A stretch of DNA of 45,625 nt from Acidobacteriota bacterium (GTDB lineage Bacteria > Acidobacteriota > Holophagae > Holophagales > Holophagaceae). A program made the position numbers and the translations under genes. The DNA lies in NCBI GenBank assembly GCA_016192145.1, contig JACPUT010000012.1:1-45625 (forward strand), written 5' to 3'. Below are positions 1 to 45,625 of this stretch, in pieces. How positions within the stretch are numbered: position 1 is the stretch's first letter; each line of letters starts with the position of its first letter. Below the pieces are notes generated by a model. It searched no databases. It was not told the origin of the DNA and saw only the letters and a program-made list of their open reading frames with translations.

Positions 1-59
1 AAACTACTCCGAAAATCGACGCCGCCGTTCAAATCGACACCAACTTCTATGTCTCTTGA
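1..59 (+). CDS. 3' end of an unidentified protein (partial)
   Basis: An open frame enters from the left edge (codons in phase with base 3) and stops at TGA 57-59. The last residues read TTPKIDAAVQIDTNFYVS. Codon choice (GAC, GCC, ATC, AAC, TTC) matches the neighbouring genes, and the alternating hydrophobic pattern with an aromatic near the end would suit a terminal beta strand. Too little is visible to name a family, and a chance open frame of 18 codons cannot be excluded. Confidence 0.3.
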   Translation, partial: TTPKIDAAVQIDTNFYVS

Positions 60-100
60 ATGTGTACCACCACTGGGTTTCCCGTGATTGCTAGGGATAT

Positions 101-220
101 AAGCCGGACACTAGTGGTGATGAACAGTGATGAACGGTGATAAAGAAAACCGGGGCTTTATCTCCCTTCATCTCTGTTCATCTCTGTTCATCTCTGTTCA
201 TCTCTGTTCATCTCCGGCTT
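101..220. repeat. R1: inverted tandem-unit element, 10-base units
   Basis: The right arm holds four perfect copies of tctctgttca (171-210) preceded by one degenerate copy (161-170). The left arm holds two to three degenerate copies of the reverse complement (about 115-144). The arms close over gataaag/ctttatc around 139-162, and the outermost bases aagccgga (101-108) and tccggctt (213-220) also pair. It lies just downstream of the minus-strand ATP-grasp gene. The four identical units suggest recent expansion. It is one member of the element family described in the findings. Confidence 0.75.
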
Positions 221-248
221 TCCTTTTCCGGGTTGCAGTCTCTGGCGC

Positions 249-1160
249 TCATTCCGGCGCGGCCCGGCGCTGGATGGCTTTGGCGAAACGCTCGGCTGAA
301 CCCGGCCCCTGGGCGAAGAAGAGGCTGGGTTCCGTCAGTTCCAGTTCCAGCACCACGGGCAGGCCGGCCTCATCCTCGATGAGGTCGATGCGGGCGTAGA
401 GCAGGCCGGAGAAGGGCATGGCGCGCAGGGCGGCCTCGGCGGTCCGGTGTTCCTTTGGGGTGGGCGCGCGCGGAGTGATCTCCTCGGGCGCGAAGAGGCC
501 TTCCACCAGCCCCGCCCCGCGGCGCAGGAGCGGTCCCTTGCGGATGGCGTGGCTGAAATGGCCCTCGAAGGCCAGCATCGCGGTTTCGCCCCGGGTGTCC
601 ACGGAGGCGAGGTAGGGCTGCAGCATCGCGCTGCGGCCCTGGCTGAGCAGGCGTGCCAGGTGATCCTGCGCATGCGCCAGGTCATCCACGGCATAGCGGG
701 CAGCATCTTTGGAGCCCGCGCCGATGGCGGGTTTCAGCACGAATTCCCGGAAGGCCATCGGCCGCCCCACGCTGAACTCGCCGCGATGGAGAAAGGTCTC
801 GAGGGCCCCGATGGGATGCTCGCCGGGTTCCACGAACCGGGTGGGCACCACGGGGACGCCGCCCCGGTGGAGCTCCAGCAGGTAGTGCTTGTCCGTGTTC
901 CACCGCACCACCTCGGGTGGATTCAGCAGGCGGGTGGCCTTGGCGGTGTTCGCGCACCAGTCGAGAAACACCGGAAGGCGCGGCACGTAGTCCCAGGTGG
1001 AGCGTAGGATGGCCGCCTGGAAGCGGGACCAGTCCACGTCGGCATCCCAGCAGTGGGCCTCGGCTACTGCCCCTTCGGCCCGCAGGGCATCGAGGAGCGG
1101 TTGCAGATCCTGATCAAGCCCGAGGGCTTCCTGGGCCGTGACGAGGGCGATGGGGAGCAT
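249..1160 (-). CDS. ATP-grasp domain protein
   Basis: A 303-residue protein of the ATP-grasp superfamily, enzymes that join a carboxylate to an amine or thiol through an acyl-phosphate. The phosphate-binding loop KPAIGAGS is at 143-150, a strand region with GETAMLAFEGHFSHAIRKG at about 191-209, and the metal-binding stretch YARIDLIEDEAG...LELELTEPSLF at 255-281, which carries the acidic residues expected for Mg-ATP. These motifs resemble the large group of uncharacterised ATP-grasp proteins that includes the cycloserine enzyme DcsG; no substrate can be assigned. An agga Shine-Dalgarno precedes the ATG by about 7 bases. Only 32 bases separate it from the DUF4139 gene upstream, so co-transcription is likely. 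Confidence 0.85.
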   Translation of the reverse strand: MLPIALVTAQEALGLDQDLQPLLDALRAEGAVAEAHCWDADVDWSRFQAAILRSTWDYVPRLPVFLDWCANTAKATRLLNPPEVVRWNTDKHYLLELHRGGVPVVPTRFVEPGEHPIGALETFLHRGEFSVGRPMAFREFVLKPAIGAGSKDAARYAVDDLAHAQDHLARLLSQGRSAMLQPYLASVDTRGETAMLAFEGHFSHAIRKGPLLRRGAGLVEGLFAPEEITPRAPTPKEHRTAEAALRAMPFSGLLYARIDLIEDEAGLPVVLELELTEPSLFFAQGPGSAERFAKAIQRRAAPE

Positions 1161-1192
1161 CGTCCCATCCTACGCGGAGTCCGCGGTGCCAC

Positions 1193-2629
1193 CTACCAGC
1201 GGGTCTTCACCCGGTAGGTGAGGGTGGCCGACCCTTCGGCGGGCACTTTCACCTCGAAGCGGGCGGTGCCCGAGCTGGTCTTCTTCCAGTCCTGGCTGGC
1301 CTGCAGGATCTCCCAGTCGCCGTGGATGGGCTCGACCACGAGGACGGTGACGGCCTCCTTCTTGGCGTTCTTCAGCACCACCTCGTAAGCGCTTTCGCTG
1401 CTGCTGCCGTATTTCCCGAAGCGGCCCAGGGCCCTGTAATCCGTCTGCTTGCGGCGGGCGGTGACATCGAAGGCCTCCCCCAGCTTGAGGCGCACGGTCT
1501 CGCGCTTCGGCGTGTGGTCGATGCGATCCTCGCCGATGAATTGGGCCCGGCCCTCGCTATCGCGTTTGTACATGCGGAGGATGCCCTTGGGCAGCGGCAT
1601 GCCGAGGTGGTTGGCCTCGGTGTTGTCCAGCTCCACGAACACGCCCGCTTTCAGTTTGTCGCCGAGGTCGTTTTGGGCATTCGTGTACCACCAAGATTGC
1701 CCCTCCAGGCGGAACTCCTTGCGTACGGATACGCCACTGGCGCTGAGCAGGGCCACCTGCTTCGTCTGGTTCGCCGCCAGGGTGGTGGGTCGGTCCAGGG
1801 TGTAGAGGTGGTACTCGAAGAGGCTCTCCTCCTTCATCTCCGCCGCCTTATCCACGCCCCTGGCCAGGGCCATCATGGGGGCCGGGCGCGGCGTATCCCG
1901 CACGCGGTTCACATCCCCCGCCACCAGCTGCAAGGTGGCATTCGGATAAGCGGCGCCGCTCTGGTTGGTGAGGGTCACCCAGCCGTTGAGGTCCAGGGTC
2001 TTCTCGTCCGCACTGAGGTTGGCCACGTAGTCCGCCTTCCACCCGAGGCCGGAGGTGAGGTAGCTCAGCTCCAGGGCCTGGGCCTTCTCGGCGCCGCTGG
2101 CCAGGGTGATCACCAGCGTGGGCCGGGCCCGCAAATTGGCGGGGACCCTGGGATAGACGAGGCGCCCGGGCACGGAGGTCTCGATGCGATCGGCGAACTG
2201 CAGCACCACGCCCGAGTTGGTGGCCAGCACCGTGGCCTCCTCCCGCGCCTCCGTGCTGCCCGGCCCCGAGGCGTTGGGCTTCTGGGAGACCACCACCACC
2301 TTCTCGCCCACGTACTTCTCCAGCAGCTTCTGAGGCGTCAGCAGATCGAAGTCGAAGTTCTGCTCCACTACGAAGAATCCCTTCGGGTCCGTGAGGTTCC
2401 GCAGCAGCGCCGTCTCCGGCCGGATCTGCGCCGACACCTCCTGGAAGGCCAACCGCACTTCGCCCTTGGGCAGGCGCACCAGCCGCTGATCCTTCACCAG
2501 GGCCAGGTTGTCGTTGTAGATGGTCACGGCCAGGGCCTTCTGGTCGGTCTGGGTGGTGGGGGTCTCGCCGGGGGTTTGGCCGAGGAGGAGGGTGGGCAGG
2601 GCGGCGAGGGCGAGGGTGCGGGAGGTCAT
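1193..2629 (-). CDS. DUF4139 domain secreted protein (copy 1)
   Basis: A 478-residue protein with a signal peptide (MTSRTLALAALPTLLLGQ) followed by an all-beta region and the DUF4139 region typical of the COG5316/MuiA-like family, whose biochemical role is unknown. Recognisable stretches include YNDNLALVKDQR, SYLTSGLGWKADYVANL and YHLYTLDRPTTLA. The frame stays open upstream to 2872, but the ATG at 2629 is preferred because a ggag Shine-Dalgarno lies 6 bases before it and a signal peptide starts there. It is the downstream copy of a tandem pair; the upstream paralogue ends 92 bases before its start. Probably exported to the periplasm or cell surface. Confidence 0.85.
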   Translation of the reverse strand: MTSRTLALAALPTLLLGQTPGETPTTQTDQKALAVTIYNDNLALVKDQRLVRLPKGEVRLAFQEVSAQIRPETALLRNLTDPKGFFVVEQNFDFDLLTPQKLLEKYVGEKVVVVSQKPNASGPGSTEAREEATVLATNSGVVLQFADRIETSVPGRLVYPRVPANLRARPTLVITLASGAEKAQALELSYLTSGLGWKADYVANLSADEKTLDLNGWVTLTNQSGAAYPNATLQLVAGDVNRVRDTPRPAPMMALARGVDKAAEMKEESLFEYHLYTLDRPTTLAANQTKQVALLSASGVSVRKEFRLEGQSWWYTNAQNDLGDKLKAGVFVELDNTEANHLGMPLPKGILRMYKRDSEGRAQFIGEDRIDHTPKRETVRLKLGEAFDVTARRKQTDYRALGRFGKYGSSSESAYEVVLKNAKKEAVTVLVVEPIHGDWEILQASQDWKKTSSGTARFEVKVPAEGSATLTYRVKTRW

Positions 2630-2721
2630 GGTGGCTCCAATGAGGTGGGAGTGATCAATGGGGAATGCCGGGGCGGGGGAAATCCTTTCAATTGCCGGGT
2701 GCGAGCGTAAAGGATGGGGGC

Positions 2722-4320
2722 TCAACGGCGGGGTCGCCAAGGGATGCGCACGGTGTATGAGAGTTGCTGAGTGCCATTCGAAGGAGGGGGAATGGTGAAG
2801 CGGATTTGGTTCGAGGAAGGACGCTCCGAGGGCAGGTTCGACCTGACCAGAATCCAGCCAGGTTCCATCCACTGGCGCAGCACGAGGGGCGTGGGATCAG
2901 AACTCAGATGGCGGAGGTCCACCTCCCAGGTCATTTCCACTCCCTTCCGGGACTTCCTGATATTGGCCAGTCGGCGTTGCCCGGCCCAACTACGGGCGGA
3001 GCCCGGCCAGCATTCGATGCGCTCCCCGCGACTGAGAGATTCAAAGGGCAGCGGCTCCAGGGGAATCAAGGCCCCATCCGGTCGGGCTTCCGCTAGCTGT
3101 AGCTGTCCCTCAGGCAGGGGGCGCCCCAATCCGGATGCCTCGTCATTGATCCAAGCCAACCCTGCCTGTACGTTCAATGCCTCCCACGCCAGGGCCTCAG
3201 CGGATTGGGTCTGTGCGAGGAAGGCGTGGGCCTCGGTGGTAGGAAGGTCCTCAGGGAACCCATCGTTGAAGAGATCGGCCCGATGGAGACGATTGACAGG
3301 GATTCCTTCCACTTGGAAGAGGCGAACTTGCTTCGTCTGGCCTTGGGCCAAGGTCGTGGGCCGGTCCAAGGTATAGAGGTGATAGTCCGCGAGCTTATCC
3401 TCGTCGAATGAGGGAGCCACGGTAGCAGCAGTCGTCGTGCTGGTCTTGTCCACTTGGGTCACGTCCGGGTCGCTGGGCTCGGGATCTGGATCCGGCACTA
3501 AGTTTGGATCGCCAGCCACCAATTGGAGGTGAGCTTCAGGGAATGTTTCCACGGATTCGTTGGTGAGGGTCACCAATGCTTGCAGGTCCAAGCGATCTTG
3601 GTGTGGATGATAGGTGCCGGTGTACTGGACGGACCAGGAGAGCCCGTCTGTGAGGTAGGTGAGCTGGACCTCGCCGGAGCCGCCATTCTTGACCTCCAAA
3701 GACTCCACGAGGGTCGGGGAGGCCCGAAGGCCCGGAGGCAGGGCGCGGAATGCCAGGGTTTCCGGACTCGCGGATTCAAAGCCGGCCGCGGTCTTCACCA
3801 GGACCTGAGGATCCTTTCGAACCCGGGGGACTTTGGCCCACCGTCCCCGATAGATCCGGGCTGCGCGCCACACCGCGGGCATGGGATCCAGCTTGGCCTC
3901 CAGGCGCGTTCGTGGCGGAGGGAGGATATCGGCTGGAACCGGGAGGGAAACCAGAGTTCCTTCGGCGTCAAGGCGTTCCGGCCAGGGCAAGCGCACCCAT
4001 TGACCCAGGCTGCCGTGAGCCAGGTTGGAGGGGCTCAGCAGGTTGAATTCAAAGTTCTGTTCGAGGAGCTGGACGTCCAGGGGCTTCAAGGGTTCGAACA
4101 ATGCGGTCTTGGGGCGGATCTTGGGGCTGAGGCCTGCGAAGGCCAGGCGGATGGGGCCCGGCGGCAGGTCGACCCTGCGGCGATCCCGCACCACCGCGAG
4201 GCCCTGATGGTAGAGGGTTAGGGCCAGTCCCGTGCGGTCCGTGGCCCGGGAGGTGATTTCTCCTTCGGGCTGTTGGGCCCATAAGGAGAGCACACAAGCA
4301 AGTGCGTACATCCATCGCAT
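2722..4320 (-). CDS. DUF4139 domain secreted protein (copy 2)
   Basis: A paralogue of the next gene downstream. Both contain YHLYTLDRPTTLA followed by a QTKQV box, and both have the SYLTSGLGW/TYLTDGLSW strand and the NDNLALVKDQR/HQGLAVVRDRR start of the beta region. A signal peptide (MRWMYALACVLSLWAQQ) is visible. This copy has extra sequence between the first beta region and the DUF4139 core, and its base composition is slightly less GC-rich at third positions than copy 1. A GTG three codons further up (4329) is an alternative start; neither start has a convincing Shine-Dalgarno. It probably heads a transcript running through copy 1 and the ATP-grasp gene. Function unknown. Confidence 0.82.
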   Translation of the reverse strand: MRWMYALACVLSLWAQQPEGEITSRATDRTGLALTLYHQGLAVVRDRRRVDLPPGPIRLAFAGLSPKIRPKTALFEPLKPLDVQLLEQNFEFNLLSPSNLAHGSLGQWVRLPWPERLDAEGTLVSLPVPADILPPPRTRLEAKLDPMPAVWRAARIYRGRWAKVPRVRKDPQVLVKTAAGFESASPETLAFRALPPGLRASPTLVESLEVKNGGSGEVQLTYLTDGLSWSVQYTGTYHPHQDRLDLQALVTLTNESVETFPEAHLQLVAGDPNLVPDPDPEPSDPDVTQVDKTSTTTAATVAPSFDEDKLADYHLYTLDRPTTLAQGQTKQVRLFQVEGIPVNRLHRADLFNDGFPEDLPTTEAHAFLAQTQSAEALAWEALNVQAGLAWINDEASGLGRPLPEGQLQLAEARPDGALIPLEPLPFESLSRGERIECWPGSARSWAGQRRLANIRKSRKGVEMTWEVDLRHLSSDPTPLVLRQWMEPGWILVRSNLPSERPSSNQIRFTIPPPSNGTQQLSYTVRIPWRPRR

Positions 4321-4367
4321 GATCGCCACACTATGACACGGGGCTGACCCTGCCGAGTGGTCCTGCT

Positions 4368-4455
4368 TCAGTGAAGCGTCACCACCGTGACCTCAGGCCC
4401 CCCTTGGTTCTGAGGCGCATCTTCCACGCGGCTGTTGGGGTGGTCGCGCAATGGG
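4368..4455 (-). pseudogene. Relic copy of the mutS2 3' end
   Basis: Read on the minus strand this segment encodes LRDHPNSRVEDAPQNQGG then PEVTVVTLH and a stop at 4368-4370. The intact mutS2 ends LRGHPGITRVEDAPQNQGG then AGATVVTLR and a stop. Over the last 20 codons including the stop I count 46 of 60 bases identical. The match fades upstream of the LR pair and no start codon or rest of gene is present. Between the relic and the real mutS2 end sits the inverted element R2. It is probably a by-product of element insertion or of recombination with a diverged mutS2. Confidence 0.75.
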
Positions 4456-4476
4456 TTGAGCGGGGAGAACTGCCCA

Positions 4477-4572
4477 ACGCAGAGGCGCGGAGGCGCGGAG
4501 ACGCAGAGGAAAGCAGGGGGCGGTCTCGGAGTCGACTACCCTCTGCGCCTCCGCGTCTCTGCGCCTCTGCGT
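4477..4572. repeat. R2: inverted tandem-unit element, 8-base units
   Basis: Left arm 4477-4508 is exactly four 8-base units of consensus rCGCrGAG. Right arm 4541-4572 is exactly four units of the reverse complement. The loop is 32 bases. In register the facing units match at 8, 7, 7 and 7 of 8 positions; the differences fall at the two variable purines. It lies 28 bases downstream of the mutS2 stop and upstream of the relic mutS2 tail. Confidence 0.9.
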
Positions 4573-4600
4573 TTCGCTTTTGGGTGGAAGGCCGGGAACC

Positions 4601-7036
4601 TCAGCGCAACGTCACCACCGTAGCGCCCGCCCCGCCCTGATTTTGCGGCGCATCTTCCACCCGGGTGATGCCCGGATGCCCGCGCAGGGCTTCGCGCACG
4701 GCTGCCTTCAACCGGCCAGTGCCATGCCCGTGCACGATGCGGAGGTACTTCCGCCCGCTGGCGATGCCCGCCTCCACGAAGCGGTAGACCTCGGCGTCGA
4801 TGTCGTCGCTGGCGCGGCCGATGAGGGTGAGCTGCTGGGCGAGGTCGTCGTCGGCCTCGGCCCGCACGCGCACCTGGCCCTTGGGCTTCACGTCCATCTC
4901 CTTCCGGCCGATGGGCTCCAGCTCGCCCAGGCGGCATTCGAAGCGGCGGCCGGGGGCGGTCTCCAGGGTGACGCGGTCACCCTTGAGGACGACGACCTTG
5001 CCCTCGAGGCCGAGGCCCCGATGGCGGGCGTAGGCGCCCTCCTTCACTTCGGCGATCTTCTCGGTGGGCTTGCCACGCTTGAGCAGGGAGGCCAGCTCGG
5101 CCTCGGCGATCTGCTTCATCTGCTTCACGCGCTCGGTGGCTTCGGTGCCCGTGCGGTCGGCCTCTGGCGCGGAGGACGCGGCCTTGGCCTTCGCCTTCAA
5201 CTCCTTCACGAGGCGCTTGCCTTCGTGATCCACGAACTCCAGGGCGCGCGTGAGCTTCTCGGCGGCTTCCCGGGCGAACTTCTCCTGATCGAGGCGGAGC
5301 TTCTCCTCCCGCTGGCGGAGCTGTGTCAGATCCTTCTGGACGGCGGCTTCCCGGCGGTGGACTTCCTCCGTCTCCTCCAGGAGCCGCACGCGGTCGGCCT
5401 CCAATTCCTTGAGGAAGTCCCGCCAGTCCTTTTCCCGCTGGCCCAGGGCGCTCTCGGCCTTTTCGAGCACGGGTTCGGGCAGCCCCAGGCGGCGGGCGAT
5501 GGCCAGGGCGCGGCTCTGGCCCGGCAGGCCCACCATGAGGCGGTAGGTGGGGGCCAGCTTCTCCTCATCGAACTGCACGCTGGCGTTCTGGAAGCGCTGG
5601 TGGCGCAGGGCCCACTGGCTGATCTCGCCCAGGTGCGTGGAGCAGAGGATCCAACAGCCGCGCCGCGAGAGGGCATGCAGCACGGCCACGCCCAAGGCCG
5701 CGCCCTCCTTGGGATCCGTGCCGGTGCCGAGTTCATCCAGCAGCACGAGGCCGCCATCCTTGGCTTCCGAGAGGATCTGCTTCAAGTGCACCACGTGGGA
5801 GCTGAAGGTGGAGAGGCTGCCCACCAGGGTCTGGTGGTCGCCGATGTCGGCGTGGAGCGAGGGCAGGGGCGGCAGGCTGCTGCCGCTCTCGGCGGGGATG
5901 GGGCAGCCGCAGGCGCCCAGGGACCACAACAGGCCCACGGCCTTGAGCACCACCGTTTTGCCGCCGGTGTTGGAGCCGGAGATGACGAGGCTGGGGCGCT
6001 CCCGCTCCAGGATGAGGTTCAGGGGCACCACGGCGTGGGGCAGGGGTTCGAGGCCCATGCGCTCGCGCACCTGGGGCAGCAGCAGGGGGTGCTTGGCCTG
6101 GAGGAGGCAGAGCCGCGCGGGGGATTCCGCGGGCAGCCCGCCTTGGATCAGCGCCGCCCAGCCCAGGAGGGCGAGGGTCTCATCCACTTCCACCTGGAAG
6201 TCGGCCCAGGCGGCGAAGGCCTGGCGCTGGGCGCGCAGTTCCTCCAGCAGATCGCGGAGGAAGGCGATGACGGCCTCGCGGTACTCGGCGTCCGCCTCCA
6301 CGAAGTCATTGTTGAGGCCCACGGCCTCGTGGGGCTCCAGGAACACGGTGGCGCCGCTGCCGCTGCGATCCAGCACGAGGCCGGGCACGAGGCCGCGCTT
6401 GTCGCTGCGCACGGGCAGGCAGAAGCGGCCGTTGCGCTCCACGATGCCGGATTCCACGAAGGCCTCCGGCACCTGCCGCATGAGTTTGGCGAGCTTGGCC
6501 TGGATGGATTGGTAGGCGGAACTCCGGGCGTGGTGGAGGCTGGCGAGGCCGGGCACCTTGAGGGGATCCAGCTGGCCATCCTCCGTGAAGAAGCGGCGCA
6601 GTTTCTCGGCTATGGGAGCGGGATCCGAGAGGATGAGGGCCGTCACCTGCAGGCGGTCGATGCCCAGGTGGGTGCCGGTGGGGGCCGGGCGCTCCTGCCC
6701 TTTCTCGTCCTTGGGCCAGCCCAGATCGGCGGTGCTGCGGATGAGGGTGGCGAGGGCCTGGAGGCCTTCGCGCAACTGGCGCCAATGCTCGGGCAGCAGC
6801 CAGCCCGCCGGGCTCAGCAGCTCCCCGAAGGCCTCGTCCATGGGCATCACGGGGAAGGCCTGGGGCCGGGCGGCATGGGCGTCCCGCAGCTCCTCCTGAT
6901 GGAGGCGGCGGACGCCGGAGCGGCCATCCTCGGGCGCCATGGCCTGGATCCGTGCGCGGCCACCCCGGGTGCGGGCGAAGCCGGCCACCAAGGCGAGGAC
7001 GTCGGGGAATTCGAGGTTGGCGCGTTCTTCGTTCAT
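4601..7036 (-). CDS. mutS2: Endonuclease MutS2
   Basis: An 811-residue MutS2, the MutS paralogue that lacks the mismatch-binding domain and acts in anti-recombination and in rescue of collided ribosomes. The Walker A motif GSNTGGKT is at 354-361, Walker B GLVLLDELGTGTDP at about 429-442, a long coiled-coil stretch at about 500-610, and a C-terminal Smr nuclease domain at about 735-811 with IVHGHGTGRLKAAV. Length is normal for the family. The ATG at 7036 has no Shine-Dalgarno: the bases immediately upstream are the arm of element R3, which fills the whole interval up to the rpsU terminator. The last codons are duplicated as a relic 150 bases downstream. Confidence 0.96.
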   Translation of the reverse strand: MNEERANLEFPDVLALVAGFARTRGGRARIQAMAPEDGRSGVRRLHQEELRDAHAARPQAFPVMPMDEAFGELLSPAGWLLPEHWRQLREGLQALATLIRSTADLGWPKDEKGQERPAPTGTHLGIDRLQVTALILSDPAPIAEKLRRFFTEDGQLDPLKVPGLASLHHARSSAYQSIQAKLAKLMRQVPEAFVESGIVERNGRFCLPVRSDKRGLVPGLVLDRSGSGATVFLEPHEAVGLNNDFVEADAEYREAVIAFLRDLLEELRAQRQAFAAWADFQVEVDETLALLGWAALIQGGLPAESPARLCLLQAKHPLLLPQVRERMGLEPLPHAVVPLNLILERERPSLVISGSNTGGKTVVLKAVGLLWSLGACGCPIPAESGSSLPPLPSLHADIGDHQTLVGSLSTFSSHVVHLKQILSEAKDGGLVLLDELGTGTDPKEGAALGVAVLHALSRRGCWILCSTHLGEISQWALRHQRFQNASVQFDEEKLAPTYRLMVGLPGQSRALAIARRLGLPEPVLEKAESALGQREKDWRDFLKELEADRVRLLEETEEVHRREAAVQKDLTQLRQREEKLRLDQEKFAREAAEKLTRALEFVDHEGKRLVKELKAKAKAASSAPEADRTGTEATERVKQMKQIAEAELASLLKRGKPTEKIAEVKEGAYARHRGLGLEGKVVVLKGDRVTLETAPGRRFECRLGELEPIGRKEMDVKPKGQVRVRAEADDDLAQQLTLIGRASDDIDAEVYRFVEAGIASGRKYLRIVHGHGTGRLKAAVREALRGHPGITRVEDAPQNQGGAGATVVTLR

Positions 7037-7041
7037 GAGGG

Positions 7042-7146
7042 GGCTCTGGGCTCTCGGCTATAGGCTTTTGCTGGGCTCGACCCAACAGTGCGATACGGAT
7101 AGGTGGGTCGGCGCAAGCAAGAGCCCAGAGCCCAAAGCCTAGAGCC
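7042..7146. repeat. R3: inverted tandem-unit element, 7-base units
   Basis: Left arm 7042-7069 is exactly four heptamers of consensus GGCTCTN; right arm 7119-7146 is exactly four heptamers of the reverse complement. The seventh base is variable (g, c, a, t on the left). In-register matches are only 6, 5, 4 and 6 of 7, so the arms share a unit rather than a precise stem. The 49-base loop contains cgaccca facing tgggtcg and the string ggtgggtcggcgc (7102-7114), also found in R6. The element ends one base before the A-tract of the rpsU terminator and starts five bases before the mutS2 start codon. Confidence 0.92.
7057..7085 (-). promoter_or_regulatory. Possible mutS2 promoter inside R3
   Basis: On the minus strand TTGGGT (7080-7085) and TATAGC (7057-7062) are separated by 17 bases, giving a sigma-70-like spacing with modest matches (3 and 4 of 6). 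It would start transcription about 10 bases before the mutS2 ATG. It is proposed because the rpsU terminator and the element leave no other room for a proximal mutS2 promoter. Read-through from rpsU is the alternative. Confidence 0.25.
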
Positions 7147-7175
7147 AAAAAAGGCCCGCGTGAGCGGGCCTTTTT
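7147..7175 (-). terminator. Intrinsic terminator of rpsU
   Basis: A 7-bp GC-only stem (ggcccgc 7153-7159 with gcgggcc 7164-7170) closes a gtga loop and is flanked by A6 on the left and T5 on the right, so it could act in both directions. On the minus strand the stem is followed by six Ts, 15 bases after the rpsU stop. Confidence 0.85.
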
Positions 7176-7189
7176 CAAAGTGAAGGCTT

Positions 7190-7399
7190 TTACGCCCCCA
7201 TGATACGGCGCTCCTGCGCGAGGCGCTTGAGGCTCTTCTTGCGGGCGGCGAGCATCTTCCGCTTGCGCTTGGCAGAGGGTTTCTCAAAGTGCTGACGCTT
7301 CTTCAGCTCGCTGAGAATGCCGGACTTCTCGCACTTCCGCTTGAAGCGGCGCAGCGCGTTTTCGAAGGTTTCGTCTTCCTTGATCTTGACGAGTGGCAT
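7190..7399 (-). CDS. rpsU: 30S ribosomal protein S21
   Basis: A 69-residue basic protein matching bS21 along its whole length: [19 protein letters not shown] at the start, the [16 protein letters not shown] core and a [17 protein letters not shown] basic helix. bS21 sits on the small-subunit platform near the anti-Shine-Dalgarno region. It appears monocistronic: a strong terminator follows and the divergent kinase gene begins 181 bases away. The intervening 7400-7580 region must hold both promoters but I see no clear -35/-10 pair; it contains a short palindrome ttcggaccgaa at 7446-7456. Confidence 0.97.
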
Positions 7400-7580
7400 G
7401 TGTGGTTTCCCCCCCTTCTACCTTAGATTCGCCCGCACCCGAGGTTCGGACCGAAGGAACAGTCTATCCCTGAATGGGGGCCAATACGAGGGGAAATCAT
7501 AGTCTTCAGGGGGTTTTCCGTTGAGGGTGGGAGGCCGCCACGGCTACCCTGACAAAGTCCCCAACCCGCTGGAACCCTTA

Positions 7581-9671
7581 ATGAACCGACCCCTGCTCCT
7601 CATCGTGGATGGTGAGTCCCTCCGGACTCCGGGGCTGGTTTCGGCCATGGAAGGGGATGGCTGGCTGGTCCAGTGGGTCAAGCTCGATGATGTGGACGCC
7701 TTCCTGGCCAAGGGCGTGACGCCGGATCTCCTCCTGTTGGATGGCCATTCCCAGGGAACGCCGGGGGTGAGGAAGATCCGCAGCCGGATCGCCGGGCTGC
7801 CGGTGCTCGTCATGGTGGATCATCCCGGCGCCACGCCGCCGACGGAGGAGGGCATCCAAGGGGTGCTGGAGCTGACGCTGCCCCATGGTGAGATCACCGC
7901 CGCCCTGCGCCGCTACTGGCCCGCGGGGAGCAAAGCCGAGGCCCAGGTGCCCCTCACCAGCCACGACATCTTCGGAGACCTGGTGGCGGAGATCGAACAG
8001 GAAGGCACGGCCTCGGGCACCGATCCCTTCGCGATCCTGGATCGCGCCCCGGGCGTGGAGGCCAAGCCGGGCCTCCCCATCGCACCCGTGGAGCCCATCC
8101 ACGTGCCCCGCCCCAACACGGAGCCACCCAAACGGCAGATGACCACCGAGGACATCTTCGGGGATGTGCTCGAAGAGATCGAGGGCATGGGCAAGGGCGC
8201 GGCCCTTCCCGCCGCCAAGGCTCCCACGGTGGCGAGGGTTCCGGCCGCCAAGGCCGAAGCCACGCCCGTGTCCGAACCGTCGGTGGAGGCCACGCCCCTG
8301 GGCAAGGGGGACTTCACCCTCACCGGGATCTCCGGCGTGCATGATCCCTTCGACTGGTCCAAGGCCGATAGCAGCCCTTCGGCGGAAGTGCCCGCCAAGG
8401 GCCCGGTCACGGCGCCTCCCGGATCCCCTCAGCCCCAACAGGCCAGGTCGGAGACCGCCGGACAGGTGCCCATCTCCCAGGCCCTGGAGGAGTACGGGAA
8501 CTACTACCTCCTCGAGAAGATCGCCGTGGGCGGCATGGCCGAGCTCTTCAAGGCCCAGCAGCGGGGGGTGCAGGGCTTCCAGAAGATCGTCGCCATCAAG
8601 CGCATCCTGCCCCACCTCAGCGACAACGAGGACTTCGTCACCATGTTCATCGACGAGGCGAAGCTGGCCGCCCAGCTCACGCACCCGAACATCGTGCAGA
8701 TCTTCGACCTCGGCAAGGCGGGCAACAGCTACTACATCGCCATGGAATACGTGAACGGCCGGGACCTGCGCACGTTGTTGCGGAAGGCCCGGGAATACGG
8801 CCTGGCCTTCCCCGAGGCCGTGGCCGGGTTCGTGTTGATGAAGGTGGCGGCCGCGCTGGACTACGCCCACCGCAAGAAGGGCTTCGACGATCGCGAGCTG
8901 AAGCTCGTGCACCGCGACATCAGCCCCCAGAACGTGCTCATCAGCCAGGAAGGCGCCGTCAAGCTGGTGGACTTCGGCATCGCCAAGGCCGTCTCCAAGG
9001 CCAGCCACACCGTGGCGGGCGCCCTGAAGGGCAAGCTCCTCTACATGAGCCCCGAGCAGGCCATGGGCCAGGCTCTGGATAACCGCTCCGACCTCTATTC
9101 CCTGGGGCTGGTGCTCTTCGAGATGCTCACGGGCGAGCGCTGCTTTCAGGCGGACAGTGAACTGGGCGTGCTGGAGAAGGTTCGCCTGGGCCGGGTGCTG
9201 GACGTCACGGTGCTGAACCCGCAGGTGAGCCGCGAGATGGCGGCCATCGTCACCAAGAGCCTCCAAAAGAACGTGGACCACCGCTACCCCAGCGCCCGCT
9301 TCATGGAACGCGACCTGCGCGAGCTGCTCATGAAGCAGGGGCATATCCCCACCGAGCACGACGTGGCCGAGTACATCCATGCGCTGCTGACCGGCACCAA
9401 GGAGGACGTGGAACGCGTGATGCACTCCCGCTTCCCCCAGCCCACGCTGCAACTGGCCCCCCAGCTCACCTCCGGCAGCAATGCCTCCTTGCAGGAGACC
9501 CAGGCGGGCATGCCCACCTCCAGCGGACCCACCAACGGGAACTACGCCGAGCTGCCTCCGCCCCCGGAGCGCCTGGAGCCCCCGGCGGTCAAACCCATGT
9601 GGCTGCTGCCCGTCATCCTCGCCCTGCTTGGGATGCTGATCACCCTCATCTGGGTGGCCGGTCGCACCTGA
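7581..9671 (+). CDS. Membrane Ser/Thr kinase with N-terminal pseudo-receiver domain
   Basis: A 696-residue protein. Residues 1-115 look like a receiver fold (LLLIVDGESL, DLLLLDGHSQG, LPVLVMVD) but lack the acidic pair and the conserved lysine, so phosphotransfer is unlikely. A low-complexity linker carries two copies of a DIFGDxxxEIE motif (about 129-139 and 191-201). The eukaryotic-like kinase domain spans about 308-580: glycine loop IAVGGMAELFKA, VAIKRIL lysine, catalytic HRDISPQN near 443 and DFG near 463, then MSPEQA. A single transmembrane helix (WLLPVILALLGMLITLIWV) ends the protein, giving a tail-anchored kinase with the catalytic part in the cytoplasm. The ATG at 7581 is chosen over upstream starts because of ggaa 7 bases before it. 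Partner unknown. Confidence 0.92.
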   Translation: MNRPLLLIVDGESLRTPGLVSAMEGDGWLVQWVKLDDVDAFLAKGVTPDLLLLDGHSQGTPGVRKIRSRIAGLPVLVMVDHPGATPPTEEGIQGVLELTLPHGEITAALRRYWPAGSKAEAQVPLTSHDIFGDLVAEIEQEGTASGTDPFAILDRAPGVEAKPGLPIAPVEPIHVPRPNTEPPKRQMTTEDIFGDVLEEIEGMGKGAALPAAKAPTVARVPAAKAEATPVSEPSVEATPLGKGDFTLTGISGVHDPFDWSKADSSPSAEVPAKGPVTAPPGSPQPQQARSETAGQVPISQALEEYGNYYLLEKIAVGGMAELFKAQQRGVQGFQKIVAIKRILPHLSDNEDFVTMFIDEAKLAAQLTHPNIVQIFDLGKAGNSYYIAMEYVNGRDLRTLLRKAREYGLAFPEAVAGFVLMKVAAALDYAHRKKGFDDRELKLVHRDISPQNVLISQEGAVKLVDFGIAKAVSKASHTVAGALKGKLLYMSPEQAMGQALDNRSDLYSLGLVLFEMLTGERCFQADSELGVLEKVRLGRVLDVTVLNPQVSREMAAIVTKSLQKNVDHRYPSARFMERDLRELLMKQGHIPTEHDVAEYIHALLTGTKEDVERVMHSRFPQPTLQLAPQLTSGSNASLQETQAGMPTSSGPTNGNYAELPPPPERLEPPAVKPMWLLPVILALLGMLITLIWVAGRT

Positions 9672-9727
9672 GTGGGATAAAATTCAAGACCACCCATTAT
9701 TTTGCCAACGCCACCACTGGAGCCACC

Positions 9728-9958
9728 ATGGAACTTTCCCAGGATCAAAAAGCCTTTTACGAGACCACCCGCACCCGGTGCCGGACCGAGGTGGATCAGA
9801 TCAACAACACCATCGCCGCCGAAGTGCAGCGCGTGCGTGACCTCCTGACCTCCCTGAGCAACCGCAAAGCCGCCGTGATCCAGATGTACGGCGCCGCCTG
9901 CGAAGTGCTGGGCGAAGAGAACGATCTCGCGGAAGAGAACGTCGAGATCCAGTTCTAA
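9728..9958 (+). CDS. Small helical protein of unknown function
   Basis: A 76-residue protein, MELSQDQKAFYETTR at the start, rich in E, Q, R and A with heptad-like hydrophobic spacing (INNTIAAEVQRVRDLLTSL), so probably a coiled coil. No signal peptide or membrane segment. The ATG has a ggag Shine-Dalgarno 6 bases upstream. It follows the kinase by 56 bases; a TAAAAT box at about 9676-9681 could give it its own promoter. Element R4 begins 3 bases after its stop. I do not recognise a family. Confidence 0.7.
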   Translation: MELSQDQKAFYETTRTRCRTEVDQINNTIAAEVQRVRDLLTSLSNRKAAVIQMYGAACEVLGEENDLAEENVEIQF

Positions 9959-9961
9959 AAT

Positions 9962-10046
9962 CGAACCACCAAGACACCAAGACACTAAGAACTGCAAAAG
10001 GATCAAAATCCTCTTTTGCGGTTCTTGGTGTCTTGGTGGTGAATCT
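9962..10046. repeat. R4: inverted tandem-unit element, 8-base units
   Basis: The left arm (9962-10000) has three 8-base units of consensus acaccaag and then aactgcaaaag; the right arm (10012-10046) has the reverse complement with two units. Apart from the extra unit the arms pair almost perfectly over a loop of about 10 bases. The element fills nearly the whole 89-base gap between two convergent genes. The first 20 bases, cgaaccaccaagacaccaag, recur exactly inside R8 at 30212-30231. Confidence 0.9.
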
Positions 10047-10047
10047 A

Positions 10048-10233
10048 TCAGGTGTCGATGCTGAACAGCGGCGCCTGGCACTTCGTGCAGTTGGTGAGGT
10101 GCTGGGCGTTCTTGTGGCCGCAGTGGGGGCATTCCTTGTGGGCGGCCTTGCGACGGCGGAGCATGCGGATCCAGATCAGGCCCAGGAGCAGCGTGAGCAC
10201 GCCAGCCTTCTGCAGGCTCGTGATGGCCAGCAT
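10048..10233 (-). CDS. Zinc-ribbon membrane protein
   Basis: A 61-residue protein starting MLAITSLQKAG, with one membrane helix (VLTLLLGLIWIRML), a basic RRRKAAHKE stretch, then a zinc ribbon with CPHC and CTKC pairs. Probably membrane anchored with the ribbon in the cytoplasm; the role is unknown. The frame is open up to a GTG at 10320 that overlaps the lepA stop, but those extra 29 residues are translated from the heptamer array R5 and the adjoining spacer, so the ATG at 10233 is preferred; its Shine-Dalgarno (gaag) is weak. It lies 83 bases downstream of lepA on the same strand. Confidence 0.7.
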   Translation of the reverse strand: MLAITSLQKAGVLTLLLGLIWIRMLRRRKAAHKECPHCGHKNAQHLTNCTKCQAPLFSIDT

Positions 10234-10288
10234 CGGCTTCTTCGGGGCGGGGGAGGGATTCCCCTCCAGGGAAATGGAGGGCTGCGCC

Positions 10289-10316
10289 TCCAGCCTCCAG
10301 CCTCCAGTCTCCAGCC
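10289..10316. repeat. R5: solo arm, four 7-base units abutting the lepA stop
   Basis: Exactly four tandem heptamers of consensus TCCAGCC (one reads TCCAGTC) lie in direct contact with the lepA stop codon at 10317-10319. Length (28 bases) and unit count are identical to each arm of R3 and R6, but no inverted partner array is visible nearby. It may be a decayed or incomplete element. Confidence 0.8.
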
Positions 10317-12134
10317 TCACGAATCCACCTTAAGGATCGCCAGGAAGGCCTCCTGCGGGATCTCCACGGATCCGATGGCCTTCATCCGCTTCTTGCCTTC
10401 CTTCTGCTTGTTCAGGAGCTTCTTCTTGCGGCTGATGTCACCGCCGTAGCACTTGGCGGTCACGTCCTTGCGGCGGGCCTTCACGTTGGTGCGGGCGATG
10501 ATCTTGGCGCCGATGGCGGCCTGGATGGCCACGTCGAACATCTGCTGGGGGATCACTTCCTTCATCTTCGAGCAGAGGGCGTGGCCCAGGGTCACGCTCT
10601 TGGCGCGGTGCACGAGGATGCTGAGGGCGTCCACGGCCTCGCCGTTCACGAGGATGTCCATCTTCACGAGGTCGGATTCCACGTAGTGCTTCATGTGGTA
10701 GTCGAAGCTGGCGTAGCCCTTGGAGAGGCTCTTGAGCTTGTCGTAGAAGTCCATCACCACTTCGTTGAGGGGCAGCTCATAGACGAGCATGACGCGGTCG
10801 GAGCTGACGTATTCCAGCTTTTGCTGGATGCCGCGGCGCTCCTCGCAGAGCTTGATGAGGCCGCCCACGAAATCCGTGCGGGTGAGGATCGTGGCCTCGA
10901 TGATGGGCTCTTCGATGCGGGCGATGCGCTGGAGGTTGGGCAGCTTGGAGGGGTTGTCCACCTCCACCGAATCCCCGTCCGTGAGGAACACGTGGTAGCG
11001 CACGCTGGGGGCGGTGGTGATGAGGTCCAGATCGAACTCGCGCTCCAGGCGCTCCTGCACGATCTCCATGTGGAGGAGGCCCAGGAAGCCGCAGCGGAAG
11101 CCGAAGCCCAGGGCCGTGGAGGTCTCGGGTTCGTAGGTGAAGCTGCTGTCGTTGAGGCGCAGCTTCTCCATGGCGTTGCGAAGGTTCTCGAAGTCGTCGC
11201 TGGAGGTGGGGAAGATGCCCGCGAAGACCACGGGCTGCACTTCCTTGAAGCCCTTCAGCATCTCCGTGGCGGGCTTCGTGTTGTGGGTGACCGCGTGGGT
11301 GATGGTGTCGCCCACCTTCACGTCCGCCAGCTGCTTAATGGAGGCCACGAGGTAGCCCACCTCGCCCACGGACATCTCGGGGCGCTTGGACATCTTGGGA
11401 TCGAAGACGCCGATCTCGTCCACCCGGTACTCGCTGAGGTTGGACATGAAGCGGATCTGATCCCCTTGGCGCACGGTGCCGTTCATCACGCGGATGAGGT
11501 TCACGATTCCGCGGTAGGGATCGTAGTAGCTGTCGAAGATGAGGGCTTGCAGGGGGGCCGAGGCGTCGCCGACGGGGGCGGGGATGTATTTCACGATGTG
11601 TTCGAGCACCTGTTCGCAGTTCAAGCCGGTCTTCGCGCTGATGTTCACGTGGTGCTCGGTGTCCACGAGGCCGATCACCGTATCGATCTGCTCCAGCACC
11701 CGGGCGGGATCGCTGGAGGGTAGGTCCGCCTTGTTGAGGACGGGGAAGACCTCCAGGCCGTTCTCCAGGGCCAGGTAGGTGTTGGCGAGAGTTTGCGCTT
11801 CCACGCCCTGGGTGCTGTCCACCACGAGGATGGCGCCCTCGCAGGCGGCGAGGCTGCGGCTCACCTCGTAGGTGAAGTCCACGTGGCCGGGGGTGTCGAT
11901 GAGGTTCAGGGTGTAGGTCTTGCCATCCTGCGCCGTGTACATGCAGGTGACGGCGTGGGCCTTGATGGTGATGCCGCGCTCCCGCTCCAGATCCATGTCG
12001 TCCAGGATCTGGGCCTGCATGTCGCGGTGGGCCACGGTCTTGGTCAATTCCAGCAGGCGATCCGCCAGGGTGGATTTGCCGTGATCGATGTGGGCGACGA
12101 TGGAGAAATTGCGGATGAGCTGGGGATCGGTCAC
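10317..12134 (-). CDS. lepA: Elongation factor 4 (LepA)
   Basis: A 605-residue translational GTPase of the LepA/EF4 family, which acts on the ribosome during initiation and elongation under stress. G1 [11 protein letters not shown]2 [10 protein letters not shown]3 DTPGHVDF, G4 NKADLP and the characteristic C-terminal domain ([21 protein letters not shown]) are all present; length is typical. Translation starts at GTG 12134 with agagg about 7 bases upstream. The stop codon is in contact with heptamer array R5. Confidence 0.97.
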
Positions 12135-12153
12135 GAAGGCCTCTGAACCCTAT

Positions 12154-12182
12154 ATTCTAGCCGCTTACCCGGGCTCTGTCCG
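12154..12182 (-). promoter_or_regulatory. Probable lepA promoter
   Basis: On the minus strand CGGACA (12177-12182) and TAGAAT (12154-12159) are separated by exactly 17 bases and lie about 20 bases before the lepA GTG. Matches to the sigma-70 consensus are 4 of 6 and 5 of 6. It sits between lepA and element R6. Confidence 0.45.
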
Positions 12183-12193
12183 TTGGTGCTTAT

Positions 12194-12293
12194 GTCCTTG
12201 GTCCTTAGTCCTTGGTCCTTCGCTGGGTACGGCCCAGCCGGTGGGTCGGCGCGCGATCTTTTTGCCAAGGACTAAGGACCAAAGACCAAAGAC
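12194..12293. repeat. R6: inverted tandem-unit element, 7-base units
   Basis: Left arm 12194-12221 is exactly four heptamers of consensus GTCCTTN; right arm 12266-12293 is exactly four heptamers of the reverse complement (two read caaagac). The seventh base is variable, as in R3. The 44-base loop has a small gctggg/cccagc hairpin and the string ggtgggtcggcgc (12240-12252) shared with R3. It lies in the divergent gap between lepA and the response-regulator gene. Confidence 0.92.
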
Positions 12294-12307
12294 CGAGGTT
12301 GCATCAA

Positions 12308-12337
12308 TTGCGTTCCGACCCATGAGGCGGTTATCTT
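12308..12337 (+). promoter_or_regulatory. Possible promoter of the tandem-receiver gene
   Basis: TTGCGT (12308-12313) and TATCTT (12332-12337) are 18 bases apart and lie 15 bases before the ATG at 12353. Each box matches the sigma-70 consensus at 4 of 6 positions. A shorter spacing to another -10 is possible. Confidence 0.3.
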
Positions 12338-12352
12338 CCCCGGGGAGGCCCC

Positions 12353-13141
12353 ATGACCCAGCGCGTCCTCATGGCCGAGGACATCGCCATCAACCGGCGG
12401 ATCCAGCAGGCGCAACTCGAGCCCATGGGAATCGAGGTGGTGCCCGTGCTGAATGGCAACCAGGCCGTGGAGGCCTGCAAGAAAGGCGATATCGACCTGG
12501 CCATGCTCGACCTGGTGATGCCCGGAATGGATGGGTTCGCGGCTTGCCAGGCCCTGCGCGCGGATGGGGATACGGCCCGCATTCCCATCTTGATCCTCAC
12601 GGCCTTGGCTGGGGATGCCAAGGCCCGCAGCCTCGCGGCGGGCGCGGATGACTTCCTCCGCAAGCCCGCCAATAGCCTGCTGCTGCAGCGCCGGGTGACG
12701 AACCTCCTGGAGCTCGGCGCCTTCGAGCGCGGCTGGACGAGCGCCCTCCCGGCCCCTCGGGGCGAGGTGTGGGTGGTGAGCCCGGTGGCCCACGTGCGCT
12801 CCGTGCTGGTGGCCCAGGTGCGGGATACGGGGGGCGGCCGGGAGTTTGAGAGCCTGGACGGTCTGCTGGCCCTCCTCGCTTCGGAAGCACCCGCGTTGGT
12901 GGCGCTGGATTGGGCCCTGGGGCCCACGGCGCTGAGGGACTTCGCCATGCGCATGCAGGCCAATCCCGCGCTCAGCTCCACCCCCATGCTGCTGCTCCAT
13001 CCTGCGGGGGATCTGCCCGTCATCGAGGCCAACCCGCCCGTGGTCGACGACTTCCTTGAGCTGCCCTTCCAATCCGCCGATCTGAAGCACCGCGTCGGCC
13101 TCCTGCTGAGGTTGTCCCGGGCCCGGCGGGCCACCCTCTGA
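12353..13141 (+). CDS. Response regulator with tandem receiver domains
   Basis: A 262-residue protein. Residues 1-125 form a complete receiver: acidic E9-D10, phosphoacceptor D53 in MLDLVMPGMDG, T in LILTAL and K in FLRKPA. Residues about 138-255 repeat the fold (VWVVSPVAHVRSVL, LVALDWALGPTALRDF, STPMLLLHPA, LELPFQSADLKHRV), keeping the central aspartate position but losing the acidic pair and the conserved lysine, so the second receiver is probably regulatory or for dimerisation. There is no DNA-binding or enzymatic output domain. A gggagg Shine-Dalgarno precedes the ATG. No histidine kinase is adjacent. Confidence 0.88.
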   Translation: MTQRVLMAEDIAINRRIQQAQLEPMGIEVVPVLNGNQAVEACKKGDIDLAMLDLVMPGMDGFAACQALRADGDTARIPILILTALAGDAKARSLAAGADDFLRKPANSLLLQRRVTNLLELGAFERGWTSALPAPRGEVWVVSPVAHVRSVLVAQVRDTGGGREFESLDGLLALLASEAPALVALDWALGPTALRDFAMRMQANPALSSTPMLLLHPAGDLPVIEANPPVVDDFLELPFQSADLKHRVGLLLRLSRARRATL

Positions 13142-13148
13142 GCGTCCA

Positions 13149-14672
13149 TTGATCCGGGCGGCCCTGCTGTTCCTGGTGGCCGCGGCCCTACGCCCGCCCC
13201 TGTCCGCGCAGGAGGGGGTCGAGGTCCTGCGGGCGCGGGTGACGGATGGGAATAGGCCTCTGGCGGGGGTCCGGGTCGGTTTGGATTGGCCCCGGAAGGT
13301 CCACCCGCGCTCCGACCACGCGGTGGTGGTGACGGACGCCGCGGGAGCCTTCGCATTGCCCCTGGCGGCAGGAGCGCCCCGCCGCCTCGTGTTTGAAAAG
13401 GCGGGCTGGTTCCGGGAGATCGTGCCCGAGGGGGGCTGGGGCCCGGAATTCCGTTTGCGGGAGGCAGCCCAACATCGCTCCGAGAAAGTGCTCGTGGTGA
13501 GGCTGGAGGTGCCGGGCAGGGAGGAGGTTCCCGATTCCGAGCTGCGGCACCTCTTCTTCAGCCGCGGGTGGGGCGTGGCCAGCGTCGCGAACTACTTCCA
13601 CGAAATCAGCAAGGGTGCCCTGGAACTGGAGGAGGGGCGGTGGCTCCGCTTCCCCTTTCCCGAGGCACTGGGCGTGGAACCCGATGAGGAAACCCACGAA
13701 ATCGGCCAGTGGGTGTTGGACCGATTGAAGGGGCTTCCGCTGGCGGATCTTGACCGGGTGGACAACGCCACGGGGGCCCCGGTGCCGGACGGACGACCCG
13801 ATCACATCTGGGTGATCCTTCCGGGTGCGCCGCGGTCCATCACGACGCAGCCGGAGCACCTGAAGCCCATCAGCCTGCTGGAGCCGTTGCCTTGGGACAG
13901 GACGGTGCGCTGGCCCCTGCTCGTGATGCCGGATCAGGTGGTGCTGGGCAACGTGGTTCACGAGGTGATGCACGCCATGGGCGAGCATCGCGTGGATGAC
14001 TTCTACCTCGATTGCGGGGATCCGCTTACGGCCGGCGTCTGGGACGTGATGGACGTGGGCATGTATCGGGGCTGGGATCGGCACCACCCCCTCGAGGGCC
14101 CCTGGGTCGATGACACGGCCTACAGCCCGAGCCAGCCCATGGGCTGGACTCGGGCGCAACTCTGGTACCGGGGTTCCTTCCAGGCCACGGTGCCCGCCGT
14201 GCGCGTGGCGGGCGGATCCTGGCAGGGCTGGATCGATCCCCTGGCGCGGGCTCCGGGGCAGCACCCCCAGCGGGTCCTCGTGCCCGATCCGCGCCGCAAG
14301 GGGCGCTTCTGGGAACTCAATGTCCGACGCCCCTGGGGCTTCGACGCGGGGACGGTGGCGGGTCGCACCGGGCCGGGCCGCGAGGGCCTCGTGGTGGCGC
14401 GGGTGGATCCCAGCCGCCTCAGCCACGGCGATCCGCGGGGACCGGTGCGCGTGCTGGATGCCCATCCCGGAACCCCGGAGCCGGCCCACCCCCGCTTTCC
14501 CTGCGGCCGCTACGAACTGGACGACGCCGCCTACAACCTGGGCCCCGCGGAGATCGACGCCGGGGAGGATGGCCCCCTGGCCTGGGGCATCGTGGCCGAG
14601 GATGCGGAGGGCCGCCTGAAGGTGCGCCTGCGCCTGAAGCCCACCGGGCGAACCCGAGGCAAGGTACGCTGA
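13149..14672 (+). CDS. Secreted M6-like zinc metallopeptidase
   Basis: A 507-residue protein with a signal peptide (MIRAALLFLVAAALRPPLSAQ) from a TTG start 8 bases after the preceding gene. Residues about 23-95 form a carboxypeptidase-regulatory-like beta domain (VTDGNRPLAGVRV). The catalytic region resembles immune inhibitor A type M6 peptidases: LRHLFFSRGWGVASVANYF with the SNYF-like box, and VVHEVMHAMGEHRVDDFY carrying the HExxH zinc site. Residue 11 of the extended metzincin pattern is Arg, with His at position 10 and Asp at 14, so the third zinc ligand is uncertain. The start is inferred from signal-peptide placement. Probably a degradative exopeptidase or endopeptidase. Confidence 0.8.
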   Translation: MIRAALLFLVAAALRPPLSAQEGVEVLRARVTDGNRPLAGVRVGLDWPRKVHPRSDHAVVVTDAAGAFALPLAAGAPRRLVFEKAGWFREIVPEGGWGPEFRLREAAQHRSEKVLVVRLEVPGREEVPDSELRHLFFSRGWGVASVANYFHEISKGALELEEGRWLRFPFPEALGVEPDEETHEIGQWVLDRLKGLPLADLDRVDNATGAPVPDGRPDHIWVILPGAPRSITTQPEHLKPISLLEPLPWDRTVRWPLLVMPDQVVLGNVVHEVMHAMGEHRVDDFYLDCGDPLTAGVWDVMDVGMYRGWDRHHPLEGPWVDDTAYSPSQPMGWTRAQLWYRGSFQATVPAVRVAGGSWQGWIDPLARAPGQHPQRVLVPDPRRKGRFWELNVRRPWGFDAGTVAGRTGPGREGLVVARVDPSRLSHGDPRGPVRVLDAHPGTPEPAHPRFPCGRYELDDAAYNLGPAEIDAGEDGPLAWGIVAEDAEGRLKVRLRLKPTGRTRGKVR

Positions 14673-14692
14673 CGGGAAATCCCGGAGCTTCC

Positions 14693-15178
14693 ATGCGCGT
14701 TCCCCCGTTGCTCGCTTCCTGCGCGATCCTCGCTGCCCCCCTGTGTGCCCAGGCACCGGACGCGAAGGCCGTTCATAAGGTGCTGGATGACTGGCATGAC
14801 GCCGCTGCCAAAGCCGACGAAGCCCGCTACTTCGGCCACCTGACCGCCGACAGCGTCTTCATGGGCACCGATGCCACGGAGCGCTGGGACAAGGCGGCCT
14901 TCCTCGCCTTCGCCCATCCCTACTTCGCGAAGGGCAAGGCCTGGTCCTTCAATGCCGTGCGCCGTGCGGTGATGTTCAGCCCCGATGGTAGGACGGCCTG
15001 GTTCGACGAGGATCTGGATACGCCCAACATGGGCCCCTGCCGGGGCACCGGCGTGCTGAGCCTCCAGGAGGGGCGCTGGATGATCCGGCACTACAACCTC
15101 ACGGTGCCCATCCCCAATCCCCTGATGGACGATGTGAAGAACCGCATCGCGGCGCACCTCAAGCAGACCTTGAAATAG
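14693..15178 (+). CDS. Secreted NTF2-like (SnoaL-type) protein
   Basis: A 161-residue protein with a signal peptide ending LCAQ, then an NTF2-fold pattern: VHKVLDDWHDAAAKADEARYFGHLTADSVFMGTDATERWDKAAFLAF, a later beta region with AWFDEDLDT and GRWMIRHYNLTVPIPN. This matches the SnoaL_3 type of nuclear-transport-factor-2-like protein, whose members are small cone-shaped binding or lyase domains. No catalytic role can be assigned. It follows the peptidase by 20 bases with ggag before the ATG and is probably co-transcribed. Confidence 0.82.
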   Translation: MRVPPLLASCAILAAPLCAQAPDAKAVHKVLDDWHDAAAKADEARYFGHLTADSVFMGTDATERWDKAAFLAFAHPYFAKGKAWSFNAVRRAVMFSPDGRTAWFDEDLDTPNMGPCRGTGVLSLQEGRWMIRHYNLTVPIPNPLMDDVKNRIAAHLKQTLK

Positions 15179-15233
15179 CGGCTGGGACGCAGCGCGCCCG
15201 GCGGACCGGGCGCGGAGGGAACAAGTACGTGGA

Positions 15234-17603
15234 TCAGGAGCGGCGATCCACCGTGGCGGTGAAGCGGCAAGGGCCAACCCTGAAGGCCCATCCGAGGATG
15301 AGGGTTCGAACGCGGGTTTCCTGGGCGAAGGTGCGGTCGAAAGTCACGGCAGAGACCCTGCCCTGGGCATCCACTTCCACCGTGAACGTCGTGCCGCTGG
15401 GCAGGTGGGCCAGGGCGGCCTGGTGGGCCGGAGCGGACAGCAGGCCGTTCAGGGCCCGGAGGAGGCCGGCATCATCGATCCCGCCGGTGAGCACGAGCAG
15501 GGATTGCACGCGAAGGGCGCTGCCCTGGGCCGCGGCTTGATCGGTGTTGGTGGCTCGCTCCCTGCGGCCCAGGTCTTCCTTGGCCGCCAAGTTGGCCTTG
15601 GCTTCATAGGCGGAATAGACCGGTGAGGCCGGCGGGGGGGCGTAGGCGAGGGCGCCACCGGCAGCGGACTGATGGCCCACGGCCATATCGCTCACGCCTT
15701 CCGGCAAGGGAAGGGGCTGGGTCACGGAGGTCGCCTGGCCACCGGCGTTCCGCACCTGGGTGTCCACGGCCACGAAGGAGGTGTGGGCCGTGAGCAAGCT
15801 GTACTTCAGGCCCAGGTTGGTGATCTCGGCCTTGCGATCCGCCGTTTCGCCGAACTGGTTGTAGTCGGAGAGCAGCTGCACGCGTTGGCGGGCCCAGAGC
15901 TGGCGCAGGGCGCCGTTCGCAGGGGAGGGCTTCACGTGGGAGACCTCGAAGGTCTGGTGCCAGGGGCCCTGGCCCGTCATGCCCGAGAGGGTGAGGGTGC
16001 CCTTGGGGTCGCCCTTCCACTTGCCCCAGCAGAGCACGGGGCGCTCGGCGAGCACGTCGGGCAACGACTGGGGTTCCACGTCATGGATCTCGAAGCCCTG
16101 GGCGGCGAGCTTCACCTGGCTCAGGGCGGGCGTGCTCACGTAGGCGCGGAAGCGCTCGGCTTCGGCGGCGGCCTGCTGGGGTTGGGTCAGCACGAAGGCC
16201 TCGCCCTGGCCCGCATGGGCCATGCCCTCGATGAGGTGGCGGTTCACGGAGGAGCCGATGCCGAAGGCGAACATGTTGGCGTCGCCGAGATTCTTGCGGA
16301 TGAGGTCGTAGATCTGGCCATCGGCGCTGATGTAGCCGTCCGTGGAGATGACGAAGGTGCGGGAGACGCGGGGCACCCGGGGCAGGTTGAGCGCCCGGCG
16401 TACGGCCGCGCCCAGCTCGGTGCCGCCGCCGCCGTTCTGGCTGCGCACGAAGGCGAGGGCCTGCTGCAGATTCTCGGGGGTGGCGGGCTGGGAAGCGGGA
16501 GCCCACATCGCCGAGCTGCCCTCGAAGACCATGACGTTGAAGAGGTCTTGGGGGCGCAGGCCCTGGATCATCTCCTTCATGAGCTGTTTGGAGATCTCCA
16601 GGGGGAAACCCATCTGGCTGCCGGAGACATCCATGATGAAGACGTACTCCCGGGGCGGCATGGCGGCGGGCGCCACGCGCTTGGGCGGCTGCACCATGAG
16701 GAGGAAGAAGTTCTCGTCCTGGCCTTGGGTGAGCAAGAGGCCCGACTGCACCTGCCCGCCCGCCAGCTGGTACTTGAGGATGAAGTCGCGGTTGCCACCC
16801 TGGGATTCGCTGGGGTCCAGCCTTAGCGTGGCGTCCTGGGCGCCGTCGTAAGCGATGGCCGTCTTGTGCGTGTCGCAGGCCATGCGCTGGATGGCCATGC
16901 CGGCCGCGAGCTTCACCTCCAGATCGAAGGTGGTGGTGGGCTTCACGCCTGCCCGGGTGTAGGGATTGGCCACCCAGCCCTCGCCCGTGTGCGAGTCCGT
17001 CCCGGGCCGGCCCGCGTAGCGGGGGCCCACGACGGTGGGGTAGACGAAGGCGTAGGTGCCCTCGGATGGCACGAGCAGTTCGGTGTAGCTCAGCTCCACC
17101 TTGATCTCGTCGCCGGGCATGACGTTGGCGACGCTCATCTGGAAGACGTTGGGGCGGTGCCGCTCCAGCAGCGAGGCGCTGCGGCCTTCGGTGCGGGCCT
17201 GATCGTAAGTCTTGCGAGCCTCATCCCGCGTCTGGATCTTGGCCTGCAGCACCCGCGCGCCGAGGGTCATCTTCATGCCGTAGACGGCGGCCCGCGTGGA
17301 GCCCGGGAAGACGTAGATGGCCTCCAGGGGCTTGGTGCCCGTATTGCGGTAGATCTGGGTGACCTTCACGTCGGCGATGACGCCCGCGATGGCAACCTTG
17401 GCGGAGGTGGACTTGAGGGGCAGCGCATCCAGGGAGGCATCCCCGCCCGCCACGAAGAAGTAGGGGGATTGGGTGGCATCCTGATTCGCCTCAACCGCCT
17501 GCGCGCGGGAGCGCCCCGCCGGCGGGGGCGAGGCCGGGGTGGGGGTGGAAAACCACCCTGCGCAGCAGGCGAGCAGGGCGGCGGTGGACCGGAGCATTCG
17601 CAT
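15234..17603 (-). CDS. Secreted VIT and von Willebrand A domain protein
   Basis: A 789-residue protein. After a signal peptide (MRMLRSTAALLACCAGWF) come a VIT domain at about 45-190 (VADVKVTQIYRNTG-like and AIYVFPGSTRAAVYGMKMTLG) and a VWA domain at about 310-490 with the MIDAS motif DVSGSQMG plus DLFNVMVFEGSS and FVISTDGYIS. The C-terminus has a TTFTVEVDAQGRVSAVTFD strand pattern like the AgmX/PglI C-terminal domain, which resembles TonB C-termini. The start at 17603 is chosen because an aggagga Shine-Dalgarno lies 5-6 bases upstream; the frame is open further. VIT/VWA proteins are metal-ion-dependent adhesion or scaffold proteins; the target is unknown. Confidence 0.88.
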   Translation of the reverse strand: MRMLRSTAALLACCAGWFSTPTPASPPPAGRSRAQAVEANQDATQSPYFFVAGGDASLDALPLKSTSAKVAIAGVIADVKVTQIYRNTGTKPLEAIYVFPGSTRAAVYGMKMTLGARVLQAKIQTRDEARKTYDQARTEGRSASLLERHRPNVFQMSVANVMPGDEIKVELSYTELLVPSEGTYAFVYPTVVGPRYAGRPGTDSHTGEGWVANPYTRAGVKPTTTFDLEVKLAAGMAIQRMACDTHKTAIAYDGAQDATLRLDPSESQGGNRDFILKYQLAGGQVQSGLLLTQGQDENFFLLMVQPPKRVAPAAMPPREYVFIMDVSGSQMGFPLEISKQLMKEMIQGLRPQDLFNVMVFEGSSAMWAPASQPATPENLQQALAFVRSQNGGGGTELGAAVRRALNLPRVPRVSRTFVISTDGYISADGQIYDLIRKNLGDANMFAFGIGSSVNRHLIEGMAHAGQGEAFVLTQPQQAAAEAERFRAYVSTPALSQVKLAAQGFEIHDVEPQSLPDVLAERPVLCWGKWKGDPKGTLTLSGMTGQGPWHQTFEVSHVKPSPANGALRQLWARQRVQLLSDYNQFGETADRKAEITNLGLKYSLLTAHTSFVAVDTQVRNAGGQATSVTQPLPLPEGVSDMAVGHQSAAGGALAYAPPPASPVYSAYEAKANLAAKEDLGRRERATNTDQAAAQGSALRVQSLLVLTGGIDDAGLLRALNGLLSAPAHQAALAHLPSGTTFTVEVDAQGRVSAVTFDRTFAQETRVRTLILGWAFRVGPCRFTATVDRRS

Positions 17604-17681
17604 GGCTTCCTCCTGGGTGGCGCCGGGGAGGGGCGCCTTACCGAGGGAATGCCGCCAAGGGGGGGACCCTTTCACCAGGAT

Positions 17682-18374
17682 TCAGGCGGTCCGTTCGACT
17701 TTCCTCAGGACGCCGTCCTCCATTTCGTAGATCGTGTCGAAGACATCCAGGGTCCGATGGTCATGGGTGACCACGACGACGGCCGTGCCCTGTTCCCGGG
17801 CCACCTTGCGGAAGAGTTCCATGACGGCCCGGCCCCGCTGGCTATCCAGGGCGGCCGTGGGTTCGTCGGCGAGGATGACGGGCGGCGCGGGGGCCAGGGC
17901 CCGCGCGATGGCCACCCGTTGTTGTTCGCCTCCGGAGAGCTCCTCGGGGAAGTGGCCCGTCCGATGCCCGACGCCCAGGTACTCGAGCAGCTCCTGGGCC
18001 CGCGCGTGGGTATCGGCCCCGAACCGGTCGTTGAGGGTCAGGATCAGGCGCACGTTCTCGTGGACGGACAGGAAGGGGATCAGGTTCGACTTCTGGAAGA
18101 CGAAGCCGATGCGGGAGCGCCGCAGGGCCGCCAAGTCACCCTGGGCGCGGCCATCTTCCAGCACGCGTTGGCCCATGAGCTCGATCACGCCCCGCTCGGG
18201 AGGGTTGAGCAGGCCGAGGCCCGTCAGCAGGGTGGACTTGCCGGATCCGCTGGGGCCGAGCAAGGCGACCACCTCTCCCGGGTGGGCGACCATGGAGACG
18301 CCCCGCAGGGCCTTCACCTCGGTATCGCCATGGCCGTAGGTCTTGTACAGGTTTTCAGCTCTTAGGGCTTCCAT
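17682..18374 (-). CDS. ABC transporter ATP-binding protein (MacB/LolD/DevA type)
   Basis: A 230-residue ATPase with Walker A GPSGSGKST, Q-loop FVFQKSNLIPF, signature LSGGEQQRVAIARAL, Walker B VILADEPTAALD and H-loop THDH. Sequence and length place it with the ATPases that energise FtsX-like permeases (MacB, LolD, DevA). It is the last gene of a four-gene minus-strand operon behind the permease (3-base gap), adaptor and TetR repressor. With those partners it would power export of a substrate through a periplasmic adaptor; the outer-membrane channel is not encoded here. Confidence 0.93.
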   Translation of the reverse strand: MEALRAENLYKTYGHGDTEVKALRGVSMVAHPGEVVALLGPSGSGKSTLLTGLGLLNPPERGVIELMGQRVLEDGRAQGDLAALRRSRIGFVFQKSNLIPFLSVHENVRLILTLNDRFGADTHARAQELLEYLGVGHRTGHFPEELSGGEQQRVAIARALAPAPPVILADEPTAALDSQRGRAVMELFRKVAREQGTAVVVVTHDHRTLDVFDTIYEMEDGVLRKVERTA

Positions 18375-18377
18375 GGA

Positions 18378-19586
18378 TCACCCCGCCAGGATGAGGGTGG
18401 GTGGGATGCGCAGCGCCCGGAGGATCCCCGCGGCGCTGGCCAGGGTCACCAGCACGAACACGAGCAGGCCGACCCCGATGAATTCGCCGGGCCCCAGCAC
18501 CACCCGCCGCGGGAAGAGGGGGAACACCACCTTGGCGATGGCCAGGGCGAACCCGTAGCCCATGGCCCCGAGCAGGAGACCCTGATGGAGCACCAGCTTC
18601 ACGACGACGGAACTGCGGGCTCCCAGGAGCTTGAGAAGGGCGATGTCGTGGGTCTTCGCCACGGTCATGTTGTAGAGGATCAGCGTGACGACGATGCCCG
18701 AAACCACGGAGAGGAGGGCGCGGAAGAGGCCGATCTGCTTCTTGGACTTCTCGACCACGCCCTTGAGGAGGAGGTCTCGCTGGGCCTGCGCGGTGTAGAC
18801 CGTGACGTCCGGCCAGGTCTCAAGTCCCTGCCGGACGGAATCCAGCGAGGCGCCGGGCCTCAGGTACACCAGAACGGCGTTCGCGGGGGCGGGGGCCAGC
18901 GTGGGGGGCAGGAAGCGCTCGTCCTTCAGGCGATCCTGGTTCGAGAGCGAATCGAGCTCCGTGAGGGCGAGGCGGGACAGGCGGCCTTCCCGCTCCAGCC
19001 GACGGGCCTCGGGCGCCTGCCAGGCGAGGATGCCTCGCGCATCCAGCTCCGTGGCGAAGACGCAACCATCGCCGCCCGACGAAAGCATGCCCTTGGTGAG
19101 CCCCACCACCGTGAAGGTTTCGTCCCCGAGGGGGAGGTTCTGGCCCAAGGCGAGCCACAGGCTCCGATCCGCCAGGACTTCGCGATGGGGATCGCGCAGG
19201 GGACGCCCGGCGACCAAGGGGAGGGATTGCCCCTTGTCTTCGGGCCAGCTGAGTCCCACCACGGACATGCGGAGGCTCCGGCCTCCGACGGCCCGCTGGA
19301 TGGTGGCCGTGCTGAAACTCCGGGCGGAGGCCACCCCGGCCTGGGCCCGCAGCCGATCCTCCAGGCCCGGCGGCACGGTGGATCGCTCCGCGAAGGGGCC
19401 GCGGGTATCCCGCTGCACCACCCAGAGATCCGCGTTCATGTGATCCACCAGCAAGGTGGCATCTTCCACGAGCCCGCGGTAGATGCCGCCCATCGCCAGC
19501 ACGATGGCGAAGAGGAGGCCGAGCCCCAGGGCCGTGGCTGAAAAACTGAGCCGCTGACGGCGCAGATCCTTCATGGCGAGGTTCAC
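18378..19586 (-). CDS. FtsX-like ABC permease (DevC/MacB type)
   Basis: A 402-residue inner-membrane protein: an N-terminal helix (SFSATALGLGLLFAIVLAMGGIY), a periplasmic MacB-like domain with the VVGL and GRPLRDPHREVLADRSLW stretches, then three C-terminal helices (LLSVVSGIVVTLILYNM, LLLGAMGYGFALAIAKVVFP, FIGVGLLVFVLVTLASAAG). This is the DevC-like architecture of type VII ABC exporters, which work as mechanotransmitters with a periplasmic adaptor. Its start overlaps the adaptor stop by 4 bases (ATGA), indicating translational coupling. Confidence 0.92.
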   Translation of the reverse strand: MNLAMKDLRRQRLSFSATALGLGLLFAIVLAMGGIYRGLVEDATLLVDHMNADLWVVQRDTRGPFAERSTVPPGLEDRLRAQAGVASARSFSTATIQRAVGGRSLRMSVVGLSWPEDKGQSLPLVAGRPLRDPHREVLADRSLWLALGQNLPLGDETFTVVGLTKGMLSSGGDGCVFATELDARGILAWQAPEARRLEREGRLSRLALTELDSLSNQDRLKDERFLPPTLAPAPANAVLVYLRPGASLDSVRQGLETWPDVTVYTAQAQRDLLLKGVVEKSKKQIGLFRALLSVVSGIVVTLILYNMTVAKTHDIALLKLLGARSSVVVKLVLHQGLLLGAMGYGFALAIAKVVFPLFPRRVVLGPGEFIGVGLLVFVLVTLASAAGILRALRIPPTLILAG

Positions 19587-20752
19587 TGGCCCTCCCGGAC
19601 GCGCACGCGGCGAAGGGAGGGCAGTTCCTTCGGATCCTCCGGGGATCGGAGCACCTGGTCGCCGGGTTCGAGGCCTTCCCGGATTTCCACGAAGTCACTT
19701 CCGATGAACCCCGGTCGCACCGGCACTCGGCGGATCCGCCCGCTCCGGGCCACGGTGCAGGTGTTCCCCGAGCCGATGAAGGTGGCGGGGATGCGGACCG
19801 CATCCGGTGTTCCCCCGATGGCGATGCGGACGTCGGCCCGCTGGCCGACGGCGAATCCCTCGGGCCACCCCAAGAGCTCCACATCCACGAGGAGCTCGTG
19901 GGTCTGCCGATCCGCCTGGCGGGCGATGCGGTCGATCCGCCCCGGGAACACCTGCCCCGGATGGGAACGGAGCACGCCTTCCGCGGGTTGGCCCACCCGG
20001 AGGGATCCCAGGGCGGCTTCATCCACCCAGGCCCGGATCCAGAGCTTGCGCGTGCTCACCACGGACAGCACGGGGGTGCCGGCGCCCACGATGTTGCCGG
20101 GTTCCCGCAGGCGTTTGACCAGCAACCCGTCCACGGGGCTCAGGAGGCGCACTTCCGAGAGGTTGAGCCGCTGGAGGGATTCGGCGCTGCGGGCGAGGGC
20201 GGCGCCTTCGCGGGCGGAAGCGCCCGAGGCATCCACGGCCTTGACCATGGCCTCGGCGACCTTCAACCGCTCCTGCGCGGCATCCAGCTCCGCCCGGCTG
20301 AGGATGCCCTCGCGATGGAGCTGCTGGATCCGCTGATGGTCGGCCTTGGCCCGGCTGGCGCTGGCCCGCGCCTGTTCGAGCTCGGCCCCGGTCCGGCCGA
20401 GGGCCGCCTCGGCCTGCCCTCGGCCGGAGCTCGCCATGGCGAGCTGGGCCTGGAAGTCCGCGGGATCGAGGCGGCCCAGCACCTGGCCGCGCCGGATGGG
20501 AGAGCCCTCATCCACTTGGAGTTCCGTGATCCGCCCCCCCATCTTGAAGGCCAGGGGAACTTCCTGGACGCTCTCCAGGGTTCCGGTGCCCCGCACTTCC
20601 CGCAGCACGGGGCCCCGATCCACCCGGTAGGCCGCGGCTTCCACGGGCACGATGAACCGGAAGGCGAGGCCGCCGAGCAGGAGCGCGGGTGGAATCCAAG
20701 GGAGGGATCGCCGGGAGGCGACCCATCGCAGAACGTCCTTGGGGGTGGTCAT
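19583..20752 (-). CDS. HlyD/DevB-like periplasmic adaptor subunit
   Basis: A 389-residue membrane-fusion protein. An N-terminal anchor helix (WIPPALLLGGLAFRFIVPV) is followed by a biotinyl-lipoyl-like half (FKMGGRITELQVDEGSPIRRGQVLGRLD), an alpha-helical hairpin rich in A, Q, R and E (about 100-190), the second lipoyl half (SPVDGLLVKRLREPGNIVGAGTPVL) and beta-barrel domains. There is no lipobox. It is coupled by 4-base overlaps both to the TetR gene upstream and the permease downstream, so all four proteins are made from one transcript. Confidence 0.92.
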   Translation of the reverse strand: MTTPKDVLRWVASRRSLPWIPPALLLGGLAFRFIVPVEAAAYRVDRGPVLREVRGTGTLESVQEVPLAFKMGGRITELQVDEGSPIRRGQVLGRLDPADFQAQLAMASSGRGQAEAALGRTGAELEQARASASRAKADHQRIQQLHREGILSRAELDAAQERLKVAEAMVKAVDASGASAREGAALARSAESLQRLNLSEVRLLSPVDGLLVKRLREPGNIVGAGTPVLSVVSTRKLWIRAWVDEAALGSLRVGQPAEGVLRSHPGQVFPGRIDRIARQADRQTHELLVDVELLGWPEGFAVGQRADVRIAIGGTPDAVRIPATFIGSGNTCTVARSGRIRRVPVRPGFIGSDFVEIREGLEPGDQVLRSPEDPKELPSLRRVRVREGQ

Positions 20753-21363
20753 GGGTGCTCCGAAGTCTTGGATTGGGTGGGGGTCAGCAATTGGATGAGG
20801 ACCTGAAACGCTTCCTGGGCGGCCTCGGGGCGCGCTTGATCCGAGGCCATCGCGCCCAGGAACACCAGGTGCTGCAGAGCGCCGACCACCACGGTGAGCA
20901 GGGCCTCGGCGGGAATGTCGCGCCGGATGGCACCCGTCTCCGAAGCCTCCTTCAAGGCGTCGAGGATGCTCGCCCGCGTGCGCTTCACGAGGCGGTGCAA
21001 CCGCGCGGAGGCGGAAGGAGGCAAGGCCAGCGAGAACTGCTCGGAGAACACGAGGCGGGCGATGCCGGCATGCTTGCCCACGGTGGAGGCCCGGGCGAGG
21101 AAGAGGTGTTCCAGACGCGCCAAGGGCGGGAGCTCTTCGCTCGGAAAAGTCTCGCCGATGAGCGCCTCGACCCGCTGGGATACGGCTTCCAGGATCTCAT
21201 CGCGGGAGGCGAAGTGCCGGAAGGGGGCCCCCGGCGTCACCCCCAGCTCCTCGGCCAGGGCCGCCATGGTCAGGGCGGCGATGCCCTTGCGGCCGATGAG
21301 ACGCAGGGCGGCGTCGGCGATCTCCTGGCGTTTCGGGGTAAGGGGGGGGGCGGCGTCGGGCAT
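20749..21363 (-). CDS. TetR family repressor of the efflux operon
   Basis: A 204-residue TetR-type regulator. The N-terminal helix-turn-helix spans about 10-65 (RQEIADAALRLIGRKGIAAL, TMAALAEELGVTPGAPFRHF), and the C-terminal half is the variable ligand-binding and dimer domain. It is the first gene of the efflux operon, overlapping the adaptor by 4 bases. A palindrome 12 bases upstream of its ATG is the likely operator, so it probably represses itself and the transporter until a toxic ligand binds. Confidence 0.92.
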   Translation of the reverse strand: MPDAAPPLTPKRQEIADAALRLIGRKGIAALTMAALAEELGVTPGAPFRHFASRDEILEAVSQRVEALIGETFPSEELPPLARLEHLFLARASTVGKHAGIARLVFSEQFSLALPPSASARLHRLVKRTRASILDALKEASETGAIRRDIPAEALLTVVVGALQHLVFLGAMASDQARPEAAQEAFQVLIQLLTPTQSKTSEHP

Positions 21364-21374
21364 GTCTCAAAAGT

Positions 21375-21390
21375 AAGTAAACATTTACTT
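21375..21390. promoter_or_regulatory. Palindromic operator candidate for TetR repressor
   Basis: The 16-base sequence aagtaaacatttactt is a palindrome with 7-base arms around a ca centre. It lies in an unusually AT-rich patch between the TetR start (21363) and position 21415. Size, symmetry and position suit binding of a TetR dimer over the operon promoter. Confidence 0.65.
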
Positions 21391-21434
21391 CCTTAAAAGA
21401 GGAAATTTTTACCCCATCCATTGGAACGCGGTGC

Positions 21435-22535
21435 CTAGGGCCTCGGGGCTCTGATCCGAGCTCGGAAGCCCCCGATGGGCCCCTCGGCGGGGAGCTTCAG
21501 GGGCTCCAGGGGCAGGGCCGCCAGGATGTAGAGGTCCATGGGGCCGGGGTCCGCGGGCAGGGGGAAGGTGGTGATGCGGCGGCCCTGGAACCGGGAGGAA
21601 TCCGGAAGGGAGGAAACCAGGACGGCGCCGCCCGGCGTGCGGCGGAGGAGGATGGCGTGGGTGCCCGGCAGGTGCCGCACGCTGAGCTGGAGGGATCCGT
21701 CCTGGGCGGTTTCCAGCGCCCAGGTGGGCGCCGCATCCCCCGTCGGGGCGGGTGCCGCGGCCGCCTTCGGCGCGAGGGCCCCGCCACGGGCTTCGGGGGC
21801 GGCGGCGATCCGTTCCTGCAGCGCGGGAGTCGTGGCGGCCAGACCCGAGGCGGCGGCTTCCGAAGGGACGGCCTGGATGGCCTTCCGTTCGAGTTGGCGG
21901 GCCTTGGCCTCTTCCTTGGAGAAGGCCTGTTCGGCCCGGGCAGCGTCCGCGAAGGTGTCGGCGTTGCCCTTATCCAGGGCCGGTGGAGGCGGTGGCGGAG
22001 GCGTGGCGGGCATCGGTTTCGCGGCGGCCGCGGGGGCCTCGGGAAGGTTTGCGGGGGGCCTCCCCGCGGCCTCGGTGGGGGGCAGGGAATACCCCAAGGG
22101 GGCCTGACGCCGCCGGGGTTCCGGCTTCGGGGGGGCTTCGGCGTCTCGCCGTGGCACGGAGGGGTCGGGCTGGGGGGAGGCTTCCAGGGCCGTGGGCGGC
22201 GCGGGCGCGGGGCGGGGCTGGGGGGGGAGCTGGGGGCTCCGCAAGTAGGCGAGGCCCGCCGTCACGGCGATGAGCAGGCTCGCGGCAAGGCCCAGGGCGC
22301 CAGGGTGGCGGCGCCAGAAGGGGAGCACCTTGGGAGCGGGCGCTTCAGCCAGGGCCGCCAGGAGTTCGGCCCGCGCAGCGGGGTCCGCCAGCAGCTCCCG
22401 CAGGGCTTCCTCGTCTGCCAAAGCGTCAAAGAGGACTTGATGCTCCAGGGCCGCGGCGAACAGTTCCCTTCGCTCAGCCTCGGTAAGCGTGCCCGTGGCG
22501 TAGCCCCCGAGGAGCTTCTCGGCGTCGTGGATCAT
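21435..22535 (-). CDS. Probable membrane anti-sigma factor
   Basis: A 366-residue protein encoded directly behind a sigma factor with an ATGA overlap. The N-terminal about 80 residues are helical (LLGGYATGTLTEAERRELF then AALRELLADPAARAELLAA-like repeats) and would be cytoplasmic; the Cys/His pattern of zinc anti-sigma domains is absent. One membrane helix follows (GALGLAASLLIAVTAGLAYL), then a long Pro/Ala-rich periplasmic linker and a C-terminal beta domain (SLQLSVRHLPGTHAILLRR). The layout and gene order fit an anti-sigma factor. The ATG at 22535 is preferred for the overlap and a ggtgggaggg Shine-Dalgarno; three further codons upstream are open. Confidence 0.7.
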   Translation of the reverse strand: MIHDAEKLLGGYATGTLTEAERRELFAAALEHQVLFDALADEEALRELLADPAARAELLAALAEAPAPKVLPFWRRHPGALGLAASLLIAVTAGLAYLRSPQLPPQPRPAPAPPTALEASPQPDPSVPRRDAEAPPKPEPRRRQAPLGYSLPPTEAAGRPPANLPEAPAAAAKPMPATPPPPPPPALDKGNADTFADAARAEQAFSKEEAKARQLERKAIQAVPSEAAASGLAATTPALQERIAAAPEARGGALAPKAAAAPAPTGDAAPTWALETAQDGSLQLSVRHLPGTHAILLRRTPGGAVLVSSLPDSSRFQGRRITTFPLPADPGPMDLYILAALPLEPLKLPAEGPIGGFRARIRAPRP

Positions 22536-23116
22536 CCCTCCCACCTCCCGCCCATGCGTTCCAGCAGCTGCTTCCGGCAGCGATGATCCCAGGTGTACAC
22601 GGTGTTCAGGGCCTCGGCGCCCATGAGCTCGCGGATCTCGGCGAAGGAGCGGCCCTGCAGCTTGTGCTTGAAGAGCTCCTGGCAGCGGGGGCCCAGCTTG
22701 CGGAGGTTTTCCGCGAGGCGGGTGAGGAGCTGCTTGCGGGCGTAGGCCGTTTCCGGATCCGGGGCATCCCCGGCCAGGGGCAGATCCTCCAGATCCACCT
22801 GACTGTATTCCCCCCGCCGCCCCTGCTTGCGCTGCAGGGCCACCAGCTTGAAGCGCAGGATCTGGAAGCAGACGGGGAGCAGGTCCTCCACGCGGCTCAG
22901 ATGGGCGTACTTCTGGTGGATCACGACGAGCACCTCCTGGGCCAGATCCTCGGATTGGGCCCCTGCATATCGGGATGCCGCGAAGGCCACCATCCTTTCA
23001 CGCAGGGTGGAAAGGAGACTCTCCGGAGCGTTGGAGGATTCAGCCCGGGCCGGGGCCGCAGCGGGGAGGTTGATGGGAAGGTCGGAGGCCATGGGAGGTG
23101 GGAACCATCCTGACAT
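22532..23116 (-). CDS. ECF-type sigma-70 family RNA polymerase sigma factor
   Basis: A 194-residue sigma factor. Region 2 runs from about 40 to 105 (RYAGAQSEDLAQEVLVVIHQKY, the -10 recognition and core-binding helices) and region 4 from about 135 to 190 (LGPRCQELFKHKLQGRSFAEIRELMG, the -35 recognising helix-turn-helix). The first about 30 residues are extra. Starts at 23116 and 23092 are both possible; neither has a clear Shine-Dalgarno. It is coupled to the anti-sigma gene. It is divergent from the M28 peptidase gene; 87 bases separate them. Confidence 0.85.
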   Translation of the reverse strand: MSGWFPPPMASDLPINLPAAAPARAESSNAPESLLSTLRERMVAFAASRYAGAQSEDLAQEVLVVIHQKYAHLSRVEDLLPVCFQILRFKLVALQRKQGRRGEYSQVDLEDLPLAGDAPDPETAYARKQLLTRLAENLRKLGPRCQELFKHKLQGRSFAEIRELMGAEALNTVYTWDHRCRKQLLERMGGRWEG

Positions 23117-23203
23117 GGGGCGAAGCGGATTGGACGAACCGTCAAGGGCGGTCTGGGAGCGGCGCGTGCGGGTCTATGCTGACCCATCCCGTCCTGGAGT
23201 CCC

Positions 23204-24601
23204 ATGCGCCCCCATCTCGCCGCGTTCTCCCTCTTCGCTTTCCCGCTGCTGGCTCAGGCCCCGGCCGAAGCGACCCGCGATCGCATCCTCCAGGAATCCC
23301 GCACCAGTGGCGCCGCATACGCCAAGCTCGCGATCCTCTGCGATCAGGCCGGCCATCGATTGGCCGGGAGCCCGGGGCTGGAGCGGGCCATCGTGCTGGC
23401 CCAGGAGATGCTCCGCAAAGAGGGACTGAAGGTGTGGACGGAGCCCGTGAAGGTGCCGAAGTGGGTGCGGGGCCGGGAGTCGGCGTCGTTGGTTTCGCCC
23501 ATTCCCAACCGCATCGGGATGCTGGGTCTGGGTAATAGCGTGGGCACCCCCAAGGATGGGATCACCGCCCAGGTGATGGTGGTGGGTTCCTTCGAAGAAT
23601 TGGAAAGGCGCGGATCGGAGGCCAGGGGCAAGATGGTGCTCTTCGACGTGCCCTTCGAATCCTACGGCAAGAACGTCGCCTATCGTGGCGGGGGCGCCTC
23701 CAAGGCGGCCGCGCATGGGGCCGTGGCCTGCCTGGTGCGCAGCGTCGGGCCCATCAGCTTCGATACACCCCACACGGGGGCCATGAACTACGATCCGAAG
23801 CAGCCCAAGATTCCCGCCGCGGCCGTGTCCATCGAGAGCGCCACCCAGATCCGGCGCATGGTCGAGCGCGGTGAGAAGGTGGTGGTGAAGCTCGAAATGG
23901 AGGCCCACGCCGAGCCGGACGCCGACAGCTTCAACGTCATCGCCGAACTGCCCGGCCGCGAGAAGCCCGAGGAGATCGTGCTCGTGAGCGGCCACCTCGA
24001 CAGCTGGGACGTGGGCCAGGGTGCCCAGGACGACGGCGTGGGCTGCGTGCTCTCCATGGAAGCCGCCGCCACGCTGAAGCGCCTGAAGGTGCAGCCCCGC
24101 CGCACCGTGCGGGTGGTGCTCTACACCAACGAGGAAAATGGCCTCAGGGGCGGCTTGGCCTACGCGAAAGCGCACGCGGGAGAAGCGGATCGTCACGTCG
24201 CCGCCTTCGAAACGGATAGCGGCAACGGCCTCATCGAGGGCTTCACCTTGGACCTCCGGGGCGAGATGCGCAGCCGGCCCACTGGCGCGGTGGCACCCAC
24301 GGATCCCCGAGCCATGAAGGGCCTCGCCAACTTCCAGTCCTTCGCTCCGCTGCTCGCCGCCTTCGGGCCCATGAAGTTGGACTTCGGTGGCAGCGGCGCC
24401 GACGTGGGTCCCCTCGTGGCGCTCGGCGTCCCGGGCATCGGCGTGGGCCACGACCACAGCCACTACTGGGATGTTCACCATACGCACGCGGACACCCTCG
24501 ACAAGGTGGATCCCAAGGTCCTTGCCGAGAACAGCGCCCGCCTCACCACCCTCGTCTGGGCCGTGGCGGACGCACCGGATGCGTTGGTGCCTGCGAAGTA
24601 G
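23204..24601 (+). CDS. Secreted M28 family metallopeptidase
   Basis: A 465-residue aminopeptidase/carboxypeptidase Q-like M28 enzyme, exported by a signal peptide (MRPHLAAFSLFAFPLLAQ). Zinc ligands and catalytic residues are visible: SGHLDSWDVGQGAQDDGVG near 262-280 (His, bridging Asp), NEENGL near 308 (Glu pair) and the last His in HHTHADT near 425. A PA-type inserted domain lies between about 100 and 235. Two zinc ions are expected. Likely cleaves dipeptides or N-terminal residues in the periplasm or outside the cell. Confidence 0.93.
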   Translation: MRPHLAAFSLFAFPLLAQAPAEATRDRILQESRTSGAAYAKLAILCDQAGHRLAGSPGLERAIVLAQEMLRKEGLKVWTEPVKVPKWVRGRESASLVSPIPNRIGMLGLGNSVGTPKDGITAQVMVVGSFEELERRGSEARGKMVLFDVPFESYGKNVAYRGGGASKAAAHGAVACLVRSVGPISFDTPHTGAMNYDPKQPKIPAAAVSIESATQIRRMVERGEKVVVKLEMEAHAEPDADSFNVIAELPGREKPEEIVLVSGHLDSWDVGQGAQDDGVGCVLSMEAAATLKRLKVQPRRTVRVVLYTNEENGLRGGLAYAKAHAGEADRHVAAFETDSGNGLIEGFTLDLRGEMRSRPTGAVAPTDPRAMKGLANFQSFAPLLAAFGPMKLDFGGSGADVGPLVALGVPGIGVGHDHSHYWDVHHTHADTLDKVDPKVLAENSARLTTLVWAVADAPDALVPAK

Positions 24602-24660
24602 CCCTCGACCCTACCCGGGGTTAGCGGCGACGAGGCCTCAACCTACCCTTAGGATGGGTA

Positions 24661-25158
24661 ATGGCCCTCCTTTCCGACATGTTTAAACAGACCTGGGGCA
24701 TCCGCCTGTTCGGGTGGATCAAGATCCCGCTGCTGGCCAAGGCCTGGCCCACGGTGCTGGAGCTGGGAGAGCAGCGCTGTGTCGTGCGCCTGCCCCTTTC
24801 CCGCGCCAACAGGAATCACCTGGGCTCCATGTACTTCGGGGCCCTCGCCATCGGCGCCGACTGCGCGGGCGGCCTCATCGCCGTGGAGCAGATCCGCCGC
24901 AAGAAGGCGAAGGTCTCCCTGGTCTTCAAGTCCTTCCAGGCCCAGTTCCTCAAGCGACCGGAGAGCGACGTCTACTTCGTGTGCGAGGAGGGCGGGAAGA
25001 TCCGGGACCAAGTGGATCGTGCCCTCGCTTCGGAGGATCGCGTCACGGAGCCGGTGAACCTGCGGGCGGACGTGAAGCTGCCCGATGGGACTTTCGAGAC
25101 CGTGGCCACCTTCGTGCTGGAACTGAGCTTGAAGCAGTCGACCAAGGGCGTGATCTAG
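24661..25158 (+). CDS. DUF4442 hotdog-fold (thioesterase-like) protein
   Basis: A 165-residue protein of the DUF4442 group in the hotdog-fold superfamily, which includes PaaI-type acyl-CoA thioesterases. Typical stretches are RNHLGSMYFGALAIGADCAGG (the central helix of the fold) and VSLVFKSFQAQFLKRPESDVYF. No signal peptide. The active-site Asp or Glu of characterised thioesterases cannot be confirmed by eye. The ATG has an agga Shine-Dalgarno. It follows the peptidase by 59 bases and is followed by element R7. Confidence 0.82.
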   Translation: MALLSDMFKQTWGIRLFGWIKIPLLAKAWPTVLELGEQRCVVRLPLSRANRNHLGSMYFGALAIGADCAGGLIAVEQIRRKKAKVSLVFKSFQAQFLKRPESDVYFVCEEGGKIRDQVDRALASEDRVTEPVNLRADVKLPDGTFETVATFVLELSLKQSTKGVI

Positions 25159-25169
25159 CGCCGGACATC

Positions 25170-25230
25170 GACTCACCGTCCTCACCGGCAACCAATGAAT
25201 CGCCGTTGAGGACGGTGAGGACAGTGAGGG
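25170..25230. repeat. R7: inverted tandem-unit element, about 9-base units
   Basis: Right arm 25206-25230 has units of consensus tgaggacgg (two full, one partial); left arm about 25170-25190 has the reverse complement (ctcaccgtcctcaccgg). The loop is about 16 bases. It starts about 12 bases after the DUF4442 stop. The region from 25231 to the next start at 25329 shows nothing else that I recognise. Confidence 0.65.
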
Positions 25231-25328
25231 CATTGAAGGTGCGGGAGCCCATGATCGGGTGGGAACCTTGGAGGCCGAGCCTCCATCCCTGGCCCGGACT
25301 TCGGGATCGACATCCACCGGGAGGCCCC

Positions 25329-25751
25329 TTGAGAACCCTCATGCTCGTCGCCGTCATGGCGGCCCTGCCACTGGCTGCCCCCCTGTCCGCGCAGGCGCGT
25401 CCAGGGAACTCTGGGCCGTCAACGGGGCGGCCCGCCCACCTGTCGGTCCACTCCCAGAAGGGCGTCTCGGTGGTGGATCCGGATGGCCATGCCTTCATGG
25501 TGCGCATGGAAGGCGTGGAGGCCATGCCCGGCGGCATCCGGCTCAAGCTGCGCTTGGGCAACGTCTATGCGGCGGTGGTGGAGGGCTTCACTTTGCGCGT
25601 GACCGTGGCCGGGCGCACCTGGGATCAGGTGTTCATGGAGAGCCTCGGCGCGGGGCAGACGCTGGTGGTGGGCGTGCCCCTCACGGATCTGGACAAGGTA
25701 CCCACGCGCTTCACCGTGGGCATGTCGGTGGAGCACTGGGGCTTCTACTGA
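25329..25751 (+). CDS. Small secreted protein of unknown function
   Basis: A 140-residue protein with a signal peptide (MRTLMLVAVMAALPLAAPLSAQ) and then a beta-rich region (GIRLKLRLGNVYAAVVEGF, TLRVTVAGRTWDQVFMESL, TLVVGVPLTDLDKVPTRFT) that would suit a small immunoglobulin-like domain. The TTG at 25329 is preferred over the ATG at 25341 because ggagg lies 5 bases before it and it supplies the N-terminal Arg of the signal peptide. It converges on the M14 peptidase gene with one base between stop codons. No family recognised. Confidence 0.72.
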   Translation: MRTLMLVAVMAALPLAAPLSAQARPGNSGPSTGRPAHLSVHSQKGVSVVDPDGHAFMVRMEGVEAMPGGIRLKLRLGNVYAAVVEGFTLRVTVAGRTWDQVFMESLGAGQTLVVGVPLTDLDKVPTRFTVGMSVEHWGFY

Positions 25752-25752
25752 T

Positions 25753-27444
25753 TCACTCCGGCTTGCGAGCCGCGGGTGTGCCCGTCGAGGCCACTCGGGC
25801 TTCGGGCGGAAGGCCCACGGCCACGATGGGGAACCGGGTCGCTTCGCCCCAGCCGCCGCGCAGCAGCACCGAGTGGAAGAGGCCCCAGTGGACGAGGGAG
25901 TCGGGGCTGCGGGGGTCGAGCAGGTAGAAGGCGACGCGGCCCCGGGGTTGATCCAGGGGGATCCACAGGGCGCGGTCCAGATCGGCGGCGGTCCAAGGTG
26001 AATGGCCCTTCGGGGCGTCGGGTGTCCAACGGCCCTGAAGGTCCAATTCGAAAACGCCCTGGAAAGCGCGGCTGCCCACCTTGCGGCCGGACTCCGCGAA
26101 GAAGGCCGGAGGCAGGGTGGGGCGGGCGGTGCCGGGCAGGGCCCTCACGCCATGAGCTTCGAGGAGTGGGCGGATGCGTTCGGCCCATGTTCCATCTACG
26201 AGGAAACCAGCGGGTACCTGGACGGCGCCTTCAGGCAGGTCCTGGAAGGTGGTGAGGCTGGGCAGGGTGAGGGTGTGTCGGCCCTTCTCAGCGAGAGGCT
26301 GGCCCTCGGCAGTGCGCTCCAATTCCACCACCTCGAAGGGGGCCTTTTCGGTCTCCACGAGCCTCGCGGCGAGGGGCAGGGTGTCGCCACTGCGTAGGGG
26401 CTGGAGACGGGCCGCAGTCGCTTGTTCCACGTCGCGGGGATGGCTTGCCATCCATGCGAGGCACTGGAGGACGAAGGCGCGGGTCTCGCGCACCCGCTGC
26501 TCGAAGGTGCGGTAGACGTAGGCCTCGGAGAGGATGCCCAGGCGCCCCTGGAGGCCCGCGTAGTTCACGAGGTAGCGGGGCAGGGGGTCGTAGCTCTCCC
26601 ACCGTTCGATGGGGTTCCCGCTGCGGGGATCCGGTTCGAAGTTGCCGTAGTCCCAGGTGGGCAGGCCCTGGGCCTTGAGCTGATCCCGCACTTCCACGAG
26701 CAGCCTGCGGTTGAAGGCGAGCAGCGCGGGATCGCCACCGAGCGTGAGCGCGGGCGCCCAGGTGAGGTGGAAGCCGTGGGTGCTGCCGTTGGTGGTGTGG
26801 AGGTCGAAGACGGCGTGGGGATCGAAATCCCGGAGCATGGCCAGCAACCAGCGGGTGTTGGCGGCCTCCGCCTTCATGGCGTCGCGGTTGAGATCCAGGC
26901 CGCGATCCGTTTCCCGGCGGCCCACGCCGGAGGCGGGGTTGGGCTGGTAGCGGCGGTGGGCGGGATCGAGGGCATCGGTGCCCTCGGCGTTGTAGCAGGG
27001 CATCAGCACAAACTCGATGCGCTCCCGAAGCTCGGAGTGTTGGCCCTGGAGCACTTCGCGCAGGAGGAGCAGGATGGCTTCCTTGCCTTCCACTTCGCCC
27101 GCGTGGATGTTGCCGTTGAGGTAGACGCGCAGGGCGCCGGGCTTCGTGGCGGGCAGGCGCCAGGCCTGGAGGGGCTTGCCGGATTCAGTGCGCAGCGGCG
27201 CGCCGGGTGGTGCATAGGGCACCAGCTTCGGGTGGACCTTGGATAGCTCTGCCATGAAGGCGACCACGTCAGAGGTGGTGGAGGTCTTGGACCAGGCCGA
27301 GGCCTCAGGCACGGTCTGTTGGGCGTTGGCCATCCCAAAGGAGAGGGCCAGCGCCAAGGTTCCCCGACGCCACGAGGCAATCGGTCCGATGGGAATCCGT
27401 CGCGTCGTGGCGCCGTGGGGCTGAAGGGGATCGAAGCGGGTCAT
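25753..27444 (-). CDS. Secreted M14 family zinc carboxypeptidase
   Basis: A 563-residue M14-like peptidase. A long N-terminus ends in a probable signal peptide (RRGTLALALSFGMANAQQ). The zinc site is visible as NGNIHAGEVEGKE (HxxE, near 113-116) and FDLHTTNGS (third ligand His, near 217); MPCYNAEGTDALD and RGLDLNRD are typical M14 surroundings. The C-terminal 230 residues form an extra domain of unknown role. It starts 3 bases after the Rsm22-like gene and is probably in one transcript with it. Confidence 0.9.
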   Translation of the reverse strand: MTRFDPLQPHGATTRRIPIGPIASWRRGTLALALSFGMANAQQTVPEASAWSKTSTTSDVVAFMAELSKVHPKLVPYAPPGAPLRTESGKPLQAWRLPATKPGALRVYLNGNIHAGEVEGKEAILLLLREVLQGQHSELRERIEFVLMPCYNAEGTDALDPAHRRYQPNPASGVGRRETDRGLDLNRDAMKAEAANTRWLLAMLRDFDPHAVFDLHTTNGSTHGFHLTWAPALTLGGDPALLAFNRRLLVEVRDQLKAQGLPTWDYGNFEPDPRSGNPIERWESYDPLPRYLVNYAGLQGRLGILSEAYVYRTFEQRVRETRAFVLQCLAWMASHPRDVEQATAARLQPLRSGDTLPLAARLVETEKAPFEVVELERTAEGQPLAEKGRHTLTLPSLTTFQDLPEGAVQVPAGFLVDGTWAERIRPLLEAHGVRALPGTARPTLPPAFFAESGRKVGSRAFQGVFELDLQGRWTPDAPKGHSPWTAADLDRALWIPLDQPRGRVAFYLLDPRSPDSLVHWGLFHSVLLRGGWGEATRFPIVAVGLPPEARVASTGTPAARKPE

Positions 27445-27447
27445 GGA

Positions 27448-28491
27448 CTAAGGCTCCCACCGCCGCAGGGGCCAGTTCCCACCTTGGGGGCGGGGCGCGC
27501 CGAGGCCGGGGGGAAGCTCCATCTCCGCGGTGCGCGGCAGGGCCCAGGGGGGCTCCCCATGCCGGGAGAGGGCCTCCCACACTTCGCCGCCCGCGGGTGT
27601 GCAGGCCCAGCGCTGCACCTTGCCCTTCTGGGGGGGCGGCAGTCCCACGATGCGGGCCCGGGGCGCTGAGGCGGGCCCATCCCGCTGCGCGAGGAGGTAG
27701 GCGAAGCGCAGCTGCCGGCGGTCGAGGCCGGCGGCCGCATCGAGGGAGCGGAACCAGGGCGGCGGTTCCCAGGGCACTTCCGCCACGCACCATTGCTTCG
27801 CCAGGGCGAGCATGGGGCAGGGGCCCGGGCAGGGGCAGGGGGCCTGGATGGACCAGGGTTCGGCGAGAAAGGTCTCGCGCAGTTCCATGAGGCGCCGCGT
27901 CTGGGGGAGCAGGGCGGGCTCGAGGATGAGAAGGGTGCCACCGGGCGCGAGGCGGGCTTTCAGGGCGTCGAGCAGCGACTCCTGGTTCCGGGGCGGAAGC
28001 TCATTGAGCACGTGCCCCACGAGCACGAGGTCGGGCGAGCCTGAAGGCAGCTCCGGCAGTCGCTGGGCGTGGGTGGTGAGATCCACGCCCAGCGGGCGCA
28101 GGCGAGCTTCCGCCCATTGCAGGGCGGGGGCCCGCAGATCCGTGAGCACGAATCGGGCGCCGGGCAGGAGCACGGAGGCGGCGAGGGTGAGCACGCCGGG
28201 GCCGCCCCCCAGATCCCACACCAGGCGCTTGCCCTCGAAGCAGGCCGGGCGCTCCGCGGCGATCCACGCCAGGGCCTCGGCCTGGGCCCAGCCGTGGTGG
28301 GCCAGGTAGGGCTCGACATTGCCCTCGTCGAAGTAGTCGCCCTCGGGGGCGCCCTCGATGCGGTTGAAACGGTCGCTGAGCCGGCGCAGGGCGGGCGCCC
28401 AGGCGGCTGGATGCGGGCCCTTCAACGCGGGAAGGGCCGCCTCCCACGTGGTGCGGAGGCGGCCCAGGAGCCCGGAATCAGCGTGGATCAC
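27448..28491 (-). CDS. Rsm22-like ribosomal small subunit methyltransferase-like protein
   Basis: A 347-residue protein resembling the Rsm22/COG5459 family, linked to mitochondrial and bacterial small-subunit assembly. It has the SAM-binding motif DLGGGPGVLTLAASVL near 85-100, VGHVLNELPPR in the middle, and the family cysteine cluster PCPCPGPCPMLALAKQWC near 218-235, proposed in homologues to hold an iron-sulphur cluster. The GTG at 28491 overlaps the stop of the membrane-protein gene by 4 bases (GTGA); the open frame further upstream is only the shadow of that gene. Confidence 0.82.
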   Translation of the reverse strand: MIHADSGLLGRLRTTWEAALPALKGPHPAAWAPALRRLSDRFNRIEGAPEGDYFDEGNVEPYLAHHGWAQAEALAWIAAERPACFEGKRLVWDLGGGPGVLTLAASVLLPGARFVLTDLRAPALQWAEARLRPLGVDLTTHAQRLPELPSGSPDLVLVGHVLNELPPRNQESLLDALKARLAPGGTLLILEPALLPQTRRLMELRETFLAEPWSIQAPCPCPGPCPMLALAKQWCVAEVPWEPPPWFRSLDAAAGLDRRQLRFAYLLAQRDGPASAPRARIVGLPPPQKGKVQRWACTPAGGEVWEALSRHGEPPWALPRTAEMELPPGLGAPRPQGGNWPLRRWEP

Positions 28492-28943
28492 TTGGCGGGA
28501 GCGGCCGCCACGGTCGGCTGATCCAGCACCTTGGGGGCGCGGGCCCCGAAGAGGCGCTGGTTGTACACGACGAAGCTGATGATCAGGAACAGGAACAGGG
28601 CCACCATGGCGGCGCCGCGCTTGCCCACGGCCAGGGCCTTGGGGCCCATCTCCACGGATGCGGCCAGGGGAAGGATCAGGACCAGCTTGAGGTGGAAGTA
28701 GTAGAAGTTGAAGGGGTTCATCTTCCATTGGAGCTTTTGGACCATGGCCAGCAGGCCCACGATGATGGCCATTCGCACGGGCCACACCACGGTCTGCTTC
28801 CACACGGAGGCGGCCAGGCCCTTAAGGTCCTCCCGCTCCTGCTCGAAGCCCGAGAGGAGGAGGGACACCACGGCGCCGCCAATGGCCGTGGCAAGCAGGA
28901 TGAAGTGGATCCACTTGAGGAGGTCGAGGGGGCTGAGGCGCAT
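28488..28943 (-). CDS. Four-helix membrane protein of unknown function
   Basis: A 151-residue protein with about four hydrophobic segments: KWIHFILLATAIGGAVVSLLL, VRMAIIVGLLAMVQKL, FYYFHLKLVLILPLAA and AMVALFLFLIISFVVYN. A His in the first helix (WIHF) and one in the third (FHLK) recall heme- or copper-linked CopD/HemJ-like membrane proteins, but this is only a resemblance. It is first in a transcript with the Rsm22-like and M14 genes. Confidence 0.75.
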   Translation of the reverse strand: MRLSPLDLLKWIHFILLATAIGGAVVSLLLSGFEQEREDLKGLAASVWKQTVVWPVRMAIIVGLLAMVQKLQWKMNPFNFYYFHLKLVLILPLAASVEMGPKALAVGKRGAAMVALFLFLIISFVVYNQRLFGARAPKVLDQPTVAAAPAK

Positions 28944-28975
28944 GGCGATCCTTGGATGAGGGTGGCTCCAGTTTA

Positions 28976-29026
28976 GGGGCCGTTGCGGAAAATCCGGAGC
29001 CTTTCCGGATTTTTCGTTACGGCCCC
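28976..29026. promoter_or_regulatory. Long imperfect hairpin in a divergent gap
   Basis: Arms 28976-28998 and 29004-29026 match at 20 of 23 positions around a 5-base loop; the right half contains ttttt. It lies between the starts of the divergent membrane-protein and oxidoreductase genes, so it is in the leader of one or both. Unlike R1-R8 it has no tandem units. It could be a transcription attenuator or an operator. Confidence 0.6.
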
Positions 29027-29087
29027 TGAGAGGGTGGAGCGGCAGAGGCGCCGGAGGAGACCTGATAGCCTTTCCGGGGAGGCCATC

Positions 29088-30050
29088 ATGTCCAAGCTAC
29101 GGGTCGCGGTCGTGGGGGTGGGTCATCTGGGGCAACATCACGCCCGGATCGCATCCCAGTCCCCCCACGCGACGCTGGTGGCCGTGGTGGACCCGGGCGA
29201 AGCCCGGGGGCGGGAGATCGCCGAGAAGTTCGGTACCCGTTGGGTGGCCACGCTGGCGGAGATCCTGCCCGAGGTGGATGCCGTGCAGATCGCCGCGCCC
29301 ACGGGCCTCCACCATGCGCTGGGCCTGGAATCCCTCAAGGCGAACAAGCATGTGCTGATGGAGAAGCCCCTGGCGGCGACCTTGGCGGAAGGGCAGGCGC
29401 TGCTGACGGCCTTGCAGGCCAAGCCCAAGCTGGTGGCCGCGGTGGGCCACCTCGAACGGTTCAACCCCGCGGTGAAGGCCCTCTCGGATCGCGGCTTCAA
29501 GCCCCGCTTCCTGGAGGCGGTGCGGGTGTCGCCCTTCCCCATGCGCTCCCTGGAAGTGGACGTCGTGATGGACGTGATGATCCACGACCTGGATCTGCTG
29601 CGGGCCCTCGTCGGCGCGCCCGTGGTGGACGTGGAAGCCGTGGGCGTGCCGGTGCTGACGCCCCATGCGGACCTCGTGAACGCGCGCCTGAAGTTCGCCA
29701 ACGGCGCCTTCGCCACCGTCACCGCTAGCCGCGTGGCCCAGAAGAAGGAGCGCACCCTGCGCGCCTTCGCGGACAAGGCCTACGCGAAGCTCGACTTCGC
29801 GGCCCAGAAGCTGGAGCTGCTGGGCCTCGTCATGGGGCCCAACGGCCCCGAGATCAAGAACGAGCAGGCGGATATCGAGGAGGGCGAACCCCTCAAGCTG
29901 GAGATCGAAGCCTTCCACCGGGCCTGCCTCGCCGAGGGCGGCGAAACGGTCACCTGGGAAGAGGGGCTCGAAGCCATGCGCGTGGCGGACCAGGTGCAAA
30001 AGGCGGTGGCGCGAAGCCTTGAGGAGATGCTGAAAGGGAAAGTGAATTAA
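29088..30050 (+). CDS. Gfo/Idh/MocA family oxidoreductase
   Basis: A 320-residue NAD(P)-dependent sugar or sugar-nucleotide dehydrogenase-like enzyme. The Rossmann motif VGVGHLGQHHARI is at the N-terminus, the MEKPLAAT motif (catalytic Lys) at about 90-97, and VMIHDLDLLRALVGAP is the conserved helix of the C-terminal domain. The substrate cannot be told. The ATG at 29088 is chosen over an upstream frame because the Rossmann strand starts immediately and aggc lies upstream. The nested element R8 starts 80 bases after the stop; 30051-30130 holds nothing else recognisable. Confidence 0.88.
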   Translation: MSKLRVAVVGVGHLGQHHARIASQSPHATLVAVVDPGEARGREIAEKFGTRWVATLAEILPEVDAVQIAAPTGLHHALGLESLKANKHVLMEKPLAATLAEGQALLTALQAKPKLVAAVGHLERFNPAVKALSDRGFKPRFLEAVRVSPFPMRSLEVDVVMDVMIHDLDLLRALVGAPVVDVEAVGVPVLTPHADLVNARLKFANGAFATVTASRVAQKKERTLRAFADKAYAKLDFAAQKLELLGLVMGPNGPEIKNEQADIEEGEPLKLEIEAFHRACLAEGGETVTWEEGLEAMRVADQVQKAVARSLEEMLKGKVN

Positions 30051-30210
30051 AGGCAGGAGATGCAGAGAAAGGCTGGTTGGGTGTCGGCTGTGGACTCCAG
30101 AATTTCTGAACGGTGCACGAGAGACCTGATGGTTAACCACAGAGGTCACAGAGGACACAGAGAACGGCTTTTCTCTGTCATGGACGTCGCCTTCAACACG
30201 GTGAATATCT

Positions 30211-30426
30211 GCGAACCACCAAGACACCAAGGGCACCAAGGTAGCTCGACCCACCCCTGCCATCCCCTTCGATGGCGGCACCGTCGGGTCATCGAGGGCC
30301 CGCCCGGTGCCGCCGTCGAAGGCAGGTCCAGCTTCGCTGGATATGGAGCCGTAGGCTCGGATGGCCTATCTGCACCACCGATCGGAACCTGCTTTCTTGG
30401 TGATCTTGGTGCCTTCGTGGTTCAAC
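30211..30426. repeat. R8 inner: inverted tandem-unit element, 8-base units
   Basis: Left arm 30211-30241 has three units of consensus acaccaag; right arm 30392-30426 has three units of the reverse complement. The 20-base string cgaaccaccaagacaccaag (30212-30231) is identical to the left arm start of R4. Its loop begins with gctcgaccca (30244-30253), a string also in the R3 loop. Confidence 0.88.
30268..30321. repeat. Innermost inverted repeat of the R8 nest
   Basis: Arms 30268-30284 (cttcgatggcggcaccg) and 30305-30321 pair at 16 of 17 positions around a 20-base loop. Pairing appears to continue outward with ctgcc/ggcag after a short bulge. It has no tandem units and may be the true core of the inner element or an older hairpin. 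Confidence 0.75.
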
Positions 30427-30499
30427 AAGGACGTTCATGCCACGTGGTGCCCTGGCGGGGCATGGGGTCAGTGCCCTCTGCTGTTGATTTCTTTTCTCA

Positions 30500-31483
30500 G
30501 TGGCCTCTGTGACCTCTGTGGTTGACCCGCTTTTCGACCTCGCCTCGCTCACCAAGCCGCTGGTGACGGCGCCGCTGGCGCTGGCCTACCTGGAGCTCGA
30601 TGCGGACCGTCGCTGGCAGCTGGGATTTCGGGATCGGCCAGAGCCTCTGACGGTGCGCCAGCTGCTCAGCCACAGCGCCGGCCTTTCGCCGTGGCGTCCC
30701 TTCACGGGCGAGCCGGTGGCGGTGCAACTCAAGAAGCCCGTGCCAACGGATCCGCTGTTGCGTCCTGCGGTCGTCGGTGGATCGACCTACTCGGATCTGG
30801 GCTACCGCCTGCTGGCGGAATTGCTGGAAGCGGAGCTGGGCCTTCCTTGGCGGGAACTGGGCGCCACGGTTTCGGGGCTGTCGCCTTCGCCCTGGCGGCC
30901 CACGCCGGTGGACTTGCCGCCGGGGAGGGATCGGGAGGCTTGGGCGCTCGCCACGGACCTTCCATTCCCGGAAGCGCATGCTGGCGAGCCCCACGATGCC
31001 AATGCCCGGGCCGGCATGATCGGCCACGCGGGCTTCGCGGCTTCCGCGCCGCAATTCGAACCCGCTCTCCGCACCTGGATCGGCGCGGGCTGGCCGAGCC
31101 GGATGGCGGTGCCCACGGCGAAGACCATGGAAGGTCAGATCTGGGGTCTGGGCCTGCAGAACGCCCAGCGAGGCCCTGGTCGGTTCGCGGAGCTCCTTAC
31201 GCGGATTCCGGAGGGCCTCGGGGGCCTGCACCTGTTGGCCGAAGGGGCGGTGGATGCGCCCTCGCCGGCGCCCATCCTCGAGGGCCCTCCCGGCGAGATG
31301 ACGGAGTGGTGGTTCCACACGGGCTACACGGGACCGCTGCTCTGCGTCCGCCCCTCGGATGGCTGCGTGGTGGCCCTCCTGATCCACCGGCTCGGGCCCG
31401 ATGGCACGCTGCTTTCGGAGGAGGCGCTCCGGGGGCGAAGGTGGGGCCTGCTGGCGCGGCTGGCTGATACCCTTTTGGGATGA
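30500..31483 (+). CDS. Serine hydrolase (class C beta-lactamase family), N-terminally truncated
   Basis: A 327-residue remnant or variant of the serine beta-lactamase-like hydrolases. The nucleophile motif SLTK is at residues 17-20, the YSD motif (Tyr-based second motif) at about 98-100 and HTGYTG (KTG-like) near 273. In relatives about 50 residues precede SxxK; here only 16 do, and the first 8 codons, starting at GTG 30500, lie in the right arm of element R8. The upstream flank of R8 does not encode the missing part. It overlaps the SpoIID-like gene by 4 bases, so it may still be translated. It may be inactive or expressed from a new start. Confidence 0.75.
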   Translation: MASVTSVVDPLFDLASLTKPLVTAPLALAYLELDADRRWQLGFRDRPEPLTVRQLLSHSAGLSPWRPFTGEPVAVQLKKPVPTDPLLRPAVVGGSTYSDLGYRLLAELLEAELGLPWRELGATVSGLSPSPWRPTPVDLPPGRDREAWALATDLPFPEAHAGEPHDANARAGMIGHAGFAASAPQFEPALRTWIGAGWPSRMAVPTAKTMEGQIWGLGLQNAQRGPGRFAELLTRIPEGLGGLHLLAEGAVDAPSPAPILEGPPGEMTEWWFHTGYTGPLLCVRPSDGCVVALLIHRLGPDGTLLSEEALRGRRWGLLARLADTLLG

Positions 31484-33588
31484 TCCGCACCGCCCTTCCC
31501 GCCCTCGCCTGCCTCATCGCCGTTCAGGCGCCCCTGGTGGCGCAGGGCCCGCAGATCCGGGTGGGGATCGATGTCGCCGCCACCGAATGGATCGTCTCCA
31601 TGGAGGGCGGCGGCCAGGTGTTGAGCCGCAAGGGCAAGCCGCTGATGAAGCTGCGGGATGGCGAGAAGATTCGCATCTGGTGGGATGCCAAGGGCGAGGT
31701 GGAGAGCTCCACGGAGTACCGCATCCAGGTGGGGCCGCCCGTGGTGGTCAAGCAGGCGGAGGCCCTGATCAAGCGCCTCAAGGAACTGGGCGAGGCCCCC
31801 GAGCGGGTGCGGGTCGCCGACGGGGATACGTGGCGGGTGCTCACGGGCCGCTTCCTGCGGGTGGATGAAGCGGATCCGATCCTGAAGAAGCTGGAGGACG
31901 TGGGCTTCGAGGAACTGTGGGTCGCGAGCGAAACGAGACCCGTGAAGGCCAAGAAGGGCCGCGCCCTCTACGCGGTGACGGAGACCTACGAGCGCCGCGC
32001 CCTGCCCGGCGAAGGGGTGCGCTTCGTGCCGGCCCGGGAGCTGACGAAGGTGGAAGGCAAGGGGCGCTACCGGGGCATCCTGGAGATCTTCCCCAATGCG
32101 CAGGGGCGCCTCACGGTGGTGAGCCAGCTGGATCTGGAAACCTACCTGCGGGGCGTGGTGCCCAAGGAGATGGGGGCCTGGGAGTTCCCGGCCCTGGAGG
32201 CGCTCAAGGCCCAGGCCATCGCGGCGCGGACTTACGCCTTCGCCAACCTGGGCAAGCGGTCCAAGGACGATTTCGATCTCCTGGATACGGTCTCGGATCA
32301 GGTCTACGGCGGTCGGGATGGCGAACAGAGCCTCACGGATCGCGCGATCCAGGAAACCGCGGGCCAGGTGGCCACCTTCCAGGGGCGGCCCATTCAGGCC
32401 CTGTTCATGGCCAACTGCGGCGGGCATACCATTGACAACACCTTCGTCTTCGGCGGAGATCAGGGCTACCTGGCGGCCGCTTCCTGCTACGCCGCGAAGC
32501 CCCTCACCCGGAGCCTGGAGGGTGGTCAGCCGGTGTGCGGCGATCCGGATCAGCCCTGGCTCACGGCTGAACTGCTGCGGCTCTCCACCCTGGAGGGCTT
32601 TCCCGTCTCCTGGCTCTGCGCGGATGGCCTGCGGCAGCCCGCCACGGCCTTGGAGATGCTGCCGGTGTTGAAGGCGATGCAGCGGCGCATCGGCATGCGG
32701 GAAAGCGAAGCGCTCAAAGGGCCCTTGCTGCTCGGCCTCGCGCGGGCCCTGGGCTTCGCCTCCATCGCGCAGGGCCAGGAACGGCCCCAGGATGCGATCT
32801 ACTTCGGCGTGGGAGCCCTCACGGAGCCCGACCGGAGCCTCGCCACATTCCTCGTCCGGCGGGGCATCACCGGTGCCCTCGCGCAGGGTGGCGAGCCCAC
32901 GCGCCAGCAGGCCTTGGCGGTGCTGACCAAGCTCTGGCAGGAACTGGAACCCCTGGAATGGGGTGAAGGCACCCTGCTCATGGATGGCCAGGTGCGCCGC
33001 AAGAAGGGCGGCCCGGAACCCTTCCCCATCGCGCCCAAGGTCGTGGTGGCGGAGGAACTCCCGGGCGGGGCCTTGCGCCTCGTGGCGCGCACCGAAGCCC
33101 AGGTCGGGGACCGTCTCAAGTGGCTGGGCGATGGCGAGGGCGCCCAGGTGCTGGTGCGGCGGCTCGATCCCGATGGCGCGGCCCTGGATCGCTACAATCC
33201 CACCGCGCATTGGCGGGTGGAGCTGAGCGAATCGGACCTGCTGCAGAAACTCAAAGGCCGGACGGGCATCGGGCGCATCAAGGGCATCATCCCCACCCGG
33301 AACGAGCACGGCCGGGTGACGGAATTGGTGATCCTCGATGGCGGTAGCCGCCCCCATCGCTTCACCGGCATGCGCATCCGGAATCTGCTCGGCCTGAAGG
33401 ACAACGTCTTCGCATTCACCACGCTGGGGGATGCCCCGAACCGCAGGTTCATCTTCTGGGGCCGCGGCTGGGGCCATGGCGTGGGCATGTGCCAGACGGG
33501 AGCCTACGGCATGGCCTTGGAGGGCGCCAGCTACGAGGCGATCCTGAAGCACTACTTCAAGGGCATCGAGCTGACCCCGATGAATTGA
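31480..33588 (+). CDS. SpoIID/LytB domain secreted protein
   Basis: A 702-residue exported protein (signal peptide MIRTALPALACLIAVQAPLVAQ). The SpoIID domain is split as usual: LETYLRGVVPKEMGAWEFPALEALKAQAIAARTYAF-type core near 215-250 and RGWGHGVGMCQTGAYGMA near 662-680 at the C-terminus, with an insertion of about 300 residues between. SpoIID-like proteins are lytic transglycosylases that cut denuded peptidoglycan glycan strands; in non-sporulating bacteria they act in cell-wall remodelling. The ATG overlaps the stop of the serine hydrolase (ATGA). Confidence 0.88.
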   Translation: MIRTALPALACLIAVQAPLVAQGPQIRVGIDVAATEWIVSMEGGGQVLSRKGKPLMKLRDGEKIRIWWDAKGEVESSTEYRIQVGPPVVVKQAEALIKRLKELGEAPERVRVADGDTWRVLTGRFLRVDEADPILKKLEDVGFEELWVASETRPVKAKKGRALYAVTETYERRALPGEGVRFVPARELTKVEGKGRYRGILEIFPNAQGRLTVVSQLDLETYLRGVVPKEMGAWEFPALEALKAQAIAARTYAFANLGKRSKDDFDLLDTVSDQVYGGRDGEQSLTDRAIQETAGQVATFQGRPIQALFMANCGGHTIDNTFVFGGDQGYLAAASCYAAKPLTRSLEGGQPVCGDPDQPWLTAELLRLSTLEGFPVSWLCADGLRQPATALEMLPVLKAMQRRIGMRESEALKGPLLLGLARALGFASIAQGQERPQDAIYFGVGALTEPDRSLATFLVRRGITGALAQGGEPTRQQALAVLTKLWQELEPLEWGEGTLLMDGQVRRKKGGPEPFPIAPKVVVAEELPGGALRLVARTEAQVGDRLKWLGDGEGAQVLVRRLDPDGAALDRYNPTAHWRVELSESDLLQKLKGRTGIGRIKGIIPTRNEHGRVTELVILDGGSRPHRFTGMRIRNLLGLKDNVFAFTTLGDAPNRRFIFWGRGWGHGVGMCQTGAYGMALEGASYEAILKHYFKGIELTPMN

Positions 33589-33613
33589 TGGCGGGAGGCT
33601 GACAGATGTTTGG

Positions 33614-33634
33614 ATTTCTGCGGTTCGCGGAAAT
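33614..33634 (+). terminator. Weak terminator-like hairpin after the SpoIID gene
   Basis: A 9-bp stem (33614-33622 with 33626-33634, one G-T pair) with a 3-base loop, followed by ttctcgtt. The T-run is poor, so termination would be partial. A TTGACA box at 33666-33671 downstream has no convincing -10 partner. Confidence 0.35.
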
Positions 33635-33719
33635 TTCTCGTTCAAACGCTTACGACACCTTCTTGTTGACAGTTCAATGGAGGGGCACACCCTGGGGCTA
33701 GGTTCCTGGGAGGTGGCGC

Positions 33720-34742
33720 ATGACCACGGCCGGTTGGGTACTGAAGGAGCCCTTGAAGCTCCTCGATTCGGAGGATCATCCCTACCTCGAGACGGCCTTG
33801 GCGACCCTGGGTCGCCATGAGCTGGCGCTCACCTACAGCGCGGCTCGTGAGGATGATCCCGAACTGAAGCTGTTCCTGGATGGTCGCCTGATCTACGAGA
33901 TCGGCATGGGCAGCCCGGACCGTCCCTGGTTCGAGCTCTGCCGGGAGCTGGGCTACGATCCGCACCTCCACTGGGATTGGGATCCTGCCCTCATCCTTTT
34001 CCGGCAGGTCATGCCTGCCATGGCCAGGGACTGGCACGAGCATGCCTTGCCCTATAACCAGCTGGGCATCCCGGATGGGGTGATCTGCCTGGCCACCCTG
34101 CAGGAGGCCTTCGAGGCCCGGGTGCAGCTGCTCCGGCGTCGCGTGGAGCAGCGCCCGGATCCGGCCCAGCAGACCGTGGCCGACTGCTTCAGCCGCCTGC
34201 CGCTGCGGGCCGTGATCTTCCACGATGATCCGGAACGGAGGGTGGATTTCGTGGGCAACGCCGTGGATGAGCCCTACATGGGCGTCTTCCTCTACCTCGG
34301 CGAGCGTCGCGAGACGGCGGCGCTCATCTCCCGCGCCACGCTGCATGCCACGGGCGGAATGAAGTGGAGTCCATGGCTGCCGGGCGGCGATTGGGTGAAT
34401 GGAGGCCGCGAGTTCGTGATGACCCAAGGCCCCGCTTCCTTCCTACGGGCCGCGGACCTCCCCGACCACCGACCCGAGGGGTTCTTCGAGGCCTTCCGCA
34501 AGGACCTGGCCTTCCTGTGCCAGGGGTTGGAGCCCCTGGTGGAGGCCTATCGGGAATCCTATCCCGCGGGCATTCCCTGGCATCGGGATCCGCGCACCCG
34601 CTATCTCAACCGCATGATCGTCGACGTGCGGATGGACGAGCATCCCGTGCTCATCCTGGACGACGGCAGCGAAGTCACCGTGATGGAGCATCAAGAGGAG
34701 CCCGTGCTCGTGAGGCAGCCCTTCGACGTCTGGGGGTCCTGA
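33720..34742 (+). CDS. Cytoplasmic protein of unknown function (340 aa)
   Basis: A 340-residue soluble protein with no signal peptide or membrane segment and a good gggagg Shine-Dalgarno. Trp/Asp/His-rich segments stand out: HLHWDWDPALILF, HEHALPYNQLGIPDG and MKWSPWLPGGDWVNGG. The C-terminus has RYLNRMIVDVRMDEHPVLILDDGSEVTVMEHQEE. I do not recognise a family or catalytic motif. It stands alone between the SpoIID gene and a strong terminator, so it is probably monocistronic. Confidence 0.72.
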   Translation: MTTAGWVLKEPLKLLDSEDHPYLETALATLGRHELALTYSAAREDDPELKLFLDGRLIYEIGMGSPDRPWFELCRELGYDPHLHWDWDPALILFRQVMPAMARDWHEHALPYNQLGIPDGVICLATLQEAFEARVQLLRRRVEQRPDPAQQTVADCFSRLPLRAVIFHDDPERRVDFVGNAVDEPYMGVFLYLGERRETAALISRATLHATGGMKWSPWLPGGDWVNGGREFVMTQGPASFLRAADLPDHRPEGFFEAFRKDLAFLCQGLEPLVEAYRESYPAGIPWHRDPRTRYLNRMIVDVRMDEHPVLILDDGSEVTVMEHQEEPVLVRQPFDVWGS

Positions 34743-34802
34743 TGATCCACGAGCACCCCAAGGAAAGGGCTCCTCCCGCCTAGAGGGGGACTCCACGCAA
34801 AG

Positions 34803-34841
34803 ACCGGCGCCGCCCGCGATCAGGGTCGGCGCCGGTTTTTT
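34803..34841 (+). terminator. Intrinsic terminator
   Basis: A perfect 10-bp GC-rich stem (accggcgccg 34803-34812 with cggcgccggt 34827-34836) with a 14-base loop followed by six Ts. It ends the transcript of the 340-residue protein and lies 14 bases before the stop of the convergent ferredoxin gene. Confidence 0.88.
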
Positions 34842-34854
34842 GGGCGGGCGAAAG

Positions 34855-35241
34855 CTAATCCTGCCCAGGCCAGCGCTTCCGGACGAGCCGCTCCACGGGC
34901 TTGCCCTCGACGAAGTGGGACTGCACGATCTCCGGCACATCCGCGGGCGTGACGTGGGCGTACCAGATGCCATCGGGATACACGATCACGGCGGGGCCGA
35001 TGGCGCAGAAGCCCACGGAGCCGCAATTCAGGCACTGGATGGGCGCGTCGCGATCGTGCTTGTTGTAGAGCAGGTGGGCTTCGGAGAGGTGCTGTTTGAA
35101 GGCCTCGAGCACGGCCTCGCTGCCGTTGGCGGCGCAGCTCCTCGAGGTGCACACGAGGACCTGCCGTTGGAGCGGATGGGCCATGATCGGCGTGACGGCC
35201 GCATCTTCGGAGGGAGTGGGGAGGGGCTTGGCTTCGCTCAT
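34855..35241 (-). CDS. Thioredoxin-like [2Fe-2S] ferredoxin
   Basis: A 128-residue protein of the thin ferredoxin type (NuoE-like, shethna-type relatives). Four cysteines in the expected spacing are visible: VCTSRSCAANG (C-x4-C) and QCLNCGSVGFCAIGPAVIVYPDGIWY, where two of the three cysteines would bind the cluster. The YPDGIWYAHVTPADVPEIV tail is standard for this family. It overlaps moeA by 4 bases, so the two are co-translated; a role in electron supply to a molybdoenzyme is possible but none is encoded here. Confidence 0.88.
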   Translation of the reverse strand: MSEAKPLPTPSEDAAVTPIMAHPLQRQVLVCTSRSCAANGSEAVLEAFKQHLSEAHLLYNKHDRDAPIQCLNCGSVGFCAIGPAVIVYPDGIWYAHVTPADVPEIVQSHFVEGKPVERLVRKRWPGQD

Positions 35242-36371
35242 GGCAGCAACAAGTATCGCGCCCTTCCGGCCCCGGTGCCGCCCGGCGGGATCCAGGCGCA
35301 GGCATCGGCCTGGGCGAGGCGCACGAGGTCGGCGCTGCCCTTGCTTGGAAGGGGGTGGAGCTGGCCTTCCAGGAGCTGGCAGGGATGGAGCAGGGGCCGA
35401 TCTCCCTTGTTGAGGACGGGACCCGCGAGGTGGCCCTCCTTCCAGGGATCAAGGGCTTCACCCCCCTGGATCCGGGCCAGGGCCACGGGCAGGAAGAGCA
35501 GCGCGTTCAGGTAGGCGCTGACGGGGTTTCCGGGCAGGCCTAGGATCGTGAGATCGCCCAGCCGGGCCGCGAGCATGGGCTTGCCGGGCTTCAGCCGGAT
35601 GCGGTGGAAGAGCAGGGTCGCGCCCATGGCGCGGAGCACGCCCGGTAGCAGATCCTTCTCCCCCATGCTGACGCCGCCGCTGGTGAGGAGAATGTCGATG
35701 CCCTCCAGGTTCCGCAGGGCCCGCTCCAGGGCGCCCGCTTCGTCCTCGAGGCGGGGCAACCGGCGCACCTCGGCCCCAAGGCGGAAGGCGAGGACTTCCA
35801 GCATGGGGCCGTTGGAATCGCGGATCTGCCAGGGGGTGGGGTTGGCCACCAGCTCATCGCCCGTGGGGGCGACGCCGACGACGGGGCGGCGGGGCAGGGG
35901 CAGCTCCCGTCCGATCTGGGCGGCGAGCGCCGCCCGCGCGGCGCTCCAGGGGCGGCCTGCTTCCAGCAACGCGTTGCCGGCCCGGGCCTGCTCCCCCTTG
36001 CGGCGGATGTGGTCCCCCGCCGTCGGGGATTCCAGGGGAAGCACGGAATCGCCTTCCCTCTGGATCCGCTCCACGGGCACCACCGCATCGGCGCCGGGGG
36101 GGAGGCAGGCGCCCGTCATGATGCCCACGGCCTCGCCCGGACCCACGGTGAAGCGGGAGGGATCGTCGCCCGCGAAGAGGGTGCCCAGAAGGCGCCGGGG
36201 GGAGCGGCCATCCCCGGCCCGGAGGGCCACGCCATCCATGGCGCTGCGATCCATGGCCGGGTCATCCCGATCGGCGACCATCGCTGGGAGGCCCGGGATG
36301 GGGATGGCCTCCGCCAGGCGACGCAGCGCCTCGTTCACGTCCAGGAGATGACCTTCGTCGCACACGCCCAT
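35238..36371 (-). CDS. moeA: Molybdopterin molybdenumtransferase MoeA
   Basis: A 377-residue MoeA, which inserts molybdate into adenylylated molybdopterin to finish molybdenum cofactor synthesis. Landmarks are DRSAMDGVALRAGD near 40-53, GIMTGACLPPGADAVVPVE, VGVAPTGDELV near 165-175, LTSGGVSMGEKDLL and GLPGNPVSAYLNALLFLP. Slightly shorter than the usual about 400 residues, mostly in domain IV. The downstream ferredoxin is coupled by 4-base overlap. No other Moco genes are in view. Confidence 0.93.
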   Translation of the reverse strand: MGVCDEGHLLDVNEALRRLAEAIPIPGLPAMVADRDDPAMDRSAMDGVALRAGDGRSPRRLLGTLFAGDDPSRFTVGPGEAVGIMTGACLPPGADAVVPVERIQREGDSVLPLESPTAGDHIRRKGEQARAGNALLEAGRPWSAARAALAAQIGRELPLPRRPVVGVAPTGDELVANPTPWQIRDSNGPMLEVLAFRLGAEVRRLPRLEDEAGALERALRNLEGIDILLTSGGVSMGEKDLLPGVLRAMGATLLFHRIRLKPGKPMLAARLGDLTILGLPGNPVSAYLNALLFLPVALARIQGGEALDPWKEGHLAGPVLNKGDRPLLHPCQLLEGQLHPLPSKGSADLVRLAQADACAWIPPGGTGAGRARYLLLP

Positions 36372-36406
36372 TCCCGCAGCTTAGCGGAGCCGGACCCCGC
36401 CCGGGA

Positions 36407-38356
36407 TCACTGGACGGAGCTGGCGACATCCTTGGGGATGGGGGCATCCAGGGTGGCGTAGATGCCGAGGCCCACGGGGGAGGGCTGGTAGGTGGGCACG
36501 AGCTCCTGCAGCCAGCGGAGGAATTCCCGCTGACGGGTGCCGCTCGGCAGGTGGACGGCCCGTTGGAGGGCTTCGAGTCCCTGCTTGAGGAAGGCCTCGT
36601 CCATGGGCTCCTGGGCACTCTCGAAGACCTTGGGATGCACGTGGGTCTCCCGGTCCTCCTGGTCCGTGAACAGCTCTTCGTAGAGCTTCTCGCCGGGGCG
36701 GATGCCGGTGTAGCGGAGTTCGATATCCACGCCGGGCGTGAACCCGGAGAGGCGGGCCATGTCCTTGGCGAGGTCGACGATCCGGACGGGCTCGCCCATG
36801 TCGAGGAGGTACACCTTTCCGGTGTCGCCCAGCACGCCCGCCTGGAGCACCAGCTGGGCGGCTTCGGGAATGGTCATGAAATAGCGGGTCATTTCCGGAT
36901 GGGTGACGGTGATGGGACCGCCCTCCCGGATCTGCTCCTTGAAGAGGGGGATGACGCTGCCCCTGGAGCCGAGCACGTTGCCGAAGCGGACGCTCACGAA
37001 CTTGGTGTGGGCTCCGGCCCGGCGGGCGGCCTGGAGCACGAGGAGCTCGGCGATGCGCTTGGTGGCGCCGAGCACGTTCGTGGGATTCACGGCCTTGTCG
37101 GTGCTGATGTTGACGAAGATGGCGGTGCCGTGGGCCACGGCGGCGTTCACCACGTTGCTCGTGCCGATGCTGTTGTTCTCGATGCCTTCCTCGGGGTGGA
37201 GCTCCAGGAAGGGCACGTGCTTGTGGGCGGCGGCGTGGAGCACGATCTGCGGGCGCCAGGAATGGAAGGCGTTGTTCAGGCGGGTGACGTTGCGGATGTC
37301 GCAGAGCTCGAGTTCCAGTTCCTGATCCGGGAAGGCCCGGCGGATCTCCCGCTGGATTTCCCAGAGGCTGTTCTCCCCCCGGCCGAGGAGGATGACCTTG
37401 GCGGGGTGGAAGACGCACACCTGCCGCACGAGCTCGGAACCGATGGAGCCGCCGGCGCCCGTGATGAGCACCACCGAGTCCTGGAGGGCCTGCTGGAGGC
37501 TGCTGAGATCGAGCTTCACGGGCTCGCGGCGGAGGAGATCCTCGATGCTCACGTCCCGCAGTTCGGGCTTCCAGCTCTGGTTGCCCAGGAGATTGAAGAT
37601 GCCGGGCACCGTGCGGAGGCGCACGCCGGTCTTCTGGACCGCCTCGGTCATGGCGCGGATCGTCGGGCCCGAGGCGGAGGGGATGGCCAGCACCACCTGC
37701 TCGATCTGGTGCTCGCGGATGATGACGGGGATGACATGGGTGTGCCCCAGCACGGGGATGCCCTGGATGCGCACGCCCTGCTTTTCCAGGGCATCGTCCG
37801 AGAAGCCGACGACGGTGCAACCCAGCTCGGGGTGCCGGCGAAGTTCCTGGGCGACGAGCAGCCCGGCCCTGCCAGCGCCGACCACCAGGGTGCGCAGCGT
37901 GTGGCCCTTGGCCGGGCCGGTCAGGGCGGGGCCTTCGACCTTGCGCTCGTAGATCACCATGATCGCGGTGCGGACGATCACCCAGAGACCACCCGTCAGG
38001 GTCGAAGCCATGATGGTGAGGCTGCGCGGGATGTGGGGAACCTGGAGGATGGGTTCCAGCGGGTGGATTCCAAGGGCCACCACCATCAATACGAAGGCGC
38101 CGGCGAGGATGCGCATGACATCCTGTTGGCCCAGGGTGCGGTAATGGATCCGGGTGAAACCGAACAGGAGGTTCACCAGCAACGCAGCCAAGGCCCAGAT
38201 GGACGCGCCATGAGGCAGCGGGGCTTGCCCTCCCAACAGGCTCAACGCGAGCTGCCAAGCCAACGCCGCGAGCAATCCATCCAGGCTCAGCTTCACGACC
38301 TGGCGGACGTGGGGCGTGCGGAGCAGCACGGGGAGGGTTTTGAACTCGTTTTTCAT
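36407..38356 (-). CDS. Membrane NDP-sugar 4,6-dehydratase (WbpM/PglF/CapD type)
   Basis: A 649-residue polysaccharide biosynthesis protein. About four N-terminal helices are followed by a CoA-binding-like Rossmann domain (RTLVVGAGRAGLLVAQELRRH near 150-170) and the short-chain dehydrogenase domain from about 290 (VLITGAGGSIGSELVRQV). It would convert UDP-GlcNAc to a 4-keto-6-deoxy sugar, the first step to bacillosamine, QuiNAc or FucNAc-type residues. In the SDR active site the stretch STDKAVNPTNVLGATK has Leu where many relatives have Met and classical SDRs have Tyr. It is divergent from the aminotransferase gene. Confidence 0.9.
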   Translation of the reverse strand: MKNEFKTLPVLLRTPHVRQVVKLSLDGLLAALAWQLALSLLGGQAPLPHGASIWALAALLVNLLFGFTRIHYRTLGQQDVMRILAGAFVLMVVALGIHPLEPILQVPHIPRSLTIMASTLTGGLWVIVRTAIMVIYERKVEGPALTGPAKGHTLRTLVVGAGRAGLLVAQELRRHPELGCTVVGFSDDALEKQGVRIQGIPVLGHTHVIPVIIREHQIEQVVLAIPSASGPTIRAMTEAVQKTGVRLRTVPGIFNLLGNQSWKPELRDVSIEDLLRREPVKLDLSSLQQALQDSVVLITGAGGSIGSELVRQVCVFHPAKVILLGRGENSLWEIQREIRRAFPDQELELELCDIRNVTRLNNAFHSWRPQIVLHAAAHKHVPFLELHPEEGIENNSIGTSNVVNAAVAHGTAIFVNISTDKAVNPTNVLGATKRIAELLVLQAARRAGAHTKFVSVRFGNVLGSRGSVIPLFKEQIREGGPITVTHPEMTRYFMTIPEAAQLVLQAGVLGDTGKVYLLDMGEPVRIVDLAKDMARLSGFTPGVDIELRYTGIRPGEKLYEELFTDQEDRETHVHPKVFESAQEPMDEAFLKQGLEALQRAVHLPSGTRQREFLRWLQELVPTYQPSPVGLGIYATLDAPIPKDVASSVQ

Positions 38357-38682
38357 GGTTGATCCCCGGACGGTATGGACAGAGGACCGGGGTTGGGTGA
38401 ACTCAATGGTAGGGTTTCAGGGACGGAATGGAATAGTAAAAAACTGGATATTGGATTCGGGTTGGGCGACTTTCGCGCAAGGGGCACCACGTCGGCTATA
38501 GGCTCGAGCCAGGGATCGGGCAGGGTGGAGGCCCGTTCGGCAAGGATGGGGCCAACACCCCTCGCCATCCGCGTCAGGTTGGAGCTTCCCCGTGCTGAGG
38601 TGATGCGGCCCCTGGGGTTAACCGGTACCTTAAAAGGTTGGTGTTGGCGGACGGCGTCGTCTGCGAGTCATAGGGAACCCCC
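38357..38682. other. 326-base divergent intergenic region of the glycan cluster
   Basis: No open frame of note. It must contain the promoters of the dehydratase (minus) and aminotransferase (plus) genes, but I see no clear -35/-10 pair. Visible features are an AT-rich patch around 38430-38455, the string tcggctataggct (38492-38504) that also occurs in element R3, and a small accttaaaaggt palindrome (38627-38638) about 45 bases before the aminotransferase start. Confidence 0.5.
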
Positions 38683-39795
38683 ATGAGCGTTCAAACCCAG
38701 ATCCCCATCCTTGACCTCAAGCCCCAGGTGGAAGCCCTGTGGCCCGAACTCACCGCCGCCCTGGAAAAGGTGCTGAAGAGCACCTCCTTCATCCTCGGCC
38801 CCGAGGAACAGCTCCTGGAGAAGGAACTGGCCGCCAAGCTGGGCGTGAAGCATGCCATCGGCTGCAACAGCGGCACCGACGCCCTCTACATCGCCCTGCG
38901 GGCCCTGAACCTGGGCCCCGGCGATGAGGTGATCACCTCGTCGTTCACGTTCTTCGCCACCGCGGAGGCCATCAGCCACGTGGGCGCCACCCCGGTTTTC
39001 GTGGATATCCAAGCCGATTCCATGAACCTCGACCTGTCCAAGATCGAGGCGGCCATCACCCCCCGCACCAAGGCCATCATCCCCGTGCACCTCTTCGGGC
39101 GGCCGGTGGATCTGGATGGGCTCATGGCCATCGCGAAAAAGCACGGGCTCAAGGTGGTCGAGGATTGCGCCCAGAGCTTCGGCGCCACCTGGAATGGCAC
39201 GCAGACGGGAGTCACCGGGGAAATCGGCTGCTTCAGCTTCTTCCCCACCAAGAACCTCGGAGCCTACGGCGACGCGGGCCTCATGACCACCAATGACGAC
39301 GTCCTGGCCGACACGATGCGCATGCTGCGCGTGCACGGCAGCCGCCGCCGCTACTACAACGAGTGCGTGGGCTACAACTCGCGCCTGGATGAGATGCAGG
39401 CCGCCATCCTCCGCGTGAAGCTGCCCCACATCGATCGCTGGAACGAGGCCCGGCGCGCGGTGGCCCAGCGCTACAACGAGCTCTTCCAAGGCCATGCGCG
39501 GATCATCACCCCGGAAACCGTCTCCGGCCACGTGTTCCACCAGTTCACGCTCCGGGTGCTGGACACGGATCGGGACGCCCTTCAGGCCCGCCTGGCGGAG
39601 CAGGGGATCGGCGCCATGATCTACTACCCCGTGCCTTGCCATAAGTTGAAGCTCTACGAGGAGAGCCACAAGGGCGTGGTGCTCCCCGTGACGGAGCGGC
39701 TGGCCCGAGAAGTCATCAGCCTTCCCATCTGGCCGGAAATCGCCCCCGAGTCCCAGGCCCTCGTGGCCAAGGCCGTGGTGGAGGCTCTGGGCTAA
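38683..39795 (+). CDS. DegT/DnrJ/EryC1/StrS family sugar aminotransferase
   Basis: A 370-residue PLP-dependent aminotransferase for keto-sugar nucleotides. GCNSGTDALYIALRAL binds the cofactor phosphate, VEDCAQSFGA holds the Asp that contacts the pyridine nitrogen, and the Schiff-base lysine is in FSFFPTKNLGAYGDAG. It resembles WbpE/PglE/VioA-type enzymes and would act on the keto-sugar made by the divergent dehydratase or on a 3-keto uronic acid. It is transcribed away from the dehydratase and ends in a terminator shared with the glycosyltransferase gene. Confidence 0.93.
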   Translation: MSVQTQIPILDLKPQVEALWPELTAALEKVLKSTSFILGPEEQLLEKELAAKLGVKHAIGCNSGTDALYIALRALNLGPGDEVITSSFTFFATAEAISHVGATPVFVDIQADSMNLDLSKIEAAITPRTKAIIPVHLFGRPVDLDGLMAIAKKHGLKVVEDCAQSFGATWNGTQTGVTGEIGCFSFFPTKNLGAYGDAGLMTTNDDVLADTMRMLRVHGSRRRYYNECVGYNSRLDEMQAAILRVKLPHIDRWNEARRAVAQRYNELFQGHARIITPETVSGHVFHQFTLRVLDTDRDALQARLAEQGIGAMIYYPVPCHKLKLYEESHKGVVLPVTERLAREVISLPIWPEIAPESQALVAKAVVEALG

Positions 39796-39811
39796 GCCCT
39801 TCGGGCAGTCC

Positions 39812-39845
39812 AATGAGAAGGGGCGCTCAGGCGCCTCTTCTCATT
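39812..39845. terminator. Bidirectional terminator between convergent genes
   Basis: A 15-bp stem (39812-39826 with 39831-39845, one G-T pair) with a 4-base loop lies between the aminotransferase (plus) and glycosyltransferase (minus) genes. Its right arm overlaps the glycosyltransferase stop codon at 39841-39843. T-rich bases follow on the plus strand. Confidence 0.75.
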
Positions 39846-40965
39846 TCTGGGGTTGGATTCCCAGCGCACTGAGGATGACGGCGTTCACCTTGTCCACGTC
39901 GTACTTCTCCTCCGCGATCCGGCGGGACGCCCGGCCCATGTGGCGGACCAGGATGGGGTCTTCAACCAGGCGGCCCATGGCCTCTGCCAGGGCGACGCTG
40001 TCCTTCACGGGAACCAAGAAACCGTTTTCGCCCGGGGCCACGGTCTCCTTGCAGCCGGAGGCCAGGGTGGTGACGATGGCCCGGCCCGTGGCCATGGCTT
40101 CCAGCACGGAGCGGGGTGTTCCTTCGCCGTAGCTGGGGAGCACCATGGCGTGGGATGCCGCCAGGAAGGGGCGCACATCCTTGGTGGTCCCCAGGTATTC
40201 GATGACGCCTTCCCTTTCCCAGGCCTCCACCTGGGCGCGGGAAATGGCCGTGGGGTTGGTATCCAGCATGCCCAGCACCTGGCAACGGGCGGCGGGGTGG
40301 CGGGCCCTCAGGAGCCGGGCGGCCTCCACGAATTCCAGGAGGCCCTTGTCGCGGGTGAGCCGGGCCACGAGGAGGAAGGTGGGGGGGCCATCGGGCAGGG
40401 GGGCTTCGGCGAAGTGGGCGATATCCACGCCGGAGCCATTGATGAGGGTGACCTTCAGCCCCTCGGGGAGCATCCGGTTCTGCTCGAAGAAGGCCCGATC
40501 ATCGGGATTCTGGAAGAAGACCCCGTGGTTGCGGGCCATGCCGCGCCGGTAGAGGAACCGCGTCATGGCGCTGATGCAACGCATTTTGAAGCCCTGCCCC
40601 ATGAGGGTGGAACCAAGGCCCGTGATCATGGCGTGGCGATGCGCCACGCCGGCGCGGGCGGCGGCGATGGAGCCGTAGATGACGGGCTTGATGGTGTAGC
40701 TGAGAATCAGATCGGGCTTCACGTCCCGGAAGATGCGGGTGAGGGCCGTTATGGAGCGCAGATCCTCCACCGGATTCATGCCCGTGCGGCCCAAGGGCAC
40801 CGCCTGGTAGGAGGCGCCCAGGGCCGCCAGCTTCTCCACGATGGTGGGATCCTGGCCCGGGGCCATGGCCACCACTTCGTGGCCCGCCCGCACCATGGCG
40901 CGGATCATGGGGCCGCGGAAGTGGGGCAGGGAGGGCGCGTAGCCCCCAAGGACCGCGATCTTCAT
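39841..40965 (-). CDS. GT4 family glycosyltransferase
   Basis: A 374-residue GT-B glycosyltransferase resembling PglA and other family 4 retaining enzymes that add GalNAc-type sugars to lipid-linked intermediates. [32 protein letters not shown] (donor site) and the [20 protein letters not shown] signature with two glutamates are present. Cytoplasmic face of the inner membrane is expected. It overlaps the epimerase gene by 4 bases (ATGA), so it is probably fed by the UDP-sugar made by that gene and the next. Confidence 0.92.
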
Positions 40966-41987
40966 CCGAGGTTGGCCCGGTACCAGTTGAGGGCTTCATC
41001 GAGGCCCCGCTGGATGTCGAACTGGGGTTCGTACCCGAGCAGCTGGGCGGCCTTGGAGATATCCGCCTGGGAGTGGCGCACGTCCCCATCCCGGAAGGGG
41101 CGGTAGGTGACCTCGGCCTTGGCGATGGCGGGGTCGTGGGCGGCGAGTTTTTCCCTCAGCCAGACGTAGAGGTTGTTGAGGGTGCTGCGCCCACCGAAGG
41201 CCACGTTGTAGACCTGATTGATGGCCTCGGGACGGGTGGTGGTGGCGGCCAGGAGGTTGGCCTGGATCACGTTGTCCACATAGCAGAAATCCCGGCTGGT
41301 CTCCCCGTCGCCGTTGATGAACACTTCCTTGCCGTGGATGAGGGCGGAGATCCAGAGGGGGATCACTGCGGCGTAGGCCCCATTGGGGTTCTGCCGGCGC
41401 CCGAACACGTTGAAGTAGCGCAGGCCGATGCACTCCATGCCGTAGGTGTTGGCGAAGACCCTCGCGTAGAGCTCGTTCACCAGTTTGGTGACGGCATAGG
41501 GGGAAAGCGGGTTCCCGATCAGATCCTCCCGCTTGGGAAGCGCGGGATGGTCGCCATAGGTGGAGCTGGAGGCGGCGTAGACGAAGCGCTTCACCTTGTG
41601 GTCCCGGGCGGCCACCAGCATGTGGAGGAAGCCGTCGATGTTCGCCTGATTGGTGGTGATGGGATCTTTGATGGAGCGGGGCACGGAGCCCAGGGCCGCC
41701 TGGTGGAGGACGTAGTCGACGCCTTCACAGGCCCGCTGGCAATCCTCGGGCTTGCGGATGTCGCCTTCGATGAACCGGAAACGGGCCCAGGCGTCATCGC
41801 CCACGACCGCCCGCACGTCGTCGAGGTTGGCCTGGAATCCGGTGGCGAAGTTATCGAGGCCCACCACGGTCTGTCCGGCCTGGAGCAAGGCCTGGAGGAG
41901 GTTTGAGCCGATGAACCCGGCCACGCCGGTGACGAGCCAGACCTTGGGCTCGGCCTTCAGCTCCTGGAGCACGGAATCCAGTCGCAT
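40962..41987 (-). CDS. UDP-N-acetylglucosamine 4-epimerase-like (WbpP/TviC type)
   Basis: A 341-residue extended [22 protein letters not shown] is the nucleotide-binding motif, [18 protein letters not shown] carries the catalytic Ser/Thr, and [14 protein letters not shown] the YxxxK pair. The sequence closely follows WbpP/TviC, which interconvert UDP-GlcNAc/UDP-GalNAc or their uronic acids. It lies between a WbpO-like dehydrogenase (4-base gap) and the glycosyltransferase (4-base overlap), supporting UDP-GalNAcA synthesis. Confidence 0.92.
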
Positions 41988-41991
41988 GGGC

Positions 41992-43266
<1,275 letters not shown>

Positions 43267-43297
43267 GCTGCTCTCCATCCAAGGGGCTGAGGGGGAA

Positions 43298-43313
43298 GGA
43301 ACCGCAAGGTTCC
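43298..43313 (-). promoter_or_regulatory. Leader hairpin upstream of the WbpO-like gene
   Basis: ggaaccgcaaggttcc is a perfect 6-bp stem with a 4-base loop, 32 bases upstream of the start codon and thus likely in the mRNA leader. A second short palindrome, gacgtattcgtc, lies at 43360-43371. No clear promoter boxes are visible in 43267-43429. Confidence 0.4.
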
Positions 43314-43429
43314 GCCTCAGAATGACGAATCGGATCTCACGCCGAGCCTAGCACGGAGCCGACGTATTCGTCTTGGAAAAATTCAGCATTATCGGGTGGA
43401 TGCGTGGATTTTGCGTCCAGGATGCCGCA

Positions 43430-44131
43430 TCAACTCCCAGGGCCGGCCGGGCTGGTGTTGCGGGCCCGGAGCCTGCGGAGGGTGAGGATGTCCAGGGTCG
43501 GTTGGAGCAGGAGGAACCAGAGGGCACCATAGGCGAAGGCCGCCACGATCCTCGCCCAATTCGGGCCGATCTGCAGACTCTCCCGGAAGATCCACACGGG
43601 CACTACGGCAATGGGGATGCTGGCGCTGAAGGTGGTGTAGAAGACATTCCGGAACTGGGACTTGGTGACTCCGAGGAGCTCCTCGCATCCCTCGAGGATG
43701 GGGCTGCGGGAGACCTGAAAATAATCCCGGTAGCTCTTGATGAGGCTGGAGAACATGCCCTGATTCGCATCCATGCTGAGGACCGAGTAGGCGGTCGAGG
43801 GGAGGGGTGAGGCGAACTTCACCACGGAGCCCGCTCCATCGCCCCGGATCACGGTGCCTTCGGCCCGGAGGGTGCCTTCTGGCCCGGAACCCGAGAGGAT
43901 GACCACCTCACAGGTGCTGCCCACCGGCAGCGGGGGGGTCGCGTGGAGGAGGATTCCCCCGAGGCTGAAATTGATGGCTACGGCCAGGATGACCTTGCGG
44001 CCCTTCCCGACCACCCGCACTTGGGCAGACGTAGGGATTCGCTCCGAGGCGCGTAACTCGTGGGATCGGCTCATGGGAAGCTCCGGGGCCGGGGGGGTGG
44101 TTCTGGGGGGAGTCGGGAGGTGATCAACCAT
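43430..44131 (-). CDS. Membrane-anchored PilZ domain protein
   Basis: A 233-residue protein. The PilZ domain shows both c-di-GMP contact motifs: RASER (RxxxR, 27-31) and NFSLGG (NxSxxG, 54-59). Two hydrophobic segments follow near 175-195 (TFSASIPIAVVPVWIF) and 200-222 (IVAAFAYGALWFLLLQP). The start is uncertain: 44131 has aaggag 8 bases upstream, 44074 (MSRSHELRASER) has ggag 6 bases upstream, and 44176 is also open. Its place between the uronic-acid genes and a surface lipoprotein suggests that c-di-GMP controls polysaccharide export or assembly. Confidence 0.88.
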   Translation of the reverse strand: MVDHLPTPPRTTPPAPELPMSRSHELRASERIPTSAQVRVVGKGRKVILAVAINFSLGGILLHATPPLPVGSTCEVVILSGSGPEGTLRAEGTVIRGDGAGSVVKFASPLPSTAYSVLSMDANQGMFSSLIKSYRDYFQVSRSPILEGCEELLGVTKSQFRNVFYTTFSASIPIAVVPVWIFRESLQIGPNWARIVAAFAYGALWFLLLQPTLDILTLRRLRARNTSPAGPGS

Positions 44132-44254
44132 GGGGTTGGGCTCCTTGGGGGGCATGACTGCACCCCACGTGGTCATTTATCGGGGCCTCCAGGTTGGAAC
44201 ATGAGCCCTATCATGGCAATTAATAGCTGCCGGAGGATGGGAATTTGTCGATAT

Positions 44255-44283
44255 TTGCCATAGGTGTTGGCGGGTCTTAACCT
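44255..44283 (+). promoter_or_regulatory. Possible promoter of the Ig-repeat lipoprotein gene
   Basis: TTGCCA (44255-44260) and TAACCT (44278-44283) are 17 bases apart; the -35 matches 5 of 6 and the -10 only 3 of 6. The leader to the start codon would be about 45 bases. Confidence 0.3.
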
Positions 44284-44334
44284 TTGCGGGGGGCGTGTCG
44301 ATAGAGGGCGATAGGGATCCTCGTGGAGGGGGCT

Positions 44335-45625
44335 ATGCACGCGGGAAGCATGAAGATCAGGATCTCCGGCATCGCCATCGTGGGAACCCTTTGCAGCCTC
44401 ATTGCCTGTAGTGGTGGCGGCGGCGGCGAGACCAAGGCGGCCACGACCTCCGCGGCGCTTCCCGCGCCCCCCCAGATCAATGCCCCGGCCTCGGTTGACG
44501 AGGAGAGCAAGGGGCTGGAAGCCCGGGTGAATGCCCAGTCCGGCGTGACCTACACCTGGACCGTGCAGGACGGGGCTCTCGCGGGACCGGCCCAAAGTGA
44601 CGCCATCAAATTTGATGTGGGACTCACGGATCCCGTGGTGCTCATCTGCAAGGCCACCAACTCGGCCGGGAGCACCACCTCTCTGTTCACGGTCCGGGTC
44701 CGCAAGAACGCCCCGGTCGCTCCCGTCTTCTCCGCCCCCTCCCAGGTGAGCGCGGGCTCGAGCGGCAATGGCGCCGAAGTTCAGCCCCAGTCCGGCGCCT
44801 CCTATGTCTGGACGGTCACCAACGGCACCCTCCAGACGGGCCAAGGGACCCGATCGATCACCTTCTCCGCGGGCACCGTGGGCAGCGCCCAACTACAGTG
44901 CGCGGTCAGCAACTCCGCGGGCTCCAGCTCGGGTTCCGTGTCCATCCCGGTGGTTTCCGTCGTGGTGGCCCCCTCCACGCCCGCGATCACGGCCCCTTCC
45001 CCGGTCATCGCGGGCTCCAGCTACGCCGCCAGCATCCCGGCCCAGAGCGGGTGCACCTACACCTGGCAGATCTCCAACGGGAGCCTCCTGTCCGGTCAGG
45101 GCACCACGAACATCCAGTTCACGCCGACCAGCGCGGGCTCCACGGTGCTCACCGCCAGCGTGACCAACTCCGCCGGCACCGCTCAGGGCACCGCCACCCT
45201 CACCGTCGATGCCGCGCTCCTGGCGGTCAGCGTCGCGCTCACCCCCACGGCCCCGGTGCTCAACATCTCGGGAACCAAGTCCTTCACGGCCACCGTGAGC
45301 GGCTCCACCAACACGGGCGTCGCCTGGACGGTGGATGGGGTCACCGGCGGCAACGGCACCACCGGCACCCTGAGCGGCACCGGCAACACCGTCACCTACA
45401 CCGCCCCGGCGACCGCCGGCAGCCACGTCCTCGTGGCCACCAGCCTCGCCGACTCCACACGCTCCGCCTCGACCACCATCACCATCCAGTCCGGCTGCGC
45501 ACCTTCCCCCACCTCCGCCACCGTCGTGAACGTCAAGGACGCGGCCTATGGCGCCAAGGGCGATGGCGTCACCGATGACACCGCCGCCATCCAGCGCGCC
45601 ATCGATGCCGTGGGCGGCACCGGCG
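44335..45625 (+). CDS. Lipoprotein with Ig-like repeats and pectin-lyase-fold domain (partial, runs off window)
   Basis: An open frame of 430 codons reaches the right edge. A lipoprotein signal peptide ends in LIAC (Cys25, or Cys20 if translation starts at ATG 44350). After a Gly-rich spacer come three similar Ig-like repeats of about 80-90 residues, each with a YTWTV/YVWTV/YTWQI strand and a C-terminal NSAGS/NSAGT turn (about 45-125, 130-215, 220-300), then a fourth, different beta domain with VAWTVDGVTGG. The last residues, VVNVKDAAYGAKGDGVTDDT and AIQRAIDA, are the start of a pectate-lyase_3-type beta helix. Probably outer-membrane anchored and acting on a polysaccharide. The ATG at 44335 has ggagg just upstream. 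Confidence 0.88.
   Translation, partial: MHAGSMKIRISGIAIVGTLCSLIACSGGGGGETKAATTSAALPAPPQINAPASVDEESKGLEARVNAQSGVTYTWTVQDGALAGPAQSDAIKFDVGLTDPVVLICKATNSAGSTTSLFTVRVRKNAPVAPVFSAPSQVSAGSSGNGAEVQPQSGASYVWTVTNGTLQTGQGTRSITFSAGTVGSAQLQCAVSNSAGSSSGSVSIPVVSVVVAPSTPAITAPSPVIAGSSYAASIPAQSGCTYTWQISNGSLLSGQGTTNIQFTPTSAGSTVLTASVTNSAGTAQGTATLTVDAALLAVSVALTPTAPVLNISGTKSFTATVSGSTNTGVAWTVDGVTGGNGTTGTLSGTGNTVTYTAPATAGSHVLVATSLADSTRSASTTITIQSGCAPSPTSATVVNVKDAAYGAKGDGVTDDTAAIQRAIDAVGGTG

Follow-up and report, generated by a model that had tools for sequence, protein, structure and literature searches.

Copy of a mutS2 gene end beyond a hairpin element in a Holophagaceae genome, and gene-end duplications at dispersed palindromes of the family

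How does a complete mutS2 gene come to be followed, on the far side of a hairpin, by a second end of its own reading frame? The question is raised by the window analysed here, a stretch of 45,625 nucleotides that represents contig 11 of a 3.8-Mb genome of Holophagaceae (Acidobacteriota), in which the hairpin R2 separates the gene from a distal tail (Table 1). The encoded MutS2 contains MutS domain V and the Smr domain (Pfam MutS_V and Smr), with the Smr match extending to residue 811, and its proximal tail is consistent with those of all orthologues. Briefly, the mutS2 stop is followed by about 19 nt, by R2, and then by the distal tail; R2 and short spacers make up the whole interval separating the two gene ends, which contains neither an integrase gene nor cargo.

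Table 1. Features at the mutS2 locus of the window
Feature	Coordinates	Strand	Description	Basis
mutS2	4601-7036	-	811 aa, complete; own end intact (proximal tail, 4601-4693)	ORF
R2 hairpin	arms within 4476-4573		inverted repeat I1; arm units CGCAGAGG	
Distal tail	4368-4457	-	second mutS2 end, in frame and stop-terminated; 5' edge adjoins R2, 3' edge precedes gene a	
Gene a	2722-4329	-	DUF4139-like paralogue, diverged; next gene after the tail copy	DUF4139 match weak, below cut-off
Gene b	1193-2629	-	DUF4139 protein	

The two tails form a direct repeat (4368-4437 and 4601-4670) with 76% identity over 70 nt, and the distal copy reads NPLRDHPNSRVEDAPQNQGGPEVTVVTLH and stop, compared with EALRGHPGITRVEDAPQNQGGAGATVVTLR and stop in mutS2, in a confirmed frame. 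The first-pass annotation, which had described a diverged in-frame copy of the mutS2 tail beyond R2, was thus correct in identity, frame, and stop, with its count of 46 identical bases in 60 over 20 codons being revised to 45. In fuller translation (LRDHPNS-RVEDAPQNQGGPEVTVVTLH for the distal copy and LRGHPGITRVEDAPQNQGGAGATVVTLR for the gene), the homology covers ~30 codons up to the edge of R2, and the copy is one codon shorter. An alignment of one flank of R2 with the other gave a score of 38, while shuffled flanks gave a mean of 10.9 and a maximum of 16, which rules out a chance similarity of the two tails. When the last 101 residues of MutS2 were searched in 120 relatives, a second tail match beside mutS2 was found in this genome only; the same search gave no indication that the copy belongs to another gene.

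As regards which of the two ends is native, an orthologue of gene b directly follows mutS2 in four genomes (G001, G006, G028, and G035), and the tail copy, standing at the former border of the gene, continues into the same conserved DUF4139 neighbourhood, here represented by genes a and b. From this synteny, it is most likely that the distal copy stands where the native mutS2 end once stood. Of the genomes compared, this is the only one in which gene a intervenes between mutS2 and b; the order a-b recurs in other genera away from mutS2. The only congeneric genome met in the searches, the incomplete MAG G001, has the arrangement mutS2, element, b. Armed hairpins with other unit sequences lie directly behind the mutS2 stop in G001 (locus L033) and G023 (L048), and no flanking gene-end repeat was detected at these hairpins in the loci scanned. 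In trees of the N- and C-terminal parts of MutS2, G000 is not separated from G001 (AU p 0.647), and the mutS2 body bears no sign of foreign origin. A replacement of the 3' half of mutS2 by Geothrix DNA, considered because the C-terminal part looked nearer to Geothrix in sliding windows, was rejected, since G001 evolves fast in this part and a clade of G000 and G001 is not rejected.

R2 consists of two arms (4476-4509 and 4540-4573) of 34 nt each, built of 8-bp units (CGCAGAGG), 30 nt apart and 91% complementary, with family-like outer ends at ~4463 and ~4582, these boundaries being approximate because the family members were aligned by eye. Such pairs of inverted 8-bp-unit arms around a short spacer are dispersed over about 22 places in this genome. 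As a MITE candidate, R2 has inverted repeats, and its flanking repeat is long and diverged. A copied gene end accompanies 2 of the 22 elements; the second case, on contig C1 near 513.3 kb, lies beside a gene for an LNS2-domain protein and shows the order of LNS2 gene, stop, hairpin, and in-frame fragment of the 3' part of the gene, with 27 nt between the element and the copy. Similar copies, which the first-pass annotation had suggested looking for at other elements, therefore exist in this genome, but none was found at 71 R2-type elements of other genomes, and a copied gene end is not a general footprint of the family of R2. Hairpins of other unit types in a 446-kb sample likewise showed no gene-end copies, and flank scores of 64-74 at the protein level at other hairpins proved to be low-complexity artefacts. 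The extent of the duplication is ~107 nt at R2, measured from its approximate outer end, and ~157 nt at the LNS2 site.

Many hairpin families with tandem 7-10-bp units in inverted arms occur besides that of R2 (CGCAGAGG), with units such as CACCAAGA, GGCTCTA, GATGAACA, CGCGAATGA, and others; unit-armed hairpins are located at 171-208, 12194-12286, and 30131-30527 of the window, where one is nested inside another, and at loci L219-L238. Two similar sites of ~66 nt resembling integron attC were also seen at L221 (9571-9636 and 10126-10191).

An element-blind scan for close direct repeats in 1.25 Mb of this genome (targeted stretches) revealed additional copies of gene ends that are separated from their gene by a hairpin, both at 5' ends (an APC transporter gene and a manC-like gene) and at 3' ends (an HU-like gene and a superoxide dismutase gene), although the hairpin is not in contact with the copy at the superoxide dismutase site. 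Most of the other close direct repeats were within-gene repeats, tandem paralogues, or tRNA/terminator repeats. A palindrome, GGTATCGCC-NNN-GGCGATACGC, is common to two of these sites. In Holophagaceae at large, a 32-bp palindrome, TTCTCGGTATC-N9-GATACGCGAGAC (also written TTCTCGGTATY-N9-RATACGCGAGAC), is present in 50 of 77 genomes, a reversed control pattern giving no match, and often lies between two directly repeated copies of a gene's 5' or 3' end; no palindrome of this family was found in the window. Twenty-five sites were examined, all with the left copy directly against the palindrome; the distance from the palindrome to the end of the right copy is 71-80 nt at 17 of them and 126-193 nt at the other 8. 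Some of the pairs match almost throughout, the noncoding part included (76/78 at L397, 73/75 at L413, and 74/74 at L390), as expected of a fresh target duplication. Tandem amplification contributes too, since two or three consecutive palindromes are present at L390, L392, L394, and L410. Longer rows were also observed, with six palindromes, most at a 68-bp period, at G039:C7:98247-98621, and with periods of 103-107 bp, i.e., the palindrome plus ~75 nt, in other genomes. Where a palindrome lacks a duplication, it is often embedded in a hairpin whose arms consist of 8-bp units.

The target genes of the palindromes, named from their translated ends, include rpsU and rpsT-, manC-, uppS-, purE-, larB-, and polA-like genes (e.g., L413:1501, L397:1501, L375:1496, L379:1496, and L369:1496, and L110, L118, and L130 for rpsU). 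At four 5' sites (manC, APC, and the larB- and polA-like genes; loci L369, L371, L375, and L379), the stop of the displaced copy, read as a leader frame, overlaps the start codon of the restored gene, a layout of translational coupling. The mutS2/R2 locus shares the geometry of the palindrome sites, with a truncated gene-end copy abutting the hairpin and the intact gene on the opposite side; its duplication of ~107 nt is outside the range of 71-80 nt.

At rpsU, in other Holophagaceae, 10 of 66 loci (some of them two records of one genome) are filled and the rest are plain rpsU. Filled loci show the order of rpsU stop, about 28 nt, a related palindrome, an in-frame copy of the last 15 codons, and a terminator. 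In L118, the distal rpsU tail runs into the terminator region that lies directly after rpsU in L112, L113, and L121, so that the distal end is native and these three loci represent empty sites. The frame of the copy relative to the rpsU gene varies between loci, which speaks against simple read-through. Coding tails at rpsU can be identical even where the spacer behind the proximal stop has lost its resemblance to the native downstream sequence, as in L118; identical rpsU tails alone are therefore no proof of a recent event. Insertion with gene-end duplication, as the first-pass annotation had proposed for mutS2, is thus supported as a real process in this family by the near-constant extent at the 25 palindrome sites and by the filled and empty rpsU sites.

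The divergence between gene and copy is biased towards synonymous change. The mutS2 tails differ by 13 synonymous and 7 nonsynonymous changes over 25 codons, and the corresponding ratios are 9 to 0 for the HU-like pair, 12.8 to 6.2 for APC, and 15 to 4 for rpsU in sum. Neutral decay of the mutS2 copy would have produced about 26 nonsynonymous changes at the same synonymous number, and local duplication followed by such decay was rejected by simulation (P about 0.001-0.002) under the assumption of a copy neutral from the start and with over-diverged copies escaping notice; the same test was not significant for the LNS2 copy. The mostly synonymous divergence indicates that the copies did not simply decay as junk, and the displaced ends may be either translated or subject to exchange, be it with the gene itself or with alleles from relatives, translation being favoured at the 5' sites by the leader frames.

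Altogether, we give about even weight to the view that the tail copy was left by a hairpin element whose insertion duplicated the end of the gene it entered. On this view, the landing point lay within mutS2, about 30 codons before the stop, and everything from there to a little beyond the stop (about 105-110 nt at mutS2) would have been duplicated, possibly by staggered cutting or repair copying. mutS2 would have retained an intact end on one side of R2, while its original end remained on the far side, still joined to the genes that natively follow it. The contact of the copy with both R2 and the native downstream genes, and the same anatomy at the LNS2 site, are consistent with such an insertion, as are the additional gene-end copies of the element-blind scan, the flank-duplicated palindrome sites, and the filled and empty rpsU loci; R2 may itself have made the duplication, but the rarity of copies at R2-type elements and extents exceeding the ~75 nt of the palindromes weigh against this. 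The bias of 13 to 7 obliges this insertion model to make an extra assumption, copy translation or allele exchange, either of which might account for the coding-like pattern of change, and the palindrome sites require the same assumption. It is instead possible, though unlikely, that a 32-bp palindrome came first, inserting with its usual duplication, and that R2 later landed in or replaced it. Palindromes routinely make such duplications, whereas R2-type elements rarely show them; several palindromes are physically associated with hairpins armed with 8-bp units, and rpsU, a neighbouring gene, has been hit by palindromes repeatedly in relatives. Yet the window retains no member of the palindrome family, and the nesting is seen only as a palindrome inside an armed hairpin, never the reverse.

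The exchange of the tail, the other event envisaged in the first-pass annotation, would have brought in the mutS2 end of a diverged relative together with R2 by recombination through homology on one side and a hairpin joint on the other; the former native end would have remained beyond R2. The mostly synonymous differences allow such an exchange, because they resemble those between orthologues that are both functional, the third-position identity of the two tails (10/20) is within the between-genera range, and the sister arrangement in G001 also fits. We regard it nevertheless as rather improbable, since the mutS2 trees do not separate G000 from G001 and several palindrome-site pairs (rpsU and others) are identical with the host's own codons, pointing to local duplication. 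A tandem mutS2, or an imported segment of mutS2 and a, from which a deletion left the last codons of one copy, is very improbable: the unique position of gene a, its lower GC3 (0.72 vs 0.91-0.92 in its neighbours), and the occurrence of relics elsewhere, such as a degraded LNS2-domain gene with an internal deletion in G011 (C33; L212, ~2200-2330), are in its favour, but there is no tandem mutS2 in the 101 relatives with a match, and every other gene-end copy would require a separate accident with a hairpin exactly at the break.

The recurring order of gene, hairpin, and gene-end copy suggests that small mobile hairpins settle in gene ends and duplicate them while the gene survives. A gene stays usable when the duplication covers its start or stop, which would explain why surviving sites lie at gene ends. 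More generally, and with somewhat less assurance than for the mutS2 footprint, we propose that Holophagaceae harbour a mobile hairpin, the 32-bp palindrome and possibly armed hairpins like R2, that inserts into gene ends with a near-constant duplication of ~75 bp, the gene being restored and the displaced copy translated or constrained as coding sequence. Its targets would be first or last codons, core genes included, with the displaced copy at gene starts forming a leader frame with the stop/start overlap. Hairpin repeats are common in bacteria, and their movement is mostly obscure because footprints are rare; a near-constant duplication of ~75 nt together with filled and empty sister sites gives direct access to the insertion reaction, and would account for the entry of such elements into important genes (rpsU, manC, and others) that are nonetheless not destroyed. 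The synonymous-biased divergence raises the separate question of whether displaced gene ends are translated.

Several known systems resemble these sites in part. Some integrative elements substitute the 3' end of the gene they target, so that the native end is displaced to the far side and a second end restores the gene; the Holophagaceae sites differ in lacking an integrase and cargo, and involve many unrelated genes and also 5' ends. A literature search, within mostly open papers, found no description of the 32-bp palindrome or of gene-end-duplicating palindromes, and the passages on REP and MITE elements consulted (PMC3733652, PMC3116915, PMC10969869) do not mention gene-end duplication. 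The REP/RAYT system is characterised by palindromes tagged GTAG or CGTC and by a RAYT transposase in the genome. The REP/REPIN palindromes, whose movement is ascribed to a transposase (RAYT, TnpAREP) acting in trans, are like the Holophagaceae palindrome short, dispersed, and placed near or inside gene ends (PMC3116915, PMC3733652, PMC8266576); the REP paper searched mentions no duplication, whereas the Holophagaceae palindrome carries gene-end duplications of ~75 nt. Rickettsia palindromic elements (RPE), ~150-bp palindromes inserting into genes, make in-frame fusions inside the protein (PMC10969869), whereas in Holophagaceae it is a gene end that is copied, with the intact gene being kept outside the element. 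Long target duplications are shared with IS1549 and IS1634 (IS1634 family), whose direct target repeats range from 8 to 514 bp, with no mechanism proposed (PMC2266710); these are full transposons of 1.5-2 kb with repeats of variable length, in contrast to a gene-free palindrome of ~32 bp or hairpin of ~120 bp, with a repeat length that is near-constant for the palindrome.
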